A stretch of DNA of 64,000 nucleotides. Source: Halorubrum salsamenti (GTDB lineage Archaea > Halobacteriota > Halobacteria > Halobacteriales > Haloferacaceae). The position numbers and the translations under genes were made by a program. The notes below the pieces were generated by a model. It ran no database searches, was not told the DNA's origin, and was given only the letters and a program-made list of their open reading frames with translations. Location: NCBI RefSeq assembly GCF_007671685.1, contig NZ_VCNL01000006.1:1-64000 (forward strand), in the 5' to 3' direction. Position 1 is the first letter of the stretch. Each line of letters starts with the position of its first letter. Below are positions 1 to 64,000 of the stretch, piece by piece.

Positions 1-142
1 CGCCGACGTCCCGGCCGTCCGACCCGTCCGCGACGACCGCGCTCGACGAGTCCGCGACCGCCACGACCTCGTGGCCGTACTCGCTCGCGAGGTCGACGAC
101 CGAGCGCCCGACCGCGCCCGCGCCGACGACGGCGATTCTCAC
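1..142 (-). CDS. hom: Homoserine dehydrogenase, N-terminal fragment (runs off the window)
   Basis: Only the first 47 codons are inside the window, reading from a GTG at 142. The translation opens with a Rossmann nucleotide-binding turn (IAVVGAGAVGRSV, glycines in the GxGxxG pattern) followed by a strand and a region typical of NAD(P)-dependent dehydrogenases. The start overlaps the stop of the upstream ACT-domain gene by four bases (GTGA), so the two are co-translated. In haloarchaea an ACT-domain protein directly upstream of homoserine dehydrogenase (aspartate to threonine/methionine branch) is a familiar arrangement. The enzyme name rests on that context plus the Rossmann start, because the catalytic part is outside the window; another Rossmann oxidoreductase is possible. 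Confidence 0.65.
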   Translation of the reverse strand, partial: MRIAVVGAGAVGRSVVDLASEYGHEVVAVADSSSAVVADGSDGRDVG

Positions 143-732
143 GCCTCCACCCCCGTGAGCGGCTCGACCAGCCGTAGCTCCTTCTGGTCCGCTAACTCGC
201 GGACCGCCGTGAGCGCCGCCTCCGTTTCGCCGGCGCGGGCCTCCAGGCGAAGCCGAGCGCTCGACGACTGCTCGGTCCCCTGCGGCGCCGCCAGCGACAC
301 GTCGGCGACCGAGGCCGACTCGCAGGCCTCGATCCGCGAGAGCGTGTCCGACAGGTCGGTGTCGATGAGATGGCCGAAGAGGAGCAGCGTCACCTCCTCG
401 GCGTATCGCTCCGTCCCCGCCTGCATCACGTTCACGCCCTCGGTCCGGAGGGACTCGACGATCCCCTCGAAGTGTTCCTGCGTCGCTTCGAAGTCGACCT
501 CAACCGGGATCCGGCCGCGCGGGGTCTTGTTCCCGCGCTCGTGGTAGATCGAGAGGAGGTTCCCTCCGTTGTCGGCGATCGGGTGGAGGGCCGCGAGCAG
601 CTGTCCGGGCTCGTCGACGAGTTCGAGCCGCACCGTGTGCGTCGACGGCGTCGCCGAGGCGTGGCCGCCGTCCGGGGTCGCGTCCTCGCCGTCTGCCGCC
701 TCCTCGGGAACGCCGTCGCGGTGGTCGCTCAC
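139..732 (-). CDS. ACT-domain amino-acid-binding regulatory protein
   Basis: A 197-residue protein if read from the GTG at 732. It has an ACT-type start (VRLELVDEPGQLLAALHPIADNGG, shown in part: LVDEPGQL and NGGNLLSI) followed by a second half with a similar fold. ACT domains bind amino acids and tune biosynthetic enzymes, and the four-base overlap with homoserine dehydrogenase suggests a role in feedback control of threonine or methionine synthesis (inference). I chose the GTG at 732 because GGAGGTG sits five bases upstream. A longer in-frame GTG at 819 would add 29 basic, glycine-rich residues unlike haloarchaeal protein. There is no catalytic motif. Confidence 0.8.
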   Translation of the reverse strand: MSDHRDGVPEEAADGEDATPDGGHASATPSTHTVRLELVDEPGQLLAALHPIADNGGNLLSIYHERGNKTPRGRIPVEVDFEATQEHFEGIVESLRTEGVNVMQAGTERYAEEVTLLLFGHLIDTDLSDTLSRIEACESASVADVSLAAPQGTEQSSSARLRLEARAGETEAALTAVRELADQKELRLVEPLTGVEA

Positions 733-1108
733 GCCGCCACCTCCGCGAGGTCCACCGGACCGGCGCCGGCGGTGATCGGTGGCAGAGTCGCGGTCGGCAC
801 TGTAGTCGCGGTCCGGCACGGCTCTGTCGGCGGCGCGGAGCGACCGCTTGCTGGCTCCGTCGCGATACGCCGAGCGGGAGTCGTGCCCGTCTGCATATCC
901 GAAGCGAATCGTGGGAGCCGGTATAACCCTTCGGCGATGGCAGGCGTTGCCTCGCTTTCGATCGTGTGAACTCGCGGCACGGAACGAATGCGACCGGCAA
1001 TGCGTCGAGTGGGGGCCGACGGTACGAGAAACGGAAAACGGAGATCGAAGGGAATCCGGCGCAGACGCGACCGGAGCTACGACCGCAGACGCGACCGCAG
1101 CGACCGAC
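733..1108. other. Intergenic region upstream of the ACT gene and downstream of aef2
   Basis: No convincing gene. On the minus strand a TATA-like TTATACC lies near 922-930 and could serve the ACT-hom operon with a leader of about 170 nt. Reading frames on both strands here have amino-acid compositions (Thr/Pro/Arg rich) unlike the acidic proteins around them. Confidence 0.5.
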
Positions 1109-3298
1109 TCAGAAGTAGTCGATCGACTGCGGCAGTTCCAGCTTCATGCCCTTGCGCTCGCGGATCTCCATGATCTTCTCGCGCTGGAGGTTGTCGACGA
1201 GCACGCGGAAGCCCGCGTTCTCGGTGTTCCACGAGGCGCGGCCCTCGGTGGCCGAGCGGATGTCGGAGGAGAACCCGATCATCTCCTCGACGGGCGCGAT
1301 GCCCTCGACGACCATGAGGTCGCCCTCCTGGTACATGTCGTCGACGCGGCCGCGGCGGCCCTGGATCTCGCCGGACGCCGCGCCCATGTGCTCCGAGGGC
1401 ACGTCGATCCGGACGTCCTGGATCGGCTCCAGCAGGCGGACCTCGCCGTCGATAAGCGAGCGGTGGACCGCGTCGCGGACCGCGGGGATGACCTGCGCGG
1501 GACCGCGGTGGATGGTGTCCTCGTGGAGCTTCGCGTCGTGCAGCCGGAACAGCGACCCCTGGACCGGCTCGGCGGCGAGCGGCCCGTCGTCGAGCGCCTC
1601 CTGCAGCCCTTCGAGGACGAGTTCCATCGTCTCGTTGAGGTGCTGGATCCCCTTCGTGTCGTCGATGAGGATGTTGGTCCGGTGGATGTCCTCGACGTTC
1701 TGAGAGGTGTCCTTGTCCATGCCGGCCTCCTGGAGCGCCTCGCGGCGCTCCAGTTCGGGCATGTCCATCGAGACCTCGCCGAGCTGGATGGCGTCGACGA
1801 TGTCCTGGTCCATCGGCTCGACGGTGAGGTAGAACTTGTTGTGGCGGTTCGGCGACTGCCCCTCGACCTCGCGGGACGCCTCCTGGGGCTGCTCGCGGAA
1901 GACCACGATCGGCTCGCCGGTGATGACCGGGATGCCCTGGTTGTCGCGGATCCGCTGGGTGATCACTTCGAGGTGGAGCTCGCCCTGCCCGCTGATGAGG
2001 TGCTCGCCCGTGTCCTCGTTGATCTCGATCTGGATCGTCGGGTCCTCCTTGGCGACCTGCTGGAGCGTCTCGATGAGCTTCGGCAGGTCGTCCATGTTCT
2101 GGGCCTCGACGGACTTCGTGATGACCGGCTCGGAGATGTGCTCGATCGACTCGAACGGCGTCATCTCCACGGAGGAGACGGTGGAGCCGGCGATGGCGTC
2201 GCGCAGTCCGGTGACGGACGCGATGTTCCCGGCCGGGACGCGGTCCACCTCCTCGCGTTCGGACCCCATGAAGAGCCCGACGCTCTGGATCCGGTTTTTG
2301 CCGGCTGTCCCGGAGACGTACAGCTCCTGGCCCTTCTCCAGCGTCCCGGAGAAGACGCGGCCAGTCGCGATCTCGCCCGCGTGCGGGTCCATGGAGATGT
2401 CGGTGACCATGAAGACGACCTCGCCGTCCTCGTTGACCATCCGCATCGTGTCGGCCAGCTCGCTCTCCGCGTCGCCGCGCCAGATGCGCGGGACACGACG
2501 GGGCTGGGCGTCGACCGGGTTCGGGAAGTGCTCACAGACCATGTCGAGCACGACGTCCGACAGGGGCGTCCGCTCGTGGAGCTCCTCGCGCTTGTCGTTC
2601 CGTTCGAGGTCCATGATGTCGCCGAAGTCCATGCCGGTCCGCTGCATCGACGGCATCGAGACGCCCCACTTGTACAGGGCGGAGCCGAACCCGACCGTGC
2701 CGTCCTCGACGGAGACGGTCCAGTCCTCGGGGATGTCGTCCATGTTCTCGGCCATCCCGCGGATGAGCTCGTTGACGTCGGCGATGACGGACATCAGCCG
2801 CTCTTGCATCTCCTCGGGGCCCTCCTGAAGCTCGGAGATGAGGCGGTCGACCTTGTTGATGAACAGCGCAGGCTTCACGCCCTCGCGGAGCGCCTGCCGG
2901 AGCACCGTCTCCGTCTGGGGCATCGCGCCCTCGACGGCGTCGACGACCACCAGCGCGCCGTCGACCGCGCGCATCGCGCGGGTGACGTCGCCCCCGAAGT
3001 CCACGTGGCCCGGAGTGTCGATGAGGTTGATGAGGTGGTTGGTGTCCTCGTACTCGTGGGTCATCGAGACGTTCGCCGCGTCGATGGTGATGCCGCGCTC
3101 CTGCTCGTCCTCCTTCGTGTCCATCGCGAGCTGCTCGCCCGCGGTGTCCTCGGAGATCATGCCGGCGCCGGCCAGCAGGTTGTCGGAGAGCGTCGTCTTC
3201 CCGTGGTCGACGTGGGCGGCGATGGCGATGTTCCGGATGTGCTCCGGGTTGTCCATCAGCCGCTCACACTCTTGAACGATCTTCTTGCGTCGGCCCAT
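1109..3298 (-). CDS. fusA: Translation elongation factor 2 (aEF-2)
   Basis: A 729-residue translocation GTPase, the usual archaeal length. The G domain carries [10 protein letters not shown] (about 28-37), DTPGHVDF (94-101) and NKVD (148-151). The tip of domain IV has DTIHRGPAQ with the histidine at about 597, the residue modified to diphthamide in archaeal and eukaryotic EF-2. The start was set at the ATG at 3298 ([10 protein letters not shown]), the conserved haloarchaeal N terminus; an upstream in-frame ATG would add ten unrelated residues. It appears to be monocistronic. The long opposite-strand reading frame across it is a shadow of GC-rich coding DNA. Confidence 0.97.
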
Positions 3299-3453
3299 TA
3301 TACCGCTTGTTACCGATAGGAGGGTCAAAAGGGTAGTGTTTCGTCTCGGCCGTTTCGACCGGATCGGCCCGCGATCGCCGCCGTTTTCGTGCCGATCGGT
3401 CGCACGATCGGGGGAGCCCGGCCGGGAACCGATCCTCCGTGCGCATCCGCGCC

Positions 3454-3461
3454 TATTTAAG
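3454..3461 (+). promoter_or_regulatory. TATA box of the KDPG aldolase gene
   Basis: TATTTAAG, whose first base is 31 nt upstream of the ATG at 3485. That spacing puts transcription at or next to the start codon, so the mRNA should be leaderless. Confidence 0.7.
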
Positions 3462-3484
3462 TGATCGCTCGGAAACGGGAGCGT

Positions 3485-4126
3485 ATGAACGAGACGCTCT
3501 CACGGATCGTCGACAGCGGCGTCGTCGCGGTGCTGCGCGGGGTCGAGGCCGACCAGCTGATCGGGATCACGGAGGCGCTACGCGAGGGCGGCGTCACCGC
3601 CGTCGAGATCACCGCGGACACGCCCGACGTCGCGGAGAAGCTCGGCGAGGTCGCCGGCTCCTTCGACGACGAGGTCGTCGTGGGCACCGGAACCGTCCTC
3701 GACAGCGAGACCGCCCGGACCACCCTGATGGCCGGCGCGGAGTTCGTCGTCTCGCCGAGCCTCCACGAGGACGTGATCGAGACGTGCAACCGCTACGGCG
3801 CCGTCAGCGCGCCCGGCGTGATGACCCCGACCGAGGCGATCCGCGGCTACGAGGCCGGCGCCGACTTCGTGAAGGTGTTCCCCGCGAAGACCGTCGGCCC
3901 GGCCCACCTCGGCGCCATGAAGGGGCCGCTCGGCCAGATCCCGATGATGCCGACCGGCGGCGTCGGCCCCGACAACGCAGCGGACTACATCGACGCGGGC
4001 GCGTTCGCGGTCGGCGCGGGCGGGGCCCTCGTCGACTACGACGCCGCCGAGCGCGGCGACTACGAGGCGATCACCGAGACCGCCCGCGAGTTCGTGCGGG
4101 TGGTCGAGGACGCGCGCGACGACTGA
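3485..4126 (+). CDS. kdgA: 2-dehydro-3-deoxy-phosphogluconate (KDPG) aldolase
   Basis: A 213-residue class I aldolase that cleaves KDPG to pyruvate and glyceraldehyde-3-phosphate in the semiphosphorylative Entner-Doudoroff route used by haloarchaea. It resembles the bacterial Eda family. The Schiff-base lysine is K130 in DFVKVFPAK, and a likely catalytic glutamate is E41 in TAVEITADT. The phosphate-binding end contains [10 protein letters not shown]. The ATG at 3485 is preferred over an in-frame ATG at 3461 because the TATA box at 3454 overlaps the longer form. The gene ends at 4126 facing the PolD large-subunit gene, with a structured repeat element between them. Confidence 0.93.
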
Positions 4127-4171
4127 GAGTCGACAGCGACGATCTCCTTCTGAGCCGAAATAGGACGGCAG

Positions 4172-4538
4172 CAGCGGCGGCGCGCGCCTCCGAGTGGCCG
4201 ACAGGCCACGAGGAGCGCTGCGCGAGGGACGCGGCGAGCGACCGGGCGACCGAAGGGAGCCCCGAGCGAGCCGCGAGGCTGGGGAGGTGTGAGGCTGCGG
4301 TTACGGGGCGGACGGGTGGGACTCAAAGGGGCAGCCGCGAGGACGGCGCAGGCGACGTAAGCACCGCAGCGAAGGAGCGGTAGCGACTGAGTGAGGAGCG
4401 CAGCGAGGGTGCGCCGTCCTCGCGGCTGGGGCTTTGGAGGTCGTCACCGCCGTCGATCCGTCCTTCGCCACTTATAAACGAGCGGCTGGGGCTTTGGAGG
4501 TCGTCACCGTCAGAACAAGATCGATCACGTATAAACGA
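4172..4538 (+). repeat. Structured dispersed repeat, copy A
   Basis: This lies between convergent genes. Elements shared with copies at 14.3 and 23.5 kb, in order: CGCGCCTCCGAG; hairpin 1 with arms GTGGCC (4194-4199) and GGCCAC (4204-4209); hairpin 2 closed by GCGGC (4231-4235) and GCCGC (4270-4274); core beginning CGAGGCTGGGGAGG at 4274; a right half with AAAGGGGCA and CGCAGGCGACG; and two tandem end modules of 60 and 57 bp (4422-4481 and 4482-4538), each starting GCGGCTGGGGCTTTGGAGG and ending TATAAACGA. No protein with haloarchaeal composition is encoded. Whether this is an RNA gene or a mobile-element derivative cannot be told from sequence alone. Confidence 0.8.
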
Positions 4539-4596
4539 CCGACGACACCAATTACTACTCAGAAACCCGCAGAAAGCGCCTAGCAAGCCCGATCAT

Positions 4597-7500
4597 CTAC
4601 ATAAAGTCCGCGATGCCGGACTGCTTGTTCGTGTCGTCTTCGAAGATCGACTCCAGCGACTGGTCTAACACCTTCAGCCGCTGTTTCGTGTAGGGCCGAC
4701 AGCCGAACCGGTCGGCGACCTCGATCGCCGTGTCGACGTACTTGCTCACCGACCCCTCGTGGACGGTGAGGTTCACCCGGCCGCCGCACTCGCGACAGTC
4801 GCCCGACAGCGGCATCCGGCGGTACTTCTCGCCACAGTCGAGACACCGCGTCTCCTGTCGGGAGAACGCCCGGAGGTTCCCAATGATGTCCGGCAGGAAG
4901 TGGTACTCAATCACGCGCTCGGCCACGTCGGTCTCGTCGACCGCACGGAGTTTCCGGGCGAGTTCCAGTTGGGCGTCCATCTTCTCCATCATGTCGCCGA
5001 GCGTCTTGTACGCCGACAGATCGGGTCCCATCGCGATGTCCGTCGTGTCGTGGGTGTGACCGAACCCGTGGTACTCCTCGTCGGTCCCGAGCGTGTCCTC
5101 GCCGATCCGGATCAGGTCCTCGACCGACTCCGGATCGGCCATCTCCAGCGTCGCGTCGTAGAACTCGCGCGGGTACTCCCGCGCGATGTCGACGTTGTGC
5201 GCCTCGTCGTCGATCTCGGAGGGATCGATCCGCGAGGACATCACGAGCGGCGCGTCCATGCGACCGCCGCGCTGGTCGGGGAGAAACGTTTTCGAGAAGT
5301 TGAGAAGTCCGTCCATTAACAGCATCACGCAATCCTCGTCGCCATCACATTGCTTAGAATACAAATTATTCGTAACAAGTGTATGGGTCTCGGCGACAGT
5401 CACACAGTACGTGTGGTCAACATCGCTAGCGACGGGTTCGACGGTACTGATCTCGTCAGTCACGACCCCACCGTCAGCGAGAGCAGTCGTCTCGCCCGTA
5501 ACAGATGACGGATCGGCACTGGCGGGACACGGGATATCGTCTCCAGCAGACAGTTCGCTTGCCCTGACATCCCGGAGCCCATCGGAATCGACTCGGAGCA
5601 TTGTGTGATCAGGAGTCACGCGGATCGATCTACCACCGGCCGTTCGGACCTCGACGAGGTGATCCTGGCTTCGGTGTTTCGAGACGGCTGTTACGGGCTG
5701 TACGGTGGGTTCACCGTGTTCGTCAATCGAGCGGACATAAACGTCCGCGTCAAGTTCGTCGACGAGCGTTCCGAAGTCATCAGTCGCGGGATCGTCCAAC
5801 CGATCCTGGACGAATTCTTCGATGGTCTCGCGGTGCCAACCCGCGTCGTCTCGGTACTCGATCTCCGTCTCCGGGTGGAAGCAGTTCCGCCGTTTCGCGG
5901 CGTGAAAGTACGGATGAGCGTATCCCACGGCGGCCGACGTGAACCCGACCACCCTCCCGACAGTCGCGGCGCTCGTGTGCGGCGCCATCCCGAAGACGAG
6001 CTCGCCGACGAGGTCGTCGCGTTCGTTCACCTCGTAGAAGCGGTCGAGCCCGTAGTACTGCTCCAAGAGGTCGTCGACGAAGTCCGCGGTCTTCAGCATG
6101 TGCTCCGCGGCGCCGTCGGAGAGGACGATGTCCTGCACCCGGAGCTCCACGAGCTGGTCGTCGTGGCGCAGCGGCTCGCCGTCGATGTCGGTCTCGTAGC
6201 CGATCTCCCGGAGGTGGTCCGCGGTGACGTCGAGTTCCTCCGGCCGGACCGACGTGACGGGGAGGTCTGTCATGTCGTACCGGACCGTCCCGTCCTTGAA
6301 CGACGTGACGCCGTTCTTCGCGCGGAGGATCCCCTTCTCGATCGGCTCGGGGGTCTTGTTCCGCGAGGTGAGCCCCTGGACCCCTTTGAGGATCTCGAAG
6401 GAGGCCTCGCGCTCGCCGACGGTCTCCAGCGCGGAGCGGTACGCGTCGTTGAGGTCGACTTCCCGGTAGGTCGCCGCGGTCACCTCCCACTCGCAGCGCG
6501 GGCACTCGACGCGGCCGGCCTCGTCGGGCTCGCAGACGGTGCCGCAGTCGCCGCACTCGTAGTGGAGGTCGGTGTGGACCTCGCAGTCCGGGCACTGTGC
6601 CCGGTAGGTGTGCTCGCCGCACTCGGGACAGACGCGGTCGGAGACCTCTACCTCCAGCCGGCCTCGATGACCCGAGTCGTCCATGACGCTCGCGGCCTCC
6701 GCCACGTCGCGCTGGGGGCCGCCGGCCTCGTTGATCGGGAACAGCGTGTGGACCGCCGGCGAGAGGTCGCGGCTCTCCGACTTCTCCGGGCGGCCCATCC
6801 GGTTGCCGATCCGGGTCGGCGCGCGCTCCCGGACTTCGAAGGGAGCGACCTCGTTGACCGCCTTCACCGCGTTCTCGCCGTCGTCCCACCCGCGGGCCGC
6901 CGCGGAGAGGTCGTCCGCGCTCCACCCCTTCCGGAGCCCGTCGTCGACCCCGAGCGACCGCGCCAGCGGGCGCCACGTGGGGATCCGGAGCGCGTCGGGC
7001 GTCGCGGCGTGTTCGACCAGCAGCGACTCCAGCGCGGTCTGCGTCGTCTCCGTGCGCTCGATCGCGAGGACGCCCTCGACCACGTCCCCGGCGACGACGG
7101 CGTCGGCGAGCGCCTCGAACGCGTCGACCGACACGTCGTGCCAGAGGTAGGTGTACTCCGGGTGGAGCGGGCAGTCGTACTCGCGCGCCCACGCGAGCGC
7201 CTCGTCGACCTCGGGGCGTTCGAGGTCGACGTGCGGGTCGTCCTCCATGGCCTGCACGTCGGCGCCGGCGGCCTCGAACTCCTGGACCCACCACTCGTAG
7301 ACGTACGACGCGGGTGCGAGCGGGTGGTTGTTCTCGACGAACTCGCCGTAGTTGACGAGGTACTCGCCCAGATCGAGCACCTTCTCGACGCCGTTCCGGA
7401 TCTCCTTCGCCTCCTCGGGGTCGTCGATCCGCCGGACCTCGCCGTTCGCGAGCCGGACCGTCGGCCCCTCGATGGAGTCGACGGGGACGACCCCGTGGGC

Positions 7501-8718
7501 CTTCCCCGGGCGCTCCGTCTTGATCTGGGTGCCCGCCGCGAGGAAGTCGTCGACGAGGTGCATCGTCGCCGGGTGAACCCCGCCGGTCGCGAACCCGTGA
7601 TTGCGCGCGCGACCGTATCGGAGCCGGAACCCGCCCGCCTCGCTCGGGTGAGTGAAGACGGGACGGCCCGCGATCAGGTCGCGAAGGAACTTCTGGGAGG
7701 ACTTCGCGCGGAGCGGGCCGTCGAGCTCGGCGGCTCCCGAGTCGTCGTCAGCCGCACCGCTCCCGTCGCTTTCGTCGCCCTCGCCGTCACCGTTCGCTTC
7801 CGAGTCACCGCCGTCGCCGTCGTCTCCCTCTCCGTCGGCGCCCTCGGCGTCCTCGTCGCTCGCGCCGCCCCCGTCCTTCCCGATCGTCCCGTCGATCAGG
7901 TCCTGGAGCCACGGCCAGTCGACCTCGTCGAGGTCGCGGGTGTACCGCTGGATCTTCGGGGCCTTCAGCGCGATCCCCTCGGCGGCGACGAGACACATCC
8001 CGCCGCGCGCGGAGTTGGTGTCGACGCGTTCCAGGTCGCGGAACCCGGAGACCTCCTCGTCGCCCGTCGCCTCCCCGTCGAGCATGACGGGCATGTGCTG
8101 GGCGATGAACTTCGACTCCTTGTCCTTCGGCGTGTACTGAAGCCCCGTCTCCTTGTCGTAGAGGGCGATCTCCTCGGCGTACCGCTCGACCTCCACGTCG
8201 CGGGGTTTGTACTCGTCGATGCCCAAGAGCGACCGGGCGTAGTCGGCGACGAGCACGGACAGCGCCTGCGCGGTCCCGCCCGCAGACCGGATCGGACCGG
8301 CGTAGTAGACGTTGACGAACTCGGTGCCGTCGTCGTTCTCCAACAGCTCCACGCGGTCGATCCCCTCGATCGGCGCGGCGACGACCCCCTCGGTGAGCAG
8401 CGCGACCGCGGTCCGGACCGCGCCCTCGACTTTCCCGGCGCGGGAGTCGTAGTCGCCGACGGTCCCCTCGACGAAGTCGGTGACGAGCTCCAAGGCCGCC
8501 TCCTCGCGGGACATCTCCCCTTCCAGCTCCCGAACGCGCTCCGCGACGCCGTCGATGCCGAGGATGTTCTCGACGCGGTCGGCCATGTCGCGGGCGATCG
8601 GGATCTCGATCTCCGGTTTCGGGTCGTGGCCCTGCTCCTTGGCGGCCTCGGCCACGTCCCACGCCTCGTCGAGCCGGTCTTCGATCCGGGCGAAGTAGCG
8701 CTCGTCGTCCGGCCTCAT
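4597..8718 (-). CDS. polC: DNA polymerase D large subunit DP2, interrupted by a mini-intein
   Basis: A 1373-residue precursor; removing the 178-residue intein (946-1123) leaves about 1195 residues, normal for the catalytic subunit of replicative PolD. Features: a DP2 start (MRPDDERYFARIEDRLD), a low-complexity Asp/Glu/Gly insert around residues 275-330, a zinc-ribbon cluster CPECGEHTYRAQCPDC with further CxxC pairs at about 690-740, and a C-terminal CLDCG/CRECG pair near 1290-1315. The polymerase active-site sequence CDGDED follows the intein directly (1124 onward); its aspartates are the essential catalytic residues known from Pyrococcus DP2. The gene ends at 4597 and shares an operon with the PPC-domain gene, 16 nt upstream. 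Confidence 0.96.
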   Translation of the reverse strand: MRPDDERYFARIEDRLDEAWDVAEAAKEQGHDPKPEIEIPIARDMADRVENILGIDGVAERVRELEGEMSREEAALELVTDFVEGTVGDYDSRAGKVEGAVRTAVALLTEGVVAAPIEGIDRVELLENDDGTEFVNVYYAGPIRSAGGTAQALSVLVADYARSLLGIDEYKPRDVEVERYAEEIALYDKETGLQYTPKDKESKFIAQHMPVMLDGEATGDEEVSGFRDLERVDTNSARGGMCLVAAEGIALKAPKIQRYTRDLDEVDWPWLQDLIDGTIGKDGGGASDEDAEGADGEGDDGDGGDSEANGDGEGDESDGSGAADDDSGAAELDGPLRAKSSQKFLRDLIAGRPVFTHPSEAGGFRLRYGRARNHGFATGGVHPATMHLVDDFLAAGTQIKTERPGKAHGVVPVDSIEGPTVRLANGEVRRIDDPEEAKEIRNGVEKVLDLGEYLVNYGEFVENNHPLAPASYVYEWWVQEFEAAGADVQAMEDDPHVDLERPEVDEALAWAREYDCPLHPEYTYLWHDVSVDAFEALADAVVAGDVVEGVLAIERTETTQTALESLLVEHAATPDALRIPTWRPLARSLGVDDGLRKGWSADDLSAAARGWDDGENAVKAVNEVAPFEVRERAPTRIGNRMGRPEKSESRDLSPAVHTLFPINEAGGPQRDVAEAASVMDDSGHRGRLEVEVSDRVCPECGEHTYRAQCPDCEVHTDLHYECGDCGTVCEPDEAGRVECPRCEWEVTAATYREVDLNDAYRSALETVGEREASFEILKGVQGLTSRNKTPEPIEKGILRAKNGVTSFKDGTVRYDMTDLPVTSVRPEELDVTADHLREIGYETDIDGEPLRHDDQLVELRVQDIVLSDGAAEHMLKTADFVDDLLEQYYGLDRFYEVNERDDLVGELVFGMAPHTSAATVGRVVGFTSAAVGYAHPYFHAAKRRNCFHPETEIEYRDDAGWHRETIEEFVQDRLDDPATDDFGTLVDELDADVYVRSIDEHGEPTVQPVTAVSKHRSQDHLVEVRTAGGRSIRVTPDHTMLRVDSDGLRDVRASELSAGDDIPCPASADPSSVTGETTALADGGVVTDEISTVEPVASDVDHTYCVTVAETHTLVTNNLYSKQCDGDEDCVMLLMDGLLNFSKTFLPDQRGGRMDAPLVMSSRIDPSEIDDEAHNVDIAREYPREFYDATLEMADPESVEDLIRIGEDTLGTDEEYHGFGHTHDTTDIAMGPDLSAYKTLGDMMEKMDAQLELARKLRAVDETDVAERVIEYHFLPDIIGNLRAFSRQETRCLDCGEKYRRMPLSGDCRECGGRVNLTVHEGSVSKYVDTAIEVADRFGCRPYTKQRLKVLDQSLESIFEDDTNKQSGIADFM
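5350..5883 (-). other. Mini-intein within DP2 (178 residues, no homing endonuclease)
   Basis: The insertion begins CFHPETEIEY (Cys1) after the extein sequence AAKRRN and ends TNNLYSKQ before extein CDGDED. Splicing block B is GRSIRVTPDHTML (TxxH); blocks F/G are HTYCVTVAETHTLV and NNLYSKQ. The last residue is Gln rather than the usual Asn, with Lys before it and Cys as the +1 residue. The Pyrococcus abyssi Pol-II intein at this site is also known to end in Gln. At 178 residues there is no room for a LAGLIDADG endonuclease. The DNA of the 3' end (AATAATTTGTATTCT) is much richer in A+T than the extein, consistent with acquisition by transfer. Confidence 0.9.
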
Positions 8719-8734
8719 CGCCGCGCGCCCCGCC

Positions 8735-9154
8735 TCAGAGCCATAAGTCGAGGTCGGTTGCCTCGTCGTGGGAGCGCTCCAGCGGCTCCGCGAACGCCCG
8801 CAGGTGGCACTCGCCGGCCCAGACGGTCGCGGAGTCGAGGTGGCCCGCGAGCGCCTGCCCGCTCGGTCGCGACAGCACGACGTGCGTGTGCGCGAACACG
8901 TCGCCGTCGAGCAGCGAGACGTTGCCGACGCAGGCCGCGACCTCCAGCGGCTCGTCGAACGTCACCGAGCGATACTCGGTCTCGTCCTGGTCGTAGAACC
9001 ACACCTCCGCGTCCTGTACGGCCCCGAGCGCCGTGAACCAGCCCGCCTCGACGTCCTCCGCGCGGGCGAGGTCCTCGATCTCCTCGCGCCAGTCGGCTCC
9101 CGTCTCGAACCGCGCGACGTACTCCGCCGTCGGCTCGACTTCCCGATGGTGCAT
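8735..9154 (-). CDS. PPC (DUF296) domain protein
   Basis: A 139-residue single-domain protein of the PPC/DUF296 family, named for plants and prokaryotes; in plants the domain sits in AT-hook proteins. The family core is visible: GWFTALGAVQDAEV at 38-51 and a metal-site pattern FAHTHVVLS with H89 and H91 plus GHL with H105. The prokaryotic role is not settled; small PPC proteins form trimers and are described as DNA-binding or metal-binding. The start is the ATG at 9154. It lies 16 nt upstream of polC on the same strand, so the two are probably co-transcribed. On the minus strand CTATATTAAG near 9212-9222 could be the operon TATA box. Confidence 0.87.
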   Translation of the reverse strand: MHHREVEPTAEYVARFETGADWREEIEDLARAEDVEAGWFTALGAVQDAEVWFYDQDETEYRSVTFDEPLEVAACVGNVSLLDGDVFAHTHVVLSRPSGQALAGHLDSATVWAGECHLRAFAEPLERSHDEATDLDLWL

Positions 9155-9373
9155 AGGAATCGTCCACGACCGCCGGGGGCAAAAAGCCTTCAGTCGCGCC
9201 GTGAGAAGAACTTAATATAGCGGTATTTGGTTTAACTATACGCAGCACGGGTCAGCCACGTCGACACGGAATCAGCTATAAACGCCCCAATTCGCGTGAT
9301 CTCGAGCGAATAGCTATCGAACGTGAAAAACGGAAGAACGGAGCCGCGAGATCGGGAAACTCGGATAAACCGC

Positions 9374-9751
9374 TCAGAACGGGGCCTGAGGGCCTTCGTC
9401 GTCGCCGCCGTCGTCGGTGGTTTCACCGGGGAAGGAGGGAGACATGCCGCCGCTGCTGGTGCCGCCGAGGTCGCCGTCCGCACCTGCGCCGGCGCCCGTG
9501 TCGGCGTGAACCGTCTCGATCTCGGGGATCTCCTTGACCATCCGGGACTTGATCGCCTGGATCGTCATCGGGGAGATACCGCAGCCGGAGCAGGCGCCGC
9601 CGAGCTGGATCGTGACCTCGCCGTTCTCGCGGTCGAGGTGGCTGATGGCGGCGCTCCCGCCGTGCATCTGGATCTGCGGGAAGTTGCGCCGCAGGAAGTT
9701 CGTGATCCGCTCGCGGAGGTCGTTGTCCGCGTCAGTCGTATCCGTGCTCAT
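9374..9751 (-). CDS. NifU C-terminal-like Fe-S scaffold protein
   Basis: A 125-residue protein with the NifU C-terminal domain: an N-terminal helix and MHGGSAAISHLD, then the cluster-binding CSGC with cysteines at 54 and 57 inside GGACSGCGISPMT. The family carries an iron-sulfur cluster transiently for delivery to target proteins. The last 40 residues are a Gly/Ser/Asp-rich tail that is probably disordered. It stands alone here with no other iron-sulfur assembly genes nearby. About 220 nt of noncoding, partly AT-rich DNA (9155-9373) separates it from the PPC gene, and nothing else is recognisable there. Confidence 0.9.
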   Translation of the reverse strand: MSTDTTDADNDLRERITNFLRRNFPQIQMHGGSAAISHLDRENGEVTIQLGGACSGCGISPMTIQAIKSRMVKEIPEIETVHADTGAGAGADGDLGGTSSGGMSPSFPGETTDDGGDDEGPQAPF

Positions 9752-9853
9752 GCCCGCGAGTTGGCGTCCGGACGGCTTATGCCTTTGGTTCGGCGGGACG
9801 CGAGCCGTGAGAACCGTCGTATCTGACGGTGAGACGGGCGGAACGCGGCGGTA

Positions 9854-10183
9854 TCACTCCGGCCGATCAACTCCAAGCGTTCGGTACAGTTCCGTCTCGA
9901 TCCGGTCGACGTACTCGTCGAGCGTCTCCTCGAACGTCTCGTCGTCGACGGAGACGGCCCCTTGGATGCGCTCGCGGGGGTTCTCGGGGAGCTCGACGCG
10001 GAACTCGCCGTCATCGTAGAACGGCTCGGACTCGTTGAGCACCGTCTGGTCGATCCCGTGGATCAGCTCCGAGTCGTACCGGTCGTTCATCTGGTTGAAC
10101 GCGTTCTTGTACGCCCGCTGGAGCTCGTTGAAGTAGTTCGCGTACTTGTCCTCGAACTTCTCGGGGTCGAACTCGTCGGCCAT
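9854..10183 (-). CDS. Small conserved haloarchaeal protein (DUF5783-like)
   Basis: A 109-residue acidic, helix-rich protein opening MADEFDPEKFEDKYANYFNE. From memory this matches a haloarchaeal family catalogued as DUF5783, but I cannot confirm the number here. There are no cysteines, no membrane segment and no known catalytic motif. High Asp/Glu content and codon use match its neighbours, so it is a genuine gene. The start is the ATG at 10183, with a T-rich GGCTTTTTCC about 25 nt upstream on the minus strand that may be the TATA region. Function unknown. Confidence 0.8.
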   Translation of the reverse strand: MADEFDPEKFEDKYANYFNELQRAYKNAFNQMNDRYDSELIHGIDQTVLNESEPFYDDGEFRVELPENPRERIQGAVSVDDETFEETLDEYVDRIETELYRTLGVDRPE

Positions 10184-10400
10184 AGGCGATCCGACGGCAC
10201 GGCGGGGAAAAAGCCGGTCGATCGTCGCTCACGGGACCGGAACCGACGGGCGAGGCGGTCGTAGCCGTCGATCGGGGGATTGGGGCTCTCTCGAGTGTTT
10301 AAATTATATATCGCTATATTAAATGTGCATTCGTGGGCTAGCTGTGCCCCATCGAGAGACTCCCCACAAGACCCTTCACGCGCTGGCGGACAGGGCGAGT

Positions 10401-11336
10401 ATGCATCGACGCCCCCTCCTCGTTGGCCTCTCGGCCGCTCTCGGGGCGTTCGCCGGCTGCAACACGCCGGAAGAAGGATCGAACGAATCGGCAGACGAAC
10501 CGACGACGGGAAACGAGTCGGCCGACCCGGGAAACACACCGGGACCGACAACCGACTCGGAGTTTGCCGGGATGTCGGTGCCAGACCTTCCAGGCGAGAA
10601 CGAGGTCACTTGGTACCACGAGTCCGACGAAACGGCTCAGGGATTCGTCCGTCCGAGCGCCGAAAGGACGGAACTGCCTGCTCAGATCGACTTCACGTAT
10701 CACAATCGGTCGGAGGAGCCGACCAGCTGCGGCCATTGGGACCTCTACAAACTGCGGGGCGACCGATGGTTCCACATCGGACCGTTAGCTCACGACGGCA
10801 TCTGCTTCAACCTCTCGGCAGGCGAGAGCGAGACGTGGACGATGGCGGCGGCGACCGGTGAGATGGACGACGAAGCGGACGACGAGAGTGCGGAGCGCTA
10901 TCCCTACCTCGGTGGAGGCCACTACGCCGCCGTCGCGGGATACGGGCACGCGACATCGGAGAGCGCCGCCCTCGTCGAGTTCGACGCGCCGCCGGTCTCC
11001 GTCGTGCCGGCGGACGACGCGACGAGCGAGTCGGACGGGACCACGGTAACCGTCACGACAGACGGGTGGCGGGCGGCGTCGGACGGCGACGACGGAGATC
11101 GATCCGTCCTCGCGCTAGAGCGAGCGCAGACGGCCGACCGCGCGCTCATCGCCGAGCAGGTGATGCGGTGGCGGAACCGAGGCTACCGAAATCTGCTCGC
11201 GTTCGTGGGCGAAGATACCGAGCGGGTGGTCCTTCGGACGGACAGGCGAACGGCCGACCGGGTCGTCGACGACGACGAGACGGTCCGATTCCGGTACGCC
11301 GATCGGGCGTACCGCCTAACGAGAGGCGAGCCGTGA
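10401..11336 (+). CDS. Haloarchaeal lipoprotein of unknown function
   Basis: 311 residues from the ATG at 10401, which gives a clean lipoprotein signal: MHRRPLLVGLSAALGAFAGC, with the lipobox FAGC and Cys20 as the lipid-attached residue. A Ser/Thr/Asn/Glu-rich tether follows (TPEEGSNESADEP and onward). The folded part has a beta-rich look (VTWYHESDE, LYKLRGDRWFHIGP, PYLGGGHYAAVAGYG) and two cysteines. No domain recognised. An AT-rich block at 10296-10325 (TTTAAATTATATAT and TATATTAAATG) is the probable promoter, giving a leader of about 75 nt. An in-frame upstream ATG at 10323 is rejected because it would bury the signal peptide. Confidence 0.8.
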   Translation: MHRRPLLVGLSAALGAFAGCNTPEEGSNESADEPTTGNESADPGNTPGPTTDSEFAGMSVPDLPGENEVTWYHESDETAQGFVRPSAERTELPAQIDFTYHNRSEEPTSCGHWDLYKLRGDRWFHIGPLAHDGICFNLSAGESETWTMAAATGEMDDEADDESAERYPYLGGGHYAAVAGYGHATSESAALVEFDAPPVSVVPADDATSESDGTTVTVTTDGWRAASDGDDGDRSVLALERAQTADRALIAEQVMRWRNRGYRNLLAFVGEDTERVVLRTDRRTADRVVDDDETVRFRYADRAYRLTRGEP

Positions 11337-11355
11337 TCGGAGCGGTCGGCCTCGC

Positions 11356-14084
11356 TCACCGCAGCCGACCGAGCAGTCGGTAGTCGCGGTCGGGCTCGTA
11401 CCGGCGGAAGAGCAGGCTGTTGGTGAGCACGCTCACGCTGGACAGCGCCATCGCCCCGGCGGCCAGCGCGGGCTGGAGCAGGCCGAGCGAGGCGAGCGGG
11501 ATCATCAGCGTGTTGTAGCCGAGCGCCCACACGAGGTTCTGTTTGATCTTCTGGAGCGTCGCGTCCGAGATCCGGATCGCCTTCGCCACGTCGAGCGGGT
11601 CGTCGCGCATCAGGGTCACGTCCGCGGCCTCGATGGCCACGTCCGTACCGCTCCCGATGGCGGTCCCGACGTACGCGACCGCGAGCGCGGGCGCGTCGTT
11701 GACGCCGTCACCGACCATCATCGCGTGGCGCCCGTCGGCCTGAATCTCCTCGACGGCCGCCGACTTGTCCTCGGGGAGGACCTCGGCGCGGACGTTCTCC
11801 GGGTCGATCCCGACCTGCTCGGCGACCGCGCGGGCGGTGCGCTCGTTGTCGCCCGTGATCATCATCACGTCGACGCCGCGGTCGCGGAGGGCGGCGACGG
11901 CGTCCGCCGCGCTCGGCTTCACGGTGTCCGCGTCGGCGACGATCCCGGCGAGCCGGCCCTCGTTCGTGCCGGCTGGCACGCGGGCGACGAGCATCGCCGT
12001 CTTCCCCTCGCTTTCGAGGCGCTCCATCTCCTCCGTGGCAGGCGAGGGGTCGATCCCGTTGTCGCGCAGCAGTTTCCGATTACCGACCAGCACCTCGCTA
12101 CCATCGACCGTCGCGCGGACCCCGTGGCCGGGCACGTTCTCGAACTCCTCCGGCGACCCGACCTCGATCCCGCGGGCCTCGGCGCCGTCGACGATCGCGC
12201 GGGCGAGCGGGTGTTCGCTCCCGTGTTCGGCGATCGCGGCGAGCCGGAGCACCTCGGCTTCCGCGTCGCGGTCGGCGTCGGGGGCGGCGAGGTCGCCGTC
12301 GGATCCCGCCCGCGACGCCGTGCCGCCGTCCGGCGCGGGGTCGCCGTCCGAGACCGGATTGCCGTCGCGGTCGAAGGCGACCACGTCGGTCAGTTCCATC
12401 TCGCCTTCGGTGAGGGTGCCGGTCTTGTCGAAGACGACGGTGTCGACGTCCTTGGCGCGTTCGAGCACGTCTCCGCCCTTGAACAGGACGCCGTGTCTGG
12501 CGCCGATCGTCGTGCCGACCATCGTCGCGGCGGGCGTCGCCAGCCCGAGCGCGCAGGGACAGGCGATGAGCACGGAGGAGGCGAAGACGACGATCGCGAA
12601 CTCCGAGACAGAGACTGCACCGCCCGCTGCGCTCGGACCGCCCGCGACGAGGCCCCACAGCGGCAGGGCGTCGACGAACCCGGCGAGCGCCTCCGGGAAG
12701 AGGAACCAGACGGTCCCCCACAGCAGGGCGTTGACGATGACCGCGGGGACGAAGTACGCCGAGATCCGGTCGGCGAGGTTCTGGATGTCGGGCTGGCGCG
12801 ACTGCGCCTCCTTCACGGTGCGGACGATCTGCTTGAGCGCGGTGTCGGCGCCGACCTTCGTCGCCTCGACCACGAGCACGCCGTTCTCGTTCACCGTGGA
12901 CCCGACGACCTCGTCACCGGCCTCCTTCTCGACGGGAACCGACTCGCCGGTCACCATCGACTCGTCGACCGCGCTCTGGCCGTCGACGACGATCCCGTCC
13001 GTCGGGATCTTCTCGCCCGGGCGGACCTTCATCCGGTCGCCGACGGCGACCTCGTCGAGGGAGACCTCCCGCTCGGTCCCGTCTTCGTCGACGGCTTCGC
13101 CGTCTGCATGCGGCGTCTCCGACGCCGCTCTGTCGACGAGCGTGGCCGTGTCGGCCTCCATCTCCAACAGCTTCCGGAGCGCCTCGCCGGCCTGTCCCTT
13201 CGAGCGGGCCTCGAGGTAGTTGCCCAGCGTGATGAACACGAGGATAAACGCGGCCGTGTCGAAGTAGAGGCTCCCGGCGATCGCGCCCGAGAGCGCCGCG
13301 ACAGAGTAGACGTACGCGGTCGTGGAGCCGAGCGCGATCAGCACGTCCATGTTGGCGCGCCCGTTCGTCACGAGCGCCTTGTAGGAGTTCCTGTAGAACG
13401 GGCGCCCCAAGACGATCTGCACGGGCGTCGCGAGCAGGAACTGGACCCAGCCGAGACGCACGCCGAGGACGCGGTCCGGGAAGATCTCGCCGGCGAACAG
13501 CAGGTGATCGGCCATGAACGCCAGCAGGGGCACCGAGAGGACCGCACCGAAGAGGGTCAGTCGGAGCTGCTTGCGGATCTCCTCTTCGCGAGCGGCGTCG
13601 CGGGCGTCCTGTCCGGCGTCGCCCGTGCCGGCGCCGTCCCACCCTCGCCGTCCCCGCCGTTTCCCTCCCGGACCGGCGAGTAGCCCGCCGACTCGATCGC
13701 GTCGTAGAGGTCGCCGAGCGAGGCGTCGGCGGGGTTGTATCTGACCTGCGCCTCGTCGGTCGCGTAGTTCACGTCGGCCTCGATCACTCCCGGCGTCGAT
13801 TCGAGGGCGTCGGCGTTGGCCTCCGCGCAGTTCGCACAGGACATGTCCGTGATCGCGACCGTGACGGTCTCGCTCACGGCGCCGTAGCCGGCGGACTCGA
13901 TCGCGTCGAATATCTCGCCGAGCGACACCTCGTCGGGATCGTACTCGACGGATCCCTCGTCGGTGGCGTAGTTGGCGTTCGCCGACGCCACGCCGTCGAG
14001 GTCGTCGAGGGCGTCCTCGATCGACGCCGAACAGTTGGCGCAGGACATCCCCGTGACGTTCAGGTGGGCTGTTCTCGTTGGCAT
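11356..14084 (-). CDS. copA: Copper-transporting P1B-type ATPase, reading frame broken after two HMA domains
   Basis: The N-terminal frame (14084 to its stop at 13557) encodes two heavy-metal-associated domains, each with MSCANC (Cys15/18 and Cys83/86). The ATPase body continues in the -1 frame to 11356 and has every hallmark: TGES, CPC in the membrane ([11 protein letters not shown]), [27 protein letters not shown], and the YN...MALSS...NSLLF end typical of Cu(+) exporters. Joining the frames gives about 909 residues. The break falls in the linker around 13640-13665. It could be a real one-base deletion (pseudogene), a sequencing error in the G-run near 13645, or -1 frameshifting at GGGAAAC. 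Context (Lrp-TRASH regulator and CopZ next door) supports copper export. Confidence 0.85.
13659..13665 (-). promoter_or_regulatory. Candidate -1 frameshift heptamer in copA
   Basis: On the coding strand the zero frame reads GAG GGA AAC, so G GGA AAC fits the canonical X XXY YYZ slippery pattern in the correct phase. Slipping back one base enters exactly the frame that encodes the ATPase body. Against use: linker composition looks like zero frame for another ~15 nt, pointing to a simple indel just downstream. Function is hypothetical. Confidence 0.3.
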
Positions 14085-14226
14085 GTCTATTACTACGTGT
14101 TCCCCCCTTAGGCGGTTTTCTGCTTCGAGAGTGTACCTCCGTGCAGGTCAAAACCTTCGATTCCAAAGTGGTCGTCGCAGGCGGACGATCTGAGAGACAA
14201 GAACACTGGACGGGCGAGGACACCTA

Positions 14227-14546
14227 CTTAAAAAGACGGTGGCGCGTGCCTGTGAGCGGCCGACCTTTGGCGGCCGCGAGCCAGCGCGCGCGAGGGACGC
14301 GGTGAGCGCTCGCAGAGCGCGAACCGCGAGGCTGGGGAGGCGTGAGGTGCGGTGCTGTGCGGTCCGGGGTGGGACGCAAAGGGGCATCCGGTGAGGACGA
14401 CGCAGGCGACGCAAGCACCACGAGGAGCGAGCAACGCGAGCGACTGAGCCATCGGGGAAGTTCACCGACAATCGCTACTCACTGATTTATAAACGAACGG
14501 CAGAGTGGTTGGAGGCAGTTACCGACAGAATCGACTTATAAACGAC
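14227..14546 (+). repeat. Structured dispersed repeat, copy B
   Basis: Located between the copA start and the end of the Lrp-TRASH gene. It opens with the TATA-like ACTTAAAAAG just before the hairpin module. Hairpin 1: GCGGCC (14256-14261) with GGCCGC (14272-14277). Hairpin 2: GCGGT (14299-14303) with ACCGC (14323-14327), enclosing GA / GCGCTC-GCA-GAGCGC / GA. The core at 14327-14353 is identical to copy C over 27 nt. The right half matches copy A (CAAAGGGGCA, CGCAGGCGACG, AAGCACC). Two TTATAAACGA boxes at 14487-14496 and 14536-14546 form the end modules. No credible protein is encoded in the 474 nt gap 14085-14558. Confidence 0.8.
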
Positions 14547-14558
14547 CGGTCCGCCGAT

Positions 14559-15158
14559 TCACACGCCTTCCTCCAATCGCTGGTACCGCTCGCGGAACCG
14601 CGACAGGCAGGACGGACAGCAGAAGTGGTACACCTCGCCGTCGATCCGCGCCGTCTCGCCCTCGCTGTCAACCGTGTTCGAGCACTCCGCACACGTCAGC
14701 GCGAACTCCACTCCCTCGATCGAGGGCGTCCACTCGAACTCGTCGACCAGCGTGATCGCGTAGTCCTCGACGGCGACCCCCTCGAACAACCCGGTCACCC
14801 ACTCCCGCGCGTTCCGGCCCTCGACGCGTGCGTACACGCAGAGGTCGCCCTCGGCCGTGACGAAGACGTGCTCGACCGCGTCGGCGTCCCGCACCCGATC
14901 TCGCGCCGCGTCGAGCGCCTCGGGGCGGCTCGGCGGCAGCCCCACGTCGATCAACACCGGGACCCCAGCGCGCAGTTTCGTACGGTCGACATCGACCGTG
15001 AATCCCTTGATGACGCCGGCCTCCTCCAGCCGCGTGACGCGGTCGGAGACCGCCGGCCCCGACAGCCCCACCCGCTCGCCGATCTCGCTGAAGGGGCGCC
15101 GGGCGTCCTCGGCCAGCAGCGACAGGATCTCCAAGTCCGTCTCGTCGAGGTCGCGCAT
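14559..15158 (-). CDS. Lrp/AsnC-type regulator with C-terminal TRASH metal-sensing domain
   Basis: 199 residues. The N-terminal Lrp/AsnC helix-turn-helix covers about 3-50 (LDETDLEILSLLAEDAR, then GLSGPAVSDRVTRLEEAG). A ligand-like middle domain follows, and the C terminus has a TRASH motif with cysteines at 156, 159, 180/181 and 184 (LTCAECS, YHFCCPSC). Regulators of this architecture control copper efflux ATPases in Halobacterium. Here the gene lies between copA and copZ, so it very likely senses copper and controls both. The ATG at 15158 is 20-28 nt below the TATA box at 15178, giving a leaderless mRNA; longer in-frame starts run through the promoter. Confidence 0.93.
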   Translation of the reverse strand: MRDLDETDLEILSLLAEDARRPFSEIGERVGLSGPAVSDRVTRLEEAGVIKGFTVDVDRTKLRAGVPVLIDVGLPPSRPEALDAARDRVRDADAVEHVFVTAEGDLCVYARVEGRNAREWVTGLFEGVAVEDYAITLVDEFEWTPSIEGVEFALTCAECSNTVDSEGETARIDGEVYHFCCPSCLSRFRERYQRLEEGV

Positions 15159-15177
15159 GGGCCCCGGTACGGCTCCG

Positions 15178-15186
15178 ATATATAAG
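15178..15186 (-). promoter_or_regulatory. TATA box of the Lrp-TRASH regulator
   Basis: On the minus strand CTTATATATCGG lies 20-28 nt before the ATG at 15158. The 131-bp divergent gap to copZ is the likely place for the regulator's own operator, but no clear palindrome stands out. Confidence 0.7.
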
Positions 15187-15289
15187 ACGGTTGGGCGATC
15201 CGGTTCGGATTCCAAAGTCGGACCGGCGTTCGAACCCCGATCGCGAAGCAGAAAACGACAAACCCTCTCCCACCGTACTGTCACCCGTC

Positions 15290-15487
15290 ATGAGCCGGAC
15301 GATCACGGTCGAGGGAATGTCGTGCGGACACTGCGAACAGAGCGTCACGGACGCGCTCGAAGGCGTCGAGGGCGTCGAGAGCGCGACCGCGGACCGCGAG
15401 AGCGAGTCCGCGACCGTCGAGGGCGACGCCGATACGGACGCCTTGGTGAGCGCGGTGAACGAGGCGGGCTACGACGCGTCGGCTTAA
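15290..15487 (+). CDS. copZ: CopZ-like copper chaperone (HMA domain)
   Basis: A 65-residue free-standing heavy-metal-associated domain. The metal-binding loop is GMSCGHC with Cys12 and Cys15, and the ferredoxin-like fold is complete (TITVEGMSC, VESATADRES, AVNEAGYDAS). It should carry Cu(I) in the cytoplasm and hand it to the two N-terminal domains of CopA or to the TRASH regulator. The ATG at 15290 gives the standard length; an upstream in-frame ATG would add 33 basic residues and cross the divergent promoter region. It is transcribed divergently from the regulator gene and convergently with lpdA, which ends 46 nt away. Confidence 0.92.
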   Translation: MSRTITVEGMSCGHCEQSVTDALEGVEGVESATADRESESATVEGDADTDALVSAVNEAGYDASA

Positions 15488-15533
15488 AAGGGAGAACGCG
15501 GGCACCGGGCCCGCTCCGAGATCCCGTCGCCCT

Positions 15534-16961
15534 CTACCGATTCAGCGTGTGAATCGCCTGTCCGCGGGCGTTCTCCGCGGCCTCCATCACCGCCTCCGCG
15601 AGCGTCGGGTGGGTGTGGACCGTCGCCGCCACGTCCTCCAGCGTCGCGCCCATCTCGATCGCGAGCCCGACCTCGGCGATCAACTCCGAGGCCTCCGGGC
15701 CGACGATCTGTGCGCCGAGCACATAGCCGGTCTCGTCGTCGGCGACGAGCCGGACGAACCCCTCGGTGTGGCCGGTCGTCAGCGCGCGGCCGGAGGCGTT
15801 GAACGGCATCTCGCCGACGACGGGGTCGAAGCCGTCCGCTTCGGCCTCCTCCTCGGTCAGCCCCACCGTCCCGATCTCGGGGTCGGTGAAGACGGCCGCG
15901 GGAATCGCCTGCTGGTCGAGCGCGGCCGGCTCGCCCGCGATCACCTCGGCGGCGACGATCCCCTCCTTCGAGGCCGCGTGCGCGAGCATCGGGTCGCCGG
16001 CCACGTCACCGACGGCGTGAACGTGCTCGACCGCGCTCCGCGTCCGATCGTCCGTCTCGATGAACCCGCGGTCGTCCGTCTCGATCCCGGCCTCGTCCAG
16101 ATCGAGCCCGTCCGTGACCGGCTGGCGGCCGACCGCGACGAGGATCCTGTCGGCGCCGTACGTCGACTCCTCGCCATCCTCGGTCTCCGTGTGGAGGAGG
16201 TAGCCGCCGTCGGGAGCCTCGGACCACTCGCTCGCGCCCTCGCCGAAGTGGAACTCGACGCCCAGCTCCTCGGCGCGCTTGCGGATGATCCGCTTCACGT
16301 CGTCCTCGTAAGGGTCGAGGATGTCGTCGAGCATCTCGACGACCGTCACGTCGGCGCCGAGTTTCGCGTACGTGGTCGCCAGCTCCATCCCGATGTAGCC
16401 GCCGCCGACGATCCCGAGCCGGTCCGGGACCGTATCGGCGTCGAGCGCCTCGGCGGAGCTCCAGACGTGGTCCTCGGCGAAGTCGAAACCGGGGATCTGG
16501 ATCGGGCGCGAGCCGGTCGCGACGATCGCGTGCTCGAACTCGATCGACTCGGAGCCCTGCCCCTCGCCGCCGTGGGCGACGCGGGCGGTGTGCTCGTCGA
16601 CGAACGAGGCGGTCCCCTCGATCAGGTTGACGCCGTTGGCCTTACAGAGCTTCTCGACGCCGCTCGTGAGCCGATCGACGACCCCGTCCTTCCACTCGAC
16701 CATCTTCCCCATGTCGACGGCGGGGTCCGCGTGGATACCCATCGACTCGGCGTTGCCGGCCTCGTGGGCGAGCCCCGACCCCGTGATCAGCGCCTTCGAG
16801 GGGATGCAGCCGCGATTGAGACAGGCGCCCCCGTAGGCGTCCTTCTCGACGAGCGTCGTGTCGAGTCCCTTCTGCGCGGCGCGGATGGCAGCGACGTAGC
16901 CGCCCGGTCCCGCGCCGATCACCAGTACCTCCGTTCCGGTTGCGATGTCTCCGACGACCAT
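15534..16961 (-). CDS. lpdA: Dihydrolipoyl dehydrogenase (E3)
   Basis: A 475-residue flavoprotein disulfide reductase that reoxidises E2-bound dihydrolipoamide with NAD. The FAD-binding turn GAGPGGYVAA lies at 17-26; the redox-active disulfide is Cys47/Cys52 in GGACLNRGCIPS; the NAD-binding turn GGGYIGME follows mid-protein; and the active-site base is His451 with Glu456 in HTHPTLAE near the C terminus. It is the last gene of a four-gene operon; its ATG overlaps the E2 stop codon by one base (TAATG). Length and motifs are standard. Confidence 0.97.
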   Translation of the reverse strand: MVVGDIATGTEVLVIGAGPGGYVAAIRAAQKGLDTTLVEKDAYGGACLNRGCIPSKALITGSGLAHEAGNAESMGIHADPAVDMGKMVEWKDGVVDRLTSGVEKLCKANGVNLIEGTASFVDEHTARVAHGGEGQGSESIEFEHAIVATGSRPIQIPGFDFAEDHVWSSAEALDADTVPDRLGIVGGGYIGMELATTYAKLGADVTVVEMLDDILDPYEDDVKRIIRKRAEELGVEFHFGEGASEWSEAPDGGYLLHTETEDGEESTYGADRILVAVGRQPVTDGLDLDEAGIETDDRGFIETDDRTRSAVEHVHAVGDVAGDPMLAHAASKEGIVAAEVIAGEPAALDQQAIPAAVFTDPEIGTVGLTEEEAEADGFDPVVGEMPFNASGRALTTGHTEGFVRLVADDETGYVLGAQIVGPEASELIAEVGLAIEMGATLEDVAATVHTHPTLAEAVMEAAENARGQAIHTLNR

Positions 16962-18592
16962 TATTGGGTCAATAGTAACAGCGGGTGTTCAAGGTGTTCC
17001 ATCACGCTGTTCGCGAACTCGGCCGCGACCGCGCCGTCGATCACGCGGTGGTCGATCGACAGCGACAGCGGCAGGGTCGGCGCCGCGACGACCTCGCCGT
17101 CGCGAACGACCGGGCGCTCCTCGACGGCGCCCAGCCCGAGGATCGCGGTCTCGGGGTAGTTGATGATCGGCGTGGCGTACTCCCCGCCGATGGCGCCGAA
17201 GTTGGTGATCGAGAACGTGCCGCCCTTCATCTCCGCCGGCTTGAGCTTTCGTTCGCGGGCGCGCGAAGCGAGATCGCTGACCTCTTCGGCCAGTTCGAAG
17301 AGCCCCTTCTCGTCGACGTCCTCGACGACCGGCACCATCAGCCCGGCGTCGGTCGCGACGGCGATCCCGAGGTTGTAGTCGCCCTTCAACACGATCTCCT
17401 CGTCGTCCTCGCGGAGTTCGCTGTTGAGGGACGGATACTCCTTCAGCCCCGCGACGATCGCCTTCATCACGAACGGCATGTAGGTGAGCGTCACGCCCTC
17501 CTCCTCCGCCCGCGGTTTCAGCTCCTCGCGCGCCTCCACGAGGGCGTCGACCTCGGCGGTATCGTGGTGAGTGACGTGCGGGGCGGTGAACTTCGAGCGC
17601 TCCATCTGCTTCCCGATGGTGCGCCGCACGCCGCGGTAGGGGACAGTCTCGTCGGTCGAATCGGGCGGGGTCGGCGAGGCGTCGACGGGCTCCGGTTCGG
17701 GCGCAGATCCCTCGACAGTCGCTTCCGACGCTTCCGCCTCGGGCGATTCCCCCGACTCCAGCGCCTCCGCGTACGCCCGAACGTCCTCGCCCGTGACGAA
17801 CGCCTCGCCGTCTCGGGTCTCGTCGGTCGGCACGTCGTCGACGTCGACGCCGAGTTCGCGAGCGACCTTCCGGGTCGCGGGCGTCGCGAGCGTCGTCTCG
17901 CGGCCGGCGGGCTCGGGGGCGTCCGACGCGACCGCGGTCGTCGCCGAGCCTTCGGCGGTCCCGTCGCCGCCGCGCTTTTTCACGGCCGACGTGCGGCCGC
18001 CGGACCCCACGTCGGTCGGCGTCGGCGCCGGCGCCTCGTCGGAGCCGGAATCGGTGGCGTCGGCGTCCCCAGCACCGCCCTCCGCGTGCGCCCGCACGTC
18101 GGCCTCGCCGATCCGACCGCCGGGACCGCTCCCGTCGACCGCCGCGATGTCGACGCCCAACTCGCGGGCCAGCCGGCGAGCGGAGGGCGGCGCGAAGGTC
18201 CGGCCGGACGGTGTTGCCGGCTCCCTCGCGTCGGTATCGGGGTCCGCATCGGCCCCGGTACCGGTGTCGACCACCGGCTCCGTCGCGTCGCCTTCCGTCT
18301 CCGTCGTATCGGCGTCGCTTTCCGCGGTCGCCTCGCCGCCCTCGTCCCCCTCGCCGACGCGGAACGAGATGATCACGTCGCCGACGGGGACGATGTCCCC
18401 CTCCTCGACGAACAGCTCCTCGACGGTCCCGTCGTACCGCGAGGGGACCTCGACGAGCGCCTTGTCGGTCTCGACCTCCGCGACCGGCTGGTCCTCCTCG
18501 ACGCGGTCGCCCGGGGCGACGAGCCACGAGACCAGCTCGCCCTCCGCGACGCCCTCGCCGACGTCCGGCAGTTTGAACTCTTTGACCGGCAT
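16961..18592 (-). CDS. pdhC: Dihydrolipoamide acyltransferase (E2) of a 2-oxoacid dehydrogenase complex
   Basis: 543 residues. A lipoyl domain covers about 1-78 with the lipoylated lysine at K44 in ETDKALVEV. After an acidic linker come two peripheral-subunit-binding domains rather than one: about 134-171 (APPSARRLARELGVDI) and 235-278 (ATPATRKVARELGVDV). The acyltransferase domain occupies about 320-543, with the catalytic DHRVIDG close to its end. The start is the ATG at 18592 (MPVKEFKLPD), two bases after the E1-beta stop. The substrate of the haloarchaeal complex (pyruvate or branched-chain 2-oxoacids) cannot be read from the sequence. The double binding domain is unusual. Confidence 0.96.
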   Translation of the reverse strand: MPVKEFKLPDVGEGVAEGELVSWLVAPGDRVEEDQPVAEVETDKALVEVPSRYDGTVEELFVEEGDIVPVGDVIISFRVGEGDEGGEATAESDADTTETEGDATEPVVDTGTGADADPDTDAREPATPSGRTFAPPSARRLARELGVDIAAVDGSGPGGRIGEADVRAHAEGGAGDADATDSGSDEAPAPTPTDVGSGGRTSAVKKRGGDGTAEGSATTAVASDAPEPAGRETTLATPATRKVARELGVDVDDVPTDETRDGEAFVTGEDVRAYAEALESGESPEAEASEATVEGSAPEPEPVDASPTPPDSTDETVPYRGVRRTIGKQMERSKFTAPHVTHHDTAEVDALVEAREELKPRAEEEGVTLTYMPFVMKAIVAGLKEYPSLNSELREDDEEIVLKGDYNLGIAVATDAGLMVPVVEDVDEKGLFELAEEVSDLASRARERKLKPAEMKGGTFSITNFGAIGGEYATPIINYPETAILGLGAVEERPVVRDGEVVAAPTLPLSLSIDHRVIDGAVAAEFANSVMEHLEHPLLLLTQ

Positions 18593-18594
18593 GA

Positions 18595-19581
18595 TCAGAA
18601 CTCCACCGCCTCCCTGATACCCTCCTCGATGCGGGTCGCGGTCGGGAGGTAGTAGTCTTCCAGCGCGTACAGCGGGTAGGGCACGTCGAACCCGGTGACG
18701 CGCTTCACGGGCGCCTCCTGATACAGGAGCGCCTCCTCCTGGATGATCGCCGTGATCTCGGCCGCGAGACCCCCCGTCTTCGGGGCCTCGTGGACGACGA
18801 CGGCGCGCCCGGTGGCCTCGAACGCCTCGACGATCGCCTCGCGGTCGAGCGGGGAAACGGTGCGGAGGTCGACGACCTCGCAGTCGATCCCCTCCTCGGC
18901 GAGGCGCTCGGCGGCCTCCAGCGTCGGGCGCGTCATGGCGCCGTAGGTGAACACCGCCACGTCGCCGCCCTCCCGACGGGTGACCGCCTCGCCGATGGGA
19001 ACCGCGTACGGCTCCTCGGGCACCTCGTCGCGGAACGCCCGGTAGATGAGCTTCGGTTCGAGGAAGATCACGGGGTCGGGATCGCGGATCGACGCCGCCA
19101 ACAGCCCCTTCGCGTCGTACGGGGTGGAGGGGATAACGACCTTCAGCCCGGCCTCGTGGACGTAGAACGCCTCCTTCGACTCGGAGTGGTGCTCTGGCGC
19201 GCGGATGCCGCCGCCGTAGGGGGCGCGTAAGGTCAATGGGAGCGTGAACCGTCCCCGGCTTCGGGTGCGGAACCGGGCCATGTGGGAGACGATCTGATCG
19301 AAGCCGGGGTACATGAACCCGGAGAACTGGATCTCGGGGACGGGTCTGAGCCCCATCGCGGCCATGCCGACCGCGGCGCCGACGATGCCCGACTCCGCGA
19401 GCGGGGTGTCGACGACGCGGTCGCCGCCGAACTCGTCGAACAGGCCCTCGGTCGCGCGGAAGACGCCGCCGTTCTTCCCCACGTCCTGGCCCAACACGAG
19501 GACGTCGTCGTCCTCGCGCATCTCGGTGTACAATCCGTCTCGGACCGCCTGTACCACGGTGAGGTTCTGTGTCTCGCTCAT
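18595..19581 (-). CDS. pdhB: 2-oxoacid dehydrogenase E1 component, beta subunit
   Basis: 328 residues, the standard length for the beta chain of the thiamine-diphosphate-dependent E1 heterotetramer. Recognisable stretches include the glutamate that activates the cofactor in DTPLAESGIVG, PEIQFSGFMYPGFDQI, RAPYGGGIRAPEHHSES and the C-terminal domain VHEAPKTGGLAAEI. It is flanked directly by E1-alpha (stop and start adjacent at 19581/19582) and by E2 two bases downstream, so the complex subunits are made from one mRNA. Confidence 0.96.
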   Translation of the reverse strand: MSETQNLTVVQAVRDGLYTEMREDDDVLVLGQDVGKNGGVFRATEGLFDEFGGDRVVDTPLAESGIVGAAVGMAAMGLRPVPEIQFSGFMYPGFDQIVSHMARFRTRSRGRFTLPLTLRAPYGGGIRAPEHHSESKEAFYVHEAGLKVVIPSTPYDAKGLLAASIRDPDPVIFLEPKLIYRAFRDEVPEEPYAVPIGEAVTRREGGDVAVFTYGAMTRPTLEAAERLAEEGIDCEVVDLRTVSPLDREAIVEAFEATGRAVVVHEAPKTGGLAAEITAIIQEEALLYQEAPVKRVTGFDVPYPLYALEDYYLPTATRIEEGIREAVEF

Positions 19582-20709
19582 TTACTCCTCCAGGAAGGCC
19601 TCGTCGCCGTGCGCCTCGCGGAACGCCGCGAACTCCTCGTACTGTCGCTCCAGCTCCGGCGGGAGCTCCGCGTACGCGTGTTCGAACATCTCTTCCGGCT
19701 TCGGACGCGCCTCCGACTCGGCCGCCTCGATGGCCTCGGCCGCCCGCGTCTCGACGAGGCTCTCGATCTCGGCGACGCGCTCGTCGTCGAGCACGCCCTC
19801 GGACCGGAGGTACGCTTCCAAGCGCGGGATCGGGTCCTTCCGTTTCCAGCGTTCGACCTCGTCCTCGTCGCGGTAGACGGTGGGGTCGTCGGCGGTCGTG
19901 TGCGCGCCGAACCGGTACTGGACCGCCTCGATCAGCGTCGGGCGCGGCCGGTCCGTCTCGGGGTCTCGCGCCTTCTCGACCGCCGCCTTCGTGACGCTGT
20001 ACACAGCCAGCGGGTCCATCCCGTCGACCTGCACCCCGTCGATCCCGTACGCCTCCGCCTTCTGGGCCAGCGTCGCGCTCCGCGTCTGCCGCTCGCGGGG
20101 CACGGAGATGGCCCACTGGTTGTTGTTACAGAAGAAGACGGTCGGCGTGTCGAACACGCCGGCGAAGTTGACCCCCTCGTGGAAGTCGCCCTCGCTGGTC
20201 GCGCCGTCCCCGAAGTAACAGAGGAACGCGTCGTTCTCGCCGCGGAGCTTGGAGGCCCACGCCGCCCCGGTGGCGTGCGGGACCTGCGAGGCGATGGGGA
20301 CCGCCACCGGGAAGACGTTCACGTCCTCGGGCGTCGCGTTGCCCGCCTCGTGGCCCATCCAGTAGAGCAGGGTCTGTTTCAGCGGGAGCCCGCGGACCAG
20401 AGCGGCGCCGTGCTCGCGGTACGACGGGACCATCCAGTCGTCCTCGGCGAGCGCGTGCGCGGAGCCGATCTGCGCGCCCTCCTGTCCCGACAGGGGCGGA
20501 TACGTCCCCATCCGCCCCTGCCGCTGGAGGCTCACGGCGCGCTCGTCGAAGTGCCGCGCCAGCCGCATGTGCCGGTACATCTCGACGAGCGCCTCGTCCT
20601 CGAGGTCGGGCACGTCGCCGACGACCTCGCCGTCCTCGTCGAGCACGCGGACCGGATCGTCGTACGCCCTGTCGAACACGCTCACGGTCGAACCCACCTC
20701 TTCATACAC
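19582..20709 (-). CDS. pdhA: 2-oxoacid dehydrogenase E1 component, alpha subunit
   Basis: A 375-residue thiamine-diphosphate-binding subunit. The cofactor motif is complete: GDGATSEGDFHEG followed by FFCNNNQWAIS. Upstream PPLSGQEGAQIG and PSYREHGA match the family. The ATG at 20709 sits about 20-27 nt below a TATA box, favouring a leaderless start; a GTG eight codons in, preceded by GAGGTGG, is a possible alternative. It is the first gene of the E1a-E1b-E2-E3 operon. The 262 nt upstream (20710-20971) are AT-rich near the promoter and otherwise show nothing recognisable. Confidence 0.95.
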   Translation of the reverse strand: MYEEVGSTVSVFDRAYDDPVRVLDEDGEVVGDVPDLEDEALVEMYRHMRLARHFDERAVSLQRQGRMGTYPPLSGQEGAQIGSAHALAEDDWMVPSYREHGAALVRGLPLKQTLLYWMGHEAGNATPEDVNVFPVAVPIASQVPHATGAAWASKLRGENDAFLCYFGDGATSEGDFHEGVNFAGVFDTPTVFFCNNNQWAISVPRERQTRSATLAQKAEAYGIDGVQVDGMDPLAVYSVTKAAVEKARDPETDRPRPTLIEAVQYRFGAHTTADDPTVYRDEDEVERWKRKDPIPRLEAYLRSEGVLDDERVAEIESLVETRAAEAIEAAESEARPKPEEMFEHAYAELPPELERQYEEFAAFREAHGDEAFLEE

Positions 20710-20726
20710 GAACGGTTCGTCGCCCG

Positions 20727-20736
20727 GGTATTATGG
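20727..20736 (-). promoter_or_regulatory. TATA box of the 2-oxoacid dehydrogenase operon
   Basis: CCATAATACC on the minus strand, 18-27 nt before the ATG at 20709, preceded by further AT-rich sequence (ACTATAATAAAC in part). This is compatible with leaderless transcription. Confidence 0.65.
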
Positions 20737-20971
20737 TTTTCGTAAATAGTTTATTATAGTCAGAAATCGATAGGAGGGCTGAGGAACTGTCCATCAGATT
20801 CGGGGAGAATCGGACGTTTCTGAACAACTCGGGGCACGTCCGGCAATATTTTCACCGGGATCGGCGGTTCCTCGAACAGTACCGAACGATCAGGAGGGTT
20901 TCTCCGCCGATCGGAGCCGCGGCTCGATGAAGAGGAAAGCGCCGGGAGAAACCGCGGTGAGCCGCCGGCGA

Positions 20972-21376
20972 CTACCCGAGTCGGAAGGAGGGCTCGTCGG
21001 GCTCGCCGTCGAGGTCTTCGAGCTGGATCACCTCTTCGTCGCCGTCTTCCAGCTGCTCGCGGAGGTAGTTGACGTAGCGTTTGTGTTCCTCCAGCTGCTC
21101 GCGGAGGTGGTCCGCCTCGAGCTCCAACCGCTCGTGCTCGCGCACGAAGCTCTTCGGCACCTCGATCTTCGGTGGGAACGACTCCACGCTCTCTCCCATG
21201 CTGTCGAGCTCCGCCTCCGGGACGACTCGGACCTGTCCGTCGTGGGCAACGAGCGTATCCACGTAGTCCCGGAAGACCGCCGACAGCGAGATGTCCCGCT
21301 CCTCGGCGATGTCGCGGAGCGTCTCGAACGCGTCCTCGTTGACGCGGAACGAGATCGTCTTGTTCTTGTTGCCCAT
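20972..21376 (-). CDS. Ribbon-helix-helix protein with C-terminal coiled coil
   Basis: 134 residues. The N terminus (MGNKNKTISFRVNEDAFETL, then RDIAEERDISLSAVFRDYV) fits a CopG-type ribbon-helix-helix DNA-binding domain of about 45 residues. Residues 85-120 are a charged heptad-like helix (HERLELEADHLREQLEEHK), likely a coiled coil for oligomerisation. The ATG at 21376 is chosen because a TATA box lies 23-32 nt upstream; the in-frame ATG at 21427 would lie upstream of it. It precedes no operon partner on its strand and follows the RPA operon downstream by 107 nt. Its targets are unknown. Confidence 0.87.
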   Translation of the reverse strand: MGNKNKTISFRVNEDAFETLRDIAEERDISLSAVFRDYVDTLVAHDGQVRVVPEAELDSMGESVESFPPKIEVPKSFVREHERLELEADHLREQLEEHKRYVNYLREQLEDGDEEVIQLEDLDGEPDEPSFRLG

Positions 21377-21398
21377 TATCTGCCGATCGTCGCGCAAT

Positions 21399-21408
21399 AT
21401 ACTTAAGC
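21399..21408 (-). promoter_or_regulatory. TATA box of the ribbon-helix-helix gene
   Basis: CTTAAGTATA on the minus strand, 23-32 nt upstream of the ATG at 21376, which would give a very short or absent leader. Confidence 0.65.
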
Positions 21409-21483
21409 GTTTGTCAGACAGTCGCAAGATTGAAAATTTGTCCCGGGATCAAGCCGAGCCTGAACCGGGGCGCGTCGACCGCG

Positions 21484-22170
21484 TCAGGGCTCCGGCGTGC
21501 CGGCCGAATCCGTCCCGTCGGAGGCGGTCTCGTCGCTCGCGGCGTCGCCGGACACGGACTCGTCGGAGGCGACGTCGTCGCCCGCGAGCTCGTCGCCGTC
21601 GCCCTCGTCGAGGTCTTCGAGGGCCGACAGCGCGGCGGCCTTGTACGTCTCGGGGTCGATATCGTACTCCTCGCGGGCCATCCGCGCGTACTCGTTGCCC
21701 TCGTCGTCGAACGCGGCGACGCGTTCGATCGTTCGCTTGGCCGTCTCGGCGACCCAGCGGTCGCGGGTGTCGGCGTCGACCTCGGTGATCGACTCGGGGC
21801 GGACCGAGACCCGGACGGTGCCGTCGTCGGTCTCGTACGTCCGGGGCTTCCCCACGACTGCGACGTAGGCGGGCGGCTCCAGATCGCGGAGCTTCGAGGC
21901 GGCCTCGGGCTGGTACTGGCCGGCGTACACGAAGAACGTGCCCGTCGGGTCGACGATGCGGCCGCGCCAGTACTCGGCGTCCTCGCCGACGTCCTCCTTC
22001 TCCGTGAGGGTGCCGACGAAGAACACGCGGTTCGAGGACTCGCCAGTCGGCAGCAGCGCGTAGACGGGGGCGCGCTCGTCGTCGGACTCGGTGAACGTGT
22101 AGCCGGCGTCGTTGAACTCGCTCGCGAACGCGCGCCGGGCGACCTCTCGGGTGGGTGCGGATTGACTCAT
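21484..22170 (-). CDS. rpap: RPA-associated protein (Rpap, OB-fold)
   Basis: 228 residues. It begins TREVARRAFASEFNDAGYTF, then an OB-fold region (NRVFFVGTLTEKEDVG, YWRGRIVDPTGTFFVYAGQY, PPAYVAVVGKPR), matching the RPA-associated protein family known from Haloferax and other euryarchaea, where it forms a complex with the adjacent RPA. The last ~45 residues are an Asp/Glu/Ser-rich tail (DDVASDESVSGDAASDE). Its ATG immediately follows the RPA stop codon (22171/22170), so it is translationally coupled. Role: partner of single-strand DNA binding protein in replication and repair. Confidence 0.9.
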   Translation of the reverse strand: MSQSAPTREVARRAFASEFNDAGYTFTESDDERAPVYALLPTGESSNRVFFVGTLTEKEDVGEDAEYWRGRIVDPTGTFFVYAGQYQPEAASKLRDLEPPAYVAVVGKPRTYETDDGTVRVSVRPESITEVDADTRDRWVAETAKRTIERVAAFDDEGNEYARMAREEYDIDPETYKAAALSALEDLDEGDGDELAGDDVASDESVSGDAASDETASDGTDSAGTPEP

Positions 22171-23097
22171 TTAAATCGACCTCGCTTCGATCAGCGCGTT
22201 TTCAACGTCGACGGCGCCGGGGTCCTCCATCTCGTCGACCAGGACGTACCGGCCGAAGGTGGGGCCGGTGACGCGGTAGTACCGCCCGAGCACGTCGTCG
22301 CCCATCTCCTCGGCGACGACGGTGGTGTCGAGCGCGTCCATCGCCATGTCCTTGGCCTCCTCTAAGCCCATCCCGGTGAGCTCCTCGGTGGCCTCGCGGT
22401 CGAAGATGACCTCGGTGACGGTCTCGCCGTCGTCGAGGACGCCCTTGATCCGCAGGTCGAACTCGCCCTCGACCTGTCCGTGCTCGGAGCACCGCCCGTT
22501 CTGGAGGACGCGCGTGCAGTCGTCCTCGGGGCAGCGCTTGATAAGCCCGGAGCCGGACTGGATGTCCACGAGGGCTCCCTCGACGGTGTCGGCGTTGTCG
22601 CCGACCTCGATCTCCTCGTCGATCTCGGTGATACCCGTCGTGCGGTTGAGCTTCACCGAGTAGCTCCCCTCGTACTCGTCGGTGACGACGTTGGAGAGCT
22701 CGTACGCCTGTCCCTCCTCCAGTTCGGGGAGGTCGGAGGTCTCGAAGGCGACGAACTTGATCGTGCCCGACTCGTCGCCGAGGAGCCCGACCTGCGAGAT
22801 CGAGTCGCTGCGGGGCTCCCAGAGGTCGACCAGTTCCACGCGTAAGTCGACCCACTGCTCGTCCTCGTCGATCTCGTTGACGAGCACGGACTCGCTGCCG
22901 CCGCGGCCGAGCTCGTCGCGCTCCATCCCGGCGTCTTCGAGGTAGCTGTTAGTCACGCTTCGGCGCGCCTCGTCGAGGGGGACGCGGTACTCGTTGACGA
23001 GGTTCTCCAGTCGCTCCTCGATCTCGTCGGCGTCCACGTCGAGGTGGTCCGAGAACTGTTCCGCTATCGCTTCCGCTTCCTGTCGCAGTTCGCTCAT
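22171..23097 (-). CDS. rpa3: Replication protein A, single-OB zinc-finger type (RPA3-like)
   Basis: 308 residues. An N-terminal helical region (1-60) precedes an OB-fold (VDLWEPRSDSISQVGLLG, GTIKFVAFETSDLPEL) and a zinc-binding stretch CPEDDCTRVLQNGRCSEHG with three cysteines and a histidine. Length, layout and the downstream rpap partner match haloarchaeal RPA3 rather than the multi-OB RPA. It binds single-stranded DNA in replication, recombination and repair. The ATG at 23097 has GGAGGCGG about eight bases upstream and a TATA-like GTTTTAATACC near 23157-23168, so unlike most genes here it has a real leader with a ribosome-binding site. Confidence 0.92.
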   Translation of the reverse strand: MSELRQEAEAIAEQFSDHLDVDADEIEERLENLVNEYRVPLDEARRSVTNSYLEDAGMERDELGRGGSESVLVNEIDEDEQWVDLRVELVDLWEPRSDSISQVGLLGDESGTIKFVAFETSDLPELEEGQAYELSNVVTDEYEGSYSVKLNRTTGITEIDEEIEVGDNADTVEGALVDIQSGSGLIKRCPEDDCTRVLQNGRCSEHGQVEGEFDLRIKGVLDDGETVTEVIFDREATEELTGMGLEEAKDMAMDALDTTVVAEEMGDDVLGRYYRVTGPTFGRYVLVDEMEDPGAVDVENALIEARSI

Positions 23098-23422
23098 GGG
23101 GTGTCTCCGCCTCCGGTCGTGTTTCAATGGGAGGCGTACGACGGTTGGTTCCTCACGGTATTAAAACGTGCGTGACCGGGGTGAAAGTGAACGTATCGAG
23201 GGTTCTAACGGCCGTACCGCGGTTTTCTTGGATCGGGTCGTCGGTGTCGGCAAAACCGATCCCGGCGGTGTCTGACGCTCGTCAGCCACGCGCGGGCGCC
23301 GTTTCAAGTGGAACTGTACCACGCGAAGTGCCCACACGAGCCGAAATGGGTTTCCGCAGGAAAGGTGCTGTGGGCGGTCACGGCGGTACCCGGTAAACTG
23401 TCTCAGTCGAATACGACGCTCG

Positions 23423-23610
23423 CTTATAAACAGACGTGAGGTGGCGCGCCTCCGAGCGGTCGCCAAGGGCGGCCGCGAGGAGCCCGCGAGGGAGTCGGAC
23501 CGGCGCGATCGCGCCGGTCCGACGAGGCTGGGGAGGCGTGAGGTGCGGTTGCGGTGTCGTCGCGGCTGGGGCTTTGGAAGTGTTCACCGCAGAGTCGACG
23601 ATTTATAAAC
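23423..23610 (+). repeat. Structured dispersed repeat, copy C (short form)
   Basis: It lies in the 596-nt divergent gap 23098-23693. TTATAAAC at 23423-23430 precedes GGTGGCGCGCCTCCGAG and hairpin 1 (GCGGTC 23456-23461 with GGCCGC 23471-23476). Hairpin 2 is replaced by a perfect 30-bp palindrome, 23494-23523. The 27-nt core at 23523-23549 is identical to copy B. The right half seen in A and B is deleted, and the sequence passes directly to CGCGGCTGGGGCTTTGGAAG (23561-23580) and a final TTTATAAAC (23602-23610). The part before it, 23098-23422, holds the rpa3 promoter and nothing else recognisable. Confidence 0.8.
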
Positions 23611-23693
23611 ATCTCACGCCAATTCTACCATTCGCGATCCGATTATCCTCTTACCGCCAACGGACCTATATCGGACGCGCCGGTACGACCTCC

Positions 23694-23996
23694 ATGGACG
23701 ACCGACTCGAACGCGTCATCCGCCAGCAGCTCCGCAAGGCGGGCAAGCAGTTCGAGGAGGCCAAGCGGGCGTACTCCGAGGCGAAGGACGACCCCGAGGG
23801 CGACGCCGCGGGCGCGGCGCGGTACGACCTCCCGACCGACGACGAGGGGCGCGCCCGGATCGTCTGTCGCCGGCACGCCGAGCGCCGGACCGTTGCGGTC
23901 GACGAGGAGGGGCGGCCGTCGTGTTTCGAGGGGGGCCACCCCGACTGCGAGGGGTGCGCGGAGGACGTGCGGGAGGGGTTCGTCGAGACCTGGTGA
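23694..23996 (+). CDS. Small cysteine-rich haloarchaeal protein
   Basis: A 100-residue protein. The first half is a charged helix (MDDRLERVIRQQLRKAGKQF, EEAKRAYSEAKDD). The second half has a probable zinc-binding set: CRRHAERR, then PSCFEGGHPDCEGCAED, with four cysteines and two histidines. The ATG at 23694 follows a TATA box (CTATATC, 23666-23672) by about 25 nt, so the mRNA is likely leaderless; longer in-frame starts reach back into the repeat element and are not credible. I know haloarchaeal homologues of this shape as uncharacterised proteins only. Function unknown. Confidence 0.8.
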   Translation: MDDRLERVIRQQLRKAGKQFEEAKRAYSEAKDDPEGDAAGAARYDLPTDDEGRARIVCRRHAERRTVAVDEEGRPSCFEGGHPDCEGCAEDVREGFVETW

Positions 23997-24075
23997 GCGG
24001 GGCGACGCGCGGCGATCGCGGGAGGGCCCCCACCCCACCCAAAGCGGTTTCTCCCCCGGCGTCCTCACACGGTTC

Positions 24076-25290
24076 ATGAAACGGACGACGGTCGTCGTCG
24101 CGCTCCTCGTCGCGGTCGGCGTCGGCCTCGCGGCCTCCGGCTTCTTCGCCGGGGCGGGCGACGAGGCGCCGCCGCCGACCGTCGAGGAGCCGGCGCCATC
24201 GCCCGTCGACGAGGCGTCGCTCATCGCTGTCGCCGGCGACTACCGTCTCTGGCCGTACACGAGCCGGAGCACCTCGGTCGAGGGCCGGACGCTCGCGATC
24301 AACGTCCTCTTTCGCGCCGACGCGGAGGCGACGCGGACGGCGATCGAGGGGGAGTCAGGCGCCGACTGGGAGGAGACCGAGGCGGCCGAGGCGGCGGCGA
24401 CCGCCGACGCCGAGCGGGTACAGGCGCTCGTCGAGCGCGACTGGGCGGACGCGCACAGCTCGGACCGCTACAGCTACGTCGAGGGGCCGGACGGCGGCGT
24501 CTGGCTGAAGGAGACGTTCGAGCTCCACGACGGCGCGTACCTCGGCGTGCGCGACCACCTCCGGGCGTACGAGTCGCCGGACGGCGCCTACACCGCGGTG
24601 CAGGCCCACGAGGAGTACTACGACTGGTTCCGGCTCCGCCACACGGTGCCGGGCATCGACGACCCCGCGGTCCGACTCGAAGACGAGTTCATCCATGGCG
24701 GCGTCGACGCCGAGGTCAGCCGCGAGTACCGCGGCATCGAGGGCGGATGGAGCGACGGCTGGGTCTCGGTGATCGAGCTGGCGACGCTGGCGACGCTGTC
24801 CGGAGCGCTGCTCCGGCGTCGGACCCGGGCCGCGGCCGTCGAACTCGCGCGCCGTGGGCGGCGGGAAGCCGTTCGACACGCCGACGCCGCGCTTCTCGGC
24901 GCCGCGCTCGCGGCCCTCATCGTCGGCGTTCGAGTCGCGGGGGTCGCGCTGGAGACCGCGTACCCCGAGGTCGGACCGAAACTCATCGCCGCCCCGCTGT
25001 ACCTGATCATCGCGGTCGGAATTCCGGCGCTCGTCGTCGTACGAGCGCCTGATTCGGAGTCGGGCGCGGCGCTCATCGGGGTCGTCGTCGGGCTCGGTGC
25101 GGGGTTCGTTATCGACTTCGCCGCGCTCGGCGTGGCGGTGCCGCCCGATCTCCTCGTCCACCGAGTCGCCCTGCTCGCCGCACTCGGCGTCGTCGCGATG
25201 GGGCGCGCCGCCGCGGACCGCCCGGTGCTCGCGGCGGGGCTGGCGGCGTGGGCGGTCGGACTGGCGCTCCCGCTCGCCGACGTGATCTGA
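24076..25290 (+). CDS. Uncharacterised membrane protein with extracytoplasmic domain
   Basis: 404 residues from the ATG at 24076. An N-terminal signal or anchor helix (KRTTVVVALLVAVGVGLAAS) is followed by a ~200-residue soluble domain (SLIAVAGDYRLWPYTSRS, EGPDGGVWLKETFELHDGAY) expected outside the cell. The C-terminal third has about five hydrophobic segments (ALLGAALAALIVGVRVAGVA, LYLIIAVGIPALVVV, GVVVGLGAGFVIDFAALGV, LAAGLAAWAVGLALPLADV). No family recognised. Longer in-frame starts would overlap the preceding gene in another frame and encode Arg/Pro-rich sequence, so they were discarded. Confidence 0.8.
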   Translation: MKRTTVVVALLVAVGVGLAASGFFAGAGDEAPPPTVEEPAPSPVDEASLIAVAGDYRLWPYTSRSTSVEGRTLAINVLFRADAEATRTAIEGESGADWEETEAAEAAATADAERVQALVERDWADAHSSDRYSYVEGPDGGVWLKETFELHDGAYLGVRDHLRAYESPDGAYTAVQAHEEYYDWFRLRHTVPGIDDPAVRLEDEFIHGGVDAEVSREYRGIEGGWSDGWVSVIELATLATLSGALLRRRTRAAAVELARRGRREAVRHADAALLGAALAALIVGVRVAGVALETAYPEVGPKLIAAPLYLIIAVGIPALVVVRAPDSESGAALIGVVVGLGAGFVIDFAALGVAVPPDLLVHRVALLAALGVVAMGRAAADRPVLAAGLAAWAVGLALPLADVI

Positions 25291-25408
25291 ACGGTGATCT
25301 GTGTGGCTCTCGCGATCGTTTGAAAGGGATAACGGATGTACTGAGGGTTCGATCCGGCGACGGCACCACAGAAGAGATATACGCGGGGGGCGAAACAGCG
25401 ACGAACGT

Positions 25409-27397
25409 ATGACGAGGCAGGTCAGTCGGCGAGAGCTGCTCGCCGGAACGGGGATCGCGGCCCTGAGCGCCGGCTGTCTCGGCCGCACGCGGAACATCGC
25501 CGGACGCGACCGACCCTCCCAGCTGACCCTCGAGATCAACGCCCCGCCCGCCGACAGGGACCCCAACGCGATCCGGATCGCCAGACATCTCGCGGAGAAC
25601 CTGGACGCGGTGGGCGTCGACGCCCGGATCAGCACCCTCGGGCAGACCGACCTCCGGCGGAAGGTGCTCATCAACCACAACTTCGACGTGTACGTCGGCC
25701 AGTTCCGGGAGGCGGAGCCGTTCGATCCGGACGCGATGTACGGGTTCACTCACTCGCGGTTCGTCGCGGAGGCGGGCTGGCAGAACCCGTTCGGGTTCAC
25801 CGACATCAACGGCGTCGACGAGCTGCTCGCGAGCCAGCGCCGTGCGGAGGGTGACGATCGACGCGAGGCCGTGGCGGACCTCCAGCGGACTCTCGGCGAG
25901 CTGCAGCCGTTCACCGTCGTCGCGTTCCCCGACCCGCTTACGGCGGTCCGCGAGGACCGGTTCGAGAACTGGACGAACCGCCAGCCGCTGTCGGTCGGGG
26001 GGCTGCTCGGCTTGGAGCGCTCCGACGCGGCGGGCGGGGACGCGGACGGGAATACGACCGAAAGCGGAGACGAGACCGTCGACGGCGGCACCAACGAGAC
26101 GGCCGGCAGCGACGGGACTGCAGACGGCGGCAACGAGACCACCGACGGCAACGAGACCGAGGGCGGGCTGATCGACGACAACCCGCTCACGGACGGCGAC
26201 GAGGCGGGAGACGCCGCGACCCTCCGATTGGTGACGACCGACGAGCGCATCACCCAGAACTGGAACCCGATCGCCGCCGAGTACCGGCGCTACGGCACGT
26301 TCACCTCCCTGTTGTACGACCGGCTCGCGCTGGTCGACGACGGGGAGGTGATCCCGTGGCTCGCCGCCGACTGGAAGCGGGTCGGCGACGCGGGGATCGA
26401 GATCTCGCTGCGGGAGGCCGACTGGCACGACGGGGAGCCGGTGACGACCGAAGACGTCGCGTTCACCTACGAGTTCCTCAGGGACACCTCGATGGGAACG
26501 ACCGAGTCGCCGGTGCCGACGCCGACGTTCCGCGGCCGTGTCTCAGCCGTCGAGTCGGCGACCGCCGTCGACGAGACGACCGTCCGACTGACGCTCGACG
26601 ATGTCAACGGCGCGGTCGGGGTGCGCGCCCTCCAAGTGCCGATCCTCCCGAAGCACGTCTGGGAGGAGCGAACCGGGATGGCGACGATCGCCGGGTTCGA
26701 GTTCGACGCGGAGACGACCGAGGCCGTGGTGACGAACAACGAGAACCCGATCGGGAGCGGTCCGGTGCGCTTCGTCGAGGCCTCCCCCGAGGAGTCGGTC
26801 GCCTTCGAGCGCAACCCGGACCACTTCCTCGTGCGCTCGGCCGACGGGAATAGGTCGGCCGGTGACACGGCGGATCCGCTCGCGGGGATCCCCGAGCGGT
26901 TCCGCGGGAAGCCGGCGTTCGATCGACTGGAGATCGAGGTGATGGGATCGGACGTCGCGGCGGTGCAGGCGGTCGGTGACGGGCGCGCGGACGCGACCGT
27001 CTCGAACCTCGGACCGGACTCCGTCCCGCGGATCGGACGCGAGGCCGACGCGCGGCTCGTCACGGGCCAATCCGGCGGATTCTACCACGTCGGGTACAAC
27101 ACCCGTCGGGCACCGCTGTCGAACCCCCGGTTCCGCGCGGTCCTCGCGTCGCTGATCGACAAGCGAACGCTCGTCGACGCCGCGTTCGACGGGTACGCCG
27201 AGCCCGCCGCCTCGCCGCTCGCCGCCACCCCGGAGTGGGTCCCCTCGGACCTCCTGTGGGAGGATCGCGAGGCGGATCCCGTCCATCCGTTCGTCGGCGA
27301 GTCCGGATCGCTCGACGCCGAGACGGCCCGCGATCGGCTCCGCGAGGCCGGGTACCGGTTCGACGAGGAGGGGCAGCTGCTCGCGCCGGGGAGATGA
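25409..27397 (+). CDS. Oligopeptide-type ABC substrate-binding lipoprotein with apparently permuted domain order
   Basis: 662 residues with a lipobox (LSAGC, Cys23) after an RR-containing signal (MTRQVSRRELLAG). Residues about 37-200 correspond to the C-terminal segment of family-5 solute-binding proteins: LTLEIN, a DPNAIRIARHLAENLDAVGV helix, FDVYVGQFREAEPFDPD, then the terminal helix pair and VVAFPDPLTAVRE. A Gly/Asn/Thr/Glu-rich linker (205-270) follows, and only then the family's N-terminal lobe (TLRLVTTDERITQNWNPIAA, LREADWHDGEPVTTEDVAFT), ending at LREAGYRFDEEGQL, where the canonical C-terminal segment would start. No permease or ATPase gene is adjacent. TATA: GATATACG, about 30 nt before the ATG. 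The stop overlaps the PAP2 start (ATGA). Confidence 0.85.
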   Translation: MTRQVSRRELLAGTGIAALSAGCLGRTRNIAGRDRPSQLTLEINAPPADRDPNAIRIARHLAENLDAVGVDARISTLGQTDLRRKVLINHNFDVYVGQFREAEPFDPDAMYGFTHSRFVAEAGWQNPFGFTDINGVDELLASQRRAEGDDRREAVADLQRTLGELQPFTVVAFPDPLTAVREDRFENWTNRQPLSVGGLLGLERSDAAGGDADGNTTESGDETVDGGTNETAGSDGTADGGNETTDGNETEGGLIDDNPLTDGDEAGDAATLRLVTTDERITQNWNPIAAEYRRYGTFTSLLYDRLALVDDGEVIPWLAADWKRVGDAGIEISLREADWHDGEPVTTEDVAFTYEFLRDTSMGTTESPVPTPTFRGRVSAVESATAVDETTVRLTLDDVNGAVGVRALQVPILPKHVWEERTGMATIAGFEFDAETTEAVVTNNENPIGSGPVRFVEASPEESVAFERNPDHFLVRSADGNRSAGDTADPLAGIPERFRGKPAFDRLEIEVMGSDVAAVQAVGDGRADATVSNLGPDSVPRIGREADARLVTGQSGGFYHVGYNTRRAPLSNPRFRAVLASLIDKRTLVDAAFDGYAEPAASPLAATPEWVPSDLLWEDREADPVHPFVGESGSLDAETARDRLREAGYRFDEEGQLLAPGR

Positions 27398-28224
27398 GCC
27401 CGCTCCTGTCGGTCGTGAGTTCGCTCGCGCTGTGGGTGGGCTCGGCCCTGCTCGTCGCGAGCGTCGCCATCATCGGACCCCGGCGGCTGTACGCGCTCTG
27501 GGACGACCTCCGCGACCGGCTGTGGGAGATTCGGAAGCCCCTCGCCGCGCTCGTGGTGGTGCTGATCGCGAGCGCGATCGGTCGGGGCTCCCTGCAGACG
27601 GTCTCGGAGCTGTTCGGGCTCCAGCTGACGTGGGCCATCTACGCGCTGGAGGGGAACTTCGTCGCGTGGGTGCAGGCGACGTTCGGCTCTCCCCGGCTGA
27701 CGATGTACTTCTCGTCGGTGTACGTGTACGGGTACGTGTTCCTGCTCGCGTTCCCGTTCCTCGCGTACCTGGCCCTCCCGCGGACGACGACCGTGAAGCG
27801 GCTCGTCGTCGCGTACGCGCTCAACTACGCGATCGGGCTCGTGTTGTACACCGTCGTGTTCGCGTACGGACCGCGAAACGTCATGCCCGACATGGTGACG
27901 TCGCTGCTTTTCACCCACAACCCGGAGTTCATGGCGCTAACCGGTGAGGTGAACGAGCCCACGAACGTCTTCCCCTCGCTGCACACGTCGCTGTCGGTGA
28001 CCGTCGGGACGTTCGCGGTCCTGACCCGGCGAGAGTACCCGCTGTGGACGCCGATCGCCGCGTGGCTCGCGACGAGCGTGGTGATCGCGACGATGTACCT
28101 CGGGATCCACTGGCTCACGGACGTGATCGCCGGGACCGCGCTCGCGCTCGGCGCGGTGTCCCTGTCGTATCGGCTCGTCGACGGGGAGGGGGAGGTCGAA
28201 AACGACGTCGGCAGCGAGGAGTGA
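27394..28224 (+). CDS. PAP2-family membrane phosphatase / lipid phosphotransferase
   Basis: A 276-residue integral membrane protein with about six hydrophobic segments. The PAP2 active-site blocks are present: PSLHTSLSVTVG (the histidine that donates a proton) and GIHWLTDVIAGTAL (the nucleophilic histidine with its aspartate). The form resembles the inositol-phosphorylceramide-synthase-like branch of PAP2, enzymes that act on lipid phosphates; the substrate here is unknown. The ATG at 27394 overlaps the stop of the substrate-binding lipoprotein by four bases, so the two are co-translated. It ends 27 nt from the convergent dsbA-like gene. Confidence 0.88.
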   Translation: MSPLLSVVSSLALWVGSALLVASVAIIGPRRLYALWDDLRDRLWEIRKPLAALVVVLIASAIGRGSLQTVSELFGLQLTWAIYALEGNFVAWVQATFGSPRLTMYFSSVYVYGYVFLLAFPFLAYLALPRTTTVKRLVVAYALNYAIGLVLYTVVFAYGPRNVMPDMVTSLLFTHNPEFMALTGEVNEPTNVFPSLHTSLSVTVGTFAVLTRREYPLWTPIAAWLATSVVIATMYLGIHWLTDVIAGTALALGAVSLSYRLVDGEGEVENDVGSEE

Positions 28225-28251
28225 GCGGTTCCCAGTTGAAATCGGGGTGAC

Positions 28252-28917
28252 CTACCCCTCGACGAGTCGTTCGAGCTGCTCCGGCGGCACCGCACCGCGC
28301 GCGGCGTGGCCGTCGTACGCGAACGTCGGGACGCCGGAGACCCCGCGCTCCCGCGCCGCGGTGAACAGGTCGGTGACGCGGTCGCGGAGGTCGTCGTCCG
28401 CGAGCGCCTCGTCGACGACGCCGGGGTCGAGCCCGTCAACGCTCTCCGCGATGTCAGCAAGTACCTCGCCGTCCCCGATGTCGCGGCCGTCCTGCCACAG
28501 GGCGGCGAAGATCGCCTCGTCGAACGCGAGCCACGACTCGGGCGCGGTCTCTCGGACGTGCACCGAGACGGTCTGCGCCGGGAGCGAGTCCACGTCGGTT
28601 CTGAGCTCCTGTGCCATCTCGGCGTCGTACTCGTCCTGTAAGCGGCGGACGTTCTCGCGGGCCTGCTCGTAGTACTCCTCGTCTTTCCCGTTGTCCACGG
28701 AGTCGTCGATCTCGCCGTCCGGACCGCGCTGACCCGCCCGGAGATCGAACGGATGCCAGTCGATCGCGAGCGGCTCCTCGCGCGTCTCCTGATACCGCGC
28801 GAGCGACTGCCGGCCCAGGTAGCAGAACGGGCAGACGTAGTCGGAGTAGACGGTGATCGACTCTGTCGCGTCGGAAGCCGGTCCCTCCGCGTCGTCCGCG
28901 GCGTCGGTGTTCGACAT
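28252..28917 (-). CDS. DsbA/FrnE-type dithiol-disulfide oxidoreductase
   Basis: 221 residues in the thioredoxin superfamily. The active site is Cys29-Pro-Phe-Cys32 in [12 protein letters not shown], and the cis-proline loop is [12 protein letters not shown] near 195. A helical insertion lies between them, as in DsbA/FrnE proteins. There is no signal peptide, so it is predicted to be cytoplasmic, unlike periplasmic DsbA. The ATG at 28917 ([16 protein letters not shown]) starts an acidic lead typical of halophiles; in-frame upstream codons overlap the promoter of the divergent thiD gene. Confidence 0.9.
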
Positions 28918-28971
28918 ACCGTCGGTTCGGCCGCGAGGGGCAAAGGCCGTTCGGCGTCGGCGATCGCCACG

Positions 28972-28983
28972 GTTTAAGATAAC
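28972..28983 (+). promoter_or_regulatory. TATA box of thiD
   Basis: GTTTAAGATAAC, whose first base is 31 nt before the ATG at 29003. The leader is too short to hold a TPP riboswitch, and none is visible. Confidence 0.65.
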
Positions 28984-29002
28984 TGAGTTATACCACCCAA
29001 GT

Positions 29003-29857
29003 ATGACAACCGCTCGAGACCGCGTTTCGCCGCCCGTCGCGCTCGCGATCGCCGGCAGCGACAGCGGCGGCGGGGCGGGGATACAGGCCGATCTGAAGGC
29101 GATGACCGCGCACGGCGTCTTCGGCGCGTCGGTCGTGACGGCGACGACCGCCCAGAACACCCGCGGCGTCCGCGACGTGCACGCGGTGCCGCCGGGACAC
29201 GTCGCGAGCCAGTGCGACGCCGTCGTCGACGACTTCGAGGTGGGCGCGGTCAAGACCGGGATGCTCGCCACGGCCGAGACGGTCGAGACGGTGACCGGGC
29301 TGGTCGCTGCGGTCGAGGCCCCGGTCGTCGTCGACCCGGTGATGGTCGCGGCGAGCGGCGACCGCCTGCTGTCGCCCGAGGCGGAGGCCGCCTACGAGGG
29401 GCTGATCGAGGCGGCGACGCTCGTCACGCCCAACGCCGACGAGGCCGAGGTGCTGGTCGACGCCCCGGTCGAGACGCCGGCAGACGCCGAGCGCGCGGGG
29501 CGAGAGCTGGTCGACGCGGGCGCCGACGCCGCGCTTATAAAAGGCGGTCACATCGACGACGGAGAGCGCGTGACCGACACGCTCGTGGTCGAGAGCGGGA
29601 GAGGAGACGGCGGAGCGGGTGACTCCGATTCGGCGATCGCGCTCCGGTTCGAGAACCCCCGCGTCGCGACCGACGCGACCCACGGCTCGGGCTGCGCGCT
29701 GTCGAGCGCGATCGCGGCCCGGCTGGCGCGCGGCGAGCCCCTCCGCGAGGCGGTCGCCGCCGCGGTCGACGGGATGGGAGCCGCGATCCGGCGCCGCTAC
29801 GACGTGGGCGAGGGTCCCGGCGCGGTGAACCCGACCGCGTTCGACGGGGGCGCGTAG
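29003..29857 (+). CDS. thiD: Hydroxymethylpyrimidine / phosphomethylpyrimidine kinase
   Basis: A 284-residue ribokinase-fold enzyme that phosphorylates HMP and HMP-P for thiamine synthesis. Family motifs: [15 protein letters not shown] at 18-32, [23 protein letters not shown] and the anion-hole sequence [15 protein letters not shown] with the catalytic aspartate. Archaeal ThiD is sometimes fused to a ThiN domain; here the protein ends after the kinase domain. It is transcribed alone, leaderless, and ends 15 nt from the convergent ZIP gene. Confidence 0.95.
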
Positions 29858-29872
29858 CGGTTCCCTCTCCGG

Positions 29873-30670
29873 TCAGATGAAGTTGAGCGGCGCCATCAGC
29901 AGAGCGCCGAGCGCGATCCCGACGGCGAGCACCGGCTTTCCCCCGCCGGGCAGATCCCTCCCGGTTTCGAGCGCCTCGGGGATGAACTCGGAGAGCACGA
30001 GGTAGATCATCGCGCCGGCGGCGAAGCCGAAGCCGTACGGGAGGAACTCGCGGGCGTAGCGCACGAACGCGAACGCGACGACCGCGCCGATCGGCTGCGG
30101 CAGGCTGGAGAACACCGACCACCACACCATCTTCCACTTCGAGACGCCCATCGACCGCAGCGGGATGGAGATGGCGGTCCCCTCGGGCACGTTGTGGATC
30201 GAGATCGCGAGGGTCATGAACACCGCCAGAAGCGGCACGGTGAACCCGAACAGCTGCGTGCCGCCCTCCAGTCCGAGGTCCGCGAACGAGACGCCGACGG
30301 CGATTCCCTCCGGGAAGCTGTGGACCGTCAGGACGCCGAGGATCAGGACGAGCTTCTTGAAGTCGGCCTCCTCGTACTCCCGCGGGTCGATCTCGGCGTC
30401 CATCAGCACGTCGTGCGCGAGGACGACGAGGACCACCCCGGCGAGCATGCCGATCCCGATCTCCGTGGGCGTCCCCTCGGCGAGCCCCTCGTCGACGAGC
30501 CCGAACAGCGACGCCGCCACCATGATTCCGGAAGCGAACCCCCACAGCGCCACGTTGCCGCGGTCGCTGATCGTGTCGAAAAAGAAGAAGGGGAGCGCGC
30601 CGACGCCCGTCGCGAGCGCCGTGACGAGCCCCGCGACGAAGACGAAGGCGAACGCGTCGAGCGCGACCAT
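29873..30670 (-). CDS. ZIP-family metal ion transporter
   Basis: A 265-residue membrane protein with about eight transmembrane segments. The two ZIP metal-site helices are clear: VHSFPEGIAVGV and SIHNVPEGTAISIPL, each with the histidine and HxxPEG-type glutamate that form the binuclear site. ZIP proteins import zinc, iron or manganese into the cytoplasm; the specificity here is not determined. It is divergent from mutS across a 101-bp gap that holds a TATA box for each direction. Confidence 0.93.
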   Translation of the reverse strand: MVALDAFAFVFVAGLVTALATGVGALPFFFFDTISDRGNVALWGFASGIMVAASLFGLVDEGLAEGTPTEIGIGMLAGVVLVVLAHDVLMDAEIDPREYEEADFKKLVLILGVLTVHSFPEGIAVGVSFADLGLEGGTQLFGFTVPLLAVFMTLAISIHNVPEGTAISIPLRSMGVSKWKMVWWSVFSSLPQPIGAVVAFAFVRYAREFLPYGFGFAAGAMIYLVLSEFIPEALETGRDLPGGGKPVLAVGIALGALLMAPLNFI

Positions 30671-30696
30671 ATCGTTTGCCGGTTCGATCGGTCGGC

Positions 30697-30747
30697 ACTT
30701 AATAACCGGAGGCGATACCCATCGGGCGACACCCGTAGGGTTTTACC
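30697..30747. promoter_or_regulatory. Divergent promoters for the ZIP gene and mutS
   Basis: On the minus strand GGTTATTAAGTG (30697-30708) is 27 nt or more from the ZIP ATG at 30670. On the plus strand GGGTTTTACC (30738-30747) is 25 nt before the mutS ATG at 30772. Both genes should be leaderless or nearly so. Confidence 0.6.
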
Positions 30748-30771
30748 CGCCGACGGCGGGAGTACGGGTAT

Positions 30772-33603
30772 ATGCCAACGGGGATCGTCGGGGAGTTCCT
30801 CGATCTCAAGGCGGAGACCGACGCGGACGTCCTCGCGATGCAGTGCGGCGACTTCTACGAGTTCTTCGCGGACGACGCCGAACTGGTCGCCGACGAGTTG
30901 GACCTCACCGTCTCGCAGAAGTCCTCGCACGGCTCGTCGTACCCGATGGCGGGCGTGCCGCTCTCCGAGCTGACCCCCTACGTGAAGGCGCTCGTCGAGC
31001 GCGGCTACCGCGTCGCCGTCGCCGACCAGTACGAGACCGACGACGGCCACGCCCGCGAGATCACCCGGGTCGTCACGCCCGGCACCCTCCTCGAGACCGC
31101 CGACGACGACGCGCGATACCTCGCGGCGGTCGTCCGCGAGGGGGACGGGCCGGGCGCTGGCGCGTCGGCGACCGAAGGCGACGAGGCGGGCGGTCCCTAC
31201 GGGCTCGCGCTCGCCGACGTGACCACGGGCCGGTTCCTCGTCACCGAGGTCGAGACCGCCGGCGACCTCCGTGCGGAGCTGTACCGGTTCGACCCCGCGG
31301 AGGTGCTCCCCGGGCCGCGCGTCCGCAACGACGACGGGCTACTCGGGGCGGTCCGGGAGGACCTGTCGGGGTCCGTCTCCGTCTTCGACGCGGAGGCGTT
31401 CGCGCCGGGGCGCGCGAACCACGCGGTCCGCGATCAGTTCGGCCGGGAGACCGCCGACAGCGTCGGGATCGACTCCGATCTGGCGCTGCGCGCGGCGGGC
31501 GCGGTCCTCGGCTACGTCGAGGAGACCGGCGCGGGCGTGCTGGCGTCGATCACCCGGCTCACCGCCTACGGCGACGACGACCACGTCGCCGTCGACGCCA
31601 CGACCCAGCGCAACCTCGAACTCACCGAGACGATGCGCGGCGAGGGCGAGGGGTCGCTGTTCGAGACGATCGATCACACCGTCACGGCCGCCGGCGGTCG
31701 CCTCCTCCGGGAGTGGCTCACCCGCCCGCGGCGGGATCGCGGGGAGCTCGATCGCCGGCTCGACGCCGTTGAAGCGCTCGCGTCGGCGGCGCTCGCGCGC
31801 GATCGCCTGCGCGAGACGCTCGGCGACGCGTACGACCTCGAACGGCTCGCCGCGCGGGCGACGAGCGGGAGCGCGGGCGCGCGAGAACTCCTCTCGGTGC
31901 GGGACTCGCTCGCGCTGGTGCCCGCGCTCGTCGACGCCGTGTCCGGGACCGCGCTCGCCGACTCCCCGGTCGCCGCGGTGCTGGAGCGGATCGACCGCGA
32001 GCGCGCCGCGACCCTCCACGACGAGCTCGCGGACGCGCTCGCGGAGGACCCGCCGAAGACGAAGACGCAGGGCGGGCTGCTCCGGAAGGGATACGACGAC
32101 GAGCTCGACGAGCTGATCGCGAGCCACGAGGAGGCGAACGAGTGGCTCGACACGCTCGCGGAGCGCGAGAAGCGGCAGTACGGCCTGAGCCACGTCACCG
32201 TCGACCGCAACAAGACGGACGGCTACTACATCCAGGTCGGCAAGTCCGCGGCCGACGGGGTCCCCGAACACTACCGCGAGATCAAGACGCTGAAGAACTC
32301 GAAGCGGTTCGTCACCGACGAGTTAGAGGAGCGGGAACGCGAGGTGCTCCGGCTGGAGGAGGCCCGCGGCGACCTGGAGTACGAGCTGTTCGAGGAGCTC
32401 CGCGAGCGGGTCGCCGCCGACGCCGAACTCTTACAGGACGTGGGACGGGCGGTCGCCGAGATCGACGCGCTCGCGTCGCTGGCGACCCACGCCGCCGGCA
32501 ACGACTGGACCCGTCCCGAACTCTCCGACGAGCGCCGGCTCGACGTGGAGGCCGGCCGCCACCCGGTCGTCGAGCGGACGACCGACTTCGTGCCGAACGA
32601 CCTCCGGCTCGACGGGGAGCGCGGCTTCCTCATCGTCACCGGTCCGAACATGAGCGGGAAGTCGACGTACATGCGGCAGGCGGCGCTGATCCAACTGCTC
32701 GCGCAGGCGGGCTCGTTCGTCCCCGCGCGGGCGGCCGCGGTCGGGCTCGTCGACGGGATCTACACCCGCGTGGGCGCGCTCGACGAGCTGGCGCAGGGGC
32801 GCTCGACGTTCATGGTCGAGATGCAGGAGCTGTCGAACATCCTCCACTCGGCGACCGCCGACTCCCTCGTCATCCTCGACGAGGTCGGCCGCGGCACCGC
32901 CACCTACGACGGGATCTCGATCGCGTGGGCCGCGACCGAGTACCTCCACAACGAGGTGCGCGCGCGCACCCTCTTCGCCACGCACTACCACGAGCTGACG
33001 ACGCTGGCCGACCACCTCCCCCGGGTCGCCAACGTCCACGTCGCAGTCGACGAGCGCGACGGCGAGGTGACGTTCCTCCGGACCGTCCGCGACGGCCCGA
33101 CGAACCGGTCGTACGGGGTCCACGTCGCCGACCTCGCGGGCGTGCCGGAGCCAGTCGTCTCCCGCGCCGACACGGTGCTCGACCGGCTCCGCGAGGAGAA
33201 GGCGATCGAGGCGAAGGGCGGGTCACGGGGCGGAAGCGGCGAGCGCGGGACCCCCACCGGCGCCGCCGACGGCGACACGCGACAGGTCGTCTTCGACCTC
33301 TCGTCGGGATCGTTCGCGCAAGGCGGCGACGCCGGATCGACGGAGGCCGGCGCCCCAGACTCCGAAGGAGGTCGAAACGGAACGGCCCGGGGGGCGGCAT
33401 CAGACGGCCCCAGCGGGACCGCGGGATCCGCGGGGACCGCAGGGGCCGCGGAAAACGCTGGAACCGCAGAGACCGACCGGCTCGACCCCGAAACCCGCGC
33501 CGTGATCGAGGAACTGGCCGACGTCGACGTGGCGGAGACCGCACCGGTGGAGCTGCTGTCGCGGGTCCAGGAGTGGCAAGCGCGGCTCGACGAGAACCGC
33601 TGA
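30772..33603 (+). CDS. mutS: DNA mismatch recognition ATPase MutS
   Basis: 943 residues, longer than typical bacterial MutS (about 850). The mismatch-reading motif is intact: GDFYEFF with Phe28 and Glu30. The ATPase end carries TGPNMSGKSTYMRQ (about 623-636), SLVILDEVGRGTATYDG and FATHYHEL. The extra length is a Gly/Ala/Ser/Thr-rich disordered stretch of roughly 100 residues (33215-33470) between the ATPase and a C-terminal acidic helical tail (LDPETRAVIEELADVDVAET). No mutL follows; the next gene is sepF. Its role is mismatch repair, assuming it works with a MutL encoded elsewhere. Confidence 0.96.
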   Translation: MPTGIVGEFLDLKAETDADVLAMQCGDFYEFFADDAELVADELDLTVSQKSSHGSSYPMAGVPLSELTPYVKALVERGYRVAVADQYETDDGHAREITRVVTPGTLLETADDDARYLAAVVREGDGPGAGASATEGDEAGGPYGLALADVTTGRFLVTEVETAGDLRAELYRFDPAEVLPGPRVRNDDGLLGAVREDLSGSVSVFDAEAFAPGRANHAVRDQFGRETADSVGIDSDLALRAAGAVLGYVEETGAGVLASITRLTAYGDDDHVAVDATTQRNLELTETMRGEGEGSLFETIDHTVTAAGGRLLREWLTRPRRDRGELDRRLDAVEALASAALARDRLRETLGDAYDLERLAARATSGSAGARELLSVRDSLALVPALVDAVSGTALADSPVAAVLERIDRERAATLHDELADALAEDPPKTKTQGGLLRKGYDDELDELIASHEEANEWLDTLAEREKRQYGLSHVTVDRNKTDGYYIQVGKSAADGVPEHYREIKTLKNSKRFVTDELEEREREVLRLEEARGDLEYELFEELRERVAADAELLQDVGRAVAEIDALASLATHAAGNDWTRPELSDERRLDVEAGRHPVVERTTDFVPNDLRLDGERGFLIVTGPNMSGKSTYMRQAALIQLLAQAGSFVPARAAAVGLVDGIYTRVGALDELAQGRSTFMVEMQELSNILHSATADSLVILDEVGRGTATYDGISIAWAATEYLHNEVRARTLFATHYHELTTLADHLPRVANVHVAVDERDGEVTFLRTVRDGPTNRSYGVHVADLAGVPEPVVSRADTVLDRLREEKAIEAKGGSRGGSGERGTPTGAADGDTRQVVFDLSSGSFAQGGDAGSTEAGAPDSEGGRNGTARGAASDGPSGTAGSAGTAGAAENAGTAETDRLDPETRAVIEELADVDVAETAPVELLSRVQEWQARLDENR

Positions 33604-33664
33604 CGACCGGCGCGACGCAGCGTCTGACGTAAGAACTAATGTCCGACCTCGTCGTGTGGTGTGT

Positions 33665-34015
33665 ATGGGCATTATGAGCAAGATCCTCGGCGGTGGCGGA
33701 AACCGCTCCGTCGACGACTACGTCGAGCTCGACCTCGACGACTTCGCCGAGGCGCACGCCGACACAGGGATGCAGGTACACATCGCGGAGATCGGTGACC
33801 AGGGCGACGTGATCCCGATCAAAGACGCCGTCTACGACGGCGACTTCGTTATCGCCGACATCACCCGTCACTCCACGTCGGACCGGACGATCGAGCACAT
33901 CATCGACGAGCTGCGGCAGGTCGCCCAAGAGGTCGACGGCGACATCGTCCAGAAGGGCGACGACCAGATCGTCGTCACGCCGACCGGCGTGAGCATCTCG
34001 AGAAAGAAACTGTAG
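33665..34015 (+). CDS. sepF: Cell-division protein SepF
   Basis: 116 residues. It opens with a short amphipathic membrane-targeting sequence (MGIMSKILGGGG), then YVELDLDDF, followed by the SepF core (IPIKDAVYDGDFVIADITRH, TIEHIIDELRQVAQEVDGDI, VTPTGVSISRKKL). In haloarchaea SepF anchors FtsZ to the membrane and is essential for division. The ATG at 33665 is preferred because it keeps the conserved MGIMSK start; ATG 33674 would shorten the anchor. It is monocistronic, 61 nt after mutS. Confidence 0.94.
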   Translation: MGIMSKILGGGGNRSVDDYVELDLDDFAEAHADTGMQVHIAEIGDQGDVIPIKDAVYDGDFVIADITRHSTSDRTIEHIIDELRQVAQEVDGDIVQKGDDQIVVTPTGVSISRKKL

Positions 34016-34089
34016 GGAAAATCCGGTCCGGCGCCGCACCGCGGGCGAACCGTGTGTTATATGCCCGTCTCGCGCCCACGTACGACCGA

Positions 34090-34986
34090 ATGGACGAGCC
34101 GGTCCTGCTGACGGGCGCCGGCGGACGGGTGGGACAAGCCATCCTCCGCGGCATCGGCGACGACTACGAGTGGCGACTCCTCGATAGGGAGCCGCTCCCG
34201 GCGGCGAAGGTCCCCGCCGGGATTCCCGACGCCGACCGGTTCGTCGCTGACATCACCAACGCGGACGCCGTCCGGGAGGCGATGGACGGCGTCGGCGCGG
34301 TGATTCACCTTGCCGGCGATCCACGGAAGACGGCGCCGTGGGACTCCGTGCTTCGGAACAACATCGACGGGACGCAGGTCGTGATGCGCGCCGCCGTCGA
34401 CACCGGCGTCGAGAAGTTCGTGTTCGCCTCCTCGAACCACGCCGTCGGCGGCTACGAGACCGAGGATCGCACGCCCGACCTGTACCGACCCAACGACGGC
34501 TACCGGCTCGACGGTACCGAGCTCCCTCGGCCCGGGAACCTCTACGGCGTCTCGAAGGCGGCCGGGGAGTCGCTCGGGCGGTTCCACCACGACGAACACG
34601 GGATGAGCGTCGTCTGCGTCCGCATCGGGAACCTCACGAAGGACCACCCGCCGCGGGAGTACGAGCGCGGGCAGGCGATGTGGCTCTCGCACCGCGATTG
34701 CGCGCACCTCTTCGATCGGTGTCTGCAGGCCGACTACGGCTACGAGATCGTCTACGGCATCTCGAACAACGACCGACGCTACTACTCGATCGAGCGCGCC
34801 CGCGAGGCCCTCGGCTACGACCCGGCCGACAACTCCGCCGACTACACGTTCGAGGGGAAACCGAAAGACGAGGGCGATGACTCCGACGGAGACGGCGAAC
34901 CGGCCGCGGACGACACCGACCTCGGCGACGCTCCGGCCGAACCGAACTTCCCGACGGACCCCGACACGCCCACCGACGGCGCCTGA
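34090..34986 (+). CDS. azf: NAD-dependent glucose-6-phosphate dehydrogenase-like extended SDR
   Basis: 298 residues. An N-terminal Rossmann motif (LLTGAGGRVGQAIL, glycines 9-15) and the catalytic Tyr152-x3-Lys156 in YGVSKAAGE define an extended short-chain dehydrogenase of the uronate-dehydrogenase branch. The closest named relative I recognise is the archaeal Zwischenferment (Azf) of Haloferax, an NAD-dependent glucose-6-phosphate dehydrogenase starting the oxidative pentose phosphate pathway. A uronate or sugar dehydrogenase is the alternative. The last ~40 residues are an acidic tail (DDSDGDGEPAADDTD). TATA at 34058-34063 (TTATAT), about 30 nt above the ATG at 34090, supports this start. 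Confidence 0.8.
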   Translation: MDEPVLLTGAGGRVGQAILRGIGDDYEWRLLDREPLPAAKVPAGIPDADRFVADITNADAVREAMDGVGAVIHLAGDPRKTAPWDSVLRNNIDGTQVVMRAAVDTGVEKFVFASSNHAVGGYETEDRTPDLYRPNDGYRLDGTELPRPGNLYGVSKAAGESLGRFHHDEHGMSVVCVRIGNLTKDHPPREYERGQAMWLSHRDCAHLFDRCLQADYGYEIVYGISNNDRRYYSIERAREALGYDPADNSADYTFEGKPKDEGDDSDGDGEPAADDTDLGDAPAEPNFPTDPDTPTDGA

Positions 34987-34998
34987 CCGGGAGATCGA

Positions 34999-35655
34999 TC
35001 AAAACAGGTCGTCGACGTCCCGCCGCTTCCGCTCGACCAACTCCACGTGGTCCGCGAGCCGCGCTGCCACCTGCGGGCGGGCGTCGGGCGTGCGGAGGAA
35101 CGCGAACAGCAACTCTGCGAACGTCGTTCGACCGGTGCCGCGCTCCTCGCGCGCGAGCGCCGCCGCGGTCTCGAAGGTCTCCTCGTCGCCGGGAGCGACG
35201 GCGTCAGCTAGCGCAGGTGCCGCAAGCAGCGCCGCCGGCAGGTCGAGGTCGCCGAACCGGGGGGCCGCACCCCCGATCCGGATCGTCGGCGGCAGCGTGC
35301 GCTCGATCGCTTCGGGATCGGCCGCGAGCCGACGGCACCAGTCGCGGACGGGCTCGACGTCGACCCCTCGGGGCGCCGGTCCGATCCCGTCGAGGTACTT
35401 CTCCGCGTTACCCGCACAGCCGACCGCTCCGGACCAGTTTCGGGCTGCGGCGTGGTGGGTCGCCGCCGCGGTCGCAATCAGTCCGTGGAGCAGGCGCTCG
35501 TCTTCCCCCCCCTCGAGCGGAAGCCACGCCGCCTCCCACGGGTCGTGCGCCGCGAGGACGTGTCCCTCGTTGAAGAGGGCGACGCCGGCGCGGAGCGCGG
35601 CGGGGACGGGCGGACCGGCGTCGGCGGTGTCAGAGCCGCGATCGCGATCGGTCAT
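34999..35655 (-). CDS. DUF309 family protein
   Basis: 218 residues. The DUF309 signature is near the N terminus: LFNEGHVLAAHDPWEAAW (28-45), with the conserved histidines and tryptophan, followed by LLHGLIATAAATHHAA. The rest is an extended alpha-helical region (ALLAAPALADAVAPGDEE, FAELLFAFLRTPDARPQ). The biochemical role is not established; the fold resembles small all-helical metal- or ligand-binding proteins. The start is the ATG at 35655. It ends 13 nt from the convergent azf-like gene. Confidence 0.85.
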   Translation of the reverse strand: MTDRDRGSDTADAGPPVPAALRAGVALFNEGHVLAAHDPWEAAWLPLEGGEDERLLHGLIATAAATHHAAARNWSGAVGCAGNAEKYLDGIGPAPRGVDVEPVRDWCRRLAADPEAIERTLPPTIRIGGAAPRFGDLDLPAALLAAPALADAVAPGDEETFETAAALAREERGTGRTTFAELLFAFLRTPDARPQVAARLADHVELVERKRRDVDDLF

Positions 35656-35839
35656 GCCGATCCGTCGGAGACTCCGACGGATAAGCGATGAGGACGACCG
35701 CGGTGACGGCCGGAACCGAAACGAAGGCGGACAAAAGGGGAAAGCGCCAGCGAGGGGGCGAAGAAGGGAGGGGAAAGCGCCAGCGAGGGGCGAAGCGGAG
35801 AGGCGGAACGTCAGTGGAGAGTCGGTGAGCCGAAGCGAT

Positions 35840-36130
35840 TCAGCCGTCGGCGGCGCCGGCCCGTTCGTCGCCGGGCGCCGAGCGCGCACGGGCGACTGCG
35901 CGATCGACCGCGTCGGGGTACCGGCGCTGGATGGCCACGCCGGCGACGGCGCCGACGACGGCGGCCGCGGCGAACGCGGCCGCGATCGGGAACGCCGCGG
36001 CCGCGAGCACCAAGACCGGTAGCGCGGCGAGCGCCGCCGTCGCGCGCCACGAGGGCACGCGGTCGGCGGGCACCGGACCGGTGTAGAGGTCGGGGCGTCT
36101 CGTGCGTCTGGAGGGGGAGTCTCGTTTCAT
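35840..36130 (-). CDS. Small membrane protein
   Basis: 96 residues. A basic N terminus (MKRDSPSRRTRRPDLYTGPV) precedes two Ala/Val-rich hydrophobic segments (ATAALAALPVLVLAAAAFPI and AAFAAAAVVGAVAGVAIQRR), then a charged cytoplasmic tail. By composition and the positive N terminus, both ends are probably inside. No family recognised. Codon use is similar to its neighbours. It lies downstream of, and on the same strand as, the 88-residue gene at 36231, 100 nt apart, so the two may share a transcript. Confidence 0.65.
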   Translation of the reverse strand: MKRDSPSRRTRRPDLYTGPVPADRVPSWRATAALAALPVLVLAAAAFPIAAAFAAAAVVGAVAGVAIQRRYPDAVDRAVARARSAPGDERAGAADG

Positions 36131-36230
36131 CGTCGTGTTGTCGGGTGGGTGGCGCGAGACCTCGCGCCGCGGTCGGAGTCGGTGCGTCGGTCGGGGACCG
36201 CGTCGACCGGGGGTCGCCCGGCGGCGTCCG

Positions 36231-36497
36231 CTACCGGGGACGCGCCTGGTGGACCCCGACGATCTCGGTGAGGTCGGCGACCTCGGTTTCCGGCGCGAGC
36301 CGGAGCGAGGCGTCGACCTCGACCGTGAGGTCGTTGAGGCGCGGCCGGAGGGCGACGATGTCGACGGTTTCGACGTCAACGCCGTCGCGCCCGGCGAGCT
36401 TGTCGCGGACCCCGGCGTGGAGGTCGCCCGCGGCGTCGCGGGGGACCGCCAGCCGGAGCGCGACATCGATCGCGCGGTGGCAGGGTTGAACTGCCAT
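36231..36497 (-). CDS. Small haloarchaeal protein of unknown function
   Basis: 88 residues reading MAVQPCHRAIDVALRLAVPR, then LHAGVRDKLAGRDGVDVETV and LNDLTVEVDASLRLAPETEV. The alternating hydrophobic pattern suggests a small alpha/beta domain of the kind seen in stand-alone transport- or metal-stress proteins, but I do not recognise it. Its ATG lies directly after the tRNA-like relic (36499-36558), which may mean the relic DNA now acts as its 5' flank. An in-frame longer start would translate straight through the relic and is unlikely. Confidence 0.65.
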   Translation of the reverse strand: MAVQPCHRAIDVALRLAVPRDAAGDLHAGVRDKLAGRDGVDVETVDIVALRPRLNDLTVEVDASLRLAPETEVADLTEIVGVHQARPR

Positions 36498-36498
36498 A

Positions 36499-36558
36499 CG
36501 GACCCGGGAGGGAGTCGATTCCTCACTCCGGGGCTCTGCCGCTTGAGCTACCAGGTCC
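36499..36558 (-). pseudogene. tRNA relic lacking the anticodon arm
   Basis: Read on the minus strand: acceptor 5' strand GGACCTG pairs with CGGGTCC (seven pairs, one G-U) 59 nt away; G8-T9 then a complete D arm GCTC-AAGCGGCA-GAGC. After CCGGA, the start of an anticodon stem, the sequence jumps to a degenerate T arm (GAGGA-ATCGACT-CCCTC). The anticodon loop, the 3' half of its stem and the variable loop are missing. It cannot work as a tRNA; its identity cannot be assigned. Confidence 0.6.
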
Positions 36559-36932
36559 AACTGTCGGAAAGGGCCGGAGAGAAGGCGGCGATCGCTCCGA
36601 CGGGCGAAGCCGGCCGCCCCCGCGTCGGGGGTTACGCGGAGACGGCGTCGAAGCGAGCGACGACCGTTCCGCAACCCCGATTCCCGACGCTCCGAAGGGG
36701 GGCGAGCGTCGGGATGGCGTCGCGGACGGTCATGGTAGGGACGCCCGGCGGGGAGTCCGCTCGGGCGTATTCTCACTGAGAGGAGGAACCGAGTTAATAG
36801 TTGCTCGTGTGTGCGAATCAATAGCGTGATTCGTTTCCGCGAGAGTATTCCGTTCAGTTATTTTTCGCGGAGACACATACGGCCCGGACTACCAGTACAC
36901 TAAGAAGGGCGGCAGTTGTACGGCCCGTAGAC
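36559..36932. other. Intergenic region before the antiporter gene
   Basis: No supported gene. On the minus strand a 33-codon frame (36632-36733) beginning MTVRDAIPTLAPLR has plausible codon use but no recognisable relative. AT-rich DNA at 36780-36870 (GAGTTAATAGTT, AGTTATTTTTCG) probably holds promoters for the divergent genes. Confidence 0.4.
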
Positions 36933-38786
36933 GTGTCCAGCCTGTTGCCGGTCATCGCGGCGATCCTCGTGTCGGGACTCGTCGTCCAACTGGTCGCGCA
37001 CCGTCTGAAAGTGCCGAGCGTCATCTTCTACCTCCTCATCGGGGTCGTGTTGGGACCGGAGGTGTTGGGGCTCGTGACCCTCGAGACGTTCGGGGACGGG
37101 CTCGAGATCATCGTGGGGCTCAGCGTCGCGATCATCGTCTTCGAGGGCGCGTTCGCCCTACAGATCGAGCGGATCCGGGGTGCGTCGACGGTGTCGCTCC
37201 GACTGGTGACGATCAGCGCCCTCGTGATGTTCCTCGGGACGGCGGCCGCGGTCCGGTTTTTCGAGGGGGCCAACTGGGAGATCGCGCTGCTCATCGGGGC
37301 GCTGCTCGTGGCGACGGGACCGACCGTGATCACGCCGATACTCAACGTCGTCCGCGTCCGGGACCACGTCGCGACCGCGCTGGAGACCGAGGGGATCGTC
37401 AACGACGTGACGGCCGCGATCGTCGCCGTGGTGATCTTCGAGACGCTGCTGCTCGACGACCTGGGCGTCCCCGCGACTCTCTTCTCGTTCCTCCAGCGGC
37501 TCGGCGTCGGCGTGGGCGCCGGAGTGCTCGCGACGGTGATCATCTACTTCCTCTTGGACAGCGAGTTCGTCCCCGAACGCGACGTGCAGGCGTCCCAGTT
37601 CCTCGTGTTGGCGGCGGCGGTCGGGGCGTTCGCGGCCGCCGAGGTCGTCGCCGCCGAGGCGGGCATCGCGGCCGCGGCGACGAGCGGGATCCTCCTCGGT
37701 AACCTCGACATCGACCACAGAGAGGAGATCGAGCGGTTCGCGGAGAACACGACGCTCGTCGTTCTCTCGTTCGTGTTCATCTCGTTGGCCGCGCTGATCG
37801 ACGTCGAGGCGATCGCGGCGCTCGGCCTCGGCGCCGTCGGGCTCGTGCTGGTGATCATGCTCGTGCTCCGGCCGCTCGGGGCGATCATCGCCACCGCCGG
37901 CGTCGAGCGGTTCACGTGGCCCGAGCGGTTGTTCCTCGCGAGCGTTGGCCCGCGCGGGATCATTCCGGCGAGCGTGGCCACGCTGTTCGCGATCGAACTG
38001 GAGCTCGCGGGGAACATAGCGGCGGGCGAACTGCTGGTCGGGACGGTGTTCGCCGTCATCTTCGCGACGGTCGCGATCGAGGCCGGACTGGCGCGGCAGA
38101 TCGGCGACGTTCTCGGAGTGTCACCAATGCGCACGATAATCATCGGCGGCGGCCGGGTCGGCCGGGCGCTCGCCACACGACTGGAGCGGCGGGGTGAGTA
38201 CGTCGTCATCGTCGAGAGCGACGACGAGGTAGTCGAGGAGACGCGCTCGGCGGGGTTTACCGTGTACGAGGGCGACGGCAGCGACACGGAGACGCTGCGA
38301 GGCGCTGGGATTGGAGACGCCAAACGCGTGATCACGGTGACCGGCGACGACGACATCAACCTCCTCGCGTGTCAGCTCGCGATTACGAAATTCGACATAG
38401 AGGCGGTGTACTCGCGGGTGAACGAGCCGGATAACGTCGACGCCTTCGACAGCATCGGCGTGAAAGCGATCGACTCGCCGACGGCGACGGCGGTGGCCAT
38501 CGACGACGAGATCGAGCGACCGGCGATCACCCACTGGATGAGCGAACTGGGCGACAGCCACGACGTTCAGGAGGTCGAGGTGACTGCAGAGAACCTCGCC
38601 GGGAAGACGATCCGCGACCTCAACGCGCAGATCCCCGACGGCACCTTCGTCGCCGTCGTCAGCCGCGACGGCGAGAACCACGTCCCGTCGGCGGACAGCG
38701 TGCTGGAGTACGGCGATCACGTCACCTTCATCGGCGACACCGACGCCGTCAAGCGCGCGATGGAGCGGTTCCACCCGCACGACTGA
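36933..38786 (+). CDS. Cation:proton antiporter with TrkA-N and TrkA-C regulatory domains
   Basis: 617 residues from a GTG start. Residues 1-395 hold about twelve transmembrane segments of the CPA1/CPA2 antiporter fold; the unwound-helix motif reads ATGPTVITPI, and EGIVNDVTAA supplies the Asn-Asp pair found in electroneutral exchangers. Residues ~400-530 are a TrkA-N Rossmann domain (IIIGGGRVGRALATRL, VESDDEVVEE) that binds NAD(H) or nucleotides, and the last ~85 residues are a TrkA-C domain (LAGKTIRDLNAQIPDGTFV). It exports Na+ or K+ for H+, fitting a salt-adapted cell. The ion is not determined. The gene ends in front of a hairpin cluster and the convergent tRNA-Arg. Confidence 0.92.
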   Translation: MSSLLPVIAAILVSGLVVQLVAHRLKVPSVIFYLLIGVVLGPEVLGLVTLETFGDGLEIIVGLSVAIIVFEGAFALQIERIRGASTVSLRLVTISALVMFLGTAAAVRFFEGANWEIALLIGALLVATGPTVITPILNVVRVRDHVATALETEGIVNDVTAAIVAVVIFETLLLDDLGVPATLFSFLQRLGVGVGAGVLATVIIYFLLDSEFVPERDVQASQFLVLAAAVGAFAAAEVVAAEAGIAAAATSGILLGNLDIDHREEIERFAENTTLVVLSFVFISLAALIDVEAIAALGLGAVGLVLVIMLVLRPLGAIIATAGVERFTWPERLFLASVGPRGIIPASVATLFAIELELAGNIAAGELLVGTVFAVIFATVAIEAGLARQIGDVLGVSPMRTIIIGGGRVGRALATRLERRGEYVVIVESDDEVVEETRSAGFTVYEGDGSDTETLRGAGIGDAKRVITVTGDDDINLLACQLAITKFDIEAVYSRVNEPDNVDAFDSIGVKAIDSPTATAVAIDDEIERPAITHWMSELGDSHDVQEVEVTAENLAGKTIRDLNAQIPDGTFVAVVSRDGENHVPSADSVLEYGDHVTFIGDTDAVKRAMERFHPHD

Positions 38787-38806
38787 TCGGGGCGTTTGCG
38801 ATTGTC

Positions 38807-38942
38807 GACACACGCGCACGGCTCGCGATGCTCGCCGTTTGGTGTGTCCGAAAACGTCCTGACGGAGTCTCGCGCGAACGTGGTGAGCACGAGGCGCGTC
38901 AGGACCGAACGCCGCGGCTGTCGAACGAAGTGAGACAGCCGC
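38807..38942. other. Array of three hairpins, one repeating the tRNA-Arg 3' end
   Basis: Hairpin 1: GACACAC (38807-38813) with GTGTGTC (38842-38848), inner ACGGC/GCCGT. Hairpin 2: GTCCTGACG (38856-38864) with CGTCAGGAC (38897-38905). Hairpin 3: GCGGCTGTC (38914-38922) with GACAGCCGC (38934-38942). CGTCCTGACGGAG at 38855-38867 is a direct repeat of tRNA-Arg positions 38951-38963. The array sits between convergent transcription units. Confidence 0.7.
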
Positions 38943-38950
38943 AAAGTGAG

Positions 38951-39023
38951 CGTCCTGACGGAGATTTGAACTCCGGTCCCTGGCTCCGCAAGCCAAGAGG
39001 ATAGTCCACTACCCTACCAGGAC
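38951..39023 (-). tRNA. tRNA-Arg (anticodon GCG)
   Basis: 73 nt on the minus strand. Acceptor GTCCTGG pairs with TCAGGAC (one G-U); D arm GGGT...ATCC; anticodon stem TTGGC/GCCAG with loop TTGCGGA, giving anticodon GCG; T arm CGGAG-TTCAAAT-CTCCG. The discriminator base is G and no CCA is encoded, as usual in haloarchaea. Confidence 0.93.
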
Positions 39024-39043
39024 TCAAATCAATGTACCGCGCT

Positions 39044-39056
39044 AGTACTTAAGACG
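39044..39056 (-). promoter_or_regulatory. Promoter of tRNA-Arg
   Basis: GTCTTAAGTACTA on the minus strand, centred about 27 nt upstream of the mature tRNA 5' end at 39023. Confidence 0.65.
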
Positions 39057-39361
39057 GTTACGGTCCGTGAGGCGCGTGGCGAACGGTCGCACACGGCGCG
39101 ATCGAGGGGCGGTCGCGACCGGTCACCGGAGGGTACGTACCGGGGAGAGGTCAGAGTGGAACCGGCGGAGCGAGGTGAGCCATCTGCGTCGCTCCGGATT
39201 GCACACCTTTTGTACCGACGGGACCGATGGACGGGTATGACGAAGTCCCGACCCGCGACGGCGACGCCGCAGCGCCCGCGGAACGAGCGCCCCGATTCGG
39301 CCGCGAGACCCCCGCAAGGACAACGCTTATCCGCGGACTCGACAACCGAGGTGGTACGCGT
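39057..39361. other. Gap upstream of the RPA2-like gene
   Basis: No gene supported. A frame open in phase with the RPA2-like gene runs back to 39227 but has basic, Arg/Pro-rich composition and passes through the probable TATA region (CGCTTATCC near 39322), so it is treated as 5' flank. Confidence 0.5.
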
Positions 39362-40885
39362 ATGGGAGTGATAGAGGACGTCTACGAGGATCTCGACACC
39401 GACGTCGAGTTCGAGGAGTTCGAGGCGGCCGTCGAGGACAAGGTCGAGCAGATGGGCGGGCTCGCCGACGAGGAGACCGCGGCGATGCTCATCGCACACG
39501 AGCTGCGCGACGAGGAGGCCGACACGATCGCCGACATTGAGCCCGGCATGAACGACGTGAAGTTCCTCGGAAAAGTGACCTCCATCGGCGACATCCGCAC
39601 GTTCGAGCGGGATGACGAGGACGCCGAGGAGGGCCGCGTCTGCAACGTCGACGTCGCTGACGCCTCCGGTTCCGTGCGGGTCGCGCTGTGGGACGACATG
39701 GCCGCCGCGGCCGAAGAGCAGTTGGAGGTCGGACAGGTGCTGCGCGTCATGGGCCGTCCGAAGGAGGGATACAGCGGGCTCGAAGTGAGCGCCGACAAGG
39801 TCGAGCCGGACGAGGACGCCGAGGTCGACGTGCAGGTGCTCGACACCTACCGGGTGGAGGACCTCTCGCTCGGCGCCTCCGACGTGGACCTCGTCGGGCA
39901 GGTACTCGACACGGACTCGATCCGCACGTTCGACCGCGACGACGGCTCCGAGGGTCGGGTCGCCAACCTCACCGTCGGCGACGAGACGGGTCGCGTGCGC
40001 GTGACGCTGTGGGACGACAAGGCCGACCTCACCGAGGAGTTCGAGGCCGGGGAGATCGTCGAGATCGGCGACGGCTACGTCCGCGAGCGCGACGGTGACT
40101 TGGAGCTTCACGTCGGCGACCGCGGGACTGTCGAGCGCGTCGACGAAGACGTGGAGTACGTCCCGGAGACCACGAACATCGCGGACGTAGCGATCGACGA
40201 GACCGTCGACATCGGCGGGGGCGTCATCGAGACCGACCCGAAGCGCACGTTCGACCGCGACGACGGCTCCGAGGGGCAGGTCCGGAACGTCCGCATCAAG
40301 GACGACACCGGCGAGATCCGCGTCGCGCTGTGGGGCGACAAGGCCGACCGCGAGATCGAACTGGCGGACCGCGTCGTCTTCACCGACGTGGAGATACAGG
40401 ACGGCTGGCAGGACGATCTCGAGGCCTCCGCGAACTGGCGCTCGACGGTCACCGTCCTCGACGAGGGGAGCGATGCGGCGGGCGGCGCCGCGGACGGCGC
40501 GTCCGGATCCGGTACCAGTGCCGCCGACGGCGACGAGCGGGGGGCGGGCGACACCGGGCTCGGCGCTTTCGGCGAGGACGGCCAGAAGGCGGCCGCCGAG
40601 GCCGTCGCCGGCGAGACCGCAGGAGACGACGGGAACAGGGGGGGAAGCAGCGGAGGCGACGGTGGGAGCGCTGGATCCGGCGGCACCGCGGCCGCAACGG
40701 CGGAGCGGTCGGCCGAGGACGTCGAGTTCACCGGGACGGTCGTCCAGACCGGCGACCCCGTCGTGTTGGACGACGGCCAGCGGACGAAAAGCGTCGAAAC
40801 CGACACGAGCCTCCGGCTGGGCGAGGAGGTTACGGTCCGCGGGACGGAACGCGACGGGACGATCGACGCCGACGACGTGTTCTGA
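39362..40885 (+). CDS. rpa2: Multi-OB replication protein A (RPA2-like)
   Basis: 507 residues. A helical N terminus (MGVIEDVYEDLDTDVEFEEF, then MGGLADEETAAMLIAHEL) precedes three clear OB-fold repeats, each with the same core: IRTFERDDED...VRVALWDD (about 70-120), IRTFDRDDGSEGRV...VRVTLWDD (170-220) and KRTFDRDDGSEGQV...IRVALWGD (285-330). A Gly/Ala/Asp-rich linker of ~80 residues leads to a short C-terminal OB-like module (VEFTGTVVQTGDPVVL, LRLGEEVTVRGTERDG). It is the cell's general single-strand DNA binding protein. The start is the ATG at 39362. It is followed by the histone gene after 108 nt. Confidence 0.93.
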   Translation: MGVIEDVYEDLDTDVEFEEFEAAVEDKVEQMGGLADEETAAMLIAHELRDEEADTIADIEPGMNDVKFLGKVTSIGDIRTFERDDEDAEEGRVCNVDVADASGSVRVALWDDMAAAAEEQLEVGQVLRVMGRPKEGYSGLEVSADKVEPDEDAEVDVQVLDTYRVEDLSLGASDVDLVGQVLDTDSIRTFDRDDGSEGRVANLTVGDETGRVRVTLWDDKADLTEEFEAGEIVEIGDGYVRERDGDLELHVGDRGTVERVDEDVEYVPETTNIADVAIDETVDIGGGVIETDPKRTFDRDDGSEGQVRNVRIKDDTGEIRVALWGDKADREIELADRVVFTDVEIQDGWQDDLEASANWRSTVTVLDEGSDAAGGAADGASGSGTSAADGDERGAGDTGLGAFGEDGQKAAAEAVAGETAGDDGNRGGSSGGDGGSAGSGGTAAATAERSAEDVEFTGTVVQTGDPVVLDDGQRTKSVETDTSLRLGEEVTVRGTERDGTIDADDVF

Positions 40886-40993
40886 TCCGGTGGGGACGAC
40901 GGGAGCGACGGCGCGAGTAGCGACGACGCAGTCGCTCGGCGGCGGAGAGTGGGTAACGGAAACGTTTTACGGTACACGGACGCGACTGTGTGT

Positions 40994-41425
40994 ATGAGTG
41001 TCGAGTTGCCGTTCGCGCCGGTCGACGGGATCATCCGGCGGAACGCCGGGGACCTCCGCGTGAGCGCGGACGCCGCCGAGGAGTTGGCTCGCCGTATCCA
41101 AGCGCACGGTGCCGAGCTGGCGATCGACGCGGCCGAACGGGCAACCGAGGACGGACGGAAGACGCTGATGGCGTCCGATTTCGGCGTCGAGCAGGTGATC
41201 AGCCGCGAGGACCTCACCCTGCCCGTCGCGCCCATCGACCGGATCGCGCGGCTCCGGATCGACGACCGATACCGAGTCGGCGTCGACGCGCGCATCGCGT
41301 TGGCCGATATCTTGGAGGACTACGCCGACAACGTCGCGAGCGCGGCCGCGACGCTTGCGCGGCACGCCGACAGACGGACCGTACAGGCCGAGGACATCGA
41401 GACGTATTTCGCGTTGTTCGAGTAG
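40994..41425 (+). CDS. hstA: Archaeal histone, tandem (two fused histone folds)
   Basis: A 143-residue protein with two histone folds in one chain: LPFAPVDGIIRRNAGDLRVS and AEELARRIQAHGAELAIDAA (first), then LPVAPIDRIARLRIDD and ALADILEDYADNVASAAATL (second). This fused-dimer form is typical of haloarchaea. The ATG at 40994 is 26 nt below a TATA-like CGTTTTACGG (40963-40972). Its stop codon TAG is followed at once by the ATG of the histone deacetylase, so the two must be translated from one message. Confidence 0.93.
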   Translation: MSVELPFAPVDGIIRRNAGDLRVSADAAEELARRIQAHGAELAIDAAERATEDGRKTLMASDFGVEQVISREDLTLPVAPIDRIARLRIDDRYRVGVDARIALADILEDYADNVASAAATLARHADRRTVQAEDIETYFALFE

Positions 41426-42430
41426 ATGCGCTTCGGCTACAACGAGCGGTGTCTCGAACACGACACCGGCGAACGACATCCGGAAAACCCGGACCGGCTG
41501 CGCGCGATCCGTCGCGGACTGGCGAAGCGACACGGAGTTGAGTACGCGGAGGCGGACCCCGCGACACGCGAGGAGGTCGCCGCGGTTCACAGCGCGGAGT
41601 ACGTCGACGAGCTGGAGGCGTTCGTCGCCGACGGCGGGGGGAGCTGGGACCCCGACACCGTGGCGAGCGAGGGGACGTGGGACGCCGCGCTCGCCTCGGC
41701 CGGCCTCTCGCAGTGGGCGGCCCGATCCGCGCTCAACGGCGCCGACGGCCGAGACACTCCCTTCGCGCTCGGACGGCCGCCGGGCCACCACGCGGTCACC
41801 GACGACGCCATGGGGTTCTGCTTCTTCAACAACGCCGCCGTTGCAGCCCAGACGGTCCTCGACGACGGGGACGCCGATCGGGTCGCGATCTTCGACTGGG
41901 ACGTGCACCACGGGAACGGGACGCAAGACGTGTTCTACGACCGCGGAGACGTGCTCTACGCGTCGATCCACGAGGAAGGGCTCTACCCGGACACCGGCGC
42001 GCTCGACGAGACCGGCCGCGACGAGGGAGAGGGGACGACGGTGAACCTCCCGCTCTCGGCCGGCGCGGGCGACGCCGACTACCTCTACGCCATCGACGAG
42101 GCGGTCGCCCCGGCGCTCGAACGGTTCGACCCCGACCTCGTGATCGTCTCGGCCGGGTTCGACGCCCACCGACACGACCCCATCTCGCGGATGCGCGTCT
42201 CCTCGGAGGGGTACGCGCTGATGACCGACCGGATCCGCACGGTCACCGACGAGATCGGGGCCGCGAACGCCTACGTCCTCGAAGGCGGCTACGGCCTCGA
42301 CACGCTGGCCGAAGGCGTCTCGATGGTCCACGAAACGTTCGACGGGCGCACGCCCGTCGGTGACGACGACGGCCCCGACGGGAAGACGGAGACACTGGTG
42401 GCCGATCTGCGGTCGCTGATCGACCTGTAA
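41426..42430 (+). CDS. Class II-type histone deacetylase family protein
   Basis: 334 residues. The zinc hydrolase motifs are intact: GRPPGHHAV (His121/His122), FFNNAAVAA, DWDVHHGNGTQ (zinc ligands Asp159 and His161), SAGFDAHRHDP (third ligand Asp) and LEGGYGLDTL (the tyrosine that stabilises the intermediate). The family includes histone, acetoin and acetylpolyamine deacetylases, and the substrate in archaea is debated. Here the gene begins on the base after the histone stop codon, a contextual argument for a chromatin or chromatin-linked role. Confidence 0.93.
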   Translation: MRFGYNERCLEHDTGERHPENPDRLRAIRRGLAKRHGVEYAEADPATREEVAAVHSAEYVDELEAFVADGGGSWDPDTVASEGTWDAALASAGLSQWAARSALNGADGRDTPFALGRPPGHHAVTDDAMGFCFFNNAAVAAQTVLDDGDADRVAIFDWDVHHGNGTQDVFYDRGDVLYASIHEEGLYPDTGALDETGRDEGEGTTVNLPLSAGAGDADYLYAIDEAVAPALERFDPDLVIVSAGFDAHRHDPISRMRVSSEGYALMTDRIRTVTDEIGAANAYVLEGGYGLDTLAEGVSMVHETFDGRTPVGDDDGPDGKTETLVADLRSLIDL

Positions 42431-42536
42431 CGGCGGACGGTCGCGTTCGGTCGTCTTCGGAGGTGACTTTTAGGAGAGCCCGTCAGCGCCGGGAAGGCTC
42501 GCTCCGCTCCTCCTCGTAGTCGGCGTCGACAGAATA

Positions 42537-42609
42537 CGCCCGGAGCGGGATTTGAACCCGCGTCACGACCGTGACAGGGTCGTATGATGGGCCACTACAC
42601 CATCCGGGC
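42537..42609 (-). tRNA. tRNA-Asp (anticodon GTC), copy 1
   Basis: 73 nt on the minus strand. Acceptor GCCCGGA/TCCGGGC, anticodon loop CTGTCAC inside CGACC/GGTCG, giving GTC; T arm GCGGG-TTCAAAT-CCCGC; discriminator G. It is identical in sequence to the copy at 42639. Confidence 0.95.
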
Positions 42610-42638
42610 AAACAGCGACAGACCCCGAAGCGTGGGGA

Positions 42639-42711
42639 CGCCCGGAGCGGGATTTGAACCCGCGTCACGACCGTGACAGGGTCGTATGATGGGCCACTAC
42701 ACCATCCGGGC
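42639..42711 (-). tRNA. tRNA-Asp (anticodon GTC), copy 2
   Basis: Identical 73-nt duplicate of the neighbouring tRNA-Asp, separated by a 29-nt spacer (42610-42638). One transcript from the promoter at 42741 would cover both. Confidence 0.95.
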
Positions 42712-42740
42712 TTGTCGCAGTCATTCGTACCCCTGTCTGG

Positions 42741-42750
42741 CAAATAAGGC
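42741..42750 (-). promoter_or_regulatory. Promoter of the tRNA-Asp pair
   Basis: GCCTTATTTG on the minus strand, 30-39 nt upstream of the first mature tRNA 5' end at 42711. Confidence 0.6.
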
Positions 42751-43053
42751 TTGTCATCCCCGACGACGGTGGTGACTGGTGACAGGGAGGGAGGGCGTCG
42801 GCGCGGAGGGGACGCGATCCCCGACGAGGCCGGCGCGGCACCGCGATTTCAGACGTGAGCAGTCGATCAGACGGGTCGGGGGCGCGATCGATCGCGGCGG
42901 TACCCTTTTGTGTGATACACGCATGAGTAGGAGTATCGCACGCCCCCGTCGCCGTGAGCCGTGCGTGGCGGAGCCGCTTAACAAGCCTTATGACGTTGGC
43001 GCATATAGCGATCTGTAGTATCTCGTGATAGCTTCTCTCAATAACCACCACCC
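42751..43053. other. Intergenic region with the RNA polymerase operon promoter
   Basis: No gene supported. AT-richer sequence near 42995-43050 (GCATATAGCG, then TCTCAATAACC) lies 45-60 nt before the rpoH ATG and is the likely promoter, implying a short leader. The rest is GC-rich with no repeat or hairpin of note. Confidence 0.5.
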
Positions 43054-43281
43054 ATGGTAGACGTAAGCCAACACGAACTCGTCCCGGACCACGTTCTCCT
43101 CGAACCCGAAGAGGTCGACGAGGTTCTGGCAGAGTACGACGTGAAACGAACGAACCTACCGAAGATCAAACGCACTGATCCCGCGCTCCCCGACGAGGCA
43201 GATGTCGGCGACGTGGTGAAGATCGTTCGAAACTCCCGCACGACCGAGGAAGCGGTCGTGTACCGATTAGTCGTCTCATGA
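43054..43281 (+). CDS. rpoH: RNA polymerase subunit H (Rpb5 C-terminal domain homologue)
   Basis: 75 residues: [51 protein letters not shown]. This corresponds to the conserved C-terminal domain of eukaryotic Rpb5. It is the first gene of the transcription-translation operon; its stop overlaps the rpoB2 start by four bases (ATGA). Confidence 0.97.
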
Positions 43282-44843
43282 ACAGGCAAGACCGACGCGT
43301 GGTGTCACGCGAGTATTTCTCGGACGAACGGCTCGCCGAACACCACTTCCGATCGTTCAACAACTTCCTGGACCGCGGCATGCAGGAGGTCGTCGACGAG
43401 AAGGAGACGATCGAGACCGACATCGGCGACAAGGAGGGCCAAGAGCCCGTCTACGTCGAACTCGGCGACGTGCGGATGGTCACCCCGCGCGTCCGCGAGG
43501 CCGACGGTTCCGAGGAACTGCTGTACCCCCAGGAGGCTCGGCTCCGAAACATCACCTACTCGGCGCCCGTGTTCATGGAGATGTCCATCGTGCGCGGCGG
43601 CGAGGACGAGCCCGAGCAGGTCGTCGACACGACCGAGACCAAGGTCGGCCGGATGCCGATCATGGTCGGCTCGGACAAGTGTAACATGGCCGGCTTCTCC
43701 GACGAGGAGCTCATCGACATCGGCGAGGACCCGGTCGACCCCGGCGGGTACTTCATCGTCAACGGCTCCGAGCGCGTGCTGATGACCTCGGAGGACCTCG
43801 CGCCGAACAAGATTCTCGCCGAGTACGACTCGAAGTACGGCGACGAGATCCAGGTCGCGAAGACGTTCTCCCAGCGCCGCGGGTACCGCGCGCTGGTGCT
43901 CTGCGAGCGCAACCGCGAGGGGCTGCTCGAAGTGTCGTTCCCGTCCGTCTCGGGCTCGATCGACTTCGTGACCCTCGTTCGCGCGCTCGGACTCGAGTCG
44001 GACGAGGAGATCGTCCACCGCGTCTCGGACGACCCCGAGATCGTGAAGTTCATGCTGGAGAACTTGGAGGAGGCCGACGTGCAGACGACCGAGGAGGCGA
44101 TCGAGACCCTCGGCGAGCGCGTCGCCTCCGGCCAGGGGAAGAACTACCAGCTCAAGCGGGCGAACTACGTCATCGACCGCTACCTCCTCCCGCACCTCCA
44201 CGAGGAGGGCGTCGAGGAGGAAGACGTTCGGATCAACAAGGCGTACTACCTCTGCCGGATGGCCGAGGCGTGCTTCGAGCTCGCCCTGGAACGCCGCGAG
44301 GCCGACGACAAGGACCACTACGCGAACAAGCGCCTGAAGGTCTCCGGCGACCTGATGCGCGACCTGTTCCGGACCGCGCTGAACAAGCTGGCGCGCGACG
44401 TGAAGTACCAGCTCGAGCGCGCGAACATGCGGAACCGCGAACTCACCGTCAACACGGTCGTCCGCTCCGACGTGCTGACCGAGCGGCTCGAACACCCGAT
44501 CGCGACGGGGAACTGGGTGGGCGGCCGCTCGGGCGTCTCCCAGCTCGTCGACCGGACCGACTACATGGGCGTGCTCTCGCACCTCCGGCGCCTGCGCTCG
44601 CCGCTGTCGCGCTCGCAGCCGCACTTCAAGGCGCGAGACCTCCACGCGACCCAGTGGGGTCGCATCTGCCCCTCCGAGACGCCGGAGGGGCCGAACTGCG
44701 GACTCGTGAAGAACTTCGCGCAGGCGATGGAGCTCTCACAGACCGTAGACGACGAACAGGGGCTGAAACGAGAACTGGCGTCGATGGGTGTCGAGGGGAT
44801 CCCCGGCATCGAGGGCGTCGAACGACAGACGGCGGACGACTAA
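43278..44843 (+). CDS. rpoB2: RNA polymerase subunit B'' (N-terminal part of the beta homologue)
   Basis: 521 residues covering the N-terminal half of the second-largest subunit, split as in haloarchaea and methanogens. Landmarks: [56 protein letters not shown] and, near the C terminus, [19 protein letters not shown], the fork region next to the active site. It ends one base before the rpoB1 ATG. With B' it forms one wall of the DNA cleft. Confidence 0.97.
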
Positions 44844-44844
44844 C

Positions 44845-46674
44845 ATGGCTCAGGCAGAACGCGAAGCGAAGGTGTACGTCAACGGGAGCCTCGTCGGGAC
44901 CCACCCGGACCCCGAGGCCCTCGCCGAACAGATCCGCGAGGCCCGCCGACGCGGCGACGTCTCGGAGATGGTGAACGTCTCGGTCAAAGACCGAACCCAG
45001 GAAGTGATCGTCAACGCGGACGCGGGGCGCGCCCGTCGCCCGCTGATCGTCGTCGAGAACGGCGAGCCCCTGCTGGGCGACGAGGAGGTCGAGGCCGTCG
45101 AACGCGGCGAGGTCGAGTTCGAGGACCTCGTCGAGCGCGGCTACGTCGAGTTCATCGACGCCGAGGAGGAAGAGGACATCCTCGTCGCCGTCGACGAGGA
45201 GGACGTGACCGAGGACCACACGCACCTCGAGATCGACCCGCAGCTCGTGTTCGGTATCGGTGCGGGGATGATCCCGTACCCCGAGCACAACGCGAGCCCT
45301 CGGATCACGATGGGCGCGGGGATGATGAAGCAGTCGCTCGGACTCCCATCCGCCAACTACCGGATCCGGCCGGACACGCGTCAGCACCTGCTGCACTACC
45401 CGCAGCTGGCGATGGTGAAGACGCAGACGTCCGACCAGATCAGCTTCGACAAGCGGCCGGCGGCGCAGAACTTCGTCGTCGCCGTGATGTCCTACGAGGG
45501 GTTCAACATCGAGGACGCGCTGGTGATGAACCAGGGCTCCGTCGACCGCGCGCTCACCCGCTCGCACTTCTTCCGGACCTACGAGGGCGAGGAGCGTCGC
45601 TACCCCGGCGGTCAGGAAGACCGCTTCGAGATCCCCGATCAGGACGTGCGCGGCGCGCGCGGCGAGGACGCGTACACCCACCTCGACGAGGACGGCCTCG
45701 TCAACCCCGAGACGAAGGTGGACGAGTCCTCGGTCCTGCTCGGCAAGACCAGCCCGCCGCGCTTCCTCGAGGAGCCCGACGACATGGGCGGGCTCTCCCC
45801 GCAGAAGCGCCGCGAGACGAGCGTGACGATGCGCTCGGGCGAATCCGGCGTGGTCGACACGGTGACGCTGATGGAGGGCGAGGACGGCTCCAAGCTCTCG
45901 AAGGTGAAGGTTCGCGACCAGCGCGTCCCCGAGCTGGGCGACAAGTTCGCGTCCCGACACGGTCAGAAGGGCGTCGTGGGCCACCTCGCGCCCCAGGAGG
46001 ACATGCCGTTCACCGAGGAGGGGGTCGTCCCCGACCTCGTGATGAACCCGCACGCGCTGCCGTCCCGGATGACGGTCGGCCACGTGCTGGAGATGCTCGG
46101 CGGGAAGGTCGGCTCGCTGCGCGGCTCGCGGGTCGACGGCACGCCGTTCCAGGGCGAAGACGAGGAGGAGCTCCGCGGCGGGCTGGAGGAACACGGCTTC
46201 AAGTCCTCCGGCAAGGAGGTCATGTACTCCGGCGTCACCGGCGAGAAGATCGAGGCGGAGATCTTCGTCGGGACGATCTTCTACCACAAGCTGTACCACA
46301 TGGTGTCGAACAAGCTCCACGCCCGCTCTCGCGGTCCGGTGCAGGTGCTCACGCGCCAGCCGACCGAGGGGCGCGCCCGCGAGGGCGGCCTGCGCGTCGG
46401 GGAGATGGAGCGCGACACGATCATCGGCCACGGCGCGTCGATGGTGCTCAACGAGCGGCTGCTGGAGTCCTCGGACGCCGAGACGGTGCACGTCTCCGCG
46501 GAGACCGGGCTCGTCGCCGTTGAGGACCGCGAACAGCGCCGAGTGTACGACCCGGTCACGGGCGACGAGGACGACATCCACGAGCTCGAGGTGAGCTACG
46601 CGTTCAAGCTCCTGCTCGACGAGATGATCGCTCTCGGCATCCGACCGAAACTCGAACTGGAGGACGCAATTTAA
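44845..46674 (+). CDS. rpoB1: RNA polymerase subunit B' (C-terminal part of the beta homologue)
   Basis: 609 residues from the ATG at 44845 ([20 protein letters not shown]). It contains the hybrid-binding domain ([16 protein letters not shown]), the active-site lysine region [25 protein letters not shown] (given as [20 protein letters not shown]) and the C-terminal clamp. An earlier in-frame ATG at 44788 lies inside rpoB2 and is not used. It is adjacent to rpoA1, whose ATG follows the stop directly. Confidence 0.97.
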
Positions 46675-49602
46675 ATGTCAATGCAAACACCGAAAGTGCT
46701 CGGCGGCATCGACTTCGGCCTCATGGACCCGGAGACGTACCGGGACATGTCGGCGACGAAGGTGATCACGGCCGACACGTACGACGACGACGGCTACCCG
46801 ATCGACATGGGTCTGATGGACCCGCGGCTCGGCGTCATCGACCCCGGCCTCGAGTGCCGGACCTGCGGCTCCCACTCCGGCTCCTGTAACGGCCACTTCG
46901 GCCACATCGAGCTGGCCGCCCCCGTCATCCACGTGGGCTTCACGAAGCTCATCCGGCGGCTGCTCCGCTCGACGTGTCGAGAGTGTGGCCGGCTCGCCCT
47001 CGATGAAGCGCAGCGCGACGAGTTCCGCGACCGCTACGAGCGGGCGAAGGAGCTCGGCGACGACGAGCACGACGTGTTGAAGGCCGCCGTCCGGCAGGCC
47101 CGGAAGGCGTCGACGTGCCCGTTCTGCGGCGAGCCGCAGGCGGACATCAAACACGAGAAGCCGACCACTTACTACGAGGTCCAGGACGTGCTCTCGGGCG
47201 ACTACTCCGAGCGCATCGCGGCCGCGATGCAGCCCGACGAGGAGGAGGACGACCCGGGCACCTCGCCGCAGGAGCTCGCCGAGAAGACGGACATCGCCCT
47301 CGACCGGGTCAACGAGATCATGGCCGGCGAGTTCCGCCCGCGCAAGGAGGACCGCCGCGCCATCGAGACGGCGCTCGACGTCGACCTCACCGAGGAGGAC
47401 ATGAACAAGCTGATGCCCTCGGACATCCGCGACTGGTTCGAGGACATCCCGGACGAGGACCTCGAGGTGCTCGGCATCGACTCCGAGCACTCCCGACCGG
47501 AGTGGATGATCCTGACGGTCCTCCCCGTCCCGCCGGTCACCACGCGTCCCTCCATCACGCTCGACAACGGCCAGCGCTCCGAGGACGACCTCACGCACAA
47601 GCTGGTCGACATCATCCGGATCAATCAGCGGTTCATGGAGAACCGCGAGGCGGGCGCCCCGCAGCTGATCATCGAGGACCTCTGGGAGCTGCTCCAGTAC
47701 CACGTCACCACGTTCGTCGACAACGAGATCAGCGGGACACCGCCGGCGCGACACCGCTCCGGCCGCCCCCTTAAGACCCTCAGTCAGCGGCTGAAGGGCA
47801 AGGAGGGCCGCTTCCGCGGCTCGCTGTCCGGGAAACGCGTCAACTTCTCCGCCCGGACCGTCATCTCGCCGGACCCGACCCTCTCCCTGAACGAGGTCGG
47901 CGTCCCGGACCGGGTCGCCATGGAGATGACCCAGACGCTCAACGTCACCGAGCGCAACGTCGACGAGGCGCGTCAGTACGTCCGGAACGGCCCCGAGGCC
48001 CACCCCGGCGCCAACTACGTGCGTCGCCCCGACGGTCGCCGACTGAAGGTGACCGAGAAGAACTGCGAGGAGCTCGCCGAGAAGGTCGAGGCCGACTGGG
48101 AGGTCAACCGACACCTCGTCGACGGCGACATCGTGATCTTCAACCGGCAGCCCTCGCTGCACCGGATGTCCATCATGGCCCACGAGGTCGTGGTGATGCC
48201 GTACAAGACGTTCCGTCTCAACACCGTCGTCTGTCCGCCGTACAACGCCGACTTCGACGGCGACGAGATGAACATGCACGCGCTCCAGAACGAGGAGGCC
48301 CGCGCCGAGGCGCGCGTCCTCATGCGCGTCCAAGAGCAGATCCTCTCGCCGCGGTTCGGCGGGAACATCATCGGCGCCATTCAGGACCACATCTCGGGGA
48401 CCTATCTGCTCACGCACTCGAACCCCGAGTTCACCGAGACGCAGGCGCTGGACCTGCTGCGCGCGACCCGCGTCGACGAGCTGCCAGAGGCGGACGGCGT
48501 CGACGACGAGGGGCGCGAGTACTGGACCGGCCGGACGCTGTTCTCGGAGCTGCTCCCCGACGATCTCTCGCTGGACTTCACCTCCTCGACGGGCGACGAC
48601 GTGCTCATCGAGAACGGCCAGCTGGTCGAGGGGACGATCGACGAGGACGCCGTCGGCGCGTTCGGCGGCGAGGTCGTCGACACCCTCACCAAGGAGTACG
48701 GCGAGACGCGCTCGCGCGTGTTCATCAACGAGATCGCCTCGCTGGCGATGCGCGCGATCATGCACTTCGGGTTCTCGATCGGGATCGACGACGAGTCGAT
48801 CCCGCCGGAGGCCGAAGAACAGGTCGACGACGCCATCGAGAGCGCCTACGACCGCGTCCAGGAGCTGATCGAGACGTACGAGGCCGGCGAGCTGGAGTCG
48901 CTCCCGGGCCGCGGCGTCGACGAGACGCTGGAGATGAAGATCATGCAGACGCTCGGAAAGGCGCGCGACTCGGCCGGTGAGATCGCCGACCAGCACTTCG
49001 GCGACGACAACCCGGCGGTCGTGATGGCTCGATCCGGCGCGCGTGGGTCGATGCTGAACCTCACGCAGATGGCCGGCTCCGTCGGTCAGCAGGCGGTTCG
49101 CGGCGAGCGGATCAACCGCGGCTACGAGGACCGGACGCTCTCCCACTACAAGGAGAACGACCTCTCGTCGGAAGCGCACGGCTTCGTGGAGAACTCCTAC
49201 CGCGGCGGGCTCACGCCCGAGGAGTTCTTCTTCCACGCGATGGGCGGCCGCGAGGGGCTGGTCGACACGGCGGTCCGGACCTCCAAGTCCGGCTACCTCC
49301 AGCGCCGGCTCATCAACGCGCTCTCCGAGTTGGAGGCGCAGTACGACGGCACGGTCCGGGACACCTCGGGCCGGATCGTCCAGTTCGAGTTCGGCGAGGA
49401 CGGCACTTCGCCGGTGAAGGTCTCGTCCGGCGAGGGAGACGGAATCGACGTCGACGACATCGTCGACCGCGTCGTCGACGCCGAGTTCGAGTCCAGCGAC
49501 GAGAAGGATCGGTTCCTCGGCGAGCGCGCGCCGCCGACGAATCTCTCTGAGCATTCGGGGCCGGGCCTGAACAAGGCCTCGGGGGTGGAGTCGGATGACT
49601 GA
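46675..49602 (+). CDS. rpoA1: RNA polymerase subunit A' (N-terminal part of the beta-prime homologue)
   Basis: 975 residues. Zinc-binding clamp motifs [17 protein letters not shown] and CRECG...CPFCG are near the N terminus. The magnesium-binding active site is [15 protein letters not shown], and [18 protein letters not shown] is also characteristic. It ends with the start of the cleft segment continued by A''. The next gene begins eight bases before this one ends, so A' and A'' are translationally coupled. Confidence 0.98.
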
Positions 49603-50809
49603 GTACGGCTACGTCACCGACGACATCGAGGCGGTCGTGGAGGCCACGGAGCTGCCCACTCGCCTCAAAGACGAGGTGTACGAGGCGATCGATCGAAAGG
49701 CCGAGGAGACGGGCGAAGTCACCGTCGAGCAGGCCACCGACATCGCGACCGGCGTCGAGAACCGGTACATCGAGACGCGGGTCGATCCGTTGGACCCCGT
49801 CGGCACCGTCTCCGCGCAGTCGATCGGCGAGCCCGGGACGCAGATGACGATGAACACGTTCCACTACGCCGGCGTCGCGGAGATCGACGTCACGCAGGGG
49901 CTCCCCCGGCTCATCGAGTTGGTGGACGCCCGGAAGACGCCGGACACGCCGATGATGACGGTCCACCTCGACGGCGAGTACGCCACGGACCGCGAGAAGG
50001 CCCACGAGGTCGTCTGGTCCATCGAGGCGACGCGAATCCTCGCGCTCGGCGACGTGTCGACGAACGTCGCTGACATGCTGGTGCGGATCGACCTGAACGA
50101 CGACACCCTCCTCGAGCGGTGGCCGACCCACACGGACCCGTCCGAAGTCGCCGCGATCATCGCCGAGACGATCGAAGATTCGCTCGGCGTCGACACCCGA
50201 CAGTCGGGGACCGTCGTGGAGTTCGGCCCCAACGAGCCGAGCTACCGCGAGCTACTCCAGCTCGTCGAGCGGCTCCGAGAGATCGTGTTCAAGGGGATCG
50301 AGGAGATCGAACGCGTCGTCATCCGGAAAGAGGAGATCGACGGAGACGAGGAGTTCGTCCTCTACACCGAGGGGTCGGCGTTCGGCGACACCCTCGACAT
50401 CGAGGGCGTCGACGCCTCGCGCACGACGTGTAACAACATCCACGAGATCTATCGCAACCTCGGGGTCGAGGCGGCCCGCGAGACGATCATCGACGAGACG
50501 AAGAACACGCTCGAAGAGCAGGGGCTCGACGACGTGAACGTCCGCCACCTAATGTTAGTGGCCGACATCATGACGAACAACGGCGAGATCGATTCGATCG
50601 GTCGTCACGGCATCTCGGGTTCGAAGGACTCCGTGCTCGCGCGCGCGGCGTTCGAGGTGACGGTCAACCACCTGCTCGACGCCGCGATCCACGGCGAGTA
50701 CGACGAGCTCGACGGCGTCATCGAGAACGTCATCGCCGGCAAGCCGATCTCGCTCGGTACCGGCGACGTCGACCTCCGGATGGGGTCGCGCGTCGTGGGC
50801 GACGACTGA
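49595..50809 (+). CDS. rpoA2: RNA polymerase subunit A'' (C-terminal part of the beta-prime homologue)
   Basis: 404 residues, including the trigger-loop region ([20 protein letters not shown]) and the C-terminal jaw and cleft ([20 protein letters not shown]). No intein is present at the sites used in other archaea. It overlaps rpoA1 by eight bases and nusA by one base (TGATG). Confidence 0.97.
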
Positions 50810-51228
50810 TGTACGTCGAGCTCTCCGACGAGGCGCGGCGCTACATCGGTCGCTTCGACGAGCTGACCGGGGTCGCGCCGAAGGACTGCCTCGTGGAGGG
50901 CGACCGGCTCGTGTTCCTCGTGCCGGCCGGCGAGATGGCCGCCGCGATCGGACAGGCCGGCGAGACCGTCGAAGAGGCGGAACGGCGGCTCGGCAAGTCA
51001 GTCGACTTAGTGGAGGACGCGGACACGGCGGAGGCGTTCGTCGCGAGCGCGCTCTCGCCCGCGGCGGTCAACGCCGTGACGATCTCCGAGCAAAACGACC
51101 GCGTGGCGTACGTCGAGGTGCCGGAGCCGGACCGGGGCGTCGCCATCGGCGCAGACGGGACCAACATCGAGACGGCGCGGACGTTGGCGAAGCGGCACTA
51201 CGACATCGACGACATCCAACTGACCTGA
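50809..51228 (+). CDS. nusA: NusA-like KH-domain transcription factor
   Basis: 139 residues made of two KH domains (FLVPAGEMAAAIGQAGETVE and VAIGADGTNIETARTLAKRH). Archaeal NusA lacks the S1 and N-terminal polymerase-binding domains of the bacterial protein. It is co-transcribed with the polymerase subunits and is thought to act in transcription elongation or antitermination, possibly of rRNA. Confidence 0.96.
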   Translation: MYVELSDEARRYIGRFDELTGVAPKDCLVEGDRLVFLVPAGEMAAAIGQAGETVEEAERRLGKSVDLVEDADTAEAFVASALSPAAVNAVTISEQNDRVAYVEVPEPDRGVAIGADGTNIETARTLAKRHYDIDDIQLT

Positions 51229-51274
51229 GGACGGAACCCCACGCCCTTTTGTCGCCGCGTTCGTTTGTCGCCGC

Positions 51275-52090
51275 ATGGATCGCAGACGCTTCCTCACCGG
51301 GGTCGGGACCGGAGTCGCCGTCGGAATCGCCGGCTGTCTCGGCGGCGACGACGGGCCGGACCGGCCGTTCCCCGACGCGGAGTGGCGCGACGAAGACGGG
51401 ATCGACGTGGCGGCCCTCTCCGAAAGCCACGTCGGGGCGATCGTCGACGCCGGAGGCGCCACGCTGTTCTCGATCGCGGAGACGACCCACGACGACGACG
51501 CGGAGCCGAGCCCGTGGCTCCCCTCGCAGGAGTACGAGTCCGCGTACGACATCGAGAACGGGCGCCAGTACGTGCGACAGGAAATGACGGAGACAGAGGA
51601 GACCGACGTGTCGGAGCTGTACGTCGCCGACGGCGAGGCGCTGGTCCGTCAGCGGGTCGGCGACGAGACGCAGTACGGTCGGCAGTCGGTCGACCGATCG
51701 GCGGACGACCTCGAAACGGCGATGGAGGCGGAGGTCGTAACGGGGATCCGCGTCGAAGGAGAGACCGCGGGCGGCGAGACGGAGTACGAGGGACTGAACC
51801 TGTGGAACCCGACGAGCGACGGCGAGGACGAGGTGCGCGGCGAGCCGACCGCGCGGTTCACCGCCGACGCCTTCGAGGGCGACCGGAACGTTCCCGAGAC
51901 GGTCGAGACGGCGTCGGCGACGGTCCACGTGTACGAGTCCGGCGTCGTCCCGCGGCTCGAACAGTCGTGGGCGGGCCCGCACGACGACCAAGAGGCGACC
52001 GTCGACGTCGACATCGACTACCGCGACCTCGGCGCGACGGTGTCGGAACCGGAGTGGGCCGCGGAGGCGCGCGAGGAGACGAGCGCCTGA
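51275..52090 (+). CDS. Lipoprotein inserted between nusA and rps12
   Basis: 271 residues with a twin-Arg-type lipoprotein signal: MDRRRFLTGVGTGVAVGIAGC, lipobox IAGC, Cys21. The mature part is acidic and beta-rich (GGATLFSIAETTHDDDA, QYVRQEMTETEETDVSELYV, VHVYESGVVPRLEQSW) and matches no family I know. Location is the odd point: it occupies the position between nusA and rps12 in an operon otherwise devoted to transcription and translation. It is 46 nt after nusA; rps12 has its own TATA box, so the lipoprotein may be expressed by read-through from nusA or from a weak upstream signal. Confidence 0.83.
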   Translation: MDRRRFLTGVGTGVAVGIAGCLGGDDGPDRPFPDAEWRDEDGIDVAALSESHVGAIVDAGGATLFSIAETTHDDDAEPSPWLPSQEYESAYDIENGRQYVRQEMTETEETDVSELYVADGEALVRQRVGDETQYGRQSVDRSADDLETAMEAEVVTGIRVEGETAGGETEYEGLNLWNPTSDGEDEVRGEPTARFTADAFEGDRNVPETVETASATVHVYESGVVPRLEQSWAGPHDDQEATVDVDIDYRDLGATVSEPEWAAEAREETSA

Positions 52091-52273
52091 CTCGGGGACG
52101 CGTTTCTCCGGCACGTTTCCAGACGAAACGACGGGCGCTCGCCACCGTTGAGCCGGTAAGCCGTCGAGAGCGCCCGTCGTTTTCGATCCGATCGCTCCGA
52201 GAAACACCCTCAGAACGGACGAGAGGTACCGTTCGAGCGATCTGAGGGCGTTTCTCCGCGTCGAAAGACGACG

Positions 52274-52282
52274 CTTAAGTAG
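52274..52282 (+). promoter_or_regulatory. TATA box of rps12
   Basis: CTTAAGTAG, whose first base is 32 nt upstream of the ATG at 52306. It gives the ribosomal genes a promoter independent of the polymerase operon. Confidence 0.7.
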
Positions 52283-52305
52283 CTCCGTTCGGAAGTGGAT
52301 GTACG

Positions 52306-52734
52306 ATGGCGAACGGCAAATACGCGGCCCGTAAGCTCAAACAGGACCGGCAGAAGCGACGCTGGTCCGACTCCGAGTACGCTCGGCGAGAGCGCGGGCT
52401 CAAGAAGAAGTCCGACCCCCTCGAAGGCGCCCCGCAGGCCCGCGGGATCGTGCTGGAGAAGGTCGGGATCGAGGCAAAGCAGCCGAACTCGGCGATCCGA
52501 AAGTGCGTCCGCGTTCAGCTCATCAAGAACGGGAAACAGGTCACCGCGTTCTGTCCCGGCGACGGCGCCATCTCGTTCATCGACGAGCACGACGAGGTCA
52601 CGATCGCCGGGATCGGCGGCGCGAAGGGTCGCGCGATGGGCGACCTTTCGGGTGTCAACTACAAGGTCGAGAAGGTCAACGGAGTCTCCATGATCGAACT
52701 GGTTCGCGGAAACGCGGAGAAGCCCGTCAGATGA
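52306..52734 (+). CDS. rps12: 30S ribosomal protein uS12
   Basis: 142 residues. The archaeal/eukaryotic S12 core is present: [39 protein letters not shown], and the accuracy-centre loop region with [16 protein letters not shown]. Its stop overlaps the rps7 ATG by four bases (ATGA). Confidence 0.98.
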
Positions 52735-53384
52735 GCGGGGAGGAGACCGAGGCGCCGTCCGACGAGGACGTCGCCGCCGACGAGCCGGATCCGGACGCGC
52801 CCGCGTCCAGCGAGGCCGCCAACGAGAACGCCAAGCTGTTCGACGTCTGGGACGTCACCGAGATCGCCTACGAGGACCCCTCGACGAAGCGCTACATGAC
52901 CGTGACGCCGATCGCGCACACCATGGGCCGTCACGCGTCCAAGCAGTTCAAGAAAAGCGAAATCTCCCTGGTCGAGCGGCTGATCAACCGCCTGATGCAG
53001 ACCGACGAGAACACGGGCAAGAAACAGCAGGCGACGCGGATCGTCCGCGACGCCTTCGACATCATCCACGAGCGGACCGAGGAGAACCCGGTCCAGATCC
53101 TCGTGACGGCCGTCGAGAACGCCGCGCCCCGCGAGGAGACCGTCCGCCTGAAGTACGGCGGCATCTCCGTCCCGAAGGCGGTCGACGTCGCGCCCCAGCG
53201 CCGCGTCGATCAGGCGCTGCTGTTCATCTCCGACGGCGTCGCCAGCGCGACGTACAAGTCGACGACCTCCGCCGCCGAGGCGCTCGCCAACGAGCTCGTC
53301 ACGGCCGCGGACTACGACCCCGAGCGCTCCTACTCCATCTCGCAGAAGGAGGAGCGCGAGCGTGTCGCCGCCGCAGCCCGCTAA
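52731..53384 (+). CDS. rps7: 30S ribosomal protein uS7
   Basis: 217 residues from the ATG at 52731 with an acidic N-terminal extension of ~35 residues ([19 protein letters not shown]), then the S7 core ([60 protein letters not shown]). It is the last recognised gene of this operon within the window; the expected elongation factors are not downstream, and aEF-2 lies at the other end of the window. Confidence 0.97.
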
Positions 53385-53567
53385 CGTCGGCCGACGACGA
53401 CGCTGCCGTTCTGTTTTCTCTCTTTCCGCCGTCGCGACCGGCGGGAATCTCCGACCGGAAGGCTTGATCGGCCGGACTCTCCGATTCAAAAGCTCCGTAT
53501 CACCGAGTACGCCGAACACACGGTGGCGGCGATACTTACTTAGATACCAGTTGACAATAGCGAGTGT

Positions 53568-54875
53568 ATGTCAACCACAGCCATGGGATCGTGGCAGCGG
53601 TACCGCGCGATACCGATCGTCTATCGGATCGGGGTGGCGTTCGTGCTCGGCTCGGTGTTCGGGCTCGTCGTCGGCCAGCCGGCGACGGCGCTCCAACCGC
53701 TCGGAGACATTTTCGTGAGTCTGTTGAGCATGCTGATCGTTCCGATCGTCCTGTTCACGCTGCTGATGGGGGCGCGTCGGCTCTCGCCGAGCAACCTCGG
53801 CAAGATCGGCGGACAGGTGGTCGGGCTGTACGCCCTCACCTCGGCCGTAGCGGTGGGCTTCGGACTGCTGGTCGCGAACCTCATCGATCCGGGAGCCAAC
53901 CTCGAACTGGGCGACGCGGAGGCCCAGACCGCCGAGGCGCCCGACATCGTCGAGGTGATCTTGGGGATCGTCCCCGAGAACCCGATCGGGGCGATGGCGT
54001 CGGGCGACATCCTCCCGATCATCTTCTTCGTCATCGTGTTCGGACTCGCGTTGGCGCTCGTCGAACAGTCGACCGACTCGACGGACATCCAGAACGGCGT
54101 CGAGTCGTTCTACAATCTGGCAGAGGCGGGCGCGGAAGCGATGTTCAAGGTCGTCTGGGGCGTGATGGAGTACGGCGTGATCGGCGTGTTCGCGCTGATG
54201 GCGGCGGTGTTCGGCGAGGCCGGCGTGGACGCGATCGTCCCGTTCGCGCTGCTCATCGCGACGCTCGTGATCGCCGTCGTCGCGCATATCGCGGTCGTCC
54301 ACCTCGGAATCATCGTGCGGCTGCTCGCCGGGCAGTCGCCGATCGGGTTCCTGACCGGCGGGCGCGACGCGCTGATCACCGCGCTGTCGATCCGCTCGTC
54401 GAGCGGGACGCTCCCGGTGACGATGGCGAACGCCGACAACAACTTCCACATCGACGAGGGGGTCTACAGCTTCTCGCTGCCGCTGGGCGCGACGATCAAC
54501 ATGGACGGCACCGCCCTCTATCAGGGCGTGGCGGCGGTGTTCGCCGCGAACCTCGTCGGCGTCCAGCTGTCGATCGCCGAGCAGGTGACGGTCGTCCTCG
54601 TCGCGGTGCTGGCGAGCGTCGGGGCCGCGGGCGTGCCGGGGACCGGGCTCATCATGTTGACGCTCGTGTTGACGCAGCTCGGGCTGCCGCTGGAAGTCGT
54701 CGGGTTCGTCGCGGGCGTCGACCCGATCCTGGACCGCCTGCGGACGATGACCAACATCAGCGGGGACCTCGCGGTCACCACGATCGTGGCGAAGTGGAAC
54801 GGCGCGATCGACTTCACGCAGGGTGCATGGGTCGGCGAGAGCGGCGAGCCCGACGTCGCCGCTGGCGACGATTGA
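53568..54875 (+). CDS. Dicarboxylate/amino-acid:cation symporter (DAACS family)
   Basis: A 435-residue membrane protein with eight transmembrane segments and two re-entrant loops. The family signatures are present: the serine-rich SIRSSSGTLPVTM and PLGATINMDGTALYQ (the Na+/substrate site in NMDGT), and AGVPGTGLIMLTL. It imports C4-dicarboxylates or acidic or neutral amino acids with Na+ or H+; the substrate is undetermined. The start is at 53568, with CTTACTTAGATAC near 53535-53547 as a probable promoter. It ends 52 nt from the convergent aconitase gene. Confidence 0.92.
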   Translation: MSTTAMGSWQRYRAIPIVYRIGVAFVLGSVFGLVVGQPATALQPLGDIFVSLLSMLIVPIVLFTLLMGARRLSPSNLGKIGGQVVGLYALTSAVAVGFGLLVANLIDPGANLELGDAEAQTAEAPDIVEVILGIVPENPIGAMASGDILPIIFFVIVFGLALALVEQSTDSTDIQNGVESFYNLAEAGAEAMFKVVWGVMEYGVIGVFALMAAVFGEAGVDAIVPFALLIATLVIAVVAHIAVVHLGIIVRLLAGQSPIGFLTGGRDALITALSIRSSSGTLPVTMANADNNFHIDEGVYSFSLPLGATINMDGTALYQGVAAVFAANLVGVQLSIAEQVTVVLVAVLASVGAAGVPGTGLIMLTLVLTQLGLPLEVVGFVAGVDPILDRLRTMTNISGDLAVTTIVAKWNGAIDFTQGAWVGESGEPDVAAGDD

Positions 54876-54927
54876 AAAAAGCGGAGCAGAATCGGAGCCG
54901 ACCGAGCGGTCGGCGTCGGCGGTCGCC

Positions 54928-56913
54928 TCAGTCGTCGGCCGGCGCCGCACCGGATCCGTCGTCGGCGTGCTGCTGTTTGACCCACGCGAGCTTGCCGCCG
55001 GCCGCGAGGATGTCGCGCTCGCGCTCGGAGGCGTCGAGGTCGGCGGTGAACTCCCACTCGCCGTTGACGCTCACGGTGAACTCCTCCTGCCCGGAGCGGA
55101 CGCCCGCGGGCACGTCGTCGACGATTTCGAGGTCGTCGCCCTGCTCGATCTTGTCGTACGTCTCCGAGTCGATCGCCAGAGGGACAATACCGAAGTTGAA
55201 CAGGTTCGCCTTGTGGATGCGGGCGAAGCTCTGCGCGAAGACGGCCTCGATGCCGAGGTACATCGGACAGAGGGCCGCGTGCTCACGCGAGGAGCCCTGC
55301 CCGTAGTTCTCCCCGGCCACGAGGACGCCGCCGTCGGCGTCGAGCGCGCGCTGCGCGAACGTATCGTCGACGCGCGAGAGCGTGAACTCGGAGAGCTTCT
55401 CGATGTTCGAGCGGAATTTCAGGATGTCCGCCGTCGCCGGGATGATGTGGTCGGTGGTGATATTGTCCTTCATCTTGAGAAGGGCTTCACCGCCGTCCAC
55501 GTCGATCCCGTCTTTGAGCGGCACGTCGCCGATGTTCGGGCCCTTGACGAGGCCGTCGTCGATCGCCTCGTCGGGCGAGATGATGTCGGAGTCGGACTCA
55601 CCCATGCCGGGGCCGTACTTCGTCCCCATCTCGAGGCCGGGCGCCTCGAGGTCGCCGAGGTCGTCGGCGAGATCGCGCGGATCGACGATCTCGCCGGTGA
55701 TGGCCGCCGCGGTGGCGACCTCGGGCGAGCAGAGGAAGACGGAGTCGTCTTCGATGCCGGAGCGACCCTCGAAGTTGCGGTTGAAGGTGCGCAGCGAGAC
55801 GGAGTCGGAGGCGGGCACGTGGCCGATACCGATACACGCGCCACACGTCGCCTCGGAGAAGTTGACGCCGGCCGCCATCATCTCCGCGGTCCAACCTTCG
55901 CGGGCCAGCATCTCGGAGGCCTGCTTGGAGCCGGGCGCGACGATCATCTCGGTTCCCTTCGAGACCTCGCGGCCCTCCAGCATCTTCGCGCTGGGGAGGA
56001 TGTCCTCGTAGGCGCCGTTGGTACAGGAGCCGACGATGACCTGCTCGACGTCGGTTCCCTCGTACTCGCTGACGGGGGCGACGTTGTCGGGCATCGAGGG
56101 GGCGGCCACGAGCGGCTCGAGCTCGCCGAGGTCGACCTCGATGGTCTCCGCGTACTCCGCGTCGTCGTCGGGCTGGAGGTCGACGTACTCCTCCTCGCGG
56201 TCCTGGCGCGCGAGCCAGTCTTTGGTCTTCTCGTCGGTCGCGAAGATCGAGGAGGTGGCGCCGAGCTCGGTGCCGAGGTTCGTGATCGTGGTGCGCTCGG
56301 GGATCGTGAGCTTCTCGGCGCCGGGGCCGGTGTACTCGAAGATCTTGCCGACGCCGCCCTTGACGGTCAGCTCGCCGAGCAGGTGGAGCGCGATGTCCTT
56401 GGCGGTCGCCCACTCGGGCAGCTCGCCTTCGAGGTGGACGTTGACGACTTCCGGCATCTCGACGTAGTAGGGGCCGCCGCCCATCGCGACGGCGATGTCG
56501 AGGCCGCCGGCGCCGATCGCGAGCTGGCCGAGCCCGCCGGGGGTCGGCGTGTGCGAGTCGGAGCCGAGCAGCGTCTTGCCGGGCGCCGCGAAGTTCTCCT
56601 TGTGGACCTGGTGGCAGATCCCGTTACCGGGCCGAGAGAAGTACGCGCCGTACGTGCCGGCTGCAGAGCGGAGGAAGCGGTGGTCGTCGGTGTTCTTGAA
56701 GTCGAACTGGTACGTCTGGTGGTCGCAGTACTGCGCGGCCAGCTCCGTCTGGACCTCGTCCAGATCGAGCGCCTCGAACTGGAGCCACACCATCGTCCCC
56801 GTGGTGTCCTGCGTCAGCACCTGGTCGATCTCGATACCGATCTCCTCGCCGGGCGTCAGCTCGCCCTCGACGAGATGGTTATCGAGGATCTTCTCCGTAA
56901 TCGTCTGTCCCAT
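54928..56913 (-). CDS. acnA: Aconitate hydratase
   Basis: 661 residues, the bacterial-type aconitase length of many archaea. Three 4Fe-4S ligands are visible: GSCTNG and CGAC, both cysteine sites, with the swivelling domain marked by GENYGQGSSREHAAL. It isomerises citrate to isocitrate in the TCA cycle and could moonlight as a homoaconitase-like enzyme. The start ATG at 56913 is 25-37 nt below GGTTTTATATCC, so it is leaderless. An Asp-rich tail (DDGSGAAPADD) ends the protein. Confidence 0.96.
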   Translation of the reverse strand: MGQTITEKILDNHLVEGELTPGEEIGIEIDQVLTQDTTGTMVWLQFEALDLDEVQTELAAQYCDHQTYQFDFKNTDDHRFLRSAAGTYGAYFSRPGNGICHQVHKENFAAPGKTLLGSDSHTPTPGGLGQLAIGAGGLDIAVAMGGGPYYVEMPEVVNVHLEGELPEWATAKDIALHLLGELTVKGGVGKIFEYTGPGAEKLTIPERTTITNLGTELGATSSIFATDEKTKDWLARQDREEEYVDLQPDDDAEYAETIEVDLGELEPLVAAPSMPDNVAPVSEYEGTDVEQVIVGSCTNGAYEDILPSAKMLEGREVSKGTEMIVAPGSKQASEMLAREGWTAEMMAAGVNFSEATCGACIGIGHVPASDSVSLRTFNRNFEGRSGIEDDSVFLCSPEVATAAAITGEIVDPRDLADDLGDLEAPGLEMGTKYGPGMGESDSDIISPDEAIDDGLVKGPNIGDVPLKDGIDVDGGEALLKMKDNITTDHIIPATADILKFRSNIEKLSEFTLSRVDDTFAQRALDADGGVLVAGENYGQGSSREHAALCPMYLGIEAVFAQSFARIHKANLFNFGIVPLAIDSETYDKIEQGDDLEIVDDVPAGVRSGQEEFTVSVNGEWEFTADLDASERERDILAAGGKLAWVKQQHADDGSGAAPADD

Positions 56914-56937
56914 ATCACGCGAAGATGGCTCTCCCGT

Positions 56938-56950
56938 GGATATAAAACCC
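56938..56950 (-). promoter_or_regulatory. TATA box of aconitase
   Basis: GGGTTTTATATCC on the minus strand, its nearest base 25 nt upstream of the ATG at 56913. Confidence 0.7.
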
Positions 56951-57015
56951 GCGAGTTTTTTGCAAGATCGACCGTGTTAGATCGGTAAAGGAAGCAAATA
57001 TTGCGGAATAGTACT

Positions 57016-57034
57016 CGTGGTATCATTTACCACG
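57016..57034. promoter_or_regulatory. Operator-like palindrome between acnA and dut
   Basis: CGTGGTA-TCATT-TACCACG, a perfect 7-bp inverted repeat with a 5-bp spacer in AT-rich DNA. Next to it (57053-57080) two TATA-like boxes, GTATATAAGG and CCTATATCC, face each other around AGGCC-GATAAA-GGCCT. These features could bind a dimeric regulator; none is identified. Confidence 0.45.
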
Positions 57035-57179
57035 TGAGAAATAGGCGTAACGAGTATATAAGGCCGATAAAGGCCTATATCCGCTGAAATCAGGGGTCTG
57101 AGCGAATACCGCGATCGAGACGATCGGCCCCGCGATCGCGGGCGACACCGTTTAGTCTCGCCCGCGGGTCCGGTGGGAC

Positions 57180-57653
57180 ATGTTCGACTCGGGAGCGACG
57201 GTCGCGGCGGCGCTCGATGAGGGCGGCGCCGACCTCAGTGACGCACAGCGACAGCCGAACGGCGTCGACCTCACGGTCGGCGCCGTCTTCGAGCAGACGG
57301 ATCCGGGCGCGATCCGCCGCGACGGCAAGCGGGTCGGCGAGCGCGCGGAGCTGGAGCCGGAGGACGGCGCGTACCGACTGGAAGCGGGCACGTACGTGGT
57401 CCGGTATGGCGAGCCGGTGCGGATCCCCGACGAGCGGATCGGGTTCGTGCTCCCGCGGTCGACGCTGCTGCGCAACTCCTGTACCCTCGACACCGCGGTC
57501 TGGGACGCGGGCTACGAGGGCGTCGGTGAAGGTCGCCTCGACGTGGGTCACGAGATCGCGATCGAACCGGGCGCGCGGATCGGTCAGTTGGTGCTCGCGG
57601 CCGCCGACCACGAGGGGACCTACGAGGGAGAGTACCAGGGCGAGCGGCTCTAA
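57180..57653 (+). CDS. dut: dUTPase / dCTP deaminase family nucleotide hydrolase
   Basis: 157 residues. The dUTPase/dCTP deaminase trimer fold is clear: QRQPNGVDLTVGAVFEQT, then IGFVLPRSTLLRNSCTLDTAV (the active-site loop with Arg-Ser and the following Asp-Thr-Ala), and WDAGYEGVGEGRLDVGHEIA. It hydrolyses dUTP to dUMP, keeping uracil out of DNA; a deaminase role is less likely at this length. The ATG at 57180 follows CGTTTAGTC (57150-57158) by about 25 nt. Confidence 0.87.
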   Translation: MFDSGATVAAALDEGGADLSDAQRQPNGVDLTVGAVFEQTDPGAIRRDGKRVGERAELEPEDGAYRLEAGTYVVRYGEPVRIPDERIGFVLPRSTLLRNSCTLDTAVWDAGYEGVGEGRLDVGHEIAIEPGARIGQLVLAAADHEGTYEGEYQGERL

Positions 57654-57787
57654 GTCCGAGCGGTGACCGTGGTCGCGGCGATCCCTGCCGAGGACGGTGA
57701 ACCGAGGCTATAAGCCGCGATCCGAGAGGCGACGAGACGACCCACCTGATCGAGAGAGACCGGCAGCTCAGGGATAGTGAAAGGAAC

Positions 57788-57892
57788 GAACGGCACGCCC
57801 GTGCCGTGAAAAGGTGGCACGGGCGTGCCGTTCAGTAGGTCCCCGCTGACGCTTCGGCCCTCCAAGCGAAGCGTCACCTGAAACAAGCGGGG
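57788..57892. ncRNA. Candidate structured RNA element with two perfect hairpins
   Basis: Helix 1: 18-bp perfect arms 57788-57805 and 57816-57833 (GAACGGCACGCCCGTGCC and its complement) around the 10-nt loop GTGAAAAGGT. Helix 2: TGACGCTTCG (57847-57856) with CGAAGCGTCA (57867-57876), 10-nt loop GCCCTCCAAG, enclosed by CCCCGC (57841-57846) with GCGGGG (57887-57892). TATA-like sequences flank it on both sides: GGCTATAAG at 57706-57714 reading forward, and CGCTTAAGTGG at about 57897-57907 reading in reverse. It lies between convergent genes in a 324-nt gap with no protein. It could also be a bidirectional terminator or processing site. Confidence 0.5.
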
Positions 57893-57977
57893 GAATCCAC
57901 TTAAGCGTGCCGGGGGCGGCAGGCTTGTCGTATTAGACACCGGCGAGATATTCACAAGACCGGGGGAACGGCGCCGG

Positions 57978-59354
57978 CTACTGCTTCGCCGGGTGGTCGT
58001 CGCGGAGCCGAGACTGGCCCGTCCCGAGGAGTCGCTCGCGGAGGGTGCCGTCGCCGCGCGGCGAGTCCCCCTCGTCGTTCGGGTCGGAGACGAGCCCGCG
58101 CTCGCGCAGCTCGGGGACGACGAGGTCGACGAAGTCGGTCAGCGAGTCGGGGCGGACCACCTCCTTCACGTTGAATCCGTGGACGCCGACCTCTTCGTGC
58201 CAGTACTCCAGCTCGTCGGCGATCTGCTCCGGGGTGCCGACGATCTTCGGGGAGGTGGTGCCGAGCCCGCAGAACTCGGCGACCTCGCGGACGGTCCACT
58301 CGCGGTCCGGCTGGGCCTTCGTGAACGCGTTCATCGTCCCCTGGATCGCGTCGGTCTCGATGTGTTCGACCTTCTGGTCGGGGTCGAGCTCCGACAGGTC
58401 CATGTCGAGGAACCCGGAGAGCAGCGCGAGCGTCGCCTCGACGTCGACGTGATCTTTATACGTCTCGTGTTTCGCTTCGGCGGCCGCCTCCGTCTCGCCG
58501 ACGATCGGTACGACGCCGATGAAGAATTTGAGGCTCTCGGGGTCCCGACCGTGGTCGGCCGCCCGCGACTTCACGTCCGTCATGTACTCGCGGACGCCCT
58601 CCTCGGTGGGCTGGCTGGCGAACACCGCCTCGGCGTTCGCGGACGCGAACTCCCGCCCGCGGTCCGACGAGCCCGCCTGATAGATAACGGGCGTGCGCTG
58701 CGGGGAAGGCTCGCAGCCGTGGGGGCCGGGCACCGAGAAGTGCTCGCCCTCGTGGCCGATCGCCGAGACCTTCTCCGGGTCGGTGTACCGCCCGGACTCG
58801 CGGTCGACCTCGACGGCGTCGTCGTCCCACGACTCCTCCCAGAGCTCGTAACAGACGTCGAGGAACTCGTCCGCCCGATCGTAGCGGGTCTGCTTGTCCA
58901 TCCGCTCGTCGAGCCCGAGGTTCTCGGCGGCCGACTGGAGGTACGAGGTGACGACGTTGAGCGCGACCCGTCCGTCGGTGAGGTGGTCGAGCGTGGAGAA
59001 CTCCCGTGCAAGCTGATAGGGGTGGGTGTAGGTGGTCGAGCGCGTCACGGCGAAGCCGAGGTCGTCGGTGACCTCCGCCATCGCGGGGACGACCAGCTGC
59101 GGGTCGCTCGCGGGCGTCTGAACCGCCTTCTCGACGGCCGTCTCGCGGTCGTCGCCGTACACGTCGTAGATCCCGCGCACGTCGGCGAAGAACACCGCGT
59201 CGAAGCCGCCGCGCTCGGCGGTGCGCGCGACCTCGGTCCAGTACTCGCGGTCGGTGTACTCCGGCGACCGGTCACCGGGGTAGGTCCACGACCCGGGCGA
59301 GACGTGCTCGACCGAGGCCATGGTGAAGAGGTTGAGATGCAGGTGGTCGGACAT
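57978..59354 (-). CDS. LLM-class flavin monooxygenase (NtaA/SnaA/DszA type)
   Basis: 458 residues. Class landmarks: LNLFTMASVEHVSPGSW at the N terminus, RSTTYTHPYQLAREFSTLDH, GRVALNVVTSYLQSAAENLG and TPVIYQAGSSDRGREFASAN. Members are TIM-barrel, FMNH2-dependent monooxygenases acting on chelators, sulfones or similar xenobiotics with a separate flavin reductase, which is not encoded nearby. The substrate is unknown. The start is the ATG at 59354. It faces the dut gene across the structured region. Confidence 0.9.
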   Translation of the reverse strand: MSDHLHLNLFTMASVEHVSPGSWTYPGDRSPEYTDREYWTEVARTAERGGFDAVFFADVRGIYDVYGDDRETAVEKAVQTPASDPQLVVPAMAEVTDDLGFAVTRSTTYTHPYQLAREFSTLDHLTDGRVALNVVTSYLQSAAENLGLDERMDKQTRYDRADEFLDVCYELWEESWDDDAVEVDRESGRYTDPEKVSAIGHEGEHFSVPGPHGCEPSPQRTPVIYQAGSSDRGREFASANAEAVFASQPTEEGVREYMTDVKSRAADHGRDPESLKFFIGVVPIVGETEAAAEAKHETYKDHVDVEATLALLSGFLDMDLSELDPDQKVEHIETDAIQGTMNAFTKAQPDREWTVREVAEFCGLGTTSPKIVGTPEQIADELEYWHEEVGVHGFNVKEVVRPDSLTDFVDLVVPELRERGLVSDPNDEGDSPRGDGTLRERLLGTGQSRLRDDHPAKQ

Positions 59355-59456
59355 GGATCGCGGTACGCGATCCGCGGGTAATACCCCACAGAAAGGGGCG
59401 GCACTTGTCGGCGTCGGGGACGCACCGCCGAGAAAAGCGGGAGAATCGGACCGGGG

Positions 59457-59861
59457 CTACGGCGACGGCGCCTCCGGCGAGGAGACGTACGCGGCGAAGT
59501 CGGAGGTGGTGATGATCCCGATCGGCTCATCTCCGTCGACGACGGGGACGTGGTGGAACCCGTGTTCGACCATCGTTGCGGCCACCGCCGAAACAGAATC
59601 CTGCGCGCCGGCCGTGATCGGGTCGGGACTCATGTACCGCTCGACGGTGGTCTCGGCTTTCGGCTGGCTCTTCGCCACGATGTCGACGAAGTCGGTCGTG
59701 GTGAGGATGCCGACGAGAGCGCCGTCGTCGACGACCAGCGCCGAACTGATGTCGTTGTCGAGCAGCACGGCCGCCGCGTCCTCGACCAGCGTGTCCGGCG
59801 TCACCGTGTGGAGTTCGCTTGTCATCAACCGCGCGACGAAGACGTCATCGATGTCGTCCAT
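59457..59861 (-). CDS. CBS-pair protein
   Basis: 134 residues with two CBS motifs and nothing else: VARLMTSELHTVTPDTLVED, SSALVVDDGALVGILTTTDF and VERYMSPDPITAGAQDSVSA, HVPVVDGDEPIGIITTSDF. Such stand-alone pairs bind adenine nucleotides and act as energy sensors; the partner is unknown. The ATG at 59861 lies 22-31 nt below CCCTTATACT (59883-59892), fixing the start; a longer frame would cross the promoter. Confidence 0.92.
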   Translation of the reverse strand: MDDIDDVFVARLMTSELHTVTPDTLVEDAAAVLLDNDISSALVVDDGALVGILTTTDFVDIVAKSQPKAETTVERYMSPDPITAGAQDSVSAVAATMVEHGFHHVPVVDGDEPIGIITTSDFAAYVSSPEAPSP

Positions 59862-59908
59862 ACGTGAGAGTCCGTCTCTCGAAGTATAAGGGTTCCCACG
59901 AGTGCCCC

Positions 59909-60865
59909 TCACAGGAACCGTGAGAGCCCGGATTGGCGGCGGGGGCCGTCGCCGTCGGGATCGGCCACCCACGCGGTCCGCTCGTCGCGGAGGCGCTCCC
60001 GGTCGGTCGCAGGGGGATCCGCGGACTCGCGCGCGTCACAGGTCGGCCCGCAGTCGCGTCCGGGGTCGACGACGCGGTCGAACCGGTCGCAGTACGGGCG
60101 CCCGTCGGCAGTCGTCGTCGCGTGCGCGCAGGAAGAGGGGTCCGGACGCCACCCCTTTCCGTAGGCGCGCTCGGCGATCCGGCGGCGTTTCCGCGCCTTC
60201 GCGGCGGAGTCGACGAGCGCCACGTCGGTCCGGAGCGCGCGTTCCTCGCGGATCTCGACGCCGGGCGCGTCGGGTGCGAGTGGCATCGGCTCCCGGACGA
60301 CCTCGCGCTCGCCGGTCTCGGGATCGAACCGCCAGACGCCGACCGCCTCGGGGATCCGGTTGAGGTGCGCGCGGGTGACGTACGAGGCAGTGGCGAGAAT
60401 CACCTCATCGAACAGGCCGAGCGCGGCGTCGTATCGCAGTTGGGCCGCCAGATCGCCGGGCGTGCCGAGGTCCGGCTTGTTCTCGATCGCGGTCAGCGAG
60501 CCGACCCAGTCGTCGGGGTATCGGGCGGTCGCGCGCACGACCGGCCGCCCGTCGCGGCGCTCGCGTTCGAGGTAGCCGATCTCGGCCGCGCGCTCCGCGA
60601 TCGCCTCTGCGCGGTCCGGCGGGAGGTCGAACGCCTCCGAGACCGGGACCGCCGCTCCCGGTCCGACCGCCGCCTCGATCGCGGGGTCCGGGATCCGGTC
60701 GGGCGCGATCGCCGCGCGCCGATCGAACTCCGGGCCGGGCGTCAGCACGCAGACGTCGACGATCCGGCCGCCGGGGTTCTCGATCCCGGCCCCGAGCTGG
60801 CGGGCGACGACGCGGTTCGGCGATTCGAGCGCGGCACACAGCGCCAGCTCGAACCGGAACTCCAT
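59909..60865 (-). CDS. Haloarchaeal protein (DUF5787-like), possible PD-(D/E)XK nuclease with Cys cluster
   Basis: 318 residues. N-terminal region FRFELALCAALESPNRVVAR, then GGRIVDVCVL with Asp37; a middle winged-helix-like part (DRAEAIAERAAEIGYLERER); then TAIENKPDL with Glu128 and Lys130, and LAAQLRYDAALGLFDEVILA with Gln142 and Tyr145. The D...ExK...Q pattern is that of the PD-(D/E)XK nuclease fold. Four C-terminal cysteines (246, 259, 272, 276; SSCAHATTT, PYCDRF, RDCGPTC) could bind zinc or a 4Fe-4S cluster, as in Cas4/AddB nucleases. From memory homologues are labelled DUF5787; the nuclease idea is my inference. Confidence 0.75.
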   Translation of the reverse strand: MEFRFELALCAALESPNRVVARQLGAGIENPGGRIVDVCVLTPGPEFDRRAAIAPDRIPDPAIEAAVGPGAAVPVSEAFDLPPDRAEAIAERAAEIGYLERERRDGRPVVRATARYPDDWVGSLTAIENKPDLGTPGDLAAQLRYDAALGLFDEVILATASYVTRAHLNRIPEAVGVWRFDPETGEREVVREPMPLAPDAPGVEIREERALRTDVALVDSAAKARKRRRIAERAYGKGWRPDPSSCAHATTTADGRPYCDRFDRVVDPGRDCGPTCDARESADPPATDRERLRDERTAWVADPDGDGPRRQSGLSRFL

Positions 60866-60980
60866 GGGCGAGGGAGGGGCGCGTGAGAGTAAAGCGCGTC
60901 GGCGGCGAGAGCGGAGGGGACGGTCACGATCGACCCACCGCGGTCGAAACCGGTATTCCCGGCCGGCGCCAACGGCGACC

Positions 60981-61364
60981 ATGCGCCGGGTCACCCGGAA
61001 CCTCCTCATTGCGATCGCCTTGGTGGTCGTCGCCCTGCTCGCGTTGGGGGCGCTCCCCAGCTACCTCGGGAGCGGCGACCCCTACTACCTCACCGCCGAA
61101 CCGATCGAGACGAACGAGACCGCGGCCGACGTGAACAACGTCACCGACCGCCGGTACCCGTTCCTCACGGGCGCACTCACGAGCGACGACGGCCGCTCCG
61201 AAGGGTATCAGACCGGGCCGTACGGGGTGAAAGAGTGGTTCACCCACACCCCGTTCGACGAGGTGGACGCGCTCACCCAACAGGTGCCGGAGGCGGCGAC
61301 CGACGACGGAGTCCGGGTCCGCCGCGACGGGCGGGTCTACCACGTGGAGGTGGTGCAGCCGTGA
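60981..61364 (+). CDS. Small membrane-anchored protein
   Basis: 127 residues: an N-terminal membrane anchor (RNLLIAIALVVVALLALGAL) and a ~100-residue exported domain (GSGDPYYLTAEPIETNETAA, YPFLTGALTSDDGRSEGYQT, TPFDEVDALTQQVPEAATDD). No cysteine lipobox and no known family. The ATG at 60981 begins the hydrophobic segment after MRRVTR. Its stop overlaps the Nudix GTG start by four bases (GTGA), so they form an operon. Confidence 0.78.
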   Translation: MRRVTRNLLIAIALVVVALLALGALPSYLGSGDPYYLTAEPIETNETAADVNNVTDRRYPFLTGALTSDDGRSEGYQTGPYGVKEWFTHTPFDEVDALTQQVPEAATDDGVRVRRDGRVYHVEVVQP

Positions 61365-61951
61365 GCGACGACCTCGGCGACCTGCCGGCGTTCGACGACG
61401 GGCGGAATCACTCGCTGCCGGGCGAGCCGGAGTGGCCGGTCCGGGAGGTCGTCGTCGAGTACGACGAGGGGTGGTTCGTCGGCGGGTACGACCGCGTCGA
61501 GCAGCCGGACGGGTCGGAGAAGAAGTACTACTGGGCGGAGCTGTCGCCCGCGACGGTCGTGGTCGCGGTCGCCGACGACCGGGTCCTGTTCGTCGAGCAG
61601 TACCGCCCGACCGTACGGAACACCCAGCTGGAGCTCCCCGCGGGAATCGTCGAGGCCGGAGAGTCGTACACCGCGGCCGCCGCGCGCGAGCTCGCCGAGG
61701 AGACCGGCTTCGCGCCGTCCTCGACCGCGCTGCTGCAGGAGGTGTGGTGTTCGACCGGCGTGTTGCGCCACACGCGCGGCTACGTGTTCGCGGAGGGGTT
61801 AGAGCCCGTCGACGTCGACCACGACAGCAACGAGTTCCTCGTCCCGCGGACGGTTCCGATCGACGAGGCGCTGGACGTCGCCCGAGAGCCCCCGACGAAC
61901 GACGCGACGCTGGAGGGGTTGCTGTTGGCCGAAGAAGAAGGGCTCCTGTAG
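61361..61951 (+). CDS. Nudix hydrolase (ADP-ribose pyrophosphatase-like)
   Basis: 196 residues with a textbook Nudix box, GIVEAGESYTAAAARELAEE plus TGF (pattern GX5EX7REUXEEXGU). Upstream VVVAVADDRVLFVEQYRP and downstream YVFAEGLEPVD fit the ADP-ribose/nucleotide-sugar pyrophosphatase group, which hydrolyses ADP-ribose to AMP. GTG start at 61361, overlapping the preceding stop. NAD synthase follows 68 nt downstream, a sensible neighbour for an enzyme of NAD and ADP-ribose turnover. Confidence 0.9.
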   Translation: MSDDLGDLPAFDDGRNHSLPGEPEWPVREVVVEYDEGWFVGGYDRVEQPDGSEKKYYWAELSPATVVVAVADDRVLFVEQYRPTVRNTQLELPAGIVEAGESYTAAAARELAEETGFAPSSTALLQEVWCSTGVLRHTRGYVFAEGLEPVDVDHDSNEFLVPRTVPIDEALDVAREPPTNDATLEGLLLAEEEGLL

Positions 61952-62019
61952 AACCCGACGCGCGTCCAGTTCCCCGCGCCGACGGGGAGGTATTAGTCGC
62001 CCCGGTCCCAGACTCACCC

Positions 62020-62853
62020 ATGAGCCGGACTTCGGACCAGTCGGTGCTGCTGTCGGACGACCCCCCGCTCGACCTCCGCCTCTCGGACGCGGAGCTTGAG
62101 AACGCCCGCGAGCGCATCGTCTCCTTCATCGCCGATCTCGTCGACGACGCGGGCGCCGAGGGCGCCGTCCTCGGGCTTTCCGGCGGGATCGACTCGACGC
62201 TGACCGCCTACCTCGCCGTCGAGGCGCTCGGCGAAGACGGCCTCCACGGGATCACGATGCCCGCCGAGGTGAACGACCCGGACGTGATGAGCGACGCCGA
62301 GCGCGTCGCCCACGAACTCGGGATCGAGTACGACGTGATCGAGATCCAGCCGATCGCGGAGTCCTTCTTCGACGCCGTCCCCGAGGCGGCCGACGACCGC
62401 ATGGCGGCGGGCAACGTCTACGTCCGGACCCGAGCGGTGCTGAACTACTTCGTCGCCAACGCCGAGAACCGGGTCGTGCTGGGGACCGGGAACCGCGCGG
62501 AGGCGATGACGGGCTACTTCACGAAGTACGGCGATCAGGCGGTCGACTGCAACCCCATCGGAAACCTGTACAAACAGCAGGTGCGCCAGCTGGCCGCGCA
62601 CGTCGGCGTCCCCCGCGATCTGGTGATGCAGGAACCGACCGCCGGCATGTGGGAGGGCCAGACCGACGCCGACGAGATGGGGCTCGACTACGACACCGTC
62701 GACGCGATCCTGGCGGTCCACGTCGACGGCGGGCTCTCGCGGGCGGCCACGGTGCGCGAACTCGACGTGCCGGCAGAGGCGGTCGACCGCGTTGTCGAAC
62801 TCCACGAGCGCAGCGCGCACAAGCGCTCGATGCCGTCCGCGCCCGAGCGCTAG
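62020..62853 (+). CDS. nadE: NAD(+) synthetase (ammonia-dependent)
   Basis: 277 residues of the small, ammonia-using type without a glutaminase domain. The ATP pyrophosphatase loop is LSGGIDSTLT; further motifs are VYVRTRAVLNYFVANAENRV, GTGNRAEAMTGYFTKYGD and PTAGMWEGQTDADEMGL. It amidates nicotinic acid adenine dinucleotide to NAD. The ATG at 62020 is 22-31 nt below GGTATTAGTC, supporting a leaderless mRNA. Confidence 0.96.
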   Translation: MSRTSDQSVLLSDDPPLDLRLSDAELENARERIVSFIADLVDDAGAEGAVLGLSGGIDSTLTAYLAVEALGEDGLHGITMPAEVNDPDVMSDAERVAHELGIEYDVIEIQPIAESFFDAVPEAADDRMAAGNVYVRTRAVLNYFVANAENRVVLGTGNRAEAMTGYFTKYGDQAVDCNPIGNLYKQQVRQLAAHVGVPRDLVMQEPTAGMWEGQTDADEMGLDYDTVDAILAVHVDGGLSRAATVRELDVPAEAVDRVVELHERSAHKRSMPSAPER

Positions 62854-62907
62854 GCGTCGTCGGGGCGATAAAACCGAGAGAAGGGCCGACGGACCGGTCA
62901 GCGGGAC

Positions 62908-63057
62908 TCAGGCGTTTTGCGCCCGTTCTTTTGCGACTTCGGCTATCCCGGCGTTCGCCGAGCAGTTCGGACACGCGTGTATCCGACCGCGGGCGTCCGA
63001 GAACACCCGGGCGAACCGTTCGGAGACGTGCGCCTCACAGTGTTCACACGTCGGCAT
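62908..63057 (-). CDS. 49-residue zinc-finger protein
   Basis: A 49-residue protein too short for standard gene tracks: MPTCEHCEAHVSERFARVFS, then GRIHACPNCSANAGIAEVAK. Two CxxC pairs (Cys4/Cys7 and Cys30/Cys33) would bind one zinc ion. This matches a family of tiny haloarchaeal CPxCG-related zinc fingers (I recall DUF7563). It lies between nadE and the TrpD-like gene. Function unknown; such proteins may bind nucleic acid or protein partners. Confidence 0.8.
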   Translation of the reverse strand: MPTCEHCEAHVSERFARVFSDARGRIHACPNCSANAGIAEVAKERAQNA

Positions 63058-63252
63058 AGTGTGAAGGGGTATCGTGGGTCATGTTCGGTACGCCTTCGCT
63101 TGGTGCTACACACTGAAGACGGCTTTCCGAATTCCGCCCCAAATTCGGCCCAGATCGGCGGACCGAGAGGGTGAAAACCGGGGGAATCACGCTCGCGAGA
63201 GACAACAGCGCGGTGCGACGAGAGAAAGGACGAACAGACGTGTCAAGCGCGA

Positions 63253-64000
63253 TCAGAAGTGGCGAAGCGCTTCGAGAACCTCGTGTGCGGAGCCGTCGTC
63301 GATGACCTCACGGGCCGCGTCGAGGCCCTCCTCGATCGAGTCGGCGTCTTCGCGAGCGTAGATCCGGAGCGCGGCGTTGACCGCGACCGCGTCGGCGAAC
63401 GGGCCGTCGCGCTCGCCGGTCAGCACCGCCTCGGTGATCTCGGCGGACTCGACCGCCACGTCGTCGACCGCGAGGTCCGCCTCTTCGAGGTCCATCCCGT
63501 ACTCGGCGGTCTCGATCTCGAAGTCGTCGAAGGAGGCGCCCTCGCTGCCGGCGTCGCCGTCCGCGCCGTCGGCCCCGCCGGCCGCGTCCCACTCGGCGAC
63601 CTTGGTGTAGCCGGGCCGCACGTCGTCGTACCCCTCCATCCCCTGGAACATGAGGACGCGGTCGAGGTCGTGGAACTCGCTTTCGACGAACGTGTCGACC
63701 ACCTTCTTCGCGAACGCGAGGTGGTAGAAGGAGCCGAGGTGGACGGAGGCGCCGGCGGGGTTCGCCAGCGTCTCGATCGTGTTGACGAACGTGCGGACCC
63801 CCATCTGGTCGCGCCGGTCGAACAGGTCGTCGACGGCGGGGTTGAAGGCGGGCTGGTAGTAGAAGCCGAAGCCGGTCTCGTCGACCATGTCGGCGGAGTC
63901 GGAGGGCGTCAGCTCGGTGTGGACGCCCAGTTCGTCCAAGACGTGCTTGTACGCGTCCTGCTTCTGGGTGGGGACGCGGTCGCCGGAGTGGACGACGACG
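63253..64000 (-). CDS. TrpD-like (anthranilate phosphoribosyltransferase superfamily) protein, C-terminal part
   Basis: About 249 residues within the window; the N terminus is outside. Homology to TrpD/YbiB: FGFYYQPAFNPAVDDLFDRR, MGVRTFVNTIETLANPAGAS, then VDTFVESEFHDLDRVLMFQG. Residues such as FNPAVDD and LANPAGA align with the TrpD anthranilate and phosphate loops but are altered, as in the TrpD2/YbiB group, whose members bind nucleic acid or have unknown substrates. It may not make tryptophan precursor. The acidic insertion EWDAAGGADGADGDAGSEGA is a halophilic feature. Confidence 0.75.
   Translation of the reverse strand, partial: VVVHSGDRVPTQKQDAYKHVLDELGVHTELTPSDSADMVDETGFGFYYQPAFNPAVDDLFDRRDQMGVRTFVNTIETLANPAGASVHLGSFYHLAFAKKVVDTFVESEFHDLDRVLMFQGMEGYDDVRPGYTKVAEWDAAGGADGADGDAGSEGASFDDFEIETAEYGMDLEEADLAVDDVAVESAEITEAVLTGERDGPFADAVAVNAALRIYAREDADSIEEGLDAAREVIDDGSAHEVLEALRHF

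Follow-up and report, generated by a model that had tools for sequence, protein, structure and literature searches.

Gene content and layout of the locus

The window, meaning the whole stretch of 64,000 nucleotides of Halorubrum salsamenti contig NZ_VCNL01000006.1 that was analysed, contains a single open frame at 25409-27397 on the forward strand that encodes a solute-binding protein (SBP) of 662 aa, referred to below as the window SBP, the closest relatives of which come from Halorubrum. The gene lies between two genes for membrane proteins, and the features of the region are as follows.

24076..25290, + strand: conserved membrane protein upstream of the SBP, without a Pfam match (the scan covered 24169-25287); noted from its neighbourhood
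25409..25477, + strand: Tat signal peptide and lipobox with lipidated Cys23, assigned by sequence inspection
25514..26023, + strand: moved segment, corresponding to the canonical C-terminal third (DppA ~356-487 and beyond); Pfam, canonical-only profile, HMM with decoys and PDB search
26024..26206, + strand: low-complexity linker of Gly, Asp, Asn, Thr and Glu between the natural C- and N-termini; sequence and comparison of intervals
26207..27388, + strand: canonical N-terminal two thirds (SBP_bac_5 profile 1-279, DppA ~31-339); Pfam and profiles
27394..28224, + strand: PAP2_3 membrane protein, its start overlapping the SBP stop (ATGA); Pfam and conserved neighbourhood

By inspection, the Tat motif of the window SBP reads SRRELLA and the lipobox SAGC, and both the RR pair and the lipobox Cys are invariant across 32 orthologs, which satisfies the expectation of a conserved export signal. 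A second close copy of the gene was not found in its 3.67 Mb assembly. In all 31 Halorubrum-type loci the SBP gene is followed by the PAP2_3 gene in the same orientation, and this neighbour recurs across haloarchaeal genera, in 21 of the 26 other loci of the window subfamily; it is absent or doubtful in the remaining five (L069 ends at a contig end, and L067 and L091 gave weak matches only). The upstream membrane protein is likewise found in most Halorubrum-type loci, and once in other genera.

Order of the two segments

Residues ~36-205 of the window SBP match the C-terminal third of canonical DppA/OppA-type proteins and residues ~267-660 their N-terminal two thirds, so that the mature chain begins with what is elsewhere its last part and ends at LREAGYRFDEEGQL, the end of the canonical N-terminal two thirds. 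The first-pass annotation had proposed this arrangement as a circular permutation, with the C-terminal family segment directly after the lipobox and the N-terminal lobe after a linker, and each of these elements is supported by profile searches. SBP_bac_5 is the only significant Pfam family for the full-length protein (165 bits), and positions 1-279 of its 368 match residues 313-650 (E 3e-48). When the profile is considered in two halves, as the annotation had advised, the order is reversed, the N-terminal 218 residues alone matching profile positions 291-363 at residues 44-116, with an E-value of 0.0016 that falls below the Pfam curated cut-off, and the rest of the protein matching 1-279. A canonical-only profile of 450 positions, built from 62 haloarchaeal proteins with canonical order throughout and applied to the frames of the retrieved loci, places positions 310-447 at the N-terminal part of the window SBP and then positions 4-316; within the family, 64 proteins come out as canonical with the identical profile. 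An HMM of the canonical C-terminal segment gives 47 bits for the N-terminal part of the window SBP, and each of the 62 permuted proteins scores 19-91 bits in this part, whereas the highest-scoring true decoy among 2,321 reaches 10.8 bits and the highest of 1,240 shuffles 7.4 bits; an entry of 46.7 bits in the decoy set is the window SBP itself under another name and was not counted as a true decoy.

All 31 complete Halorubrum-type orthologs that were examined share the swapped order, as do 26 further haloarchaeal loci of the window subfamily, which answers the call for homologues of the same order. The window SBP shows the homology over the whole mature domain that is required of a member of SBP_bac_5/cluster C; it lacks the canonical segment order and is therefore filed as a permuted variant rather than as an ordinary member. 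What defines a natural circular permutant, namely two segments from one parent family that are swapped with no duplication left, is fulfilled.

Mapping onto known structures

Searched against the PDB, a profile built from this moved segment in 16 permuted proteins matches 1dpp_A at residues 356-487 (E 3.1e-19), and a profile of the remaining part matches residues 31-339 of this chain (E 2.6e-56), the complementary part, which places the cut between DppA residues ~340 and 355. Lobe I of DppA is taken here to comprise residues 1-260 and 479-507 and presumably holds both natural termini; the cut, being outside lobe I so defined, lies in lobe II. No permuted order was seen among the 60 chains listed of the 118 that the full permuted profile matched in the PDB, the N-lobe match standing at the chain start in all 60. 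AlphaFold2 gave a mean pLDDT of 40 for the window SBP, from an alignment of 32 sequences that is too shallow, and of 47 for the ortholog with the shortest linker (L055), also from a shallow alignment. Retention of the two-lobed fold and of clam-shell binding is therefore an inference from homology, made without a confident structure and without binding data.

Permuted relatives and their distribution

The order of segments was surveyed in 128 distinct SBP_bac_5 frames, a sample enriched for relatives of the window SBP and not a census. Canonical order was found in 64, and two frames were partial. In 55 frames, including the window SBP, the chain is broken at what is here called site A (profile ~310-447 first, ~2-310 second), with L159 and L168, counted under this site, breaking slightly earlier. 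Six frames (L097, L098, L118, L123, L124 and L125) are broken at a later loop, site B (~370/410-449 first, ~2-381/410 second), and one, L099, is broken about 25 positions before site A.

The source genome holds five SBP_bac_5 genes, one canonical (L096) and four permuted, and the four permuted proteins fall on separate branches of the tree and are opened at different loops. Besides the window SBP, these are L097 (G000:C18, ~89.6-91.5 kb) and L098 (G000:C15, ~375.6-377.3 kb), both permuted at the later loop with the canonical last ~65 residues first and both in a dpp-type operon, and L099 (G000:C1, ~65.4-67.3 kb), which is broken roughly one helix ahead of the breakpoint in the window SBP and has no adjoining permease. 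A canonical-order fragment at L150:11100-12287 resembles a relative of L099.

Permuted members are spread over many genera of Halobacteria, and two site-A proteins (L189 and L190) come from two genomes of a single genus elsewhere in the phylum. Site-A proteins also occur in Alphaproteobacteria (Ketogulonicigenium, Nitratireductor, Roseomonas, Microvirga and Neorhizobium), where they appear to be secreted without a lipobox and not lipidated. In a Sphaerobacter genome with some 27 SBP_bac_5 proteins, those match pairs that were readable showed canonical order, and scans of viral contigs for further sequences found nothing.

The linker

The 65-residue low-complexity linker that the first-pass annotation had described is present at about residues 206-266, but a linker of this length was unnecessary for joining the natural ends. 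The interval between the two halves, beyond the profile, is 96 residues in the window SBP compared with about 31-57 in nearly all permuted relatives, and the low-complexity stretch is nearly absent in Halorubrum rubrum (L055). On this comparison of sequences, the long linker is best read as a local expansion, a later insertion in the Halorubrum lineage. It bears several N-X-S/T sequons in the window SBP, although glycosylation has not been shown. Contigs of Halorubrum lipolyticum (L058/L062) and H. persicum (L060) end in or near the linker of this gene, the low-complexity stretch apparently breaking assemblies.

Repeated origin and alternative explanations

A tree of 83 proteins, built from the N-lobe only with a quick search and without inferring the root, requires nine changes of order, six of which cannot be avoided given the strongly supported branches. 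By AU tests, a single clade is rejected for all permuted proteins together (p 0.0007), for the site-A proteins (p 3e-54) and for the site-B proteins (p 1e-8), the tested groups having been chosen after the first tree had been seen. Several permuted proteins have close canonical relatives once they are un-rotated. In the clearest cases, L098, L123 and L125 are related in this way to canonical L181 and L188 (66% identity for L098-L188), L150, L152 and L154 to L187 (61-64%), L097, L118 and L124 to L142, L147 and L183 (43-46%), and L189 and L190 to L208 (40-41%). The permutation thus arose several independent times in the family and a single origin is rejected, the count of events being approximate. 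A canonical-order protein on a long branch, L073:6741-8789, lies within the main permuted clade and is possibly a reversion or an error of the tree.

One ancient event behind all permuted members, with the scattered canonical relatives explained as tree errors or reversions, could still be argued from the uninferred root, the quick search and the long-branched rows L073, L127 and L070, and reversions of order are possible in principle. This explanation is nonetheless very unlikely in view of the AU tests, the differing breakpoints and the permuted and canonical pairs that remain up to 66% identical after un-rotation.

Just as improbable is the fusion of two partial SBP genes of different source, which would mimic a permutation. 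In four separate permuted groups, the moved and the unmoved parts have the same nearest canonical relatives, their identities being, for example, 53% and 68%, respectively, for L098-L188, 70% and 62% for L150-L187, and 35% and 42% for L189-L208. Since both parts share these relatives, each of the four groups represents one protein in rotated form rather than unrelated halves joined together. The window clade itself has no close canonical relative, the nearest being 29% identical and too distant for the halves to be compared for congruence, so the origins of its own halves are not directly comparable, and this leaves the fusion some room; yet the segments of permuted proteins are complementary on DppA without overlap, and their two halves are separated by an interval of almost constant length.

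The permutation would have been refuted if the N-terminal segment had turned out to be a domain unrelated to the family, or a further incomplete SBP beside a complete one, and the weak Pfam match of the moved segment might be taken to suggest it. This possibility can be given less credence still, as the 47 bits with the canonical C-terminal HMM stand far above the best decoy, the family-level match to DppA 356-487 reaches E 3e-19, and the C-terminal part of the window SBP lacks the moved segment, so that the first segment is not foreign and no complete SBP accompanies it in the chain. An artefact of sequencing, assembly or frame, for which only the assemblies broken in or near the linker could speak, is hardly credible, because the frame runs on uninterrupted in dozens of species, residues to either side are conserved, and so is the neighbouring gene that overlaps it. 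The foreign domain, the partial duplicate, the assembly artefact and the fusion of unrelated halves are rejected on these respective grounds.

It is accordingly held with high confidence that the gene encodes an exported, lipid-anchored solute-binding protein of cluster C (DppA/OppA-type, SBP_bac_5) with a circularly permuted chain, a reading that rests on complementary halves, their reversed order and the conservation of this order in orthologs. In this permuted protein, the natural C- and N-termini in lobe I are connected, and the chain instead starts and stops at a lobe II loop that corresponds to the stretch from DppA residue ~340 to 355. The standard route to permutants is permutation by duplication, in which an in-frame tandem duplication is followed by loss of the outer parts. 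The likely course here would be an in-frame tandem duplication of the SBP gene, after which copy one lost its initial and copy two its final portion, the signal peptide being either kept throughout or acquired again. In L192:5310-8387, a single frame of 1026 aa contains two complete tandem SBP_bac_5 copies that are 68% identical; this fusion is the predicted kind of intermediate and shows that the first step, duplication, occurs in the family, but does not show it for the window clade.

Gene neighbourhood and possible function

A BPD_transp_1 permease is encoded within 6 kb and on the same strand for 24 of the 55 site-A proteins and all six site-B proteins. It is usually accompanied by another permease and two ATPases, arranged as in dpp wherever the locus extends far enough, and annotated dpp-type operons surround a permuted SBP on three alphaproteobacterial plasmids. 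Because relatives sit in such complete operons, permuted proteins very probably function in import, although there are no binding data. In the loci read, members of the window subfamily have no permease nearby, so that the neighbourhood expected of an ABC importer is missing, and the SBP instead forms a two-gene unit with the PAP2_3 membrane enzyme. That the two are a functional pair is inferred from neighbourhood alone, and a literature search found no published link between a haloarchaeal PAP2 protein and a substrate-binding protein. The window SBP might feed an ABC permease encoded elsewhere, or might capture or deliver a ligand tied to an extracytoplasmic reaction of PAP2_3. A membrane tether that attaches at a different face, as the first-pass annotation had suggested, is plausible for the archaeal lipoproteins; it cannot be the general reason for permutation, since the alphaproteobacterial members look secreted without a lipobox.

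Comparison with known systems

The DppA/OppA/AppA-type SBPs of cluster C (PF00496; E. coli DppA 1DPP, AppA 1XOC) are homologous to the window SBP over both segments, similar in size and exported, and permease/ATPase operons of the same type hold its permuted relatives; their chain ends lie in lobe I, whereas the order of the permuted protein is rotated and its ends lie in lobe II. The sugar-binding TpMglB-2 (Tp0684) of Treponema pallidum, designated 'Cluster Bc', is a natural circular permutant that is lipid-anchored, retains binding and has a crystal structure (PMC4990184). It has, however, the cluster B fold and another breakpoint and is reported from one family, and its permutation would not be shared by descent with that of the window SBP. 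Permutation relations among SBP-like folds, comparable to that of the window SBP, are also known from the CPSARST permutation family of glycine-betaine-binding proteins (2B4L, 1R9L, 1SW1), molybdate-binding proteins and CysB (PMC2395249); these are other SBP-type proteins with less than 24% identity, found solely by comparison of structures. Natural circular permutants of SBPs are rare in the searchable literature, and the open-access literature yielded no published circular permutation in cluster C, most subscription papers lying outside this scope. The earlier impression that no permuted member of the family had been described therefore stands, but the window SBP is not a lone oddity, as the family has been permuted several times independently.

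Implications

A broader reading, for and against which the chances are judged about even, is that permutation is recurrent and possibly favoured in the Dpp/Opp-type proteins of Halobacteria, with at least five to six independent events in two to three loops of lobe II, and that the branch of the window SBP has left ABC transport for the PAP2_3 enzyme. Recurrence of this kind would account for a genome with four permuted proteins of this type out of five, each on its own branch. Annotation with whole-domain profiles reports permuted proteins as ordinary or truncated members, and alignments and trees that are blind to rotation discard one third of the protein. Recurrence in separate lineages, together with pairs that are 66% identical, makes the effect of permutation on folding, binding, lobe closure and permease docking testable with natural material, and turns the family into a naturally occurring test of how proteins cope with relocated ends.
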